Assembly: GCF_027595985.1 (NCBI RefSeq)
Contig: NC_073305.1
Coordinates: 117,522,114-117,586,113, forward strand
DNA from: Sorex araneus
Lineage: Eukaryota; Chordata; Mammalia; Eulipotyphla; Soricidae
Length of the DNA: 64,000 bases
Direction of reading: 5' to 3'
A model generated the notes under the pieces. It saw nothing but the letters and a program-made list of their open reading frames with translations. It was not told where the DNA came from and ran no database searches. Below, one piece after another: positions 1-64,000 of the stretch. The first letter of the stretch is position 1. Each line of letters starts with the position of its first letter. The translations under genes were made by a program, and so were the position numbers.

Positions 1-80
1 ATGCAAAGATATATAAATATAATTAAAGTTTAACTGTATTTATTAACATTATTTATGTTACTATTTAAATGAGCAGTTCT

Positions 81-265
81 TTTTTTTTTTCCTTTTTTTT
101 TTTTTTTGCTTCACACCCAGAAATGCTCAGGGATTTCTCCTGGCTCTGCACTTAGGAATTACTCCTGGTGGTATACAGCGAACCATATGGGATGCTCAGG
201 ATCGAACTCAAGTAAACTGTGTGCCAAGTGAGTGCCCTTCCTGCTGTATTATAGCTCCAGCCCCT
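81..265 (-). mobile_element. SINE-A (tRNA-headed, A-tailed SINE, SOR-like)
   Basis: Reverse-oriented copy: a T-rich tract, then the complement of the SINE body (GCTCAGGG..TTACTCCTGG..CTCAGGAATTACTCCTGG), then the complement of the tRNA-like head ending CTCCAGCCCC. The likely TSD is aaatgagcagttct at 67-80 against aaatcgacagttct at 266-279, with three mismatches. SINE-A in this window is about 180-190 bp: a head with RNA polymerase III A box (TAGCACAGTGG type) and B box (GGTTCGATTCC type), a unique body, and a poly(A) or (TAAA)n tail that suggests L1 mobilisation. The shrew SOR identity is recalled, not searched. Confidence 0.85.
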
Positions 266-279
266 AAATCGACAGTTCT

Positions 280-472
280 CTTGGGACTGGAGTGAAAGCA
301 CAGTGGGTAGGGTGTTTGCCTTGCATGAAGCCAACCCGGGTTCGATTTCCATCATCCCATATAGTTCCCCAAGCACTTCCAGGAGTAATTCCTGAGTGCA
401 TGAGCCAGGAGTAACCTCTGAGTAACCAGGTGTGAACCAAAAAGCAAAAATAAATAAATAAATAAATAAATA
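280..472 (+). mobile_element. SINE-A copy with (TAAA)n tail
   Basis: Forward copy with a clear A box (AGCACAGTGGG), B box (GGTTCGATTTCC), body and (taaa)n tail. The TSD is aaatcgacagttct (266-279) and aaattgacagttct (473-486), one mismatch. It sits at the same target already used by the SINE just upstream, in the opposite orientation. Confidence 0.9.
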
Positions 473-486
473 AAATTGACAGTTCT

Positions 487-1402
487 AGAACCCTGTACCA
501 TCATACTATAATCTAGACAATAGATGTGCAATTGCTTAGTTAAATAACAGGTAACTGTTCATTTTTTCCTGAAGGCATAATTTAATGGATATATTATTTT
601 ATATTTGTCTTTTTTTTGTCTTCTTATCACTAAAGTGTGGATAAAGTTAATCTGTCTCTTAGATTTGGTGTGAAGATTAAAAGAGTCAGTAGGTGCAAAT
701 TTCTGAGGATGGTGGCTGGTATGTATGCTCTGAGTTTATACCTTTTTTTCCTTAAAATTTTTATTACTTTTACTTACCTGACTATTGTAAGAAGTGACAT
801 GAATTGAAAATTAGTATCAAATGAATACAAAAAGAATTTAAAAAAGCCATGATTTTAGTTCAGCATTTTATTTTCATTGATAAGTGTGCCTCTGGTATTA
901 ATTCCCTATTTTTCAAATATCATCAATTTAGAAATAAAATTGTTCAGTCACTTCTAATTAGGGTAAATGGAGAGATGATTTTTGGCCATGAACAAGTGTT
1001 CTAAAACCTGAACACAGTTCAGAAACACTTTAAATCCTTCCTTGAATTTCCTCTTACTTAAAGAATCTTTTACCTTTGAATCAATGTATCCCAGAATCAC
1101 TACAAAATTCCTAGGGAAGCTTAGGGTCAAAAGTTTCTCTAGCTGTGTATGCTAAACCTTAGGGCTACATAGCATTTCTTTTTCTCAATCCCTAGCATAT
1201 GTAGAAAATGGCCATCCCTCTCCGCCCCCGCACCCCACCCTCTACCTGCCAATTTTCTATCCATCTAGAAAGGAAGAAAAGAGAGGGCTCACTCACAGAG
1301 AACAACTTGCCCTAGTCCTGAAGTCATATTTTGCTTGTCCTTGATTAGAAAAATTATTTTTCTATACATTTAGGATAAATGTATAGATGTATAGAAAACT
1401 AG
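487..1402. other. AT-rich unique DNA, no gene seen
   Basis: No open frame of note, no recognised repeat and no splice-bounded exon. A short C-rich patch lies near 1,210-1,245. Confidence 0.5.
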
Positions 1403-2046
1403 GATGAGAACTCAACATGACAAACGACCTGGCACCTGAGCTGCACAGGAGGAAGAGAGCAGCGTGGGATGCCTTCAAGAGCATCAAAGAAGTGGTTAAG
1501 AGGATGAAGAACCTCGAGCTCCAAGCATATCTTTTCAACTGCACCATTCTTCCTGCACTAACATCCGCCTCAGAGACCTGGGCCCTACGCAAACAGGATG
1601 AGAAGGCTATTCCAGTCTCCCAAAGTGGAATCGAAAGAGCTATGCTTGGAGTATCATGTTTTACTCAAGTGAGAGAAGGAATCCAGAGTTCCAACCTCTG
1701 TTAACAATTGAGAATCAGGAGAATCAGGAATGCTGTCTCATTTGCCAAGTTGTCGAAAATCAGATGGGCCGGACACGCAATGCGATTTGGAGACGATCGC
1801 TGGACTAGAGCTGTTACTTACTGGATTCCTTGGGACATCAAAAGAACGCCGCCTGGCTGCCCACCTGCAAGATGGTCAGACTTCTTCATCAAGACCCTGA
1901 ATGAACAGTTTGCGGCTCTTCATGTTCCTGGAGTGAGCAGACACCATTGGGCTACACTAGCATGTGACAGGGATGAATGGAGACATTACTGGTGCCTGCT
2001 CAAGCAAATTGGTGAGCAATGGGATGACAAGTGATACAAGTGATTT
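1403..2046 (+). mobile_element. RTE-clade LINE, 5'-truncated, decayed ORF (copy 1)
   Basis: This is the 3' end of an RTE-type non-LTR retrotransposon. Conceptual translation from 1,417 gives the post-RT region (NDLAPELHRRKRAAWDAF, then ALTSASETWALRKQDE), interrupted by a stop near 1,702. It resumes at 1,708 in another frame with [16 protein letters not shown] and [16 protein letters not shown]. These peptides recur in the minus-strand copies at 5.9-9.1 kb and 53.6-55.8 kb. The 3' end carries two copies of acaagtgat, a short tandem tail rather than poly(A), as is usual for RTE. The endonuclease and most of the RT domain are absent, so the copy is dead. No convincing TSD was found. Confidence 0.85.
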
Positions 2047-3721
2047 TCTATGAACTATTCCCTTTACTTTGATAATGACCCAATTCAAGGTCTTTATGTT
2101 ACCACTTTGCTTCTTTGTCAAATATACTCCACACGCAAGTTGTCCCTCCACCCAAACATCTAAACCATATACCGTTAGAGGAAACAAATGTCTCTGAAAG
2201 AATAGTATTTGAAAGTCTTTAAATAAATGATTAAATAGTTGGACGAATTGGTTTGTATCCAAAATGTTCATGGCTTTTTGTCAGTTCACTTGCTTTTCCT
2301 ATTTTATTCCATTGCTGATGATTATATTGGGACCTTGGGATTTTGACCAATGGCATGCCTTTCTCCATCTTGTTTCCTAGAGTCCTAAATTGAGAATATT
2401 TTAACTATGATAAATACTCATATTTTTAAAATTCTAAGTTTATATTTCAAGAAAAGTTGCAGGAATTGTGTTAAAGGACAAGAGACTAAGAATATAATTA
2501 GTTTTAAATTAGGTCCCAAGCATGTTGGTCATTGCTTATTTTTATGGTTACGATATCTCTGTCTTATTCAATGTAGTGAAAATCCAATACCTTTAGGCAG
2601 TTGGCCCAAGTTTGATTTTTAGGCATTTTGATTTATAAATTGAATTCTTTGTAACCTTTACAGGATTCCCAACTCCATTATCATGTTATTACTTTTGTAA
2701 TGTGTTTTGAGCACTGCCAATGTGTTCAGAATTGAAAAGCATATTAAAGTGAGCGTATTCCCACAATGGTCTAAACATTTTAGCTGAACTTTTTATTTTT
2801 CCACCTCTGCACATTTTGGAATTGCTGCTTTATATTATTTTTCCCCCAAATAGACAGAAGTTCCTTTCAAAGTAAGTATTGTTTGAGAATTCTCATTTGC
2901 TTGTGTTGCTGAACTCAGTGACATGTTTTGTGGGATTTTAGCAGTGGTTTAAAGTGACAGCCATTTCATCCCATTATCAGGTTATACATAATGTTCTGCC
3001 CAATTAATTAATTCATTAACTTAATTAATTTAATCATCAAGTTGTCCTTATTTTTATCTAATATTTTTGTATTTAAAAAGATCATTTTTGCTTTCAAGTT
3101 TTTAAATTTCTTGTTGATCTGAGTCCATGTTTTACTCATGAATGTGTCTACCTGAATACATTATGACTTTCTGACAATTGAGGCCAGAAATGTGAATAAA
3201 TGTCTTTGTCTTTCAAGTGCTCCTCTTTTAACTTTCCTAATCATTGAAGATGATGCTCTAGTTGTTCATTTCCCAGGGAAGCATCCAAGAGTCACTTTAA
3301 GGTGATTATCTTTTTATCTTCAGGCTCACTGAATCATTGAATCCCTACTCTGCTTCCAGGCCTGTAAGACTATTATGCCTGAGATTTTGACTATATAATA
3401 ATAGATTCAAGATATCCGGGGTTTAGTTATAATTTGCATGTCATTCACTTAACTAAGAGACCCAGAATTTTACACTGAATTTTAGTTTTCATTTTGTCAT
3501 ATTAGGTTTGTCAAATTTGGGAAAATTCTTACTTAACTTTCACCTAAAACCATTTTAGAATGATTTTTAAAACCGGTGTATTGAAACTGATTATGGCACA
3601 TATTTATTTCCTTATTTTTCACTCCCAAGTCTCAACCTTATATCCAGGTGCCAATATATTTAAAAATAGCTCATTACACTATCAAATTGTAGAAGTGTGA
3701 GAAAGATAAAAGAATATTTTT
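2047..3721. other. AT-rich unique or unassigned DNA
   Basis: No coding sequence or recognised repeat. An (AATT)n-like low-complexity run lies at about 3,001-3,035. The T-rich character could reflect very old LINE relics, but nothing is diagnostic. Confidence 0.4.
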
Positions 3722-3882
3722 GGGAATGGAGCAATAGTACAGAGGGTAGAGTACTTGTCTTGCACACAGCTGACCAGATTCAATCCCTGGCACCTTTTAT
3801 ATTTTCTTGAATACTGCTAGGAGTGATCCATGAGTGCAGAGCCAGGAGTAGGACCTGAGCACCACTGGGTGTAGCCCGAAAA
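3722..3882 (+). mobile_element. SINE-A, degenerate copy
   Basis: Head GGAGCAATAGTACAGAGGGTAG with a degenerate B box (gattcaatccc), then the body GAGTGCAGAGCCAGGAGTA. The A tail is eroded. It is followed 27 bp later by an inverted SINE-A, which makes an inverted pair. Confidence 0.8.
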
Positions 3883-3909
3883 TAATTGTTAGAAGAGAGA
3901 ATATTTTTA

Positions 3910-4097
3910 TTTTTAAATTTTATTTATTTTTTGCTTTTTGGATTACACCCGGCACTGCACAGGGGTTACTCCTGGCTCTGCACTCAGGTATTACTCCTGG
4001 CGGTGCTCAGGGGATCTATATGGGATGCTGGGAATCGAACCCGGGTCGGCCGTGAGCAAGGCAAACGCCCTACCTGCTGTGCTATCGCTCTAACCCC
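3910..4097 (-). mobile_element. SINE-A with exact 16-bp TSD
   Basis: Well-preserved reverse copy with a complementary B box (ggaatcgaaccc) and head. It is flanked by the perfect duplication agagagaatattttta at 3,894-3,909 and 4,098-4,113. Confidence 0.93.
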
Positions 4098-4113
4098 AGA
4101 GAGAATATTTTTA

Positions 4114-5045
4114 GCCATTATTTGGCTACTTAAAATTGTGATGTTTATTTTTACATCTTCAATAAGAAGAAGTATCATTTTTCACTTTATGCATTGAACC
4201 ATGCTTGAATTTATAAGGTTATTCATTGACATAAACAAAAAGCAATTACTATTTTACAAATTGCACGTTTGGGATGAATGCTGGGTTAATTAATAGAGTT
4301 CTGACAGTTACAGTTTATTATCAGTTCACATACTTAGTTTTAAATGATGTTTAAATCTGTGATGTGGTATTTGCATAAATTTTAGCCATTTCTTCATACT
4401 TGTTGCATATTTTTAAAAAGGATGGAAGCGTGGGGTTATGGAAGCACAGATAAATATTTGAAGAACTATTGATGGAAACACAAATCTTAATATGTGACAT
4501 TACTGAAAATAAATAAAATTGAGGGGAAGGAAATCAACTTTGTATTCAAAATACTTATTCACTGATTGGAAACATTTATTAGTGATAAGTTTGCTTTTGA
4601 ACATTTTTTTGCAACAGAAGTATAATTCTAGCATCCGTAAAATGTTGCCAAAAAATTTAAAAAGAGATAAATGGAAAAAAGTCTAAAAAGGAAAGACTTG
4701 AAAAATTAATAACATTTTTTTTAAAAAAACATAAGGATTGCAAAACTATACCAGAGTATCATTGAACATATCCTGTATATTTGGCCCAAATACCATATAG
4801 TGTCTTTTGTAAGACAAAAATGCTCAAAGGCACACAAAACTTGGCCTTTTACCCTACTTATTACACACAAACACTGATATAACCTTTATTCTATCTGAAA
4901 GAAACTCACGTATCAGACTTGTTTAGAAATACTGAATTCATGATTCAAGGCTCAGGATACTGAGCATACTCAGGAACTTCTAGGAAATCTGCAATGTGTA
5001 TTTGGTGTTACATGGGAATAGATAAAATCTAATTGGTTGGAGTTT
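4114..5045. other. Unique AT-rich DNA
   Basis: No coding sequence, no recognised repeat and no RNA gene seen. Confidence 0.5.
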
Positions 5046-5230
5046 TAGTCTCTTCTTAGTCTGCTTGTGTATCCATAACAGAGTAGTACCTAAACGAAGT
5101 AGCCTAAACAACAGAAATTAATTTTTTCACATTTCTGGTGGCTAGGAATTCGAGGTCTAAATATTGCAACTAGACAAAGAATACATTGGTTAAGGTTTAT
5201 GCCTTCAGTGTGGCTGTGCCCTAACCATAT
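5046..5230 (-). mobile_element. MaLR-type LTR relic (3' end of LTR)
   Basis: On the minus strand this reads as the classic 3' part of MaLR (MLT1/MST-like) LTRs: the stretch around AACAACAGAAATTAATTT and the AGTCTGCTTGTGTATCCATAAC block correspond to the family's usual GTTTAAGCCACC..TTATGGCAGC..CTAAGACA end. Strongly diverged and old. The far boundary is uncertain and may extend to about 5,475. Confidence 0.6.
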
Positions 5231-5908
5231 TTCAAATCCTGGACCCCATGGTCTCTTAGCACTACAATGTGTGGGAGAGAGCCCTGAGCACTGTTTGGTA
5301 TTGATCACATAAAGAAGATATGGATAGAATTAATTATTTCTAAAATCTATGGGGAAGGATCTGTTTTATGCTTGAAGATAAGAAAGAGGAGACATGTCTT
5401 GGCTTATATATGTACCATGTTCATCTTTGCCTTCATCTTTACACAGTGACTTGCCTGCATGCTTGTCTATCTCCTTATTTCTTCTTTTTTAATTATGATG
5501 CAGTCATATAACCTGCATTTTAATTCAGCAACTCTTCAAGAACCTACTTTCAAATGAAGACCATAGTCTGAAGTAGTGAGGTTTAGTAATTCATCATATA
5601 CTATTGAAGGTGAGACTTGCACGTATAATGATTCTATCCATCTGGGAAGGAGACCATTAGAGTGGTGCTTGGGGAATCCTGTGTAGGAAGGAGATTTCAC
5701 ACAAATCAGAGACCACATTAATCCTGTTTTTAGGTTTATTCACCCAAAGTATATTTACCACCTACTGTTCCCAAGATTTGTGCAAGTGAGGTCTTAGTGT
5801 GATTACTGTAGAATTAACTCTATTCATTTGGTCTTTACAATACAGAATGGGATTTTGACTTTAAGTGAAAATTTCATATTAGCATGGTCAGACATCATAC
5901 ATTTAAAA
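5231..5908. other. Unassigned DNA between MaLR relic and RTE
   Basis: No gene seen. Part may belong to the same old LTR. An open frame of about 60 codons on the minus strand at 5,536-5,718 has no recognisable domain. Confidence 0.4.
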
Positions 5909-5949
5909 ATGCTTTTAGATCACTTGTATCACTTGTCATCTCGTTGTTC

Positions 5950-7281
5950 ATCGATTTGTTTGAGCTGGCACAGATAACATCTCCATTCATCCCTGTTGTG
6001 TTCTAGTGTAGCCCAATGACGTTTGCTCGCTCCAGGAACATGAAAAGCCTCAAACTGTTCATTCAAAGTCTTGATGAAGATATATGACCATCTCATAGGT
6101 GGGTGGCCACGCGGTCCATTGACATCCCATGGGATCCAGTCGGAACAGCTCTAATGGTCATCTCTAAATCACATTACATGTCTGGCCCATCTGATTTTTG
6201 ATGCCTTGACAGATGAGACAGCGTCCCTGATTCTTGATTGTTGATGGAGGTCGGAACTCCAGATTCCTTCTCTCACTTGAGTGAGACGTGATACTCCTAG
6301 CAAAACTCTTTAGATTCCTCCTTGGGATACCCTAATAGCGTTCTCATCCTGTTTGCGTAGGGCCCAGGTTTTTGAGGCATATGTTAGTGCAGGAAGAATG
6401 GTGGAGTTGAAAAGATGTGCCCAGAGCCGGAGGTTCTTAGCCATTTCTTTAATGCTCTTGAAGGCATTCCATGCTGCTCTCTTCCTCTTGCACAGTTCTG
6501 GTGCCAAGTCCTTCCACATGTTGAGTTCTAACCCAGGTACACATAGCTGCTCTATTCGGAGATGTTCATTCCATTGAGAGCAAATGGAACTTCAGGGACT
6601 AGTCCGTTTCTCATAATTATTGTCTTTGTGAGATTCAGTTGCAGTCCGACCTTTCCAGACTCATGGTTGAAGTCGGCCATCATTCATGCCGCTTGGCTGA
6701 TATTTAGTGTTATGAGAACCATGTCATCAGTGAAGCGGAGGTAGTGCAGTTGCCAATCGTCTATCTTCACTCCCATTCCTTCCCGTTCCAGTCATCGCAT
6801 GATGTTTTCGAGGGTGGCACTGAAGATTTTCGGTAAAATGGTGTCACCCTGCCAAACCTCTCTCTATACGTCGATGATCACTTCTTTGTAAAATGGTGAG
6901 ATTCTGGTGGTGAATCCATAATACAGCTCACAGAGTGTCCTGATGTACTGAGTTTGAACACTCTGGCTAGGGCTGCGATGATTGCTTCAGTCTCAACAGA
7001 ATCAAAGGCCTTCTTTAAATCAATGAATGTTAGGCAGGGCGACATCTTGAACTCCCACGAAACCTCAATGAGCTTGGTCACCGTTTGATATGGTGGATTG
7101 TGCTGAATCAGTTTTGGAACCTGGCTTCATCTAGTGTTCTGCCAATCCATTTAGGATGACTTGAGTGAATAACTTGCAGACAACAGGAAGATTGGGCGAT
7201 AGTTGCCGATGTTGTGGATGTCTTCCTTCTTGTACAACAGGACAGTCCTGCTGGTTTTCCATTGGGACGGAACCTTGCATT
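5950..7281 (-). pseudogene. RTE reverse transcriptase and C-terminal region, broken
   Basis: In life this part would copy the element RNA at the nicked target. Fragments in shifting frames show LTFIDLKKAFDSVETEAI (RT aspartate motif) near 7,020-7,060, the catalytic block decayed to FTDD near 6,720 (FADD in the 54.4 kb copy), then DLAPELCKRKRAAWNAF and ALTYASKTWALRKQDENAI. Further downstream is the GHPPMRW-like C-terminal segment seen in the other two copies. Stops and frameshifts separate the pieces. Confidence 0.8.
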
Positions 7282-8700
7282 CAGACAGGTAGTGTGTGAA
7301 GAGCTGAGCCAGTGTATTGACTAGTACTGGTGGCAGATTCTTCAGATGTTAGAGTCTGACCTTGTCTGGACCAGGTTTTGTATGCTTCTTTACTGACAAA
7401 GTGTAGGATTTCAGAAGGGAGAATGCTGGGAACAACATATCTATCCTGCGGAATTTGGTATGTGGGCAGGTGAACATGGCTATCAGAGAGATCTGAGTAG
7501 AAGTCATGGATAAACTTTTCCACTGACCTTCTGGAAGATGTGATAGATCCATCAGGATGTTGGAGGGCAGTCATCTTGGTCTTATAGTTGGTGAAGGATA
7601 GGTGGATGTTGCGAATACTTTTCCCCGCTTCTGCCACATTGGGCAATACTGCTGCTTTTCTCTGATGTCTTCCGTTATCACTTCTCTGCACAGCTTTGTG
7701 AGCTCTGGAAATTAGCTTATGATTGCCTGAGGTTTGCGCCAGGCCACGTTGGCTAATGAGCTCAGAGTTTCCTAAGACAGATGACTTTTTGTGGCTTTCT
7801 CTCTCCATTCCTCGCACACTCATGGATGTGCTGAACCAGTTGATTGTATTCCTCATCATTGTTGTCAATGACAGCATCTTCCCATATTGCTGCAGTAGTG
7901 CCAAAGAGCTCCCAGTTGGTGGTTGTTCTGGGAGTTCTCTTCTTAAACGTTGCAGCCGTTTCTCCCTGCTCTGTAAAGTAGAATTTTGCATGAAGGAGAC
8001 AGTGGTGTGATCCTGTTTGTAATTTTGGGACAACAGTGACATCAGTCAGGCAAAACCGTCGATTGAAAATGATGTGATCAATTTTGTTGTGGAACTGTCC
8101 ACCGGGAGACTCCCATGTCCAGCATTTAGATTCAGCCTTCTGTAACTGTGAGTTACCATGGATTGTCTTGGTCAACATGATGAACTCTCTTACCCTCTTC
8201 TCTCCATTCTGGGCTGTGGATCCAGGTGTGGAATTCTTTGGGTGACCCTCTGGGTCCTATCTTGACATTAAAATCACCAACAATGATCTTGTAGAAAGTG
8301 TGGTCTTCTTTATAGAACTTCTCCATATCCATATAGAACTCAATTTCTTCTGCATCGTTGTTGGATGTTGTTGCATAGATGACGAAGATAAAAACTCCTG
8401 GCAACCAGCCACATCTATTCAAATGTAAGCATCCAATTTGGGTTGTTAGGCATTCGGATGGAATAATGCTAATGGCCAAGTTCGTGTTCACAAGGACACG
8501 AATACCACCTATGCCTCTACTGTTGCATGTTCCAAGGAACAGTTCTTCTCCAGTGTCTAAAATGGCATGATGTTTTCAATGCCTTCTCATCTCAGGCAAT
8601 CCAATGACGTCATACTTGATCTTCCATGCTTGTACCATCAAGTCCTTCATGGATGCTTCCAATGCCAGCATACGTGCGTTAAAAGTGCAGTCATTTTAGT
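7282..8700 (-). pseudogene. RTE apurinic-like endonuclease domain, broken
   Basis: This is the N-terminal target-nicking endonuclease (exonuclease-endonuclease-phosphatase fold). Visible motifs are IIVGDFNVKIGPRG (catalytic Asp/Asn) near 8,240-8,290, TWESPGGQFHNKIDHIIFNRRF near 8,040-8,120 (ID-H motif) and TGSHHCLLHAKF where the terminal S/D-H motif is expected. At least two frames are needed to follow it. Downstream, the stretch at about 7,350-7,550 links to the RT domain. Confidence 0.8.
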
Positions 8701-9082
8701 CCTTTGGCAGCCTAGTTGGGCCCTGAGATTTTATCAGCTGCTCCTTGTTCGTCTTTCTTAATGCCACTGTATTGGGGGCTCTTCCAGGGTCAGGGGAATG
8801 AGGCCTATTATTGTTACTGTTTTTGGCATATCAAATATGCCACGGGTAGTTTGCCAGGCTCTGCCGTATGGGCGGATACTCTTGGTAGCTTACTGGGCTC
8901 TCTGAGAGGGATGCAGGCTTTTAGGGTGGCCTCCAATCACCATTATAGCTGTTCCAATGGTTCACACCATATTTGAACCCCATCAAATATGGTGCGGTAA
9001 TGGTGGAAAATGGGTAGGCCTGAGCTTGGCCCGAACATCTGGAAAGCATCCTGGAGCATGGTGGCAGTTCCTAACTGCCACC
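8701..9082 (-). promoter_or_regulatory. RTE 5' UTR with terminal hairpin and SINE-B-like core
   Basis: Sense-strand order: the 5' terminus lies in a perfect inverted repeat (arms 9,055-9,069 and 9,073-9,087, 3-nt loop; the outer 5 bp overlap the TSD). Next is a second perfect hairpin (8,965-8,975 and 8,984-8,994, 8-nt loop). Then comes about 110 bp (8,812-8,925) matching the middle of SINE-B, including ATATGCCAAAAACAGTAACA. Such a leader would be expected to carry promoter and RNA-structure functions, but none is demonstrated. Confidence 0.6.
8812..8925 (-). repeat. SINE-B core homology inside RTE 5' UTR
   Basis: The complement reads CCCTCTCAGAGAGCCCAG, then CGGCAGAGCCTGGCAAACTA, then CAAAAACAGTAAC. 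This is the same order and spacing as the middle of every SINE-B copy here. It has no tRNA head, no SINE tail and no TSD, so it looks like part of the RTE leader and not a nested SINE. Confidence 0.75.
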
Positions 9083-9338
9083 ATGCTTTTAGATACCAAA
9101 TATAAATCTTAGTGAATCTAGCTCACTAGAAGTTACAAAAAACACACAAAAATCTCAGTCAAAACTAGTAACTGAAACTTAGCACCAGATGAGAGTGATG
9201 TAGCTTCTGGCCTGAACTGTGACCTCTGGAGAACTGCCAATATCTACATGGGGAATTCCTACCAAGTGCTAATGGAAAAGATTGGGTAGAAGTTTTAAAT
9301 GCGCTCATATTAAAAAAATAAATTGATCTCTGTATTTT

Positions 9339-9452
9339 TTTGTTTGTTTTATTGGCCACACTCACAGGTGCTCAGGGCTTACTCCTGGTTCTTCATTTAG
9401 GGATTACACCTAGCATATCCCCTACTATCCCCTGTACTATCACTTTGGCCCA
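9339..9452 (-). mobile_element. SINE-A, truncated and degenerate
   Basis: Contains ggtgctcagggcttactcctgg and a remnant of the head complement (gtactatcactttggccca). The middle is deleted. Confidence 0.65.
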
Positions 9453-11450
9453 TGACATTTTGTATTTATGTAGAAAGTCACATGACTTTTGAATGATGAA
9501 TAGCACCTTACATGTTTGGTGGTCATTTAAACTGTATCTGCTGAAATATGTAACTCACAGTTCAGTCTGACTATGTGTCAAGTGGGATACTGGCAGCCCT
9601 GTTGTTGGTGATCCCTGGGGGGTCATTTTGTCATTGCATCAACAAAAGAAGCAAAAAAAAAGGGAAAATGTATATCCCGGTGCAAATGAATTTGGCTTCC
9701 TGGTCCACATCCTTGGCTTAGAGGAATGAATACATCATCTTGAATCTGTTTGGACCATAGCTGTGGTTGCCAGTCATAGAAAAATAGCATTTAACATTGT
9801 CTTTTCAAACTTTTGATAAAAGCAAATGGAGTGTGTTCCAGTTGAATTTCAGAAAATCACAAGAGGTGGGGTGTTCTGCTGACCATAACAAGGAAATATG
9901 GCAATAGTATATTGATCTGACTGTGAGAGGGAAGGTAGGTTGTATTTACAAGAGGGTAAAACACTGCAGTCAGAAGTTGTCATTCTTTATGATAGACTGT
10001 AGTCACCATTGTACTGTGTTAATGAATTGAGGTACTTAATCAAGCTTGCTGTAAAGAGGTTAGTAAACTCCTTACAGTCTCCCCTGTCCCTTTATTAAAG
10101 TTGCTCTTCTACTCATTTTGCTTCATTTTTCTTTTTTGCAGTCATCCAATAATTTTTTCCACAATGTTCTAGAGTAGAAAGTAAGGTCAAAGTCTAGTTG
10201 TTCATTTAACTTATGTTGAAATTTTGCTTGTGATGGATTCAGAATGTCTCCATTATGTAAAGATACTGGTTGTAGATATAGTATATATAATTTGAGACAA
10301 GGTACTGGCCTTCCAGCTTCCTTCCTTTGTAGGCAGATTCTGGAGAGACATAAGTCTTCAGTGAGATAAGGTTGGTGCTTGTAACCACCCATATTTACCA
10401 TGTTGTATTAGAGTAAGGAGGAAGGTTGAGGAAAGGAGAACACATGAGTTGATAGGTTTAAGAAACTTTAGAGAAAGACTATACTATCCTTATGACAATT
10501 CTTATGACATACATGTGGTATATATTGCTGTAGCCTGTGATTTTCAGGCTCCCTTTGTCCTCTTTAATTTTACTTGTGACACTGGACCAATGTCTTATTT
10601 TACCTGTGTGAAATACCATTACCTTGCTGTGATTTCACTGCTAATTTAAATGAAAGTACATTATCTGAAGAGTTGAACCAGGGTTTATATAACTAAAGCC
10701 TATTTCAGTGTGATCTGTATTTTTCTGTGTCTTAGCAGGTTAACAGCTTACTGTTGAATTGTTTTATTCAAGTGCTTTCATCAGATTTTTAACATAATTT
10801 TGTTTTTAAACAGAAAACTATAGAAACAGCATTTAATTTCTGTCTTATATTGGTTATTTCCCTTTGAAATATCAATACAAATGAGCAAAGTTCTTAGAAA
10901 TGTTCTAGTGAGGAAAAAAATTCATTGAATGGTGATTGCAGAGCCTGTAATAGATTAGATTCTGTGAAAGATTAAAAAAATACACACATGCACACAAACC
11001 AAAACAAAAACTGGGAGATAATCCAGAGTTGGATGATTTAAAAATGTATCTGTACTTTGAGAGATAATTTCATGGACCAGTTACAGATAAGTGAAAAATA
11101 ATATAGAATTAATTTATACTGAACAAATACTGCAAATTTTCATTTCTTTCTGAAATTTTAGGCACTAATAAAAATGAAAAACTGCATTAATAAGAGGAAA
11201 TAACATTGGAGAGATGGGTCTTAAGCTGTGCCTGAAAGGTAGAAAATTTAAATTGCAGGAGAGAGATGATTGCAAGTTATTTGAGGCCCTTAATTCTAGA
11301 GGTGGGAAGGGTATGAGAATAGTTGGGGAATGCAAATAGTGGAAGATACTTAATTCTGAGTCCCAATATGAATTATGAAATGAAGTAAGGCAAAATAGTG
11401 CTAACAGAGGAGTTGGTGTCCTAGAACCCAATTCATGACAGTATATTGGG
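9453..11450. other. Unique DNA, no supported gene
   Basis: About 2 kb with only short chance open frames (for example 10,123-10,401 minus). No exon with credible splice sites or recognised domain, and no clear repeat. Confidence 0.5.
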
Positions 11451-11570
11451 AGCCAGTGAAATAGGACAGGGGTTGCAAGCTTTTGACCCCAGATTTATTC
11501 CCAACACTGTGCATGTTCCCTCAAGCATTGCCACTAAGCACAGACCAAGAGAATTAAAAACCAGGAATAA
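11451..11570 (+). mobile_element. Possible very degenerate SINE-A
   Basis: Weak resemblance in order (ccagtgaaataggacagggg, accccag, ctaagcacagacc, ccaggaataaac) to the SINE-A head and body. No TSD or tail. Could be coincidence. Confidence 0.35.
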
Positions 11571-12047
11571 ACACTACTGTTTATGGTGCTCAGTCAATTA
11601 ATTTATCAAATATAAAATGCTATATTTCCTTGTTCTCAAGTGTTTATTCTTTTCTAATTCGTGAAATACCAAGTGACCTTGAGCTTTTAGAGTCTCACCC
11701 AGTTTTGATTTCTCCTTGAAAAATTGTATAGTAAACAATTTTGTTTATAATAGACTGGGAAATATCATAATCATGGTAAAGCATGGTTCTTTTGGTTAAA
11801 CAATTGCTACCAAATTTCATAGTTTGGGAAGAGAGGAACAGTACTTTCTAATGTATGGCTTAAAATTTTCAACTGACTGCAGTATGAAGCTTTTTAACTG
11901 TCAGTAAATATCCCTCCATTTCTCAAGGATGTTGACTGTCTCAGGACTTAAGGTATCATGTCTGCTTTTTGACATTTGGATAGATAATTGAGATTTGGGG
12001 GGGCTTGTATGAGGGAGGGCATGAACATCATACAAAGAAACTAATCT

Positions 12048-12050
<3 letters not shown>

Positions 12051-12078
<28 letters not shown>

Positions 12079-12163
12079 CAGAGACAGAAAGAGACAGACA
12101 CAGAGACACAGAAACACAGAGACACAGAGAGACAGACAGAGACAGGGACAGAGACAGAGACAT
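12051..12163 (+). repeat. Imperfect (GAGACA)n simple repeat
   Basis: About 113 bp of purine-rich GAGACA/GACAGA units with interruptions. The low-complexity Ser/Val-rich open frame on the opposite strand is an artefact of this repeat. Confidence 0.95.
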
Positions 12164-12411
12164 ACAAATAGACCTCTTCCAGTGAAGACCATCTATAGCA
12201 ATATGATGACACATGAAACAAGATTGGTGGTATGTAACAAGGTCTGTGAAGTAGTTGTGTACATTGAGGAGCCCTTTTGATTTTTCAGGGATAAAAATTG
12301 AGCCTGATAGTGTGGTTTCTTGACCCTTTCTTCTGTTTTCACCTTCCCTGTATTTTTTCTTCAGATCTTGGATTCAAGGAGTAAAGCGTTTAATCTCAAG
12401 GCTTTTTTAAG

Positions 12412-12596
12412 TATTATTATTATTTTTTAAGTTTTGAATAACACCCAGTGATGCCCAGGCATTATTCCTGGTTCAGCACTCAGGAATTACCCCAGGCAGT
12501 GCTCAGGAAACCATACAGGTTGCAGGAGATTGAACCCAGGTCTGTTCAGTGCAAAGCAAATGAATGCCCTATTTGTTGTACTATAGCTCCAGCCCC
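12412..12596 (-). mobile_element. SINE-A copy
   Basis: Reverse copy from an AT-rich tail through cagcactcaggaattacccc to tactatagctccagcccc. Moderately diverged. Confidence 0.85.
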
Positions 12597-12950
12597 TCTC
12601 CCCAGGTCACAGCACATTGTCTGAGGCAAAGAGCTTTCCTTTGCTCTATTTTCTTTGTTCTTGATTTGTGATGCATATTTTCCCTCCTTCCAACAATAGG
12701 AGCCCATTCTTGTGGGTCGGCTGTAGAAATAGAAATTTGAAAATAAAATGTGTATGCATTTGAAAAATTATTTTTAAATTAATATAGTTTGTGATACCAT
12801 GTGGATGTACAAATGAAAATTCAACATGTTTTGTTTGTTCATTTGATTGTTTTTTAATGTCTCACATATGGGTGAAGTCATCCACTATTTGTTTTTATCC
12901 ATCTGACTTACTGGAGGTAGGTGTTGTTTATTTAAATAATAAGAAAATTG

Positions 12951-13130
12951 GGCCTGGAGTGATAGTATAGCAGGTAGGGTGCTTGCCTTACAGAGAGCAG
13001 ACCCAGGTTGGATCCTCAGTACCCCACTTGCACCCCCACCCCTTCAAGTTCCACCAGGAGTGACGTTTTAGTACAGAACCAGGGGTATGTTGAGCACAAT
13101 TGGGTGCAACCCAAGAAAACAATTAAAAGC
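12951..13130 (+). mobile_element. SINE-A copy, diverged body
   Basis: Head gggcctggagtgatagtatagcaggtaggg with B box ggttggatcct. The body is altered by a C-rich stretch and ends gggtgcaacccaag. Confidence 0.8.
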
Positions 13131-13138
13131 AGTAATAA

Positions 13139-13268
13139 GGGGCTGGGGTAATAGCACATCGGGCATTACCTTGCATTACCTTGCATGGCATTTGCCTTGC
13201 ATGCAGCCCACCTGGGTTTGATCCCCAGCAACCCATATGGTCCTCTGAGCACCGTCAGGGGTAAAACT
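13139..13268 (+). mobile_element. SINE-A, 3'-truncated with internal duplication
   Basis: Head ggggctggggtaatagcaca. The anticodon-region segment is tandemly duplicated (cattaccttg twice), followed by a B box (gggtttgatcc) and about half of the body. It lies 8 bp after another SINE-A. Confidence 0.8.
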
Positions 13269-13297
13269 GACTGCGTACTTCTGTACATAAGATCTTT

Positions 13298-13468
13298 CGC
13301 TTTTGCTTGAGGGCCAAACCCAACTGTGCTCAGGGGTTACTCTTGGCTCTGCCCTTAGGAATCACTCCTGGCAATGCTTGGGGGACTATATGGGATGCAA
13401 GAGATTCAACCCAAGACTGCCTCATGTAGGAAGACACAGTAACCCCTGTACTATTGTTCTGTCCTCTC
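13298..13468 (-). mobile_element. SINE-A copy
   Basis: Reverse copy: gtgctcaggggttactcttgg, ggaatcactcctgg, gattcaaccc (B box complement) and ctattgttctgtcc. It completes a three-SINE cluster. Confidence 0.82.
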
Positions 13469-13617
13469 AATCAATAAAATTTTCAATGAATTTTTTTTTG
13501 GTGGGGGGGTAAGGAAGTGGTCTGAAACTTTGATAGCTAAGAATATATTTAATTTTAAAATTTATATAAAAAGCTAGTGATACAGAAAAGTTCAGCTTTA
13601 AGTTCTATTTCAATTTG

Positions 13618-13679
13618 ACATTATTCAATTATTTGGTTTCTAATATTTCTGTTAAGAAATATTTCTAATTGAATAATGT
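13618..13679. repeat. AT-rich composite hairpin
   Basis: Perfect 14-bp outer arms (13,618-13,631 acattattcaatta; 13,666-13,679) and a perfect 9-bp inner stem (13,642-13,650; 13,655-13,663), separated by an asymmetric bulge. Confidence 0.6.
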
Positions 13680-16600
13680 TTTTAATTTCAGAAAATTGAA
13701 AAAAATTTATCAATTATTTGATTTCTAAGATATTACAGAACATTCTAGTTCTTCTTTTTAAGGTCATCTGCTCTTAAAGAAGACTTCATAATTTTTTGCT
13801 ATCTTATAAATTTGCTAAATTTTACTATTTCATATCAAGATATATTAAAAATCTTTTCTATTTTTATACTAATTTGAATCCTTTAATTTGAAATCTTCTA
13901 TTTTTAATTGTTAAATATTAACAATAGTTTTTCAATATTTTATTTTTTCATAAATTTCTTTTTTAGAACACCAATAATAGATATTGTATATATATTACAT
14001 ATATATAATATATATTCTCTTTACCTTCTGATGTCTTATCTAACTGTTCTTTTGACCTATCTTACAGTTCACCGTTCAATTTTGGGTATAATTTTTCTGT
14101 TCTCCTATCTACTTACTAAGCTCTATCAGCTGTTATATTTTTACGTTCAGTATTTCCTATTGGCTTCTTTTTATAATTGCTTTCCATTCTTTATATAATT
14201 ACTATTATTTCTTATCTCTTTGAAAACATCTCTTTTATTAATTTGACTTTCCTTTGTATTCTAGATTATAAATTCAGCTTCATCTAATACAGTTTCTTCT
14301 GTTAATTGTTTTCTTTTTTCCTTTTTTTAAAAGGTAGTGATTGAGCTTCTCAGTTCTTTATTTTCCTTCCAAAGTTAGTCTCTGGAGAACAGTAGTAACT
14401 TTGGTTATATGCATTATCCTTTGTGGATAAGGATGGGGATGTTAAAACCCAGACAGTTGTATGCTCTTTAGGAATGAATTTTATGAATATTGGGAGTGGG
14501 ACCTACCTCTGCAAGGGGCCTCTGTCTTTATAGCAGGGCTAGACCATGCTCTACTTACTACTCCCACTAGACCTCTCTGGTCTCAGGGAAATCTCTTAAA
14601 TCTTTCATAGTTGTTATTTCTTATTGCTAGAAGTCACACTGAGAATGATAGAAGCTACGTATTGGACTGCATGTTACTTACCTCTATTGTAACCAGCCAC
14701 AGCCCTACTAATTCATTGCCAAGGCCCTAACCTGAGTGAGGCTAATATTGTTTCTATATGTCCACTTTGAATAGGGGAATGTGAGGCAGTGATCTGCCCA
14801 GGCTCTCTGAGGAGAAAATCTAAAGAATTTCTCATTACTCCCATACTATTCCCAAAATTCTTTATACTATTGTACCTAGAATGGTCTATCTGGAGATTTT
14901 CTTGTCATTTAAAAACATATTGTCAGAGCGAACAATGTCTCAAATCATTCTGTGCTTCTTTAGATTTCCGTTCAGGTGAGGGCACTGATGCCTGTGTTCT
15001 TTCACTTTGTCTAAGACCCTTGATTTCATTTTTTTCTTTTTTTGTCCCTGTGGGATGTTGATGATGGTCACTAACTATTGATTGTATCAACTCTTCTGTT
15101 TCTTTATGCCTCCTTCAGGTCACTCTTCATACTTTCTTCTCAGGTTACGTTTTAGGCTACACCTTGCTTCAAAGTTTACTTACAACTATTTTCCTTATTA
15201 CATATTTGTATTCCTGTGTTGTCTCTTACATATTTCTCCAAACTCACCTAAGAAAATCCTCTCTCTCAGATTTTAGATTGATTTTAGATTGATCATGACA
15301 ATGATTTCAGGGTTCACAGACTGAATCATAATTTCAGCTGTTTCAGACACAAATCAGTATTACTAAGGTGTATCTGAAGAACCAAAACACTTTTATTGTA
15401 AATTTGAGTTATAATGTGGGCCTTAGGATTGCCCCGGAATATGGATGAGAACCAAACATTTAGGAACAAATATTCTGGCTGATAACAGACAGTCAGCCAA
15501 ACGCAGCCCCTGATAAAGATAAATAACCTGTACTCAGGGAAATTTTTTGCATCATTAAACATGGTGAGCATATTAGCTAGCAGGGGGTGGAGCCGAGTCC
15601 CCAAAGAGATAAATCTAAATTATGTGCGCTGCAGTGATCATAACAGTAATGCACCATCTTGGCTAACTAGCTGACATCACTGAGGAAGGGAATTTCAGAT
15701 TTAAATGAACCAAACTAAAAAGCATTTCAGTGCACATACAGATTAATTGGAGCATATTCATGAACTTTTCAGCCCTCATATGCCTCTTTTTTTTTTTTTT
15801 TTTTGACTGGTGCCAAGTACAAAGAGCTTAGAATTTTCCTGTCAAATCTTGCATCTTTGTTTCTTCTTTTTGGTATCTTATGCAGTTTGATTAATTACTC
15901 TCCAATTTGCTCTCCATTAATTTCCCTCCTACACAGTTGTGTGACTATTACTTGCCAAAATCTCTTTTTATATATGCAACTAAGATGGATAATATTAAAT
16001 TTAGTGACACTTCTTTCAAGTGAATCAAAAAAGTTGTCATTTATTAATATTGTACTTTTGAATCAATTCAGAATATCCCAAATTCAAAGTTTAGTATTGT
16101 TAGTTTCTTAAGAAAACAGATTCTTGATTAAGAGACAAACTAAAAAAAATTGAAAAAAATTATAATAATAAAATTAGATTTTGTAGAACAATTTCTTTTT
16201 GTTTTAATGTACCTGCCTAAAGTAAAAAGATCAAAATATTTTGTTTTATTGTTCTCTTTGAACTTGTAGAAAGTTTTAGCATTATTTTGGTAAGTAGAAA
16301 AGAAAAAAAATGTTACTGGTTTGAAAGGGTGACTTAGCCAATATTTAGAGATATATTTTCTATAGTTCAGATAAAAATAACTAATTTCCTATTATAATAT
16401 GTATGTAACTCTATTTGTCCTATTTATAGTCATTGTGCCCCAGTATATAGGAAAGTCTTGGATTTGTCAAGTACTCTGGGAATAGTTGCTGAATTGATGA
16501 ATGAGCAATTTTCAAAAATGATATTTTCCCATGAAAAGAAACAATTTGTATAAAATGGGAGATAGTAAGGAAGGTTGACACAGTCGAACTTGACTTGTAA

Positions 16601-17231
16601 TTTTAAGCAAGAGAAAAATTGCTTGAAACTGATATGATTAAATTTTTTTCCCCTTGCCTTTCACACATTTGTGACTATGTCACTTATTATTAAGGACAAA
16701 TGACCAAACATAGAAGGATGTCTAGATACCATCAGAGTCTAAAGCTCAGTTCAGCCACTTACTGTTTAAAGATTTCACTCATTTCTTTAACCTGTTCTGT
16801 TTCACTTGACTTTAATTGAATGGCATTTTTTTTCCAACTGGGGATGCAAGGATTAAGTCAAGTATATGGTAGTACCTAGCACAATACCCAGAAGTTACAA
16901 ACTACACATTATTTCAATTGCTCTTGCTTTCGTGCTCTTTCAATTGCATAAAACATTTTCTGAACCACAATCTTTTATTTATAATTCTCAGGATTTTAGG
17001 TTGGGCATGTAGCTTTCATTACATGTATGAGACCCTGGGTTCATATATTAAAAAAATTTTAAAAATACTCATTGTTCTTATAGACAATTTTTTATATTTA
17101 ATTTTACTTCATTTTAAAAGATACAAGATATATGACTATAATTTTAAGCATAAAACTATTATATTGAAAGTAATTGAAATTTAAGTATGTTTTCTAAATT
17201 TTTTGTCACAGTAAGATAAAATAGTAACTTT
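13680..17231. other. T-rich unique or unassigned DNA
   Basis: No gene supported. The stretch at 13.75-14.35 kb is strongly T-rich and could be decayed LINE sequence, but no diagnostic motif remains. A weak tRNA-Ala-like motif (gcatgtagct..accctgggttca) lies at about 16,998-17,043. The T tract at 15,786-15,804 has no body attached that I recognise. Confidence 0.4.
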
Positions 17232-17705
17232 TATTTATTTATTTATTTATTTTATTGAATCACCATGTGGAAAATTACAAAGCTTTCAGGCTTAAGTCTC
17301 AGTTACATAATGCTCGAACACCCATCCCTTCACCAGTGCATATATTCCACCACCAAGAACCATGGTAAACCTCTACCCCCCCCCCCCGAGCCCCCGCTCC
17401 CAGTCCCCCACCCAGCCTGAGTACCTGATAAATTTCACTTTACTTTCTCTTTACTTTGATTACATACAAACAAAAAACCTCACTATTATTGTTTGGAGTC
17501 CCCCCGCCCGCCAGAGTCGGACCTGCTGGAAAGGAAGCATTTGATAATTTGTTTTCCATTGCTGAGAATGAAGAGATATGAGGTCATGTAGCCACAGTAG
17601 CGGCCTCGAGGTTCTAGATTTCTGTATTTTCGTATTTTAGTGACTAATTCCAGAGGCCTTTCTGCCAGAGGTTGCATCATTGCAAGCTCGTACCTCTCTG
17701 CTACT

Positions 17706-19195
17706 TTATATTCCACATATGAGTGCAATCTTTCTGTGTCTGTCTCTTTCTTTCTGACTCATTTCACTCCCATGCTGATCCACTTATATGCAAATTTCAT
17801 GACTTCATGCATTCTAACCACTGCATAGTATTCCATTGTGTAGATGTACCAAAGTTTTTTTAGCCAGTCATCTGTTCTCAGGCATTCAGTTTTTTTCCAG
17901 ATTCTGGCTATTGTAAACTGTGCTGTGATGAACATACAGGAGCAGATATCATTTTGACTATACTTTTTTGCTTCTCCGGGATATATTCCCAGGAGTGGTA
18001 TTGCTGGGCCAAATGGGAGCTGGATTTCTAATTTTTTGAGAAGTGACCATATTGTTTTCCAAAAGGGCCGAACCAGTCAGCATTCCCACCAGCAGTGTAG
18101 GAGGATTCCTTTCTCCCCACAACCATGCCAACAGTGGTTGTTTTTGTTCTTTTGGATATGAGCCATTCTCTGTGATGTGAGATGGTATCTCATAGTTGTT
18201 TTGATCTGTATCTCTCTGATGATTAGTGATGAAGAGCATTTTTTCATGTGTCTTTTAGCCATTTGTATTTCCTCCTTGAAAAAGTTTCTGTTCATTTTTT
18301 CGCCCCATTTTTTGATGGGGTTGGATGTTTTCTTTTTGTAGAGGTCAACCAGTGCCTTGTATACCCTTGATATCAACCCCTTATCGGATGGATATTGGGT
18401 GAATATCCTTTCCCATCTGTAGATTGCCTTTGTATTTGGGTCACTGTGTCTTTTGCGGTGCAGAAGCTACTTAGTTTATTATAGTCCCATTTGTTTATAT
18501 CTCTTTCTACTTGATTGCTCGGGTTCGTGTTATCTTTGAAGATAGCTTTGGCTTCAATATCGTGGAGGGTTTTTCCGACTTTGTCTTCAATGTACTTTAT
18601 GGTTTGTGGTCTGATGTTGAGGTCTTTAATCCATTTTGATCTGACTTTTGTGTATGGTATTAGGTTGAGGTCTAAGCCCATATTTTTGCATGTGGCTGTC
18701 CAGTGATGCCAGCACCATTTGTTGAAGAGGCTTTCCTTGTTCCACTTCACATTTCTTGCCCCCTTATCAAGGATCAGATGATTATATATTTGGGGTTGCA
18801 TGTAGGGATATTCCACCCTGTTCCATTGATCAGTGGCTCTGCCTTTGTTCCAGTACCATGCTGTTTTAATTGTTACCGCTTTGTAGTAAAGTTTGAAGTT
18901 GGGGAGGGTGATGCTTCCCATTGTCTTTTTCCCAAGAATTGCTTTAGCTATTAGTGGGCGTTTATTGTTCCATATGAATTTAAGGAGTGTTTGATCAATT
19001 TCTTTGAAGAATTTCATGGGTATCCTTATAGGGATTGCATTGAATCTGTATAGTGCTTTGGGGAGTATTGCCATTTTGACAATGTTAAGTCTTGCTATCC
19101 ATGAGCAGAGAATATATTTCTATTTTCTTGTGTCCTCTTTAATTTCGTTGAGTAGTGTTTTGTAGTTTTCCTTTGTAGAGATCCTTTACTTTCTT
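17706..19195 (-). pseudogene. Older L1 ORF2, C-terminal third (broken)
   Basis: Minus-strand frames give [16 protein letters not shown] through the post-RT region (18,373-19,074), then, after a frameshift near 18,376, [20 protein letters not shown]. The cysteine motif survives as [18 protein letters not shown] (CX3CX7HX4C). At least two further frame changes follow before the ORF2 stop near 17,706. The upstream continuation lies beyond the young L1, at 25,084. Confidence 0.85.
19178..19195 (+). repeat. Target-site duplication of young L1 (3' side)
   Basis: The 18-bp sequence gagatcctttactttctt, identical to 25,066-25,083. It lies directly against the L1 poly(A) (T tract here). The inferred nick site TTCTT/AG is close to the L1 endonuclease preference TTTT/AA. 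Confidence 0.95.
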
Positions 19196-19196
19196 T

Positions 19197-19230
<34 letters not shown>

Positions 19231-19674
19231 AATTAGAGAATCACCGTGAGGGTACAGTTACAGATTTATACACTTCTGTGCTCACACTTCCCTCATACAA
19301 AGTTTGGGAACCCATCCCTTCACCAGTGTCCATTCTCCACCACCCGTAAACCCAGTGTCCCTCCCACCCTCCCCAATCCCATCTCCCCCCCACCCCACCC
19401 TGCCACTGTGGCAAGGCATTCCCTTCTGCTTTCTCTCTCTAATTAGCTGTTGTGGTTTGCAACAAAGGTGTTGAGTGGCCGCTGTGCTCAGTCTCTAGCC
19501 CTCATTCAGCCCGCAACTCCCTTCCCCCACATGGCCTTCGACTGCAATGTAGTTGGTGATCGCTTCTCTGAGTTGACCTTTCCCCGGAACGTGAGGCCAG
19601 CCTCGAAGCCATGGAGTCAACCTCCTGGTACTTATTTCTACAGTTCTTGGGTGTTAGTCTCCCACTCTGTTATT
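19196..19674 (-). other. L1 3' UTR and poly(A), young type
   Basis: Contains a complementary AATAAA (for example 19,218-19,223) immediately before the A tract. The complement of aatcaccgtgagggtacag marks this 3' UTR type, shared with the truncated copy at 59,052-59,532. A C-rich (G-rich in sense) stretch lies at about 19,350-19,410, as is common in L1 3' UTRs. Confidence 0.85.
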
Positions 19675-22600
19675 CTATATACCATAGATGAGTGCAATCT
19701 TTCTATGTCTGTCTCTCTCTTTCTGACTCATTTCACTCAGCATGAAACTTTTCATGCCCATCCACTTAACTACAAAATTCTTGACCTCCTTTTTTCTAAC
19801 AGCTGCATAGTATTCCATTGTATAGATGTACCAAAGTTTCCTCAACCAGTCATCCATTCTGGGGCATTCGGGTTTTTTCCAGATTCTGGCTATTGTAAAC
19901 AGTGCTGCGATGAACATACATGTGCAGATGTTGTTTCGATTGAACTTTTTTGATTCTCTGGGATATATTCCCAGCAGTGGTATTGCTGGGTCAAATGGGA
20001 ATTCAATATCTAATTTTTTGAGAGTCGTCCAAATTGTTTTCCAGAAGGGCTGAACCAGTCGGCATTCCCACCAGCAGTGAAGAAGGGTCCCTTTCTCCCC
20101 ACATCCTCTCCAACAGCGGTTGCTTTTGTTCTTTTGGATGTGTGCTAGTCTCTGTGGTGTGAGGTGGTATCTCATGGTTGTTTTGATCTGCATCTCTCTG
20201 ATGATTAGTGATGTAGAGCACTTTTTCATGTGCCTTTTGGCCATTCGTATTTCTTCCTTGGTGAAGTTTCTGTTCATTTCTTTGCCCCATTTTTTGATGG
20301 GGTTGGATGTTTTCTTCTTGTAGAGCTCAACCAGTGCTTTATATACCATTGATATCAACCCCTTATCTGATGGGTATTGTGTAAATATCCTTTCCCATTC
20401 TGTGGATAGTCTTTGTATTCTGGTCACTGTATCTCTTGCGGTGCAGAAGCTTTTTAGTTTAATGTAGTCCCATTTGTTGATCTCTGTTTTTACTAGATTG
20501 CTTAGTTCCGTGTCACCTTTGAAGATACCCTTATCTTCAATATCGTGGAGGGTTTCGCCGACCTTGTCTTCAATGTACCTTATGGTTTGTGGTCTAATGT
20601 TGAGGTCTTTAATCCATTTTGATCTGACTTTTGTGCATGGTGTCAGTTCAAGGTCTAAACCCATTTTTTTGCATGTGGTTGTCCAGTTGTGCCAGCACCA
20701 TTTGTTAAAGAGGCTTTCCTTGCTCCACTTCACTTCTCTTGCTCCCTTATCAAAGATTAGATGGTCATACATTTGGGGTTGTGTGTAGGGATATTCCACC
20801 CTGTTCCATTGGTCTACGGCTCTGCCTTTGTTCCAGTACCATGCTGTTTTAATTGTTACTGCTTTGTAGTAAAGTTTGAGGTTGGGGATGGTGATGCCTC
20901 CCATCATCTTTTTCCCAAGAATTGTTTTAGCTATCCTTGGACGTTTGTTATTCCATATGAATTTTAGGATTGCTTGATCCATTTCTTTGAAGAATGTCAT
21001 GGGTATATTTATAGGGATCGCATTGAATCTGTATAATGCTTTAGGGAGTATTGCCATTTTGACAACATTGATTCTCCCTATCCACGAGCAGGGTATATGT
21101 TTCCATTTCCTCATGTCCTCTTTGATTTCATGGAGTAGCGTTATGTAGTTTTCTTTGTAAAGGTCTTTTACTTCCTTGGTTAAGCTGATTCCGAGGTACC
21201 TGATTTTCTGGGGCACGATTGTGAATGGGATTGCTTTTTTCATGTCCCTTTCCTCTGCCTCATTGTTTGCATATATGAAGGCCATGGATTTTTGGGTATT
21301 GATTTTGTAGCCTGCAACTTTACTGTATAAGTCTATTGTTTCTAAGAGTTTCTTAGTAGAGGTTTTAGGCTTCTCTAGATATAGTATCATGTCGTCTGCA
21401 AATAGTGAGAGTTTGATTTCTTCCCTTCCTATCTGGATGCCCTTAATCTCTTTTTCTTGTCTAATAGCTATCGCAAGTACTTCCAGTACTATATTGAAGA
21501 GGAGTGGTGAGAGTGGGCATCCTTGTCTTGTGCCTGATCTCAGAGGAAAGGCCCTTAGTTTTTCCCCGTTGAGGATAATGCTTGCCGTAGGCTTGTGATA
21601 GATGGCTTCGACTATCTTGAGGAAAGTTCCTCCAAACCCCATTTTGGCAAGGGTTTTCATCATGAAAGGATGTTGGATCTTGTCAAATGCTTTCTCTGCA
21701 TCTATTGATATGATCATATGGTTTTTATCTTTCCTTTTGTTGATATGCTGGATTATGTTGATTGATTTCCGAATGTTAAACCATCCTTGCATCCCTGGGA
21801 TGAATCCCACTTGGTCGTGGTGTATGATCTTTTTGATGAGTTGTTGGATCCTATTTGCTAGTATTTTGTTGAGGATCTTCGCATCGGTGTTCATCAGGGA
21901 AATTGGTCTGTAATTTTCTTTCTTAGTGGTGTCTTTGTTTGCTTTTGGTATTAGGGAGATATGTGCTTCATAGAAACTGTTTGGGAGAGTTCCTGTTTTT
22001 TCAATTTCCTGGAAAAGTTTGAGGAAAACAGGCAATAGGTCTTCTTTAAATGTTTGGAAGAATTCGCCAGTGAAACCATCTGGGCCTGGGCTTTTGTTTT
22101 TGGGGAGGTTTTTGATTACCGTTTCAATTTCCTTAACATTGAAGGGTCTATTCAGGTATTCCAGGTCTTCTTTCTTCAGTCTTGGGAGATTGTAGGAATC
22201 AAGGAATCCATCCATTTCTTTTAGGTTCTCCTTTTTTGTGGCGTAAAGACTTTCAAAGTAGTCTCTAATGATCTTTTGAATCTCACTGGTTTCTGTTATG
22301 ATGTCCCCCTTTTCATTTCTGATTCGATTTATTAGAGTTTTCTCTCTTTCTTTCTTTGTGAGACTTGCTAGCGGTTTATCAATCTTATTTATTTTCTCAA
22401 AGAACCAACTCTTTGTTTCATTGATCTTTCGGATTGTTTTTTTGGTTTCGATGTCATTAATTTCTGCTCTAATTTTTATTATTTCTTTCCTTCGGTCTGG
22501 TTTGGGGTCCTTTTTCTGGTCCTTTTCTAGGGTCTTGAGTTGTAAAGTCAAGCTATCTATGTGGGTCCTTTCTTCCTTCCTGAGGAATGCTTGGAGAGCT

Positions 22601-23493
22601 ATAAATTTTCCCCTTAACACGGCTTTAGCTGTGTCCCATAGGTTTTGGTAGCTCGTGTCTTCATTCTCATTTGTTTCTAAGTATCTTTTGATTTCTTCCT
22701 TGATTTCCTTCTTGACCCACTCATTGTTCAACATGGAATTGTTTAATTTCCAGGTGTTTGATTTGATTTTCCGTATTTGTGGGTGGTTAGCTTCTATCTT
22801 CAGCGCATCGTGGTCTGAAAAGATGGTTGATACAATTTCTATTTTTCCGATTCGATTGAGGTATGTTCTGGGGCCCAGTACATGGTCTATTTTTGAAAAT
22901 GTTCCATGTGCACTGGAAAAGAATGTGTATTCTTTCTTTTTGGGGTGTAAGGCCCTGTATAGGTCTATTAGGCCTCTCTCTTCAATTTCTTCATTCAGGG
23001 TCAGTGTTTCCTTGTTGAGTTTTGTTCTTGTGGATCTATCTAGAGGTGATAAGGCCGTATTGAAGTCTCCGACTACAATTGTGCTGTTAGTGATGTCCTC
23101 TTTGAAGTCTGTTAGGAGTTGTTTTAAATATTTAGCCGGTCGTTCGTTAGGAGCATATACGTTTAAGAGTGTGATTTCTTCCTGTTGTACATATCCCTTG
23201 ATAAACAGAAAATGACCTTCGCTGTCCCTTTTGATCTTTTTCATCCTGAAATCTATGTTGTCGGATACCAGGATGGCCACTCCAGCTTTTTTAAGGGGGT
23301 TGTTTGCTTGGAGGATTGTTTTCCATCCTTTGACTTTGAGTCTATGTTTACTCTGTTTGTTCAGGTGTGTTTCTTGCAGGCAACAGAATGTTGGGTTTAA
23401 TTTCCGGATCCATTTAGCTACTCTGTGTCTCTTGATAGGTGCATTTAGGCCATTGACATTGAGAGAGATTATTGTGATGTGGTTTTGTGTCAT
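19675..23493 (-). CDS. L1 ORF2p: endonuclease and reverse transcriptase
   Basis: Intact 1,272-residue protein, close to the usual mammalian L1 ORF2p length (about 1,275). It nicks the target and reverse-transcribes L1 RNA in place. The N-terminal endonuclease shows N12 (SLNVNGLN), E41 (QETHL), D143/N145 (VGDFNTALS), D203 (KIDH) and D227-H228 (FSDHD). The RT domain shows D598 (SIDAEKAFD), [12 protein letters not shown] near 657-668 and the FADD box at 698-701. A C-terminal cysteine motif [18 protein letters not shown] fits CX3CX7HX4C exactly, near residue 1,120. ORF2 starts 42 bp after the ORF1 stop, so translation probably depends on reinitiation, as in other L1s. The start at 23,493 matches the conserved [12 protein letters not shown] beginning. 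No missing key residue was found. Confidence 0.97.
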
Positions 23494-23535
23494 CTTTCTG
23501 TGGGATTTGTTGTTCTTATGGGGCTCCTCCTTGCC

Positions 23536-24597
23536 TTACAGTAGCCCCTTTAGACCTTCTTTCAAGATTGGTTTTGAGTCTATGAAGGACCTGAGCTGTT
23601 GTTTATCCGAGAAGTAGTGTATGGTTCCTTCGAGTTTGAGTGAGAGTTTAGCCGGATAAAGTATTCTTGGTGAGGCATTCATTTCGTTGAGTTTTTTCAC
23701 TATGTCCCACCATTGTCTTCGGGCTCGGAGGGTTTCTTCTGACAGATCGGCCGTAAATCTGAGGGGTGTTCCTTTGTATGTGATTTCCCTCTTTGACCTT
23801 GCTACTTGTAGAATTGTGTCTCTATCTACAGCATCCGCCATTCTGACTATGATATGCCTTGGAGTCTTTTTATTTGGGTCTCTTTTTGCTGGCACTCTTC
23901 GGACTTCTTGTATCTGGACGCCTGCCTTCTCCAGCTCTGGGAATTTCTTAGCGATGATGTCTTTGACTATGTTTTTTTCATTGGGGTTACTTCCCTGTGG
24001 TTCTGGTACTCCAATGATTCTTATGTTGTTCCTCTTGAAGTCATCCCCCAGGGCTCTGATTCGCTCTATAGCCATTTTGAGGTCTTTGGCCATGATTTGT
24101 TGCTGTCTGTAAGCTTTCTGCAGCTCATCCTCAAGCTCGCTGATTCTGTCTTCGGCTGTAGTCATTCTGCTGTTGAGGGCATCTAGTGATATTTTTATTT
24201 CATCTACCGATTGCTTTATTTGTGAGACTTCGGTTCGAAGGTTTGAAATTTCTGCTCTCATTTCTGCTCTCATTTCTTCCTGTATTTTCTTGGTAGACCG
24301 TTCCAGCGCTTGATTCATCTCCTCCCTTAATTTATTGGATGTCTGTTCCATAGTTGCTTGGAGTAGGTCGACTCTCCTCCATATTTCCTCTCTGAATTGT
24401 TTATCTGAGAGGTCGTAGATGTTGGGAGACTCTTTTGAGGTTTCTAGTATCTTTTCTTCTCCCTCTCTTGGTGGAGGGGATTTTCGCTGTTTCTTCATAT
24501 TGTCACGGAAGTGCAGAGTTGGAACCTTGTAGTTCTTTATTCCTCTTCCTTTTGTGGGAAGAAGGGGCTCCGATTGTGCTAAACTTCCCTTATTCAC
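23536..24597 (-). CDS. L1 ORF1p: RNA-binding trimeric chaperone
   Basis: Intact 353-residue open frame. ORF1p coats L1 RNA and forms trimers needed for retrotransposition. Visible parts: a basic, low-complexity N-terminus; a long heptad-rich coiled coil at about 65-185 (MTTAEDRISELEDELQ); an RRM-like domain starting at NNIRIIGVPE (190-199); and the C-terminal domain with ITYKGTPLRFTADLSEETL (272-290). The first ATG gives a 33-residue extension (MNKGSLAQSEPL..) before MKKQRKSPPPRE. The older copy's ORF1 begins near this second point, so M34 may be the real start (320 residues). It would be expressed from the 5' UTR just upstream together with ORF2. Confidence 0.95.
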   Translation of the reverse strand: MNKGSLAQSEPLLPTKGRGIKNYKVPTLHFRDNMKKQRKSPPPREGEEKILETSKESPNIYDLSDKQFREEIWRRVDLLQATMEQTSNKLREEMNQALERSTKKIQEEMRAEMRAEISNLRTEVSQIKQSVDEIKISLDALNSRMTTAEDRISELEDELQKAYRQQQIMAKDLKMAIERIRALGDDFKRNNIRIIGVPEPQGSNPNEKNIVKDIIAKKFPELEKAGVQIQEVRRVPAKRDPNKKTPRHIIVRMADAVDRDTILQVARSKREITYKGTPLRFTADLSEETLRARRQWWDIVKKLNEMNASPRILYPAKLSLKLEGTIHYFSDKQQLRSFIDSKPILKEGLKGLL

Positions 24598-24816
24598 TGA
24601 TAGCTTTTATAGTGTCAGCCTAAGCTAATGGGTATTTTGCGTAAATGTTTGAGATCGCAAAAGTGAGTTTTCAAAGGAATACACAGTACGGATTGAGCTG
24701 AGGTAGCTAAGAATAACTGCGGCCGCGTTAGCGTTGGCCGCTCCGGAAAGAAGCCACGCCCACTTTTTAGGCCACGCCCCCTGAGATGAGGACACGCCCC
24801 TAAGCAGCAGAGTGGG

Positions 24817-24914
24817 GATTGGTCAGGATCCGACGGCGGCGGCGGACAGGTGCCAGGCAGGGGCTTCAGGAGAAGCCCCGAGCCGCGGCGGGCAGGGGGC
24901 GGGGAGGGGACTTC
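24817..24914 (-). repeat. L1 5' UTR monomer, inner copy (identical segment)
   Basis: A 98-bp segment identical to 24,967-25,064, period 150 bp. Contains a (CGG)n run and ggcggg/gggcgg GC boxes. The remaining about 52 bp of the complete monomer (24,915-24,966) includes ctgcaggatggagatt. Confidence 0.93.
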
Positions 24915-24966
24915 TCCGCGCTGAGGCAGGCTCTCCAAGGGATTGCCTGTTTACCTGCAGGATGGA

Positions 24967-25064
24967 GATTGGTCAGGATCCGACGGCGGCGGCGGACAGG
25001 TGCCAGGCAGGGGCTTCAGGAGAAGCCCCGAGCCGCGGCGGGCAGGGGGCGGGGAGGGGACTTC
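24967..25064 (-). repeat. L1 5' UTR monomer, outer copy (truncated)
   Basis: Identical to the inner copy, and cut by the insertion end one base later at 25,065. Perfect identity supports recent tandem amplification or recent insertion. Confidence 0.93.
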
Positions 25065-25065
25065 C

Positions 25066-25083
25066 GAGATCCTTTACTTTCTT
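25066..25083 (+). repeat. Target-site duplication of young L1 (5' side)
   Basis: Identical 18-bp partner of 19,178-19,195. The older L1 resumes directly after it (agttaggctgattcc), which proves nesting. Confidence 0.95.
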
Positions 25084-27403
25084 AGTTAGGCTGATTCCTA
25101 GGTACTTGATCTTCTGGGGCACAATTGTGAATGGGATTATTTTTTAATGTCACTTTCCTCTGATTCGCTATTTGTGTATAGGAAGGCCATAGATTTTTGG
25201 GTTTTGATTTTATAGCCTGCAACTTTGCTGAACAAGTCTATTGTTTCTAGGAGTTTCTTAGTGGAGGTTTTAGTATTCTCTAGGTATAGAATCATGTCAT
25301 CTAAAATAGTGAAAGCTTAATTTCTTCCTTTCCTATCTGTATACCCTTAATGTCTTTTTCTTACCTAATTGCTATTGCAAGTACTTCCAGTACTATATTG
25401 AACAGAATTAGTGAGAGTGGGCATCCTTATCTTGTCCCTAAAATTAGAGGAAAAGCCCTTAGTGTTTCTCCATTGAGGATAATGCTTGCTATGGGTTTGT
25501 GGTAGATGGCTTCGACTATCTTGAAGAAAGTTCTTTCTAAGCCTATTTTGGTGAGAGTTTTCATCATAAATGGGTGTTGGATCTTGTCAAATGCTTTCTC
25601 TGCATCTATTGAAATGATCATATGGTTTTTGTTTTTACTTTTGTTGATATGATAGATTATGTTAATTGATTTCCGAATGTTAAACCATCCTTGCATGCCC
25701 GGGATGAATCCTACTTGATCGTGATGTATGATTTTTTTTTAATGAGCTGTTGGATTCTATTTGCTAGTATTTTGTTGAGAATCTTCGCATCCGTGTTCAT
25801 CAGGGATATTTTCCTGTAATTTTCTTTGTTAGTGGTATCTTTATTTGCTTTTGGTATTAGGGAGATATGAGCTTCATAGAAACTGGTAGAGTCCCTGTTT
25901 CTTCAGTTTCCTTTAATAACTTGAAGAGAACTGGCAACAGATCCTCTGTATATATTCTGTATATATTTGGAAGAATTCGCTAGTGAATCCATCTGGGCCT
26001 GGGCTTTTGTTTTTGGGAAGACATTTGATAACAGTTTCAATTTCCTTGATATTGATGGGTCTATTCAGGTATTCCAAGTCATTTGATTCAGTTTTGGGAG
26101 ATTGGAGGAATCAAGAAATTTGTCCATTTCTTTTAGGTTCTCTTGTTTCATGGCATAGAGATTTTCAAAGTAGTCTCTGATGATCTTTTGAATTTCATTG
26201 GTTTCTGTTGTGATGCCCCCCTTTTCATTTCTGATTCGGTTTATTAGGGTTCTCTTTCTTTCTTTGTGAGTCTTGCTAGCGGTTTATCAATCTTGTTTAT
26301 TTTCTCAAAGAACCAGCTCTTTGTTTTACTGATCTTTCAGATTGTCTTTTGGGTTTCCATGACGTTAATTTCTGCTCTAAGTTTTATTATTTCTTTCCTT
26401 TAGTCTGGCTTGGGTTCATTTTGCTGGTCCTTTTCTAAGATCTTGAGCTGTGAGGTCAAGCTCTCTATGTACGCCCTTTCCTCCATCCCGAGGAATGCTT
26501 ACAGGGCTATAAATTTTCCCCTTAACACAGCTTTAGCCGTATCCCATAGGTTCTGGTAGCTTGTGTCTTCATTCTCATTTGTCGAATTCGAGGTATCTTT
26601 TGATCTCTTCCTTGATTTCCTTTTTGATCCACTCATTGTTCAATAGGGAGTTGTTTAATTTCCAGGTGTTCGATTTGGTGCTCCGTGTCTGTGTGTGTTT
26701 AGCTTCTATTTCAGTGCATCATGGTCCGAGAAGATGGTTGATACAATTTCTATCTTGCTGATTCTATTGAGGTATGTTTTGTGACCCAGCACATGGTCTA
26801 TTATGGGGAATGTTCCGTGTGCACTGGAGAAGAATGTATATTCTTTCTTTTGGGGGTGTAAAGCCCTGTATAGGTCTATAAGCCCTCTCTCTTCTATTTC
26901 TTCTTTCAGGGCCATTGTTTCCTTGCTTAGTTTTGTTCTTGTCGATCTATCCAGAGGTGATAAGGCGGTGTTGAATTCTCCGACTACTATTGTGGTACAG
27001 TGATGTCCTCCTTAAAATTTGTTAGGAGTTGTTTTAAATATTTAGCTGGTCTCTCATTAGGTGTGTATACATTTAAGAGTGTGATTTCTTCCTGTTGTAC
27101 ATATCCCTTGATGAATAGAAAATGACTGTCACCATCCCTTCTAATCTTTTTCAGCCTGAAATCTATGTCGTCAGATACTAGTATGGCCACCCCAGCTTTT
27201 TTGAGGGAGTTGTTTGCTTGTAGGGTTGTTTTCCATCCTTTGACTTTGAGCCTGTGTTTGCTCTGACAGTTCAGGTGTGTTTCTTGTAGGCAGCAGAAAG
27301 TTGGGTTTAGTTTCCAAATCCATTTTGCTACTCTGTGTCTCTTGATTGGTGCATTTAGCCCATTAACATTGAGAGAGATTATTGTCATGGGATTATGTGC
27401 CAT
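25084..27403 (-). pseudogene. Older L1 ORF2, endonuclease and RT part (broken)
   Basis: Begins at 27,403 with [20 protein letters not shown], the L1 endonuclease start, and QETHLN follows. Frames shift near 26,987 and 26,706. The endonuclease segment ending in FSDHDALK is visible at 26,706-26,915, and the RT segment [17 protein letters not shown] is at 25,427-25,696. Several indels and stops make it non-functional. It is clearly paralogous to the intact ORF2 at 19,675-23,493. Confidence 0.87.
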
Positions 27404-27445
27404 CTTTCTGTGGGTTTGTTGTTCTTGTTAGGGTTTCTCTTTGTC

Positions 27446-28384
27446 TTACAGCAGCCCCTTTAGACCTTCTTTTAGGTTTGGTTTTGAGTCTATGAAGTTC
27501 CTGAGTTGTTGTTTATCTGAGAAATAGTGTATGGTTCCTTCGAGTTTAAGTGAGAGTAATCTTGGTGAGACGTTCATTTCGTTGAGCTTTTTCACTATAT
27601 CCCACCATTGTCTTTGGGCTTGGAGGGTTTCTTCTGATAGGTTTGCTTTAAATCTAAGGGGTGATCCTTTGTATGTGATTTCCTTCTTTGACCTTGCTGC
27701 TTGCAGTATTGTGTCTCTCTCCACAGCATCCATCATTGTGACTATGATATGCCTTGGAGTTTTTTTGTTGGGGTCCCTGTTAGTTGGCACTTTTCGGGCT
27801 CCTTGGATATGGATGCCTGCATTCTCCAGCTCTGGGAATTTCTTAGCAATGATGTCTTTAACTGTGTTTTTTTCATTGGCATTAGTTCCCTGTGCTTCTG
27901 GTACTCCCATGATTCTTATGTTGTTCCTTTTGAGGTCATCCCCTAGGACTCTGATTAGCTCTAGAGCCATTTTGAGGTCTTTTGCCATTATTTGTTGTTT
28001 GTGCAGCTCATCTTCAAGCTCACTGATTCTGTCTTCTGCTGCAGTCATTCTACTGTTGAGGGCTACTACTGAGCTTTTTATTTCATCTACCGATTCCTTT
28101 AATTGTGTGACTTCTGTTCGTAGCTTTGAAACTTCTGCTCTCATTTCTTCCTGTATTTTCTTGGTGGTCTGTTCCAAGGCTGTGTTCATATCCTCCCTTA
28201 GTTTATTGGTTCTCTGTTCCATGGTTGCTTTGATTTCTTTGACCATCTTCACAATTTCTTCTCTGAATTCTTTATCTGAGAGGAGGTTGTATTTGTGGGT
28301 GACCTCTATTGAGGTTTCTGGAATCTCTTCATTTTCTCTTTGTGGTGTGTTTTTTCGATGTTTCTTCATGTTGTTATGGAACAA
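27446..28384 (-). CDS. Older L1 ORF1, still open (312 aa)
   Basis: Reads MFHNNMKKHRKNTPQRENEE, then a coiled coil (MTAAEDRISELEDEL), the RRM start NNIRIMGVPEAQGTN and the C-terminal ITYKGSPLRFKANLSEETL. Compared with the young ORF1 it lacks about 33 N-terminal residues, a few residues in the coiled coil (KAYRQQQ reduced to KQQ) and YPAK near the C-terminus, with many substitutions. The whole frame is uninterrupted even though the adjacent ORF2 is broken. Short length and drift by chance can explain this. Expression is doubtful because the 5' UTR carries a SINE. Confidence 0.8.
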   Translation of the reverse strand: MFHNNMKKHRKNTPQRENEEIPETSIEVTHKYNLLSDKEFREEIVKMVKEIKATMEQRTNKLREDMNTALEQTTKKIQEEMRAEVSKLRTEVTQLKESVDEIKSSVVALNSRMTAAEDRISELEDELHKQQIMAKDLKMALELIRVLGDDLKRNNIRIMGVPEAQGTNANEKNTVKDIIAKKFPELENAGIHIQGARKVPTNRDPNKKTPRHIIVTMMDAVERDTILQAARSKKEITYKGSPLRFKANLSEETLQAQRQWWDIVKKLNEMNVSPRLLSLKLEGTIHYFSDKQQLRNFIDSKPNLKEGLKGLL

Positions 28385-29230
28385 TAGAGGTGAAAGCTCC
28401 CGATTCTATATCACTATTCCTCTTGCTCCAGGAGAGGATTCTAGGTGAGCTAAATCCATAATGGTGGGGGCCGGAGTGATAACACAGGGGGTAGGGCGTT
28501 TGCCTTGCATGCAGCCGACCTAGGTTCGATCACCAGCATCCCATATGTTCCCCCAAGTACTGCTAGGAGTAATTCCTGAGTGCAAAGCTAGGAGCAACCC
28601 CTGAGCATGCTGGGTGTGACCTAAAAAGCAAAAATAAATAAATAAATAAAAAATAAATAAATCGATAATGGCAATCTTTTCCCCCTTCTAGAATAGTTTC
28701 TTACATTACTGCGATCTTCCTAGTTTATGTAGGGCTTCTAGTCAAGACTTGAGGCTATGATCTGTTTATGAGAGCTTTGTGTACCTTCTTGTATTCCTGA
28801 CACTTTTTCTAGGATTAGGATGGGTTAATGGCTTATTGGCATATAGTGATTTAGATGGCCAGCTTATTCTTCGTGTACATAGATCATAGATATGTGTGAC
28901 CTAAGTGTGCAGTATAGGAGAGGGAGAAAAATAACTGAGGCTGCGTTAGCTACCGCTGCTCTGAAATTAGGCCATGCCCCCTTTTGAGGCCACGCTCCCT
29001 GACGTAGAGGACACTTCCCCACCAGCCAATGGGCTGGACCCCAGGATTATCTGGGGAGGGGAGTGGTTGACTAGAATGGCGCGCATAGAGGCAGGCGGCC
29101 CAAAGACCCACCCTGGCCCTGGCAATCCCCCAGGCTGGGTGGAGCCAGCGTGAGAGTTCTTTCAGAGTGGGGGTGAAGAAGAGATCCTGATCTGGAATCG
29201 AAGTTACCTGGCGAAGGGGAGTGGTTGACT
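28385..29230 (-). promoter_or_regulatory. Older L1 5' UTR, split by a SINE, with monomer remnant
   Basis: Aligns by eye with the young L1 leader (ctgaggctgcgttagc and ggccatgccccctttt against the young ctgcggccgcgttagc and ggccacgccccctgag). The motif gagtggttgact occurs at 29,061-29,072 and 29,219-29,230, a period of 158 bp, which suggests a different monomer with its outer copy truncated at the element end. The leader is interrupted at 28,465-28,658 by SINE-A. Confidence 0.7.
28465..28658 (+). mobile_element. SINE-A inserted in older L1 5' UTR
   Basis: Head gggggccggagtgataacaca, B box ggttcgatcacc, full body and (taaa)n tail. The TSD aaatccataatgg (28,452-28,464) and aaatcgataatgg (28,659-28,671) has one mismatch. 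It is younger than the L1 it interrupts. Confidence 0.93.
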
Positions 29231-30211
29231 CTCTTTTCTATTTTTTTTCTTGAAATTACAATACAATCTTATTTTCTCCATATTACAGAGTATGCTGCTT
29301 CTTTCCATTCCTTCTAGAATCTGTTACAAATCAATTCATGATTCTAATGCTTTGGTCTCACCTTTCTGATCTGTAGTAATTTTTGCATATCTCAACAACA
29401 TAAAATATACTTACTTTCTGATCTCTGATGGGAGATCTTAGTTTATTTTCTCCTACTTTTATATACCTACAACATGGGAACTATTAACAACTTCCATGCC
29501 TCTTTATGTTGATGTTCTTTTAATTAAAAAATAATGTTATAAATTCTCTGCTTGTACATCTGCTCTTTCTGTGTGTTTAAACTCAGATGATAAGAAAACT
29601 GACCAAATTCCTTTGCCTTCATGCCTTCATGGAAGAGCACTATGCAACTAACCAAGTTGCTTTCTATTTTCTGTCCTCAACGTTTTTGTCTCATTTCCTC
29701 TCTACTGTAATCAAATAAAATTTTTAAAAACTCTATAGATCATTAAGTTGAACATTAAAGAGAGTTTATATTTAAGAGCTGTGCAATCAGCAGGGTTCAG
29801 TTTGAGAGGAAAGGTATGAAAAGTTAGTAAATTGAATTATTGTGATTCAGTTACTTTGTGTGACCAGATACTCTGGTCGTTCCACCCACTTTTAAATAAA
29901 GTGTTCAGTATAACTTTTTACTTATCCAAAAACATAACAACTCTAGACTTATTAGAATTTTTTCCCTTAATGTAACTCTCAAGAGACTTAGTCTGTGTAT
30001 AAGACTTTATGAATTCAGCACAGGAAATGATTATTAGAGGGCCAAAATTGTGAGGGATGGGAATAGGATTAAATTCAGTACAACTCAGACTATGTTATGG
30101 TTAAGTATTTAATGTCAAGCCCAGGGCACTATGCCCACATGAGAGACACACTTACCTTTGGCATTTTAAATTGTTTTTATTATTTAAATTTTAATTCAAT
30201 TTAATTTAATT
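29231..30211. other. Unique AT-rich DNA
   Basis: No gene or recognised repeat. A (TTTA/AATT)n low-complexity run at 30,190-30,243 leads into the next SINE's tail. Confidence 0.45.
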
Positions 30212-30413
30212 AATTTTTATTTATTTATTTATTTATTTATTTATTTCCTTTTTGGGTCACACCTGGTGAAGCACAGGGGTTATTCCTGGCTCTGCACTCA
30301 GGAATTACTCCTGGCAATACTCATGGGAATATATGGGATACTGGGAATCAAACCTGGTTTGACCACATGAAAGGCAAACTCCCTACCTGCTATGCTATCA
30401 CTTTAGCCTCTAA
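30212..30413 (-). mobile_element. SINE-A with long (TTTA)n tail
   Basis: (ttta)n tail, then ctttttgggtcacacctgg, the body, B box complement gaatcaaacctgg and head complement gctatcactttagcctc. No clear TSD because the flanks are AT-repetitive. Confidence 0.88.
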
Positions 30414-30629
30414 TTTAATCTTTTGGACAGGTCAAAAGAGAGTTTTATTGATATAGCTTTATTGGCAACAAGCTAGCATGCTGGAACATGTCCTCAAGGC
30501 AGCCATATTTATTTGGATTTGTAAGTTCAAAACCAATTCTTCAATTTTCTATTTGCCACAAGTTACTGCCTTTGGAACCTCCTTATTTCTTACATCTGTT
30601 CTTATTCTGGTATGAAATTCTTGACTGAA

Positions 30630-31915
30630 ATGCCTGTTTGTGTAATCTCCAGGTGACTAGGAAAATCCCAAGGCTCTTTCTCACAGCCTGCATTCGGTGG
30701 TCTCGGGCCACTTCCCCACCCTGGATGGCTATTGCCATGGGCTGATGAAGGAGGAAACGAGGGCCAGGCTGGTTGGTGATAAGTTGCCATTTATTCCATT
30801 CTCCCCATGCTCCTGTTCCAATCTCACTAAGTCCCTCATTCCCATATCCTCCTGTCCCCTCTCTAGTCTCTTAGACTAGCCACTCTGGTCTCTAGTCTCT
30901 CACCAACTCCCCTGCATTAGGGGTTGCAAAATTAACATATCAAAGTCCTTCCTGATTGCTGATCACGCTAAAGGGCAAAATGTCACTCAGGGGTTTTTCT
31001 CCTTTCCTTAGTCCAATAACTAATTTAACAACCTAACTAGCATCTTAATTCTACTTCTTAATATTAGTTATTTTGTATGGACACAGCAAGATATACATTA
31101 AGCTTGTAGGGTGTCTCTCCTGGGAACATCTCGCTATAGATCCCAGACCACAGTGCTTAGGCCAGATTAATTTTTCCTAACCCTAGCAGGGTCCTAATCC
31201 AATTGTTACTTTTTGAATCATGAGAGAATTTGTCCATGACCATGCTCTTAGTTTATAGTTAAGTATTATGGCGCTTTGGCCTGGTCCATTTTGATGCCAG
31301 GGTAGGTCACAGGGTAGCCAGGGTAGCCCTTGGTTCATCTAGTCCCTTGTTGGGATTCTGCTTTGGGGGTGCTAGAAAGTAAGGCAAATGAGATTTATAT
31401 CGAGAGAACAGATGCCCACGAGTGAATATCATTTGGAGTCAGTTAACTTCCAAGTTACAAAAGCTTAGCATTAACCATCTTCTTATGTCTATACAAAAAA
31501 GACACTGTTCTGAATTAACTATGCAAGGGACTTAAGAAGAAGAGAAATGCAGTATTTACAAGTTAACAGAGTCTGATTAGGAGATAAAGGTGATTGACTG
31601 GTTGGGGAAGCATAGCACAAATAAAGAAGTTACAAATAAACACAGGGGAATGGGAGCACTGTGATGGGAGTAACCCAGTAAACCTAAACTCCCTGTGGCA
31701 AGGCAGAAAGAACAAACCAATGTTATCCTACAACTGTTGATGATGGTGATTTTAGTTCCTCTCCACTCTGTTGCCCATAGTGCTGGGTCCCTATGGGTAT
31801 AGACACCTTTTCAGGGTTAATCTAAGATTTATCTTGGTTTTCTGGGTTTAAGAACCAGAAAAAGACAGTAGCAATTCAAAAATAGAGTTTTCTTTTCCCT
31901 CTCAACTTCAAAAAA
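30630..31915 (-). mobile_element. Unassigned LTR-like repeat, minus copy (about 1.3 kb)
   Basis: Its complement aligns in order with 36,265-37,608. Shared blocks include GCCTGGCCC..CAACCAGCC, GCCAAAGCGCCA, CACCCCCAAAGCAG, TTAATCTGGCCTAAGCACTG, TTTTGTATAGACATAAGAAG and GACTCTGTTAACTTGTAA. Near its downstream end a minus-strand AATAAA (complement tttattcc near 30,790) precedes about 150 bp, as in the R-U5 part of an LTR. No long ORF. Family not recognised. Confidence 0.6.
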
Positions 31916-32145
31916 GTCATGTAAAAAACGTATTCTTTGCAGAATATTTTTTGTAAATTTGATATTCGTGTGGACTTCATTGAACCTAGGAGACATTTGG
32001 TTTCTTTATGCACAATGTTTGATAACCTGTTTTAAAATAATATATTAAAAAAACATTTTGAACACACTTGCTACAAAATCCTCTGATAGTACTACAAAGT
32101 ACATTATATATTACATTCTATGAGATAACTCCACATATAATAAAA

Positions 32146-32322
32146 TGGTAGTGGAACAGAGGAATAGTACAGGACATAAGACACATGCCTTATAAGCAAT
32201 CTACCCTATTTCAATCCATTCCCTGCAACCAGATATGGCCCCCCAAGGTCCCTCAGCTCAGAGCTAGAAGTAAGCCCTGAATACCGCTGAATATGTTCCC
32301 CAAACTCCTCCCCAAATAGTAC
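32146..32322 (+). mobile_element. SINE-A, degenerate
   Basis: Weak head (ggaacagaggaatagtacagg), B box remnant (ttcaatccattccc), body gcagctcagagctagaagtaa-like and cttgaataccgctg. Heavily diverged. Confidence 0.6.
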
Positions 32323-32475
32323 AGTGATACAATATGCCTGGCATCATTTAATTTTGTTTTTAACTATCATATAATCTTTAAAATAACATTTTAAAGTGTG
32401 TCCTTTGTTGTCATTATAATAATTTTTATTTTATTCTAGTAGGAACTATAAAAAGTATGGGATGGGGGGTGTTGG

Positions 32476-32629
32476 GATCACACACAATATACTCAGGAGC
32501 TACTCCTCTCTCGATGTTGTTGTATTATCTTTGGCAGTGCTTGGAGGACCATGTGGTGCAAATCATCATACCCAGGGTTCCTGTGTGGACAGCAAACACT
32601 TAACCTGTGGAGCTATCTCTCTGTCCCCA
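32476..32629 (-). mobile_element. SINE-A, degenerate
   Basis: Complement of the SINE-A body (ctcaggagctactcct, gcagtgcttggaggaccatg) and head end (gagctatctctctgtcccc). Confidence 0.65.
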
Positions 32630-32874
32630 AATACAGTTTTAAAGATCAAATTATTCTAAGAAGATAAAGAGTATGGAATATTTGCAAGATTTCACACACA
32701 TGATTTAGAACATTGCAAGAAACAATCAAGTCTGTTTTTAAAGCATGTCACAGGGTATAATTAACATGATTATCACATATAGTTTGCATAAAGTAGGTGT
32801 CAAAGATTATTTATACATTGTATTTGGCTTTGGTTATCTCATAGAATTCTTTCAGTCTTTAATTGTAGATAGTT

Positions 32875-33037
32875 TTTTTTCTTTCTTTTTTTTGTTTTTG
32901 GATCACACCTGGCGATGCTCAGGGGTTACTCTTGGCTCTGCACTCAGGAATTACTCCTGGTGGTGTCAGGGGACCATATGGGATGCAGGGAATCGAACCT
33001 GAGTCAGTCACGTGCAAGGCAAAAGCGCTCCAGCCCC
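32875..33037 (-). mobile_element. SINE-A copy
   Basis: T tract, ggatcacacctggcgatgctc, B box complement ggaatcgaacctg and head, with about 16 bp of the head deleted (gcaaaagcgctccagcccc). TSD attgtagatagttttt (from 32,862) against attgtagattagttttt (from 33,038). Confidence 0.9.
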
Positions 33038-33111
33038 ATTGTAGATTAGTTTTTAACCTACAATTCAATCCCATTTGACTTCCTCAGTTTTAAGAAGCTA
33101 GGTATTAATTC

Positions 33112-33245
33112 ACGTGGCTGACCCAGGTTCGATTTCCAGCATCCCATATGGTCCCCTAAGCACCGCAAGGGATAGTTCCTGAGTGCAGAGCCAGGAGTAA
33201 TCCCTATAAATTGCCAGGTGTGACCCAAAAAGAAAAAAAAAAAAG
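33112..33245 (+). mobile_element. SINE-A, 5'-truncated
   Basis: Starts inside the head at cacgtggctgacccagg. Has B box ggttcgatttcc, the full body and an A-rich tail (33,229-33,245). Confidence 0.88.
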
Positions 33246-33986
33246 AATTGCTCTCCTCTACTAATTAGGTCTAATTGACTTCTCCAAAATATATTTTATA
33301 TAAAAAAGAGAAAAATTATATTTATTTTTATCGCCTGTATTCAGAATTAGGATTTGGGAACCTCATTATTTTCTATGTGTATTTTTATAATTTATTTATT
33401 TTTAAAAAGTAAGTTTTAGGTTCTCTTTCTTTGTCTCTGACTGAGGGGCAATAAATATGTATGTCTCAATTATTTGCATTTATTACTCTCTTTCAAGCTT
33501 AAGTAGTCACAAACTGGCCAATGCTAGTCTCTGTATACTGATTCCTGTTTTCATCTAACAAAGCTTAATCCTTAATAGTTTTATGACTTCCTGATATAAA
33601 CACACCTCCTAAGTAAATTTTGTATATTTTCTGCCTCAGACCTGGAATCAGCTATATTTTTCTGCAATTTTAATATTTTATTTTCTTGCTGAGCAAGTTA
33701 GTATGTTTTGAATTATATATTTAAAAATTCTTTGTGATGTTTTCTTAAACTTGATATTTACCTATCTCTTCCTTATAGGGTTGTTGTTCTTTCTCTGATT
33801 TACTTACTAGGAAATTATTCTTCATCTGCTCTACTAACTTCATATATTAGTCATATGTACTCATCATTATTCACAACTTACGGTGTTTTCATAATATATA
33901 ATTTTTTGTTGTAGGATATATTAATTCTTTTATTTTATTCTATCTAGTTTTAAGTCATATTTAATATTTAACAAATATTCGCAGAT
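33246..33986. other. AT-rich unassigned DNA
   Basis: No gene, no RNA gene and no recognised repeat. Confidence 0.45.
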
Positions 33987-33997
33987 TTGGGGTTATT

Positions 33998-34248
33998 CAC
34001 TGTCACTGTCACTGTCATCCCATTGCTCATGGATTTGTTCGAGTGGGCACCAGTAATGTCTCTCATTGTGAGACTTATTGTTACTGTTTTTGGCATATCC
34101 AACATGCCATGGGTAGCTTGCCAGGCTCTGCTGTGTGGACGCGATACTCTCAGTAGCTTGCCAGGCTCTCCTAGAGGGGCAGAGGAATCGAACACAGGTC
34201 GGCCGCGTGAAAGGCGAATGCCCTACTGCTGTGCTATCACTCCAGCCC
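33998..34248 (-). mobile_element. SINE-B (tRNA head + RTE-derived body and tail)
   Basis: 251 bp with perfect 11-bp TSD ttggggttatt (33,987-33,997 and 34,249-34,259). On the minus strand: tRNA-like head, B box remnant (cctgtgttcgattcc), core ending ATATGCCAAAAACAGTAACA (diverged here), the RTE-like 3' end (gagcaatgggatgacag) and a (cactgt)n complement tail with no poly(A). SINE-B copies share the SINE-A head but not its body. The RTE link is set out in the findings. Confidence 0.93.
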
Positions 34249-34341
34249 TTGGGGTTATTAAAGAAAAGTTTTCTCTAAATATTGTTTGAAATCTAGATAA
34301 GTCTTAGTATTTGATAATCTGAAATTTTTTTTATATAAATT

Positions 34342-34592
34342 GTGAGCTGGAGAAATAGCACAGTGGGTAGGGCATTTGCCTTGCACACAGCCGACCCAGG
34401 TCTGATTCTCCCGTCCCTCTCGGAGAGCCTAGCAAGTTGCCGAGAGTATCCCGCCCTCATGGCAGAGCCAGGCAAGCTACCCGTGGATATTCAATATGCC
34501 AAAAACAGTAACAACAAGTCTCACAATGGAGACATTACTGGTGCCTGCTCGAGCAAATCGATGAGCAATGGGGTGACAGTGATACAGTGGTA
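34342..34592 (+). mobile_element. SINE-B copy
   Basis: A box tagcacagtgg (34,356-34,366), B box ggtctgattctc, core tcggagagcctagcaag..aatatgccaaaaacagtaac, and tail gagcaatggggtgacagtgatacag. The tail matches the end of the RTE copy at 2.0 kb (gatgacaagtgatacaagtg). It forms an inverted pair with the previous SINE-B, about 93 bp away. Confidence 0.92.
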
Positions 34593-34610
34593 AATTTTGA
34601 AATACATGCC

Positions 34611-35080
34611 TGTGGTGCAGGCTAACAGGCACTGGGGCAGGAAAAACCAAACCTTAAAAAATGGTCCTGAAATGATACCTCCCAAGGGGGAGTAAATGGG
34701 CAGAGAGAGCAAAACAGGATGCCTGCAACTGTGTATGGCTTGGAGCCTCACTTCAGTCCTTCACATGTGCCTACAATGTAGAAACCATCATGCACACCTT
34801 ATTCTAACCCAAACATACAGCCTTGAAGGGCATTGTACCCGGGACAAAGCAAAGAGAAAAAAGTAGTAATAGGCCAATAGTGTTACGCTCTAATATAATT
34901 GGACCTTCTGTAAGCCAAGACTCTCTGTAACAATGTGCATATATGGCAATAAAGTTGATTTGTGATCACTGAATCAGCTGTCAGATCTACACATCTGCCC
35001 TCCTTCGCCCCATCAACAGGTTCATGCCGGGACTGGTGCACAACATGTCTAGGCGTTTGGGGGATAACAGTTCCCTAACA
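34611..35080 (+). mobile_element. Probable solo LTR (about 470 bp), family unknown
   Basis: Begins TGTGGTGCAGG and ends CCCTAACA, so it has TG..CA ends with short TGT/ACA inverted termini. A polyadenylation signal (ggcaataaag) lies near 34,950, about 130 bp before the end. Flanks catgcc and catatc are weak 6-bp TSD candidates (4 of 6). No coding capacity. Boundaries are tentative. Confidence 0.45.
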
Positions 35081-35103
35081 CATATCCAATTAATTTATTT
35101 AGG

Positions 35104-35346
35104 TTTGGAGAGTTAGCAGAGCAGTAGGGCGTTTGCCTTGCACGCAGCTGACCAGGGTTCGGTTCCTCCCACCCTCCCGGAGAGCCCGGCAGGCTACCAA
35201 GAGTATCTCGCCCGCATGACAGTGTCTGGTCTGCTACTTGTGGCGTATTCAATATGCCAAAAACAGTAATAATGTTACTGGTCTCACAATGGAGACGCTA
35301 CTGGTGCCCGCTTGAGCAAATCGATGAGCAACGGGATGACAGTGAC
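35104..35346 (+). mobile_element. SINE-B copy
   Basis: Head tttggagagttagcagagcag, B box ggttcggttcc, core ccggagagcccggcagg, a small duplication at aacagtaataatgttactgg, and tail gagcaacgggatgacagtg. Confidence 0.9.
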
Positions 35347-35960
35347 CTAGAAAATAATTTTCATAAATCAATTTTTAATTTTTCTTCAATTAATTTTACT
35401 CATTAATATAAAATATCAGATTTATTTCAGAGTTCTGTTATGTAATTTGTATTCTGATCCACTGCTCTATCTCTTATTCATGTAGTAGTAAAAGATTACC
35501 TTATATTTGGTTATATCTAGTAGGGCCACATTCCATGGAATTTTATTTTATAGAATTTTTATGGATAACGTTGCTTGAAAGTAGATAATTTTGCTTATTA
35601 AATTTTGTATTTGAAAATTCCCAATTTTAGGGAAATGATTTAGCATTTTTGTTGAGATGATATTAAAGCATTAATGTATTTTTTTGTGATGTGACTTTTA
35701 TTTAATTTTTTCTTATTGCTTAATAGCATTACTTTTCCTCATACGGGGCATATATACTTTTCTTTCATTCTTTTTCTTTTTTAAATTTTTGGTGTTAGTT
35801 GTGCTGTAGACTAAAATAGCAATACAAACAAAACCAAATCAAGTCATCATCTAAATAACCATCTGACCAATGAAATTAACCATTTGGTGCCCTAAACCAG
35901 ATAAGCATATTTTAATGTAACTTCAGAGTAGAGTGGTTTGGTGCCTCTAAGATCAATGTT
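35347..35960. other. AT-rich unassigned DNA
   Basis: No gene or diagnostic repeat motif. Confidence 0.45.
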
Positions 35961-36165
35961 TCACAATCTTTTACTGGCGATGCCGCTCTTCTAACATTGT
36001 TTCTTTTCTGTGGCCCCCTGTCCTCCTGGTTGACTTCACAGTTTTGGACTGTGCCCTAACCCTTACTCCCGCTTATTCACTTTTCACTTGTGATCTCCTT
36101 GGAGAGTCCTGGGTGCCCACAAGTGTCATAGTGCCCCAGCTTGAAAAATGCTACTTCAGATCATT
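35961..36165. mobile_element. Possible hAT-like DNA transposon relic
   Basis: The termini caatgtttcacaatc and, inverted, agtagcatttttcaagc resemble hAT/Charlie-type inverted repeats (CAGTGTTTCTCAA-like). The interior is C-rich without an ORF. An 8-bp TSD is not clear. Confidence 0.3.
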
Positions 36166-36264
36166 CAGAGATTCAGTTTGTTTTTTTTAATGTCATTTCA
36201 CTATCCTATCCTATTGGGCATTGCTTTCTTGTGACAACAGTTTCTTAGCATCACATTCATCTTT

Positions 36265-37608
36265 TAGCCTATTGGCAGGAGGGCAAAAGCAAGCTAGAGT
36301 GTTTAAAGAGAAGATCCGAATTTTCCCTTATTACTTCTGCTCATGCGTATTGTAGGATATCATTGGTTTGTCCTTCCTCCCTTGCCACAAAGATCTTAGG
36401 TTTATCTGGTAATAATCTCTAAACATTTTAAGACAACATTGGTATGTCTTGTTCCCCTTACTACAGGAAGCTTAGGTTTATCACAGTGCTCCCGGGGCAC
36501 TTCCATTCCACTGTGTTTATCTGTAAACTCCTCTCCATGCTTTCTTCACGAACCGGTCTATCACTTTTTCCCCCTAATTAGACTCTGTTAACTTGTAAGG
36601 TCAGATTCCTCAGAAATCTATGATTCTATATGTGTGAGTGAAATATTGCCTTTCTCCTCTCTTTATGTCTTTTGAATAGCTTACTTTAAAGCAATGTCCT
36701 TTTTGTATGGACAAAGGAAGACAGTTAAATTATGCTTTTGTAACGTGGGATTTAATTGACTTCGAATATTATTCATTCCAGGGCATCTGCTTTCTTGACT
36801 AAAGCCTCAGTTGCTCTTAGTTCTTAGTACCCCCAAAGCAGGGTCCCGATGAGGGGATTGAAGGGGCCCAGGGCAAGCTGTGAGCTACCCTGGTATCAAT
36901 ATGGGGCAGGCCAAAGCGCCACGATTCTTAACTATAAGTTAAGAGCTTGATCATGGACAAATGCTGTCATGATCCAAAAGCAACGACGAGACTAGGACCC
37001 TGCGTGGGATAGGAAAGGCTAATCTGGCCTGAGCACTGTAGTTGAGATCAAAATGGCCCCTTGAAAGCAATTCTATAAGCTTAATGTATCTCTTATTGTG
37101 TCCATACAAAATGATTAATATTATGAATGCTTATATGTTAGTTGGACAAGGAGAGGAGAAACACACCCATGGGATTCTGCTCTTGGTGGGCTTGTCCTGC
37201 TGAAAGAGAATCTGTCCTAGAAGCAGCATCCCCAGAGGGAAAGAACTTTACCCCTATTGATTGTGACCACACCTATGTGTAAACCCCAACTCCTCATGCT
37301 GGGGGGATTTAACTAAGCTGTAAGAGTGGGCTTGGGGGGGCCAGATCTGGAGAGGCCAGATCTGGGAGATCCAGATCCAGGGTGAGAAGGAGAATGAAGT
37401 AGCATGGGGGAGGAAGAAATAGGAGGAGAATCAGAGGAGAATGGAGATGGGAATGGAATAAACTGCAACTGAGACCAACCAGCCTGGCTCCAGTTCCTTC
37501 CTTCACCTGCCCATAGTCATTGGCCTCCAAGGGGTAGGGGAAGCGGCGTGAGACTACGGAACAAGGCAGTGTGAGAGATAGGGCATCGATGCCCTGTGCC
37601 ACCCCCCA
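36265..37608 (+). mobile_element. Unassigned LTR-like repeat, plus copy (about 1.3 kb)
   Basis: Inverted homologue of 30,630-31,915, visibly about 75-85% similar across its length. AATAAA at 37,457-37,462 is followed by about 150 bp (R-U5-like). Near its end it carries a perfect 16-bp palindrome agggcatcgatgccct (37,580-37,595) and two ccagatctgg palindromes near 37,342-37,366. No protein-coding content. Confidence 0.6.
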
Positions 37609-37968
37609 ACTTTTTTTGTGTGATTACACACATATTGACTACCAAAAGCAGTATCCAGCAACACATCTATTTGTATGAAAAACTAAAATATGTTATTTCC
37701 AGGTAGCAGAAAAATGTATAACTAAACACAGGGAACTTTTACTATTTTCTACCATTATGTCTCTTAAATGTTGTTTTAAATATGAGATTATATTTGTTTA
37801 TTATATTTGTATTATTTTTTTATATTTTATTTAAAATGTGCATAATTAAAAATTATTTTAATGCAAGAGTTTCAGCATCATCTTATAAAAAACATCATGA
37901 TTCCTTGCAGGACAAATCTATAAACATTATAAGGAAATGTATTATACTATTTTATAAAAACCCAAATC

Positions 37969-38152
37969 TAAGGGCTAGAGCGATAATATAATATAGCTTG
38001 ATAAGGGTGCTCGCCTTATACATGGTTAACCCAGGTTTGATCTCTGGCACCATATATGATCCCGTGAGCCTCACCAGGAGTGATCCCTGAGTTCAAAGCC
38101 TGGAGTAAACCTTGAGCACTGCTGGTTGCGATGCCAAAACAAACAAAAAAGA
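37969..38152 (+). mobile_element. SINE-A, diverged
   Basis: Head agggctagagcgataatataatat, B box ggtttgatctc, body caggagtgatccctgag and tail aaacaaacaaaaaag. Confidence 0.82.
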
Positions 38153-38339
38153 ATTTTGATCTAATTAAGAGTTAGATGTTGAATTTTGTTAAACGGCTAT
38201 TAGTTTTCTGTGAAACTAATAGTTTAACTTTTTACTTGAAATGTTTTTCTGGAAGAAGAATGTTAATACTTAGCTCTCCTAATATTCCTAAAATAGGCCA
38301 CATGTAGTCAAGAAAATTATTGTTATTACTAGTTTTATT

Positions 38340-38552
38340 ATCACTGTTATAGGGAATATCCCCAGCAGTCCACCGGTCAGTTCAAGCAATGTTTGGCTTA
38401 GTGGCTGGACTCACTGTGTTTGGCTCAGGGACCAGTGGTGAGCTCAGGTCGGCCCCAATTCAGTCAGGGACCACTCAGTCCCGGGGATTGAATCCGGGCC
38501 CTTGACCACTATAAGCATGTGTGCTACCATCTGAGTTACCTCTCAGCTCCAG
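38340..38552 (-). mobile_element. Third, unassigned tRNA-headed SINE candidate
   Basis: On the minus strand: cctggagctgagaggtaac, tcagatggtagcacacatgc (A-box-like), a B-box-like ggattcaatcc and a 140-bp body (gggactgagtggtccctgac, tggtccctgagcc) unlike SINE-A or SINE-B. No TSD or A tail recognised. Only one copy here. Confidence 0.45.
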
Positions 38553-38599
38553 GAAAATTGCAATTATCCTCTGCTATATAGCTTGCTAACATTTTATCT

Positions 38600-38852
38600 A
38601 GTGTCACTGTATCACTGTCATCCCATTGCTCATCAATTTGTTTGAGCAGGCACCAGAAACTTCTCCATTGTGAGACTTGATACTGTTTTTGGCATATCGA
38701 ATACGCCACAGGTAGCATATCAGGTTCTGCCGTGCGGGCAAGATACTCTCGGTAGCTTGCCTTGCCAGCCTCTCTGAGAAGGGTGGAGGAATCGAACCCG
38801 GGTCGGCTGCATGTAAGGCAAATGCCCTCCCCCCGTACTATCACTCCAGTCC
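38600..38852 (-). mobile_element. SINE-B copy
   Basis: Reverse copy with tail complement gtgtcactgtatcactgtcatcccattgc (read in parts), core tttttggcatatcgaatacgcc, B box complement ggaatcgaacccgg and head ctatcactccagtcc. Confidence 0.9.
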
Positions 38853-40926
38853 TTTTTTGCAATTATTCTCAAATGTGAGATTCCTTTAAAATATTTTTTA
38901 CTTCATTTCTTCTAAAACAATTTTGGAAAATATTCTTTTTCTATGCTCCAAATAATTTTAGACATCAGAGTTATCTATTTCTCTGATATTTCCTATGAAT
39001 TTCTCTACACCAGGTACACTGGGATCATGTTGAGCTTTAGCAATGTTTTCTCTTTTAAGCAGGCCCTTTCTTTCCCAGACACATTTTCTAGAAATAATAT
39101 ATTTGGATTATTAAACTATTTACAATAATGTGGCATATTGCTATTTTAGAACATTTTAATGTATTGTCTGAAGTTATTTTGTGTAGTTACTTCCTATTGT
39201 GAATGTTTTCTACTTTTTATGACTAGGCATTTAGTGTTTATCAATATACTCTGTGTCTGTGTGTTGGTTTATTCAGTTTTCAGATTTACTTATTAGTTTT
39301 GTCATTTTCCCTGTATCTTTTGTTTTGTATATTTCTCTTGAATATAGCATGTAATTGGCAGTTGATTTCTAGTCTGGTCTGAGAGTTTATTTTTAATAAG
39401 TGAGTTTACTTCATTTACATTTTTATATGAAATATATATATTCTGCCTAGGTTTATTGTCATATTTTATGTTAAGCTTTCTGAATAATGACAGACCTCAT
39501 TGCTGTTCATTTCTTACTTTTCAATGTTTGTTTTCATAAATTTGAGCAAAATTTTTGCTGTTATTTGATTTATCAACCTATTATTTGATTCAACAACTGA
39601 AATGTCCTGATTTCCCTGAGCACTGAAAATTCAGCTTTCTTTTTGCCTTCCTTTCTCTTACTCTTTCTATTTCATCAGGACATGTTATTTTTATCTTTTC
39701 TGACCAGAATTATCACATTTGCTTTGGTCTTAGTCTTATTCTAAAATCAGTGTAATGCTCAGTTTCAGAAATTTGGACTGTTTTTCCATTTATTTTTTAT
39801 GTAAAATTTATTTTTTACTTAATGCTGATTTTAAACTTAAATTTGTAAATATTTGTATCTTTTTGCTTTAATCAAAAAGCTATTTGCTAAGAATATATTA
39901 TGAGCTAAACTTTCTTTCTTTGAATACTTTGTAGGAATTATCACTTTAAATATTGGTAAGGTGAAATCTAGTACAAATCTTACTTTTTTTGCTTTGTATG
40001 AAAATTAATTTTTTCTGTCTGACAAAAGATTTTTTTATCTCTGAATATAATAATTTTATTAAAATGTTTCTATAATTTATTCTTTTATATCTTTTTAAAT
40101 TCCTGGCACAGAGTGTAACTTTATATAAATTCCAATATATGTTTAATAACATATAACTTTTGCTGATTTTTATTTCTAAAAAGTATATTGAAATAAATAT
40201 TGAATATTTTCTTAACTATTTTGTCCTGTTATTTTGACTTTCTTATTATCAAATCTACTGTGTGTATTTTAATGTTCCCTGACTATCTCCTATATCTGCA
40301 ATATTTTTGAATCTGTTTATTTTCACCTCATTTGCTATTTCATTCATTTGTCTTTTCACCTTTACCTTATTTCCATCAATTCTGAGACTTGCTCGCGTTG
40401 TTGTCTGTCAGACATTCCATTTCGTTTGTCCACATTGCAAACCCTCTTGTTTCACCAGGCATCATCTTCTTTTATAGTATTAAAATTTTTTCTCTGCTGA
40501 GGTAAGGTTTCTTCATTGTGCTCTTGTATAAGTAAATTGTTCCATTATGTTTTGAAACTCAGGATGATATATTTTTTAATTGGCTTGCAATAACAGAGGA
40601 AGTGTCTTAAGGAGATTTTTCAGAAGTGGAGCTGCCTCATGTACAAGTGGTACATGAATTCTTGTAGAAGGAATTGGTAACTTGGGACATCTTATATACA
40701 AAACCTTTTTGTATGTTTTGGTGAACATTTTACATCTGCCAGTTGTCTCTCCAGTGGTCTGTTAATATCAGTGTATGGCATTGTAGGAAAAGGGTTAACC
40801 TGGTTCCTTTATAATAGCAACTTATTTTTATTCCAGTAATACTTTCCTCAATATCTGTTGTTAGAGGTTTCAGGAGAGGATCAGGGTCTATTGGAATTCT
40901 GTGTGATGCATATCTGCCCACAAATG

Positions 40927-40928
<2 letters not shown>
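38853..40928. other. T-rich, repeat-poor stretch; possible decayed LINE
   Basis: No coding sequence. Long T-rich runs may be very old L1 antisense sequence, but no diagnostic peptide survives. Confidence 0.35.
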
Positions 40929-40974
<46 letters not shown>

Positions 40975-40994
40975 AGAGAGAGAGAGAGAGAGAA
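40929..40994 (+). repeat. (TG)21 followed by (GA)n microsatellite
   Basis: Uninterrupted TG dinucleotides at 40,929-40,970, then ttt and a GA run at 40,974-40,994. Likely polymorphic. Confidence 0.98.
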
Positions 40995-40999
40995 AAAGA

Positions 41000-42299
41000 G
41001 AGAAAGAAATTTTTGAAAAGAATGAGGACATAGGAAAAAAAAAACAGTACTGATATTTTTAAGGCAAATGTTTTGATTTCACTGTAGACGCTCTGGAAAC
41101 TATGTGGCAAATATTAGTGCACATAAATATGAACTTAATATGAACTTCATCAGCATTTCTACTTCTTATTCTAAATTAGAAGATACAATAGAATAAAATT
41201 AAAAGTTAAAAGTTCTCTCTAATTAAAAGCTTTGTAAGCTGAGATTTTTCACTGAGTTTGATGCTAAAAAGTTAATGACTACCTATTGTATGTAAAATAT
41301 TAAGCATAAGTGAAAAATTTGAACTGCTAAAATGTACCAACAGTGAAAAATACATCTAGAACCCCCTATAAGTAAACTATGAGAAATATTAATTTTTGAG
41401 TCATTAATTTTATATGAAGTATTATTTCACATAGGAATTATGAGGAGGGGAGAAGAGAGAGGGAAAGAGAAAGAGACATGTACAAAAGAGCATGTAACTT
41501 TTCTGTTTTCTATTGGATTCCCACAACTCCCTCACCCTGAAAGGACAGTTAAAATGTTATTGTCTTAGTTGGCAGGAATGATATCCAGGCTGCACCGTGT
41601 TGATATCATGCTTGCGGAAAGTCCTATGATGATAATAATGTATTATCTTCTATCCCTTTTTCCTTTTTTGATTCCGAGCCTCCCACATTTTTTTTTTTTG
41701 TCTACACAGAAGCCTTGCTAGACTTGTCTGCTGTTCACTTTGGCTGTTGCTGCTGGAGGCAAGGAGGGATTTTCTAAAGTGATGTTTCTAACTTCAGGGG
41801 TAAAAAAAAAAAAAGTGAGCAATTTATTTGAAGCGTTTCAAAGAGCATCTCTTTGACTGCCTGGAGTAATCTGGAGAAGTAGGAAAGTTCCAGTATCCTT
41901 CCAATCTCTTAATTTGCACAGTTTCCACAATCATATTATTCTGAGGGCAGAATGACGGCCTTCCTGAGGTGTCCTTTGTGAAGACAGGAGCCTTGCAGCT
42001 GGCTGGGGCAGAGAGAGTACTCATTTATAATTTAAGTCCTGAAAAGCACGATCTACCTCCATGGGATTAGATAAATAAAAAAGAAAGAATGCCACTAGAA
42101 AACCCAAATAATCAACTGTTACCGACCGTGAAACACTGAAGCGGTGAGGAGGAGGACAGGAAGTAAAATCTAATAAAAAAAATTATGTGAAGAGTGTTCT
42201 ATGAAAGTCATTTTTTATTACAAAGGCAATAACATCTTTCCATCAATTTTGTACAATAATTTTAATAACCTGTAGTGAATGTTAGTAAATCATATTGAC
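41000..42299. other. Repeat-free unique DNA
   Basis: No SINE, LINE or LTR recognised. A short T tract lies at 41,689-41,699 and an A tract at 41,803-41,815. The region resembles slowly evolving noncoding DNA, but this cannot be tested here. The minus-strand open frame of 66 codons at 41,824-42,024 lacks support as a gene. Confidence 0.4.
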
Positions 42300-42620
42300 C
42301 CTTAAGGTCTCGAGATGGCTCGAAATAAACATGCACAGATTAACCATGTTGCTGCTCTTCAGCTCTGTTATGCAAACAATTATATACAAGGTCAGACCAG
42401 GGCACCATTGATATTGTACGCCAACCAATTTATTCCTAGGACCCTTGACCTCATTTTAATGTGTGCATTCAAAAGAAAACCCCATGCAGCATTGTTAGCT
42501 GCAGCCTCCAAAAATTGGGAGGTTAGCGTGTTTTTCCCTCCGAACAACAGGGGTTTGAAAATTGTGTTAGCAACTCAATTCAGTTAATACAGCAGAAAGT
42601 TTGGGCATCATTTAAAATTT
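42300..42620. promoter_or_regulatory. Candidate conserved noncoding element
   Basis: Compositionally balanced, transposon-free segment dense in developmental transcription-factor-like words: ATGCAAAC (octamer half, 42,370-42,377), CAATTATA (homeodomain-like, next to it), a CATTGTTAG (SOX-like) word and tgcagc/gctgca repeats. A 90-codon open frame crosses it on the plus strand (42,315-42,587) but has no recognisable domain. Proposed as enhancer-like only by appearance. Confidence 0.3.
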
Positions 42621-42907
42621 TTTTACTCAACCAGCATGTTTTTGTTCATCTTATAAATTTCATTATGTCATATCTAGTTTAAAAACTGAATGAAAGAAGA
42701 GATAAAAGCATAGTAAATTATTATTATTATTAATATTATTTTTTAAAAATCGTAGTGACCTCAGTTAATGTCCGAATAGCTTTCTACTCTCTCTTTTTCC
42801 CTTGTAAGGATTGTGCCTTTAGTTGGATTTTGGTTTGTGTTCATGGTTTTTATCAGTATTATTTAATTTGAACATTTAATCTTTTTGAGTCAAATACATT
42901 TTATATT

Positions 42908-43078
42908 TTGGTGACTCAGCCACACCCAAAGGTGTCAGAGTTTACTTCTGGTTCGTGCTCAGGGATCACTTCTGGAGATGCTCAAGGGACCATATGTCAT
43001 GATGGGGGTATGGGGGTAGAACATGGGTTGACAGCATGCAAGGCAAGTCTGATTCCCCCTATATGTATGCCAGTCCTC
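42908..43078 (-). mobile_element. SINE-A, degenerate
   Basis: Complement of the body (gactcagccacacccaaaggtg, cgtgctcagggatcacttctgg, ctcaagggaccatatg) and a damaged head with a gggggta insertion. Confidence 0.72.
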
Positions 43079-45404
43079 AAAATACATTTTTTTAAGTAAA
43101 TATAATATTCTAAAGTAGCTTGACTTAACAAAGTAAGCAAATTCATATCATACTTCCTATGAGTTACAGATATCTTTTTTAGGAAGCAATAAGTGACCTG
43201 AAAGGTGAATACAAAGAAGACAGAATGAATCACAGAAAAAAAAATTTAATCTAACGTGCTTTAAAACCAATTATATTTTTAATACCATCTATCCTCAATG
43301 GGCCCTCAAGAAGCATACACATATTACTAGAGCCATCATTAGGATTTCAGGAATGACTTTAAATCTTTCTGTGGCAAATATTTCCAATCATTTGTAAATT
43401 TAATTATCAAGTTAGCAAGCACCCAGATTTGATTAACATGTTTGCAAACATGATTATGCTCCAGGAACAGCATCTATGCTTCCTCCCTCAGATCTCCCTT
43501 TAATCTCTTCACAGTGCAAGGCTTGTCTGGGCTCAAATTAAGAATTTGTATTGGAAGCCACAGAAGCAATATCTGTATATTACAGTACAAAAAAAGGCGA
43601 GGTTTGTTCTCAATTCCCCTTGCTGGTATTTTCTACCTTTGTAAATTATTGAAAGCAACACATTCGTTCAACTTATATTTTATGTAAGTCTCAAATGGTA
43701 TCATAAATAGTGTATGCACAGACATATATTTCCGTATTAGTCCCCAAAAATGATGCTGCTACTAAAGTTCAGTTTAATGAATTTCTAAAGCTCCCTGTTA
43801 ATTCTATTTCATGGTAGCTTTGCATTTTTATGAAATTTGAAAGCATATGTTATAATTGCTAATATCTGAAATTAATAGAAGTAAACCAGAGAGCTCACTG
43901 TTTCTCTTTGCTTTAAGATTCATTCATAGACAGTGTTGACCACATTTTGTGTGTGTGTTTCTAGTATCTCCTTGCACATTCACATTAAATAAAATCTATT
44001 TAAAATAGGTTTCTTGTTCATTAATTATTATACAATTACTAATAATATAACCATAATTCATTTTATTATTATGTGGATTTTATTATATGTACACCTTATA
44101 GTACTATGTCACAGATCTTAAACAATTTTATTGTGTTCAGCAATATTTTTAGACTCAACAAGGAATAATGGATTTATTTTCCTCTCCAAGTACTTCTCTC
44201 AATTCCAGTTGTACCTACTATCTGAGATGGTTGATGGGTCTCCGTGGACTGTCTTAGAGGTGGAAGATGCGAGGCACAGATACCTCTCAGGGGAAGGGTC
44301 TCTGTTAAGAGGACAACAAGAATAAAATACAAGTTTCAAGGGAGCTATTGCCAGGGCTGTTTCTTTCTGTAACTTGTCCTTCAGTATTTTTAAAGGGACT
44401 TAAAGAGTAGAAAGATAATTTAATCTTCCCATCAAAACCTTGAAAACCAAAATCAAGATGCTAAAAGTAAGGAAGAGTAAGCAGTAAGAGTGAATTTCCA
44501 AGTGCATGTGGCTATGGATAAGGAATGTTGAGAAGATTGCTGACAACCTTCTGATCATGCCTGTGGTAAGGTATGATGAAGCTGGTGCTGAGGATGCCAG
44601 AAATGGTTGTGTACATGGGTCTCCAAAGAGTCCAGAATAAAGTAATCTGGGCCTCTTCTCTCACCTTGAGCAGAAAGGACTAGTCTGAATAATTATACTC
44701 TTTAATGATTTTTAGTTTATTTTAACATGACACATATTTATTCAAAGATAAAGCTTAGGAAGGTATTTATAAAGTAAAACCAAGCAAAGGCATGATTTTT
44801 AGGAAATAAAAGCTCTTAGGAAAGTCCACGTGAAAGTTAGAATGTGAAAAAATTGTTGTAGATTTTTTTTTTCTAAATCGGTAGTTACTTTTAAGCTTCT
44901 CCTTCTCCAAAAAACATCTCACTATCTTTTTGAAGTATCACTGCTCTCCCATACAAAATGTGGATGAGTCTGAAGAAAAAGAAAAGTTAAAGGTTAGAAC
45001 TTCCAACAGAATTTTGCTTAGAAAAGGCCATTAAGGTGATTTTGCACTGACATTTGTTTTAGCAAGGAGAAAACATTGCATCTTTTTGGTTTAATTTTAT
45101 AAAATTTGCCCATGGTTGCACCTGCTGGGTTACCAATCTTGGTTTCATATTTCACAGCTATCAAGTAAGTCTTTTCTAACCTTGCTCCACTGCCATAGCC
45201 AACCCTGAATTTAGCAACTTAGATGCCCATTTTCCCTGATGGATAATGGGGATTATTCTTTAGAACTCTTAGTTTTTACTTTTGCTGTCAGATGGCCCTG
45301 AATTATCAAGGCTATCTACAAGAATACAGAGTACGACAAGTATATAAGATAGCTCCACCCCAGAAAATCTTGATACTTCCTTGGACTCAATATCTGACTT
45401 TTTT
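43079..45404. other. Repeat-poor unique DNA
   Basis: Over 2.3 kb without recognised repeats and without a convincing ORF. Contains the perfect 16-bp palindrome catgtttgcaaacatg at 43,437-43,452 (overlapping forkhead-like TGTTTGC/GCAAACA sites). Confidence 0.45.
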
Positions 45405-45565
45405 ATCATTGGTTTTGAATCACACCTGGTGGTGCTCAGGGCTTACTCCTGGCTATGTGCTCAGAGGTCACTCCTGGTGAGTTTGTGGGAGATCACGTAG
45501 GCTCTGGGGATTGAACCTAGGTTAGTCACATGCAAAGTAAGTGCCTTACCCTCTCTACAACCTAG
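45405..45565 (-). mobile_element. SINE-A, diverged
   Basis: Complement: gaatcacacctggtggtgctc, ggcttactcctggc, gggattgaacctagg (B box complement). Confidence 0.78.
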
Positions 45566-45939
45566 TAGTTCAATATAGAAGTTAAGGTTCAGTAGAGTTA
45601 TCCATATCCTTTGTCCTAGAATTGGAATAATAATTTGACCTATATCATAGCTGTTACGGTGTTTTGACATGTAGACTGAGATTTGGAGTATTGAGAAGAT
45701 TGTAATCCTCATGTGAATTAGGAAGCCTGACTCTTTCTGTGCGTCGTCTCACTTATAGCCCACCAGTTACACATCTATTTCCAGTTGTATATATAATTAT
45801 ATGTAATGTATACTTACTTATATAGCATTTATAAAAATATTATGTACTTATAAACTATACACTTAATATATTATGATTTTGTGATTAGCAGTTTGAACTC
45901 TAATTTTTCTATCATTTTTTTAGGGAAATCTATAACTGG

Positions 45940-46110
45940 GATTCTTGTTGTTTTGGAGCTACATCTGATGGTATGCAGGGCTTATTCCTGGCCATGCGAT
46001 CAGAGATCTCTCCTGGTGAACTTGGAGGCTATGTGTAGTGCCAGGGATTCAACCCAGGACAGCCACAAGCAGGACAAGCACCTTAGCTTCTGTACTACCA
46101 CCATGGCCCC
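45940..46110 (-). mobile_element. SINE-A, diverged
   Basis: Complement: gcagggcttattcctggcc, agggattcaacccagg (B box complement), ctgtactaccaccatggcccc (head end). Confidence 0.75.
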
Positions 46111-46149
46111 CAATATCTAAAAAGGTTTTTGATCAGATAGATTAATTTT

Positions 46150-46317
46150 GTTTTCTTTTTGGGTCACACCTGGCGATGTGCAGGGGTTACTTCTGGCTCT
46201 GCACTCAGGAATTACTTCTGGTGGTACTCAGAGGACCATATGTGATGCTGGGAATTGAACCCGGGTCAACTTTGTGCAAGGCAAATGCTCTACCCACTGT
46301 GCTATCTCTCCAACCCT
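46150..46317 (-). mobile_element. SINE-A copy with TSD
   Basis: ctttttgggtcacacctggcg through gctatctctccaaccc, with B box complement ggaattgaacccgg. TSD tagattaatttt (46,138-46,149) and tagattaacttt (46,318-46,329), one mismatch. Confidence 0.88.
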
Positions 46318-46507
46318 TAGATTAACTTTTTAAGAATCAGAAGCCACTCGCACTGGCACTTGGGGGCCAAAAATGTGCTCACTTGCTACTTAAATAATAT
46401 CCCTGACTTCCTTAGGATACCTGATGAGTATTAGAATTATATAAATTGTGCTTTTAACTAAGTCCTAGGAAAACACACACAACTTAAGTATTTTAGGCTT
46501 TCCTCTT

Positions 46508-46752
46508 GGACTGGAGCGATAGCACCGCAGTAGGGCGTTCGCCTTTCACGCAGCCAACCCGTGTTTGATTCCTCCACCCCCTCAGACATCGGCAAGCTAC
46601 CGAGAGTATTGTGCCCCCACGGCAGAGCCTGGAAAGCTACTCGTTCCATATTGGATATGCCAAAAACAGTAACAAATAAGTCTCACACTGAGAGATGTTA
46701 CTGGTGCCCGCTCAAACAAATCAATGAGCAATGGGATGACAGTGACAGTGAC
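46508..46752 (+). mobile_element. SINE-B with exact 13-bp TSD
   Basis: 245 bp between perfect aggctttcctctt copies (46,495-46,507 and 46,753-46,765). Head ggactggagcgatagcacc, B-box-like gtttgattcc, core atatgccaaaaacagtaac and a terminal (acagtg)n run. No poly(A), consistent with RTE-type priming. Confidence 0.96.
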
Positions 46753-46921
46753 AGGCTTTCCTCTTATTTCCACTACTGAAAACATCAGTATCATTTTGGA
46801 AATTCTTTGGAGTTATAGATATATAAACCCTTTCACTTTCTGATTCTAATCCATGTAGTTTATTTTATCTCTCCACTCTTCTAGCTTATATTACTTTGTG
46901 CTAGAGATAGAATTATTTATT

Positions 46922-47094
46922 TGTTTGGTTGTTTTTTTGTGGGCCCCAATAATGTTTCAGGGCTTACTTGTAGGTCTGTGCTCAGGGATCACTCCTGGAG
47001 CTGCTTGGGAGACCATATAGGATAGTGTTGATTGAATCCATGTTGGCTACATGCAAACCAAGTGCCTTACTTGCTGTACCATCTCTCTGGTCCA
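46922..47094 (-). mobile_element. SINE-A, degenerate
   Basis: Complement: gtttcagggcttacttg, gctcagggatcactcctgg, gattgaatccatgttgg, ctgtaccatctctctggtcc. Confidence 0.75.
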
Positions 47095-47974
47095 CTAAAC
47101 TTATATACATAAAGAAGTTCTGAATTCTAAAGAATGTTAGAGCCTACACTTATACTGAGCTTGTGGTTAAAAAAAATGAGAAAGTTTTGGGAACTGCGTT
47201 ATGTTTGCAAAATGAATTTGGTTTCTCTGTCAATCACACCAAGAAATCAGTTTCCATAAGTCTCAATCTCTCTCATATCTCTATTTATAGAGACACTATT
47301 CCAATGATGAGAGTCCACCCTTATTAATTTATTTAACACTATTTCCCTTAAGTTTTGAATCAAAATACCATCACTATGAGGTTCAGGCTTCATGTATCAA
47401 TGTGAAGAAGATGCATTCCATTCAGAATTTACTAATCCCACTGACTGCAATCAACTTTCCCTCAGAAGCAACAATTATCAATGCTAATTTATTTCCTCAA
47501 GCAAGGAACCATTCTGAGTTCACTTCTGAGATTTCTGATGCCTCCAAGGTGTGACAAGATATATACACTGCCTTCCTTCTCCAGCACAATTCTAGCTGTT
47601 TCTTTTTAATAAACATTTCTTCTCTCCTTAGAGCTGAACCTTTCACACTAGTATACCTAAATGATAAAATTGAATGAGAATATATTTTAATTCACATTGT
47701 TTCTTAAGTGTCTTTCATGTGTCTTGTAGTAAACATTGGCGCTGTCCCTGATTTTATTTTATTCTGTCTCATGTCACAGAGCCCTTCTTAATTCCATTAG
47801 GTGAGAAATAACAGATATTTTCATAGATTACTGATAAATTTTTCACCCACTTGGAATTTTATCTTCATTCATTCTTTTTCATTTATGTATAGGTAAGAAA
47901 GTTATTTAGAGTTATGTATGATATCCAATTTTACTGATTTTCTGTTATTCTTTTCCTATTAACTCTTCTGATGT
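47095..47974. other. Unique DNA
   Basis: No gene or recognised repeat. Confidence 0.4.
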
Positions 47975-48520
47975 TTGTCAGAGGCATCCTTTTGCTTTAG
48001 GGATAAAATTCAAACTTCAAAAACCCACACATTTAGGGTGAATCTGGCTCTGGCTTCCTCTCTGACTGTGTCTCATATCGTTCTCACCCCTTATTAATTC
48101 TATTTGCATGATACAAAGCTTCATCATGCCTCAGACCAACTAACTTTTCCATGCTCATAAAATAAAAGATTCAGTCACTGATAGTCACCATAATTCCTCA
48201 TATTTCTTTTCTTTTTTTGTCTTTACTATTTTGTCCTCCCCTTGCTCTTCACATGACTGCCGTACTCTCTCCTCTTCTCCACCTACTGACCCTTCTATTT
48301 AAGAAAGGTTCATTTCATTATAGGTGCTCACATCTTCCTGATCACATTATTGATAACAATAATAACTACTTTTAAGTTCCTTATAAGTTTGTTTGTCTCC
48401 TCCATCAGAATGTACTGTTAGGGCAGGAATTTTATCTCCCACATTGCTGTGCATCCCAACCCCTTTCTCAAGAGTCTGACACTTTGACCTAGCTCCCAAG
48501 TGAATGATTAAATCACTATA
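47975..48520 (+). mobile_element. L2 LINE relic (3' part)
   Basis: Two blocks typical of L2 3' ends in the right order: tagggataaaattcaaactt (L2 GGTAAAATCCAAACTCC), and about 430 bp later atcagaatgtactgttagggcagg (L2 AATGTAAGCTCC..GGGCAGG), then a decayed end. Ancient, with no coding capacity. Confidence 0.6.
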
Positions 48521-48689
48521 GTAGTTACTTGTATGAAGTAAAAATTTGTTTTCTCATAACCTTTATTTAGAAGACCTAGTTTGACCTTCTGAGATCTTAT
48601 AAAACATTTCTAATCTGCCTTTCACTTGGCAATTTATTAAATAGTAAAGGAATTTTTCTTCCCCCAAAAAGATTATGAATCTTTTTCTC

Positions 48690-48735
48690 TATAGTAGAAG
48701 GAACTAAAGGAACATCTTTAGTTCCTTCTACTATA
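48690..48735. repeat. Perfect 20-bp inverted repeat (hairpin)
   Basis: Arms 48,690-48,709 and 48,716-48,735 are exact reverse complements, with the 6-nt loop gaacat. It is outside any recognised element and has no pairing beyond the arms. Confidence 0.9.
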
Positions 48736-48989
48736 ATTCAGATAAAATGCTTGTGACCTTTAAATACTTTGTTCTTTCTTGGATTTATGTTAATGTTATT
48801 TAAAAAAATCCCTTTTGATATCTGTCAGTCACTACAGCTAGAGTAACCACTTTCCCATTCTCTCAATAGAATAAAGAAGTGTTGATATTGAGGGAAGCTC
48901 TCAGTAAAACAGGATCTGTTTCCCCATATATCTCATGGTTTCCATCCTAAAATTCTTCAGCCACATTGTTCCTTTTATCATAAACTTAG

Positions 48990-49090
48990 TTACTGGGGAT
49001 GTAATTATCAGTAGAGCACTTGCTTTGCATATATGAGAAATTTCACATATTTATCCCGGTCCTACATCCTTCCACCCCAGCCACCACCAC
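48990..49090 (+). mobile_element. Possible tRNA-Ala-like (ID-type) SINE fragment
   Basis: ggggatgtaattatcagtag followed by agcacttgctttgcatatatgag resembles the tRNA-Ala-like head used by ID-type SINEs, then a C/A-rich run with cctacaaaag. The B box is degraded. Confidence 0.35.
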
Positions 49091-50300
49091 TGCTCCCTCC
49101 CCTACAAAAGAAAAATATAGACTATTTGCCATGTTCAGTGGACTTAGAGAGAGGAGATAACCCTCTCGCTGCTCAGTGGAGAAGGAAATTTTCATTCTGT
49201 TTGATGCTGAACTTTGTTTAGTCTGAGATTTTTAGCAGATGTGGTCTGTGCACGTGATAAGAGAAACAAACCCAGATTTTACTCTAATATTAGCTGCTTT
49301 TTTCTCATTTAAGCAGATGCATCCTCTACATCTCTGAGATCCAGTTAGTACTCTCTCTTGCATGTAACTGTCAGTTGATTCAGTATTTTGGGACAAAATG
49401 AACTTTTACTTGATGTTAAGTGTAGAGGGAAGATGATCCAATGTGAATCTCAATCCTTATGCTTCCTCAGACTCTTGCCCTCGAACAGAGGGAACTTACT
49501 TGATGATCATTAAGCCTTTCAAACAGAGATAGCCCTAGGTTCAGTTTACCAAAATCCTTTCATTCTTGTTAATACTGTTCATTTTATCCGATATAGCAAC
49601 TGATGGCTTTATTTACATATGATTTTCAAATGTATCCAGATAGTATTAATATCCTTAACAAAATTTAGTAACAGAATAGAATTTAGTGTAGAATCATCCA
49701 TCTTGGTGCACTAACTTTTCTAATATAAATATCTATGCAAATGCCTAACTAATTGAGATTTGCCATATGAAGAACATTCTATGTATCTGTTTATTTTCAG
49801 CCTAGACCAAATTGTCTTTATGCTGAGTCTAATGAACTAGTCACTGTGACTCTTTTTATTTTAATATCAATTCACCTTCTTACAGCACTATAATATATGG
49901 ATTTTAACCAAACACATTACAGACCATTTCCTTAGCTGTTTGGGATTGATTTGAGATATATTATTGAATTTTTTTGATAATGAGATCTCTATTATGTTCT
50001 CTTGACTGTTAAGTTAGAAAATTCTGAAAGAAATTTGATGTTCAAGTCCAAGTTCTATTTACTACCTCATGTGTAGTTTGTTCCCTTTGGCTTTTCTTGG
50101 TTCTCTGTTTTAACATAGTTCAAATGATGTTGGCAATGGTCTCAAATGTCTTTTGAACAAATTGGTCAATGTTGGCAATGGTCTCAAATGTGTTTTGACA
50201 AAACAGCATCTGTGTATATGTATGCATACATACATATACACAGAAACATTAATATATAAGTTATTGGCTATGTTTCTAATTCTGGAAACTTCAAATGACA
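49091..50300. other. Unique AT-rich DNA
   Basis: No gene or recognised repeat. A tandem-like near-duplicate (tgttggcaatggtctcaaatg) occurs at about 50,129 and 50,169. Confidence 0.45.
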
Positions 50301-50320
50301 GAATAGTTTTACCAATTCTT

Positions 50321-50578
50321 TTTTTTAAATTTTTTAAAAATATTTATTTTACTGTTTCCTGTGTGGGGAAGAGTACACTTGAGACAGCTGCCAAGCCTCC
50401 CACACAATGTCCCTTCCATCAAGTTCACCCGCCACAGGTACCCGTTTTCTGTCCGGCCGTTTCATATAGAAGGAAGACACAGAGAAATCTTCCCCCTTCA
50501 GATCTCGGCAGCTTCACTCTATCCCACAAGCATAGCCACTAAAAACTATCACTAGGAGAAAATGTGGCAGTCAAATGG
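50321..50578 (-). pseudogene. 5'-truncated retrocopy of an unidentified mRNA 3' end
   Basis: The insert is flanked by a 20-bp imperfect TSD (50,301-50,320 and 50,579-50,598, two mismatches; core accaattctt). It starts at the left with a T tract (A tail in sense). An AATAAA lies at 50,343-50,348 on the minus strand, shortly before the tail, and the rest is balanced unique sequence with CpGs. This is the signature of L1-mediated processed-transcript insertion. The parent gene is not recognised. An unknown SINE or LINE 3' end is an alternative. Confidence 0.65.
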
Positions 50579-50598
50579 GAAAAGTTTCACCAATTCTT

Positions 50599-51904
50599 AA
50601 TACAAAGTTAGTATGACTGTACTATCTTTCTAAAGAGAAAACTATAGATGCATATATTCTTAACTCTAGAACATATATGTTAACTAAACATAATTCTTAT
50701 AATTTGTAATATTTCTGATTGTTAACAAATCATTTATCACTCATACTGATTTTTATTATCTTGCCTGGTCTCATTCTTGAAGTGGTGATGTTTTGTGAAA
50801 TGAAGAAAAGGATGCAAAAAAGAATATCACAATTTCTGTTATCAATTTTGAGACTTAAAAAAGGAGAATTCTTTATACTCCTTGGCATTTTGGCAAACAA
50901 TCAAATATTTCTGATGCACTGAAGACATGTAGATAAATAAGAAGTCACTGAAGATAGGTCAAATTTAGCAATTAATATTCCTTACCTGAATAAATTGATT
51001 AATCCATGTCAACTGATATTTTCTGTCATTTGAGAAAAGATTAAGTTCCTATTGATACACAATAAGAAATCTAAATGACTTTCATAAAATTCCCCTGTGA
51101 ATATCTTTTGACTATTTCTCTGGTGAACACAATTCTTTGGTGATCACTTATCTCACAGTGATTAAAACAGTGTATATGTTTTAGTTTTCCTCTTTAGCCC
51201 ATACAAGCCATGTGGCCCCTTTCACAATTTTCACATTTTGGTTATCATCCTTATGTCCAAGATGTTTTCATGTGCACATGCAGCTGGTAGACATTTCTGA
51301 GCATTTACTCACGGGGAAGTTATATTGTATTAGAAGCAACATCGAATTCAGTTATAAACATCTGTTCTTGTTGAATCTCACATAACTTGTGACCAAGAAC
51401 AGGATTTACTATTATTTTTCATAGTTAGGGAGTTTATTTGGCCTATCTGGGAAGTGCTGGCCTAGAATCTTTCATGTGATTGTAGTTAGATGTCACCTAA
51501 GGTGTGATTGTCTAGTCTCCACTGGACTTGATATTTAAGATGCCTCATCACATGACAAGAAGTTAATGTTGGCTCTTGGAGGGGATTTAGTTATAGTTGT
51601 TAACTAAGTATCTGTGAAAGGCTCTCATATGACTTGGACTTTTTCAAAGCATGATGATCACCTTAAAGAGGAGCATTTTTAAGAGAGAGTAAAAACCAGG
51701 TAAAGTTTACAAATACGTCTTGAAATGTAAGGCCAGACTGGTACAGCATAACTTTTGTAAATTGTCTGTCCTGTAGAGACCTTCAGGCCAAGCCAAGCTC
51801 AAGGACATTGGAAGATATATATTTTTTTTCATTGGAGGAATCAATGGCACTCACATATAGGTGGAGAATGACCATCACCATTATCAAATGACACGAGGTT
51901 AACT
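50599..51904. other. Unique DNA
   Basis: No gene or recognised repeat. Confidence 0.45.
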
Positions 51905-52135
51905 GTTTTGTTTTCCTACTGCTGCTGAAACAAACACCAAATTTAGAGGCTTAATTCAATGTAATATTATCTCAGTTATGAAGATCAGATCCAAATGGGT
52001 CTCATCAAGCTAAAACTAGGTTTTGGCAGGCTTTATTTTTTGTGTATATTCAATAACATTACATGCTTATGTAGGCTCCTTGTATTCATAGATCCATGAC
52101 CTATTTCAATTTTTAAAGGTCAATATTTCTCATTA
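51905..52135 (-). mobile_element. Old MaLR/LTR-like relic
   Basis: cctactgctgctgaaacaaa followed by accaaatttagaggcttaat resembles the complement of the 3' region of old mammalian LTRs (GTGGCTTAAAACAACA..TTACAGTTCTGGAGGTCAGAAGTC). Boundaries uncertain. Confidence 0.45.
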
Positions 52136-52147
52136 CTATTACTCTGA

Positions 52148-52395
52148 TAGACTGGAGAGATAGCACAGTGGGTATGGTGTTTGCTTTGCACATGGCCAAC
52201 CTGGGTTCGATTCCTCTGTCCCTCTTGGAGAGCCTGGCAAGCTACTGAGAGTATTCTGCATGCACGGCAGAGCCTGGCAAGCTACGGGTGGCGTATTCAA
52301 TATGCCAGAAACAGTAACAACAAGTCTCACAATGGAGACATTACTGGTGCCCGCTCGAGCAAATCAATGAACAATGGGATGACAGTGCTACAGTG
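52148..52395 (+). mobile_element. SINE-B with exact 12-bp TSD
   Basis: 248 bp with perfect TSD ctattactctga (52,136-52,147 and 52,396-52,407). A box tagcacagtgg (52,161-52,171) and a perfect B box ggttcgattcc (52,204-52,214). Core and RTE-like end gcaatgggatgacagtgcta are well preserved. Among the best SINE-B reference copies here. Confidence 0.97.
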
Positions 52396-52479
52396 CTATT
52401 ACTCTGACACTAACTCTACTGCATCCCTCTTTCATGCTGAAGTGTTACATGATTATATAGCATCAACTAGGAACATATC

Positions 52480-52700
52480 CCATCTCAATGTCATCTGATT
52501 ACACTCTGAGGAAGTGCCATGTGAAGACATAGAGAGAAATCTCTCTTTTGCAATCCAAGAAGAGAGCTCTAACTAGAACCCCATCATGTCAACCCTCTGA
52601 CCTTGAACTTCAGCCACTGAAACTGTGAAAAATAATCTCCATTATTTAAGTCACTCAATCTGCAGTACTTTGATATGACCACCTTAAAGAATTCTAAAAT
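52480..52700 (+). mobile_element. MaLR LTR relic (3' end)
   Basis: gccatgtgaagacatagaga, then ctgaaactgtgaaaaataa, then ttatttaagtcactcaatct and cagtactttgatatgacc follow the family order (GTGAGAAATAAA..TTTAAGCCACCCAGTCT..GGTATTTTGTTATGGCA). Confidence 0.68.
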
Positions 52701-53202
52701 AAATTTATCTTGTTTCTTTGCTAAACAATTGGTTCAAACTAACTTCTTCAACATCAATATTTGCTATAGCAGAAATGTTTATAAAAAACTAATATGTTAT
52801 TGCCTCTGATGTACAGTTCAATAATTTTATGAGACATGAGAAATATATACTACCTTTTTCCATAATAATCTAAATTGCAAGCCTAGGCTTTCTCAAAATT
52901 ATCTTTTGCATGGAAAAATCATTTAGACTCATGCACAATTATGTCAAGCACTGATGTTTCCTAGTCTCTTTACTGATGAAATCATTAGAATAGCTCAACG
53001 ATTTCCAGCATTCACCAAATCATTCTAACTTATTAATGTAGCAAAAAAGTCATCTATATTACTATATCAAAAGAGCTCAATGTTTTATTGTCCTACATAC
53101 ATTCATATGAATACATATATATGAATATACATGTATATATAATACACATATTATGTGCATGCATATATAAGCATATTTTTAGTATTTTGTGTTAAATATA
53201 TA
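52701..53202. other. Unique DNA with AT dinucleotide-rich run
   Basis: Alternating (AT)-rich sequence at about 53,094-53,180. Nothing else seen. Confidence 0.45.
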
Positions 53203-53443
53203 GCACTGTAGTAGCACTGCAGTCCCATTGTTGATAGATTTGCTCTAGAGGGCACCGGTAACGTCTCCATTGTGAGACTTGTTGTTACTGTTTTTGGCAT
53301 ATCAAATATGCCACAGGCAGCTTTCCAGGTTCTGCTGTGTCAGTGGGATACTCTCGATAGCTTGCCGGTCTCTCCTAGAGGGATGGAGGAATCAAACCTG
53401 GGTCAACCGTGTACAAGGCAAAAGCCTTACCCGCTGTGCTATT
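53203..53443 (-). mobile_element. SINE-B copy
   Basis: Tail complement gcactgcagtcccattgttg, core tttttggcatatcaaatatgcc, B box complement ggaatcaaacctgg and head remnant cgctgtgctatt. Confidence 0.88.
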
Positions 53444-55218
53444 GAAGCTTTTATACATGTATATGTCAAACATATCTATTTTAATGTGTATATAAGCTTT
53501 GATATAACATCATAATAAGAAAACTGGTCTCAGAAGATGTGATTATCATTCATAATTACCACTTGTCATCCCGTTTATCTTCTATTTGCTCAAGCAGGCG
53601 GCAGTAACATCTCCATTCGTCTCTGTTGCGTGCTAGTGCAGCCCAATGATATCTGCTTGCTCCAGGCACACAAAGAGCCTCAAATCGTTCTATCAGGGAT
53701 TTGACAAAGAAATCTGACCATCTAGTTGGTGGGTGGCCACGAGGTCTTCTGACGTCCCTTGGAATCCAGTCGGTAACAGCTCTAGTCCATCGGTCATCTC
53801 TGAATCGCATTACATAACCAGTCCATCTGATTTTTGCTGCCTTCTCAAACAAGACAGTGTCCCTGATTCTTGACCGTTGACGGAGGTCGGAACTCCGGAT
53901 TCCTTCTCTTACCTGAGTGAGATGCGATACTCCTAGCATAGCTCTTTCGATTCCTCTTTGGGATACCCTAATAGCATTCTTGTCCTGTTTGTGTAGGACC
54001 CAGGTCTCTGAGGCATATGTTAGTGCAGGAAGAAAGGTGGAATTGAAAAGATGTGCCTGGAGTCAGAGGTTCTTCGTTCTCTTAACCACTTCTTCCATGC
54101 TCTTGAAGGCATTCCATGCTGTTCTTTTCCTCCTGCGCAGTTCTGGCACCAAGTCGTTCCTCATATTGATTTCTCGACCCAGGTACACATAGCTGCTGCA
54201 TTTAGAGATGTTCGTTCCACTGAGAGCAAATGGAGCTTCAGGGACCAGTTCAGTTTTCATGAACATCATCTTGTTGAGATTCAGCTGCAATCCTACCTTT
54301 CCACACTCATGGTCGAAGTCAGCCAGCATTTGTGCCACTTGGCTAATGTTTATGAGAACGATGTCATCAGCAAAGCGGAGGTGGTGTAATTGCTGACTGT
54401 CTATCTTCACTCCCTTTTCTTCCCATTCCAGTCATCGCATGATGTTCTCAACGGCGGCACTGAAGAGTTTCTGTGAAATGGTATCATCCCGCTGCACCCA
54501 TCTCTTTACATCAATGATCACTTCCTTGTAGAATGGTGAGATCCTGGTGGTGAATCTACAATACAGCTTGAGGAGGATTTTGATATACTGAGTTTGAATG
54601 CCCTGTTTGGCCAGGGCTTCGATGACCACCTCAGTCTCAACAGAATCAAAGGCCTTCTTTTTTTTTTAATATTGTTTTAATTTTTTATTTTTTAATTCAG
54701 TTTTTTTTAATTTATTTTATTGAATCACCATGTGAAAAGTTTCAAAGTACTCAGGCTTATGTCTCAGTTATATAATGTTCAAACACCCGTCCCTTCACCA
54801 GTGCCCATATTCCACCACCAAAAACCCCAGTATGCCTCCCACCCCCAACCCCACCCCCGCCTGGGTAACTGATAAATTTCACTCTTCTCTTTACCTTGAT
54901 TACATTCCATATTTCAACACAAAACTCACTATTGTTGTTGGAGTTTCAACACAGACTCACTATTTTTGTTGGAATTTATCCCCCAAGAAAACAGCCCTAT
55001 TGACAAGGAAATATTTGATATTGAGTTTTCTACTGATGAGAATGAAGAGATAAAAAGTCACTCAGCCACGGTAGCACGGTAGTGGCCGCCCGGTTTACAG
55101 TTTCTGTATTTTAGTAATTAAATCTGTATTTAGTAATTAATTTCTGTATTTTAGTAATTAAATCCAGGGAGATTAAAGTTGGAAATTGAATCATTTCCTT
55201 TCCTGGAGCAGCATGGAG

Positions 55219-55379
55219 CAAAAGCTTAGATCACAGTCTGGATACATGGTTGCAAGCACTCTCTGGAACCCCCAGTCTTATAGCTGCCTCTGGTTCCTGC
55301 TCGTTCAGCATTCAGGCGGCTGTGCAGAGGCATGGCCACCCGGGTCGAATCTCGGCCGGAGCCCGTGCTCCGGCCCTGG
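55219..55379 (-). repeat. 336-bp-period monomer, inner copy
   Basis: 161-bp segment repeated at +336 bp with few differences. GC-rich. Its sense strand contains a TATA-like ggcagctataagactgg and a self-complementary ccggagc..gctccgg motif. Promoter role inferred. Confidence 0.88.
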
Positions 55380-55554
55380 CCCGAGCCTGCCCAGGTGTCC
55401 CGGTTTCAAGTTCAAAGCACACATTTTTTTTTTCCTCGCCACAAAGTTCATACCAGCTCAAAGGACCCATAAAATGTCGGACACCACGCCTTCTCCCCCG
55501 GGAGGAAGGAGAGACCAAGGGAGAAGGATATTTCCTCTGTTAGCCGGCGTGAGA

Positions 55555-55715
55555 CAAAAGCTTAGTTCACAGTCCGCATACATGGTTGCAAGCACTCGCC
55601 AGAACCCCCAGTCTTATAGCTGCCTCTGGTTCCTGCTCGTTCGGCATTCACGCGGCTGTGCAGAGGCATGGACACCCGGGTCAAATCTCGGCCGGAGCCC
55701 GAGCTCCGGCCCAGG
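55555..55715 (-). repeat. 336-bp-period monomer, outer copy (truncated at insertion end)
   Basis: Aligns without gaps to 55,219-55,379. The sense 5' end is cut at the TSD, as expected for the outermost unit of a tandem 5' UTR array. Confidence 0.88.
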
Positions 55716-55787
55716 TCAAAGGCCTTCTTTAAGTTGATGAATGTTAGACAGAGCAGCATCTTGAACTCTCGCGAAACTTCAATGAAT

Positions 55788-56309
55788 TTTTATAATTATA
55801 ATGATATTAAAATATAATTATAACGCTGCTCTTTTGAGGATTATTTTTAGAAAACTTAATGACCAATTCTAAAACCTGCATCTGCTTAGTATATACTCTT
55901 GGATCATGGTTTTGAGATTTAAAAATATAATAAATTAATATGTTCTTGTAACAAATAAGATACATGATTTAAAATTTTTGATCATAATTTAACGGTATAA
56001 AAATAAAAATAAATTGTACATAGAAAGACTATATGTAAGCAAAACTATAGGTAAGCAAAACTATAGATTTAATACAATTTTTTCTTAGTTTACAATTTTA
56101 TTCCCCTTTAGTTTGAGAACTTATATTATTTTCATTTTTTGGGAGGCAGGGGGCTTCCAAACAATAGTCAGGAAGCGTAAAGCACCTCACCACTTATTTT
56201 TAGCCAACTTGGCTGGTGTTTTAGTGCAAACGCGTTCAGAATGTAATGCTATTTGGGTCCTGTGGTACTAGGACTACTCCCAACCACAGGCTGCCCTGAT
56301 GATCATGGG
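55788..56309. other. AT-rich unassigned DNA
   Basis: A 16-bp tandem (aactataggtaagcaa type) at about 56,030-56,060. No gene. Confidence 0.45.
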
Positions 56310-56455
56310 GTCTTTTAGGCCACATCTAGTGGTACTCAGGGGAGCCTGGAGGTCAACATCCAGAGATATTGAAGGACCATGTGGTGCCTGAAAATAAACC
56401 CAGGTTGGCCACAGCCTAAACATTCATCCTAACTGCTGTACTATTTCCTGGCCCA
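56310..56455 (-). mobile_element. SINE-A, degenerate
   Basis: Complement: ggccacatctagtggtactcagg, ggaccatgtggtgcc, aacccaggttggcc, gctgtactatttcctggccc. Confidence 0.68.
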
Positions 56456-56648
56456 TCATATTTTATTCTATTTTTTTATATCAAGTTTTAATGAAAGGTT
56501 AATCACCTTAGCATCAATAAGTCATTAACTAGGCAAGACTTTCTAATTCATAACTGTAAAGCTTGATATGTATTTTCATTTATTAAGATGTAAGGAGAGA
56601 AAAGGACATAAATAAACAATCTTAAAATATAATTCTAAGCTGCTTGTG

Positions 56649-57193
56649 TTTTTTTTTTATTTTATTGAGTCACCATGTGGAAAGTTACAAAGTTTTCAGG
56701 TTTAAGTCTCAGTTATACAATGCTCGAACACCCATCCCTTCACCAGTGCACATATTCCACCACCAAGAATCACAGTATAGCTCCACCCCATCCCCCCCAC
56801 CCCTAGCGCCCCCCAACCCCTTGCCCCCCCGCCTGTGTAACTGATAAATTTCACTTTACTTTCACTTTGATTACATTCAATATTTCAACAAAACTCATTA
56901 TTATTGTTTGGAGTGTCTCCCCCTAAAGTCAGACCTGCTGAAAAGGAAGCATTTGCTAATTTGTTTTCCATTGCTGAGAATGAAAAGGTATGAGGTCGAG
57001 TGACTGCACTTGGCGGCCTCACGTCTTTGGGTTTCTGTATTTAAGTATTTTAGTAACTAAGTGCAAAGAAATATCTGTCAGAAATTGCATCACTGCCAAC
57101 TTGTACTTCTCAGTTATATTATATTCCACATATGAGTACAATCTTACTATGTCTGTCTCTTTCTTTCTGACTTATTTCACTCAACATGATACT
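56649..57193 (-). mobile_element. L1 3' end (older type), minus half of a twin-primed insertion
   Basis: T tract, then the 3' UTR complement (gagtcaccatgtggaaagtt..cccatcccttcaccagtgca) and the last ORF2 codons (tctttctttctgacttatttcactc). It is directly continuous with an inverted ORF2 segment at 57,194. Confidence 0.88.
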
Positions 57194-57525
57194 CTTCTTC
57201 ACTGCTGGTGGGAATGCCGACTGGTTCAGCCCTTTTGGAAAACAATATGGACGATTCTCAAAACATTAGAAATTGAGCTTCCATTTGACCCATCAATACC
57301 ACTCTTGGGAATATATCCCGGAGAGACAAAAAGGTATAGTAGAGATTGCATCTGCATTTCTATGTTCATTGCAGCAATGTTTACAATAGCCAGAATCTGG
57401 AAAAGCCAGAGTGCCCCAAAACAGATGACTGGTTAAAGAAACTCTAGTACATATACATAATGGAATACTATGTAGCTGTCAGAAAACATTAAGTCATGAA
57501 AATTGCATATAAATGGATCATCATA
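57194..57525 (+). mobile_element. Inverted L1 ORF2 segment, plus half of a twin-primed insertion
   Basis: Plus-strand translation gives [20 protein letters not shown], then [20 protein letters not shown] and [20 protein letters not shown], which is ORF2 C-terminal sequence, on the strand opposite the adjoining L1 3' end. The two halves meet at about 57,190-57,196, probably with microhomology (cttc), and together account for contiguous L1 sequence without a large gap. Confidence 0.9.
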
Positions 57526-59036
57526 TTTTTTTCTTAATGTTAAACTATATTAGTCAACAGATAAGCCTTTGTTTTTTTTTTTTACTTTTGACTATTTAGA
57601 CACGTTTTGTGCAGGTGAAATATTTTGGTTTACCTGGTAGCCTGATGTGCTGAAAGTATCAGCAATGGTATTAATAACAATGACCAACTAATGCTCATTT
57701 GGTGTTTTGAAGGGAAAGGACAATTGTATTAAATAAATCTGAAATATAGCTTTAGGTTATATTATTCATTCTCTATAGGCTAGAGATTTGAGGTCATAAT
57801 GAATCACTGATAAGGATGTGTAAGACAGTTAGGCTACACATATACTTTTAAAGTTATAGAATATAATACATATTTAGCTAATATGCCATATTAAATTTAT
57901 TATATAGCGGTGCACATGTACTTATGCAACTATGCATATGTTCAGATAATAGTGGAATGTATTTCAAAATAAGTGCTCTTGGAGTAGAACAATTTCAGAT
58001 AACTTGTACATTATTTTATTTCTCAATTTTTCAAAAAGAAAAATACCACATTTCTAATATAATAAAATGTTCTTAAGAGTGTAAGCCATTTACATTTGTA
58101 ATTTGTTTCAAATTTCTACAATACAGTGTTAATTTCAATTTATTCTCACTTTAATCAACAATGATTATCTCTCTTTGTATTGTTAGACTATCAAAAGCTA
58201 GGTGTCTAGACTCTATTTTATCAGACATTTACAAAAATGCCTTTGCTGAGTTTTGATAAAATGGTATGCCCTCTGTTGATGTGAGAATTGTCCTCTTGCC
58301 TATTTTATTTATGCCTTTGGTTTAAAAAAATGTGATTTTTTGATATTATCCATTGTAAGACTCTGTGTACTTTATACAAAGAGTGTTGCCATAAATTTCT
58401 ACATGAGAATAGTTGCAAGAGCAGTTTGACTCTGCAGATGAAAGTTTTATTCTTTTTTGTTGTCAGGAAAATAAAAACGATGTAATATAACAGGTTTCTG
58501 CTTTATCCTACCTACTGAAAATGTAGTCCAGCATCTATATCTGAAAATCATAATATTTTCAAATACACATACTGGAAAAATGAGCTCTGCTACCTTCAGT
58601 GGACTCAACATTTATTTAAAATACAAATGAATATGACTGTACTCTGCTGAATGTGTACATTTTAAATACCTTTAGACAGGAGAAAATCCTATTCTAAAAA
58701 ATTTATTAAAATTTTATTATAAAAATTGTTTAATAAAAATTATTAAATCTATTATAAATTTTTCATTAAGAATGGACGTTTAGAAACACTGTCTATTAAT
58801 TATAGTCATTAAAAATTATTAATGTTCCAGGACACAGTAAAATTAGGGTCCATCAGTGAACAAAACAGCAAAACTACTTTCATGGAGTTTACATTCTAGA
58901 GGGCAAACTCTGATAACAAGCATATTTAATAAATAAATTGTGTAGAATGATAAAAGTTAAAGCGTGTCATGGAAAAGATTAAAGATAGGTTAAGTATTAC
59001 ATATTCTTTAAAATAGTTTAAAACCTCAACAATAAT
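57526..59036. other. AT-rich unique DNA
   Basis: No gene or recognised repeat. An ATTTATTAAAATTTTATTA-rich run lies near 58,700. Confidence 0.45.
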
Positions 59037-59051
59037 AGATAAAATGCTCTT

Positions 59052-59532
59052 TCTTTTACAATTTTTAATTTTTTTCTAATTAATGAATCACCGTGAGGGT
59101 ACAGTTACAGATTTACATACTTTTGTGCTTGTGTTTCTGTCATACAATGTTCAAGAACCCATCCCTCTACCAGTGCCCATTCTTCACCACCAATGAACCC
59201 AGTATCCCTCCCACCCCCCAATCCTATCCCTCCACCCCACCCTGCTTCTGTGGCAGGGCATTCCCTTTTGTTCTCTCTCTCCTTTTGGGTGTTGTGGTTT
59301 GCAATAGAGGTATCGAGTGGCCATCGTGTTCAATCTATAGTCTACTTTCAGCACGCTTCTCCCTTCCCGAGCTGGTTCTCCAGCCATATTTCACTTGATG
59401 TTCTCTTCTCTATCTGAGCTGCTTTTCCCCCCAGCATGTGAGGCTGGCTTCCAGGCCATGGAGTCAACCTCCTGGTACTTATTTCTACTATTCTTGGGTG
59501 TTAGTCTCCCATTCTGTTATTTTATATTCCAC
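59052..59532 (-). mobile_element. L1 3' UTR fragment (young type), 5'-truncated
   Basis: Complement of aatcaccgtgagggtacagt, matching the young L1's 3' UTR through gttagtctcccattctgtta. TSD agataaaatgctctt (59,037-59,051) and agatgaaatgctctt (59,533-59,547), one mismatch. Non-coding. Confidence 0.92.
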
Positions 59533-59547
59533 AGATGAAATGCTCTT

Positions 59548-60297
59548 ATTTTAAATAATTTCAATAGTTAATAATGAATGCAATTCTTACGCTCTTCAGA
59601 GGATATCTTAATAGGACATTAGAATGGGTTAATTTGCCATTTGGGAACATACTCTTATTGAGCAACTAAATGCCAACCAGAGTACAATGTTCTGTAAATA
59701 TAATGAATATAAGACAGATGTGATCAGAGTTTTTCTTATGGAGTTCAAAGGTATGGGGAAAGAGACCATAGGAACAGTGGCAAGGTTGTCATAAGGGACA
59801 CACAGACTTTTTAGGTCAAAGTTGTGATAAGGAAGCACAGATATTATGGTAATTCAGAGGCAGGGCCATTGACCTTGTTTGTAGGAAGAGAAAAACTTCC
59901 TCTGATGAAGCAATGGTAGTATGAGAGGGAGGGTGTGTGCTAGTGAGGAAAATAATGGATATATATTTCCTGGAAGATGGACTTCCGTGCAGCCGAGGGA
60001 GAGTAGGGAAAGCACTCAGAGAACAGAATAATGTTCTCTGTGACTAGAGCAGGAAAATGGTGACTTTTTGGTGAAATGCTGCAGATGCCACAAGAAACAG
60101 TCTGAGCCTCCGGTAATGGCAGTTGGAAATGACACAAGGAATTAAACTTTATTACCTTCTTCACAAATCAGGGCACACCAGACACACCTAACATACAATT
60201 CCACATTTTCATCATAGTTCCTTTTAATTCAGTTCTGTAAGCTGTCCTTTCACTGTCTGGAAAGAAATCTCAGATATTTTTACAATAACTTTTCTTA
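59548..60297. other. Unique DNA
   Basis: No gene or recognised repeat. Confidence 0.45.
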
Positions 60298-60308
60298 AAT
60301 ACTTAAAT

Positions 60309-60486
60309 TTTTTTTTTTTTTTGCTTTTTGGGTCACACCCAGCGATGCTCAGGGGTTACTCCTGGCTTTGCACTCAGGAATTACTCCTGGCAGTGCTTGG
60401 GGGACCATATGGGATGCCGGGGATCGAACCCAGGTCGGCCGCGTGCAAGGCAAACGCCCTACCCGCTGTGCTATCGCTCCGGCCCC
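60309..60486 (-). mobile_element. SINE-A with exact 11-bp TSD, young
   Basis: 178 bp. TSD aatacttaaat (60,298-60,308 and 60,487-60,497). B box complement ggatcgaaccc, head gctatcgctccggcccc. Among the least diverged SINE-A copies here. Confidence 0.96.
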
Positions 60487-60519
60487 AATACTTAAATATT
60501 TTTAAGTATGTAATATATG

Positions 60520-60763
60520 GACTGGAGCCATAGCACAGCGGGTAGGGCGTTTGCCTTGCACGCGGCCAACTGGGGTTCAGTTCCTCTATCCCTCTCGGAG
60601 AGCCCAGTAAGCTACTGAGAGTATCCCACCCGCTCAGCAGAGCCTGGCAAGCTATCCGTGGCGTATGCAATATTCCCAAAACAGTAACAAGTCTCATAAT
60701 GCAGACATTACTGGTGCCCGCTTGAGCAAATCAATGAACAATGGGATGACAGTGCTACAGTGC
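60520..60763 (+). mobile_element. SINE-B copy, 22 bp beyond the SINE-A TSD
   Basis: A box tagcacagcgg (60,531-60,541, perfect to the consensus), B box ggttcagttcc, core tcggagagcccagtaagc, tail caatgggatgacagtgctacagtg. It forms an inverted pair through the shared head with the SINE-A at 60,309. Confidence 0.93.
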
Positions 60764-60786
60764 AGTTCATTTAATATGTAACTCTT

Positions 60787-60942
60787 TTTGGTTTCATGGT
60801 TTTATTTTCTGGCCCAAACCTTATGGGGCTTAGTGTCTACTCCTGGCTCTATTTAGTGGACTATTCCTTGTGCTTGGGTTGGAACATAGGTTGCCGTCTG
60901 CAAGACAATCTCAAACCCTCTACTACCATCTTTTCAGCCCCA
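60787..60942 (-). mobile_element. SINE-A, degenerate
   Basis: Complement: ctactcctggctctatttag, gggttggaacatagg, ctactaccatcttttcagcccc. Confidence 0.65.
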
Positions 60943-62657
60943 AAATGTAGGTGTTTAGTAATATTAAGGATCTATCTAACCAAACATTTCTCTCCCACTG
61001 GCACTCTTGACTTTAACCACTTAGCTGGACTTTTCATCAGAAATGATTATTTTCCCCAATACTTCCCCTCTTACTTTCCAGTCTAATGTGATCTGGTATC
61101 TTCACCCAGTTTCCCATTAAATCTTTATCTCCATAGTCATCAGTAGAATCTGTTTTTAAAATTGGTGGGCTAGTCTTTGTATTGATTGTATCCAATCAAT
61201 AATATTTGGCATTTTCACGGAATCCCCCTTAAAACCATCTATATACTTAACCTAGCTGATGCCACATTTTCTTATTTCTATCTCCGTTTGCCAGGGTGGG
61301 GTGGTGGGTGGGTATTTTCTTGAGAGTTTCTTTTGCAAGTCAATCTTTTCTTTCTTTGGACATCTACTACAGTATTAGTTTTAGTTAAGGCCCTTTCGGA
61401 GGCCCATTTTCTCCCCACTCTCTACATTCTCCCTTTGCAACTATATCTAGTCACATGACTTTCCTTATCACCTGTATGCCCATAACCCCCAACATCTGTA
61501 TCTCAGACAGGCATTGTTTCCCCAGTTTGGAATTCTTGAAATAGCTGTGGTACAGAATTGGAAAGAGTGCTAACCAGAAAAATATCACAATATCTGGACC
61601 ATATTGTGTTCTTAGGTGAGATTGGTGACTGCTATTTAACATTGGCAGTGATCTGCAGAGATTGGCAGGCTTTCCTTGATTTTCCCATGTGAGTAGATAG
61701 AAAAGTAATAAGCTTACAGAAATTGATGGTATATTGTCAATCAAATTTTTAGGACATCGGGTTAAACTTGGACAGGAAAAACAAAGCTGTAAAGACTTCA
61801 TAAAGATGGAGAAGGAAGAGTAACCTATTGGCTTGGAGATGCTGAGGAACAGCTTATTTGTACTAATTTATGAAAATACAAAGTTGTGGTGGCAGAGTGG
61901 AAAATCTAAATTGATCATTTCAGAGGTGGAGGAGTCATGGTCTATAATATAGATTGCAGTGAATGACTGCATACAAGGGAAAGAATTGTCTTTGAAGATG
62001 GCGATGACAAGAAATTTTTTTAAAAGTCAAGTTATTGAATGGGCCATGCATATAGAATAATGCCGTACTTGGGCATAACAATTAAGACTTTGAGTGGGCA
62101 ATTGAGACTTGAATGGATGAAGAGTGGTTCAGAGGTTCCTAGGTGACAGGGATGAATTTGTTGCATTGCTGATACAGAGCAGCAAAGTATTGTGTTAGAC
62201 AGGCAAGAGATTTTTCAATTTACACATGCTCACTCATTTCCCTCTGTTTTGTTTTGGTTGGTAAGAGGATAAAGGCAGAGGAGTGTGATGTTTTCTGATC
62301 ATCTTAAAATAGTTGTCACGTAATTAAGGAGTGCAATTTTAAGGGTCTTTGCACAATGCATAGGACAATGTAAACAGCTTACTGGAACCTACACAGAATC
62401 AGCATTTAAAAAATATTGACAGCTTAATATCATTCACCTGTGTCTTTGCTTCCACAGATTTGTGAAATGACTGTGAAATAATTTCTGTTTTATACATGAA
62501 CCACTGGGGTTAATAAACTGCAATATTGAGGAAAAGAAAAGGTTTGAGGATATGTGGCAACAAGCCATTGCTTTGTTTTGTTTTGTCTTTTGAAAAATTC
62601 ATTTAATAATGGTCTCCCTCAAATTATATATGCAACAATGTTTTTTTTTTTTTTCAG
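60943..62657. other. Unique DNA
   Basis: No recognised repeat. Minus-strand open frame of 116 codons at 61,451-61,801 has no domain I recognise and no splice context. Considered chance. Confidence 0.45.
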
Positions 62658-62705
62658 ACAGAGTGGAGTCAGGACTCTGCAAAACCACTGAAGGAGAAAC
62701 CCAAG
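62658..62705 (+). other. Candidate 48-nt internal exon (16 codons)
   Basis: A 14-nt uninterrupted T tract and CAG acceptor (62,641-62,657) precede the segment. It ends AAG followed by GTTAGT, a strong donor. The length is a multiple of three, and one frame is open: TEWSQDSAKPLKEKPK. I do not recognise the peptide. It would be an in-frame cassette exon if the window lies in a gene intron. Alternatively the T tract is just low-complexity sequence. No other exon of the gene is visible. Confidence 0.35.
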
Positions 62706-64000
62706 GTTAGTGGGGTTTTCTAGTGATTAAAGAAGCCAGACTCATTCTAGCCACTTGTAGCCTCTGCTTGTGAGGCTGGAACAGTGTGCCTGGGAAATGA
62801 GTCAAAGTTCCCAGCAGGTGGTACTAACAGGCATCACATTATAGTTTTAGGAAAATCTGATAGACTGAGGCAACCACATTCAGGTCTGCAAGTACTGAGC
62901 TTTCTATAGACCATAGTGTGATGTTACGATGTCTTACTCTCCTAGCAAAAATATCAGGTGAATAGAAATGTGTTCGGGTGTTTCCATTCACCTCACACTG
63001 CCAAGAGAAAGGGATTGAAACATAAATCTCATCTTATTACCAAACCTAAATTGTTCCCTCTGATTTGGTTTCCATGCCCGACTCTTCCCCTGTTCCCCTG
63101 GCATAATGAATTTCTTAACTTGGAGACCTGATAAAATCCTCAATAATTTATTTTTATCTTAGAAGTTGTCATAGAAATTCAGTGACAAGGCACAGCCCAA
63201 GGTGGTGTGGAATAAGCTACCTTGATCTGTTTGTGTAGCTAGAGATACACTAGTGCTCTCATATGGAAACATAGTGACTTTCCTCTTTGTTCCCATAAAA
63301 GAACATCTATCAATTCCTGTGAGAGTTCCGAGTGAGAAAATATGTGAGTCTTATTACATATAGGAGATAGGAAATTGAACTGGATGAAAAATTACTTAGC
63401 TCTGTTAGTATAGTTGTTTATTACATTTTGTACAAGTCTGATATTAACATTTAAACAACTAAGGAAATCATGTGGAAGTGAGATATTCACATATATATCT
63501 GCTACGATGGCACAGCTAGAATACTATTTTTAGAATAATAAGCTTCGTGGTTAAAGTGTCATGCACCGAAGATTAAGTACTGGAAGGAAATTAATCGGAG
63601 ACAAGCACGGGGTTATGAGGAAGAAATCGCAGGCTCTCATTAGCGGAGTCAATCAAGAATTTTCAAGGCACAGTTTTTATCCCTGGCATAATCTTGGGGT
63701 CCCTATCTTAAACTTCAGGGAATTCTTCCACGTTTGTTATATTTATATCCTCTCTTAATTAAAGGTCTCAAGCCTTGAAGGATACAAAATTAGAAAGCAT
63801 CTTTGAGGTTCTCAGCACCCATGGGATGTTTCTGCATTTCAGCTGGGTCTGTGTGCTTTCATTCTCAGCACATCTTAACTCAGAATGTTAAGAGACATGA
63901 GAGTAATGCTTGTTGAGTTGAATAAGTACCTCTAAAAGAAAAAAAAAATGAAAAGAAGAAATAACCCTCTCAAATAAGCAATAATCAAGTTAGAATTTTC
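62706..64000. other. Unique DNA, no repeats recognised
   Basis: About 1.3 kb free of SINEs and LINEs. The part at about 63,540-63,780 (attaatcggagacaagcac, ctcattagcggagtcaatca) retains scattered CpGs and homeodomain-like TAAT words, so it could be a conserved noncoding element. The 65-codon open frame there has no recognised homology. Confidence 0.4.

Follow-up and report, generated by a model that had tools for sequence, protein, structure and literature searches.

Background

HAL1 elements are non-autonomous derivatives of L1 in which ORF1 has been kept. The VNTR composites (SVA, LAVA, PVA and FVA) are described as specific to hominoid primates (PMC4432496). For the mouse L1, passages on its monomeric promoters propose parallel starts in successive monomers (PMC9022269), and a 2026 catalogue of L1 chimeras suggests that the exchange of 5' UTRs is driven by chimeric insertions, with neither shrew nor Sorex occurring in its main text (PMC13174262). 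Sorex is likewise untreated in the passages on placental L1 of PMC1764860, and the shrew genome paper, in its parts on repeats, gives totals for two species, whose genomes are 17 % and 10 % unclassified (PMC11544316).

An element on the minus strand of a 64,000-nucleotide stretch of the common shrew (Sorex araneus) genome, the whole of which is referred to as the window, is described here. On the evidence of sequence comparison, it is very probably a copy of a family of non-autonomous composite retrotransposons, in which promoter-like monomers of 336–341 bp are joined to an L1 3' UTR. No such composite family was found in the titles and abstracts of the literature searched, and it may be listed in Repbase or Dfam.

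Structure and insertion site of the element

The features of the element are collected in Table 1. The element is read on the minus strand because the AATAAA signal and the A-rich tail are located at its low-coordinate end; both are also present in the majority sequence of the long copies. The first-pass annotation of the window had described an insertion bounded by an exact 15-bp target-site duplication (TSD) and an A tract, in which a tandem GC-rich array is joined directly to an L1 3' UTR, and this outline holds. The two copies of the TSD are identical and the A-rich tail can be read directly, two stretches of 161 bp that align at an offset of 336 are 93 % identical, and alignment with the L1 copies examined is confined to the L1 3' UTR, so that the element is without any part of ORF1 or ORF2. 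The junction, expected at about 55,180–55,220, was placed at approximately 55200–55190. The truncated unit, taken in the annotation to be the outer copy, is instead the inner one, which adjoins the 3' UTR with approximately 200 of its 336 bp; the outer unit is nearly whole and, by phase alignment, short of no more than some 20 nt at its start.

Table 1. Features of the composite element and of a related L1 3' UTR, in window coordinates
Feature	Position	Strand	Basis or remark
Whole composite element	54661..55715	(-)	5' end at 55715; bounded by TSD; 38 further near-full-length copies, 87-90% identical
5' target-site duplication, AAAGAAGGCCTTTGA	55716..55730	(-)	Exact, 15 bp
3' target-site duplication	54646..54660	(-)	Exact, 15 bp
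Outer promoter-like monomer, lacking ~20 nt of its 5' end	55399..55715	(-)	Repeat at 336-bp offset; phase by alignment
Inner monomer, truncated on its 3' side and fused to the L1 3' UTR	55196..55398	(-)	Repeat and alignment of older copies; boundaries by reading
A10 tract within the monomer; monomer-only copies of other loci stop at it or inside it	55424..55433	(-)	Direct reading; L065, L072, L104-L106
Monomer / L1 3' UTR junction, with a short GG-AAT motif common to both sides	55190..55200	(-)	Alignment of older copies and genome matches
L1-derived 3' UTR, from ~20 nt past the ORF2-stop position to AATAAA	54701..55198	(-)	Colinear with window 17690-17238, L006 and L063
Altered GC-rich hairpin, the indel hot spot	55059..55093	(-)	Perfect 11-bp stem in L099
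Triplicated AT-rich stretch of the 3' UTR beside the hairpin	55101..55162	(-)	Only in the window copy among 39 long copies
AATAAA polyadenylation signal	54716..54721	(-)	Direct reading
A-rich tail	54661..54708	(-)	Direct reading
3' UTR from an older L1 that shares its type with the source of the element's 3' module	17238..17690	(-)	Sequence comparison

A TATA-like motif lies some 100 nt further downstream than the usual 5' ends. In 11 older aligned copies, the inner unit has CTTTA or a similar sequence in its place. Given this wrong distance and the lack of conservation, the motif is unlikely to position initiation, and it was rejected as a determinant of the start site. A frame-like stretch on the plus strand in the middle of the element was considered as a host-gene fragment in antisense and likewise rejected, as it aligns with the L1 3' UTR.

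Two types of L1 3' UTR could be distinguished in the loci examined. The first is carried by L058, L059 and L060, which are 99 % identical; both ORFs are open in L058 and L060 (351 open codons in ORF1 and 1,286 in ORF2), ORF2 of L059 is interrupted, and only about 80 bp of this 3' UTR can be aligned with the element. The second type occurs in five other L1s, including that at window positions 28392–17238. The 3' module of the element is colinear with this second type from approximately 20 nt after the ORF2 stop through the tail, and the composites incorporate a segment of about 31 bp which is absent from the five second-type L1s. The L1 at 28392–17238 (minus strand) is an older copy, apparently split by a younger L1 (24722–19204) that is 96 % identical to L060. 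The GC-rich 5' UTRs of L058 and L060 also contain repeated units, unrelated to the monomer of the element.

The element interrupts what seems to be a gene for an RTE-type reverse transcriptase (window 53556–54665, minus strand), which resumes at 55731. The match of this gene to RVT_1 is weak (23.5 bits; Pfam cut-off 29.6), and the gene is perhaps RTE1_Sar, which is described from the common shrew in passages of PMC6542046 and is proposed to have been transferred from nematodes.

Copy number, target sites and age of the family

The whole element was searched against its own genome (2.4 Gb in 65 contigs) and 40 candidates were scored. These best 40 comprise the window copy, 38 near-full-length copies (Table 1) and one copy of the 5' half only (L047; 94 % identity), with the window copy and the 38 making up the 39 long copies, a set that thus represents the highest-scoring matches to the window copy. 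A 39-bp junction pattern, allowing at most three mismatches, matched the genome 1,680 times and its reversed control not once, and a pattern for the 3' module gave 13,282 matches (control 0), a count which may include some L1 3' ends. TSDs of at least 10 bp occur at the right places in 35 of the 39 long copies, compared with 3, 3 and 1 of 39 in shifted-flank controls, where the 5' flank of one copy is paired with the 3' flank of another. Twenty other junction copies were drawn from the first listed exact junction matches on contig C1, minus L033, which was already in the long set; TSDs were found in twelve (controls 1, 0 and 0 of 20) and not found in eight. The target sites are mostly A-rich, with at least four A among the first five bases in 31/43 listed TSDs, a list which omits L078, L080, L082, L084, L086, L091, L094 and L097 of the 20 and L017, L024, L027, L028, L032, L033, L040 and L041 of the 39.

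The long copies differ from their own majority sequence by 3.2 % on average (2.1 % outside CpG), and 11 older composites, aligned from loci picked mainly by an older monomer variant, are 82–88 % identical to this young majority sequence. Apart from single-base differences, the main joint is identical in all 11 of the older composites. The lineage is therefore long-lived, and we infer from the aligned sequences that the main joint arose once and was then inherited. One of the older copies derives from L077, which contains two neighbouring composites in inverted orientation that share the same monomer variant.

Among the readings put forward in the first-pass annotation were a non-autonomous L1 satellite family with a logic comparable to that of SVA, a one-off event at this locus, and a host gene exon as the monomer, and a genome search for the shared monomer/3' UTR junction had been recommended. 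This search returned many copies with the same junction, with TSDs of their own and belonging to several age groups, which supports the family. Copy number, shared joint and separate TSDs all argue against a one-off chimera or a host gene exon; nothing spoke in favour of either after the genome search, and both were rejected as having practically no chance of being correct.

A second class of composites (class B) is represented by five loci (L098–L102), with units of approximately 341 bp that are fused to the 3' UTR at a point different from that of the main class (class A). The class B joint is formed about 30 nt into the next unit, which is fused to the hairpin of the 3' UTR. Its junction pattern gave 45 genome matches (control 0), copies with hairpin deletions being missed, and one class B copy (L098) includes more than four monomer units, with flanks that can be read by eye as a TSD. 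The five loci share one joint and are 1.1–2.8 % apart, and the closest and median pairs among the 39 class A copies are 2.2 % and 3.6 % apart outside CpG. In view of its smaller distances class B looks younger, although the class A copies compared had been selected for their similarity to the window copy. A third joint is present in L103.

An indel hot spot at the 3' UTR hairpin

In its complete form, as seen in L099, the hairpin closes a loop of 4 nt with its perfect stem and folds at -29.7 kcal/mol (z -3.85). Relative to a reference sequence in which the hairpin is complete, indels of at least 3 nt affect it in 15/20 other copies and 25/39 long copies, and the two nearest 50-nt bins on either side show indels in only 0–2 copies. 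Other variable places are a G-rich tract at 801–900 (8 and 6 of the 20 copies, but 2 and 0 of the 39) and the first bins, in which 5' ends and truncation are also counted. Many of the hairpin forms differ from copy to copy, with one short form, identified by eye, occurring in five of the 39 long copies. Furthermore, 18 nt of monomer sequence are found at the hairpin of L026 (by eye), and the class B joint is situated at the hairpin edge.

Instability of the DNA at some time after insertion could have produced the hairpin deletions, for which it would account, but it fits the monomer insert of L026 less well. Template switching in reverse transcription would explain the indels, the L026 insert and the class B joint alike. 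The reverse transcriptase would slip or switch template at the hairpin and so give rise to differing deletions, and the class B joint, too, may be the outcome of such an event.

5' ends and the putative life cycle

The 5' ends of 35/39 long copies, from which the interval was derived, fall at a phase of -8 to +36 relative to the unit start, with nine at -2 or -1. Only four of the 39 reach further upstream, although longer copies would score equally well; far-downstream starts score lower, and the downstream limit of the interval is therefore partly a product of selection. Eight of the 20 other copies have their 5' end within this interval of either unit, against 2.7 expected with equal phases (p 0.003) and 3.6 with a linear null over positions -20 to 480 (p 0.018). 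Two wider intervals hold 10 and 11 of the 20 (p 0.007 and 0.03, respectively, under the linear null), and a scan without a fixed interval gave P = 0.07. The 5' ends thus concentrate at one monomer phase, with moderate statistical support. This pattern would reflect initiation at the start of each unit, in the manner proposed for the mouse L1 monomers.

The element is most likely copied by the L1 machinery. RNA polymerase II would start at the beginning of a monomer, the resulting RNA would be polyadenylated at the L1-derived AATAAA, and L1 ORF2p would copy it in trans through target-primed reverse transcription. With start sites near one phase per monomer, RNA from an inner monomer would give a shorter copy.

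Origin of the composite

Monomers upstream of an intact L1 ORF1 had been suggested as a means of recognising the parent L1. No monomer was found in 15 L1 ORF1 loci, about ten of which have a recognisable 5' UTR and which represent a small part of the L1s of the genome, and a short-word comparison of the monomer with nine L1 5' ends gave at best a match of 31 nt (E 0.017). Both results count against an origin by internal deletion from an L1 subfamily, extinct or unsampled, that had the monomer array as its 5' UTR, the deletion having extended from the last monomer to just past the ORF2 stop. Such an origin is conceivable, if rather doubtful: no more than about 20 nt separate the ORF2 stop from the beginning of the 3' module, several mammals have L1 5' UTRs made of monomers according to passages of PMC9022269, and L063 has a monomer ahead of ORF2 sequence. 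The latter locus holds a single insertion (2620–5750) with its own TSD, read by eye, in which one monomer is joined to the 3' part of ORF2. However, among the 40 scored places the full span of this joint is found in L063 alone, with one other place crossing it by 14 nt. As no second scored place fully spans the joint, L063 was rejected as a parental L1 and is taken as a chimera. L066, considered as an L1 carrying monomers within its 3' UTR, was also rejected, as reading by eye showed an ordinary insertion flanked by a TSD of its own.

Neither a parental L1 nor a source locus of the monomer was found in the genome searches made. It is quite possible, if short of probable, that the element was assembled as SVA was, with an L1 3' UTR placed downstream of a tandemly duplicated promoter of host or other origin and the fused transcript becoming mobile. 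The monomers are unlike all nine L1 5' ends compared, which agrees with such an assembly, as does the existence of monomer-only insertions. Five loci carry monomers that lack the L1 part and stop within or at the internal A tract, namely L065 (TSD by eye), L072 (end by alignment only) and L104–L106, and this tract may have acted as the priming site for these insertions. The assembly is opposed by the lack of a source locus and by the scored monomer matches, 40/40 of which have a second, partial unit next to them, as composites do (39 nearly whole, one of 100 bp; the L1 part after the second unit was checked within the 39 long copies among these matches). It also finds no backing in Rfam, where no family reaches its cut-off: the one match is to an unrelated sRNA (13 bits; cut-off 60), and no SINE head derived from tRNA, 7SL or 5S RNA was found in this search. 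A satellite cluster could conceivably be the source of the monomers. Mid-monomer matches in the genome are uneven by strand (645 forward and 421 reverse), an imbalance that hints at a tandem or duplicated cluster.

The proposal that the element derives from a spliced L1 RNA of the SpIRE kind, with a donor in the 5' UTR joined to an acceptor near the ORF2 stop, is highly improbable. The main junction, read by eye, is without clean GT-AG logic, and the spliced L1 transcript considered in the first-pass annotation thus finds no clear support there. A deletion in L068 is flanked by donor-like CAG/GTATGA and acceptor-like CCAG motifs (by eye), so that RNAs of the element may at times be spliced, but the three matches to its joint are all on contig C2 within 140 kb and therefore probably represent one event. 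L068 and the two further places (C2, 8.0–8.2 Mb) contain this splice-like deletion between two monomers, probably through segmental duplication.

Comparison with known elements

It may tentatively be suggested that the shrew elements constitute an undescribed class of mammalian composites, in which a monomer array is placed on an L1 3' UTR and the hairpin causes the reverse transcriptase to jump in most insertions, scarring the copies and founding subfamilies such as class B. An independently formed composite in a second mammal, present in hundreds of copies from several age groups, would indicate that such fusions arise repeatedly and that a promoter unit plus an L1 3' UTR are their minimal needs. 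As a hot spot for indels, the hairpin would constitute a natural germ-line record of the L1 reverse transcriptase at a stable RNA structure.

The shrew element is distinguished from autonomous L1 by the absence of ORF1 and ORF2. It is a non-autonomous L1 derivative, as is HAL1, but has no ORF1 and indeed no ORF at all. With the mouse L1 promoters (A, Tf and Gf) it shares tandem promoter units in variable number at the 5' end, a likeness of organisation, and it differs from these monomeric L1s in being without ORF1 and ORF2. As described in passages of PMC4432496, SVA, LAVA, PVA and FVA are similarly composite, without an ORF, with variable GC-rich tandem units and L1-type insertion, and LAVA also incorporates an L1 fragment in its 3' part. 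Unlike SVA and LAVA, the shrew element has neither a CT hexamer nor an Alu-like part, its long copies begin in a monomer, and its units are 336–341 bp in length and located at the 5' end, as opposed to VNTR units of 30–50 bp. Furthermore, its 3' end is an L1 3' UTR, where SVA has a SINE-R, and an L1-derived 3' part, as in LAVA, is the one module in common. The absence of internal L1 sequence is shared with the SpIREs, as these are presented in parts of PMC5860796, but the main junction of the shrew element does not follow splice logic cleanly and the family has copies of several ages. In the chimeric L1 insertions treated in sections of PMC13174262, L1 is likewise joined to another RNA at insertion, and L063 resembles these, whereas in the shrew family it is the fusion itself that has multiplied.
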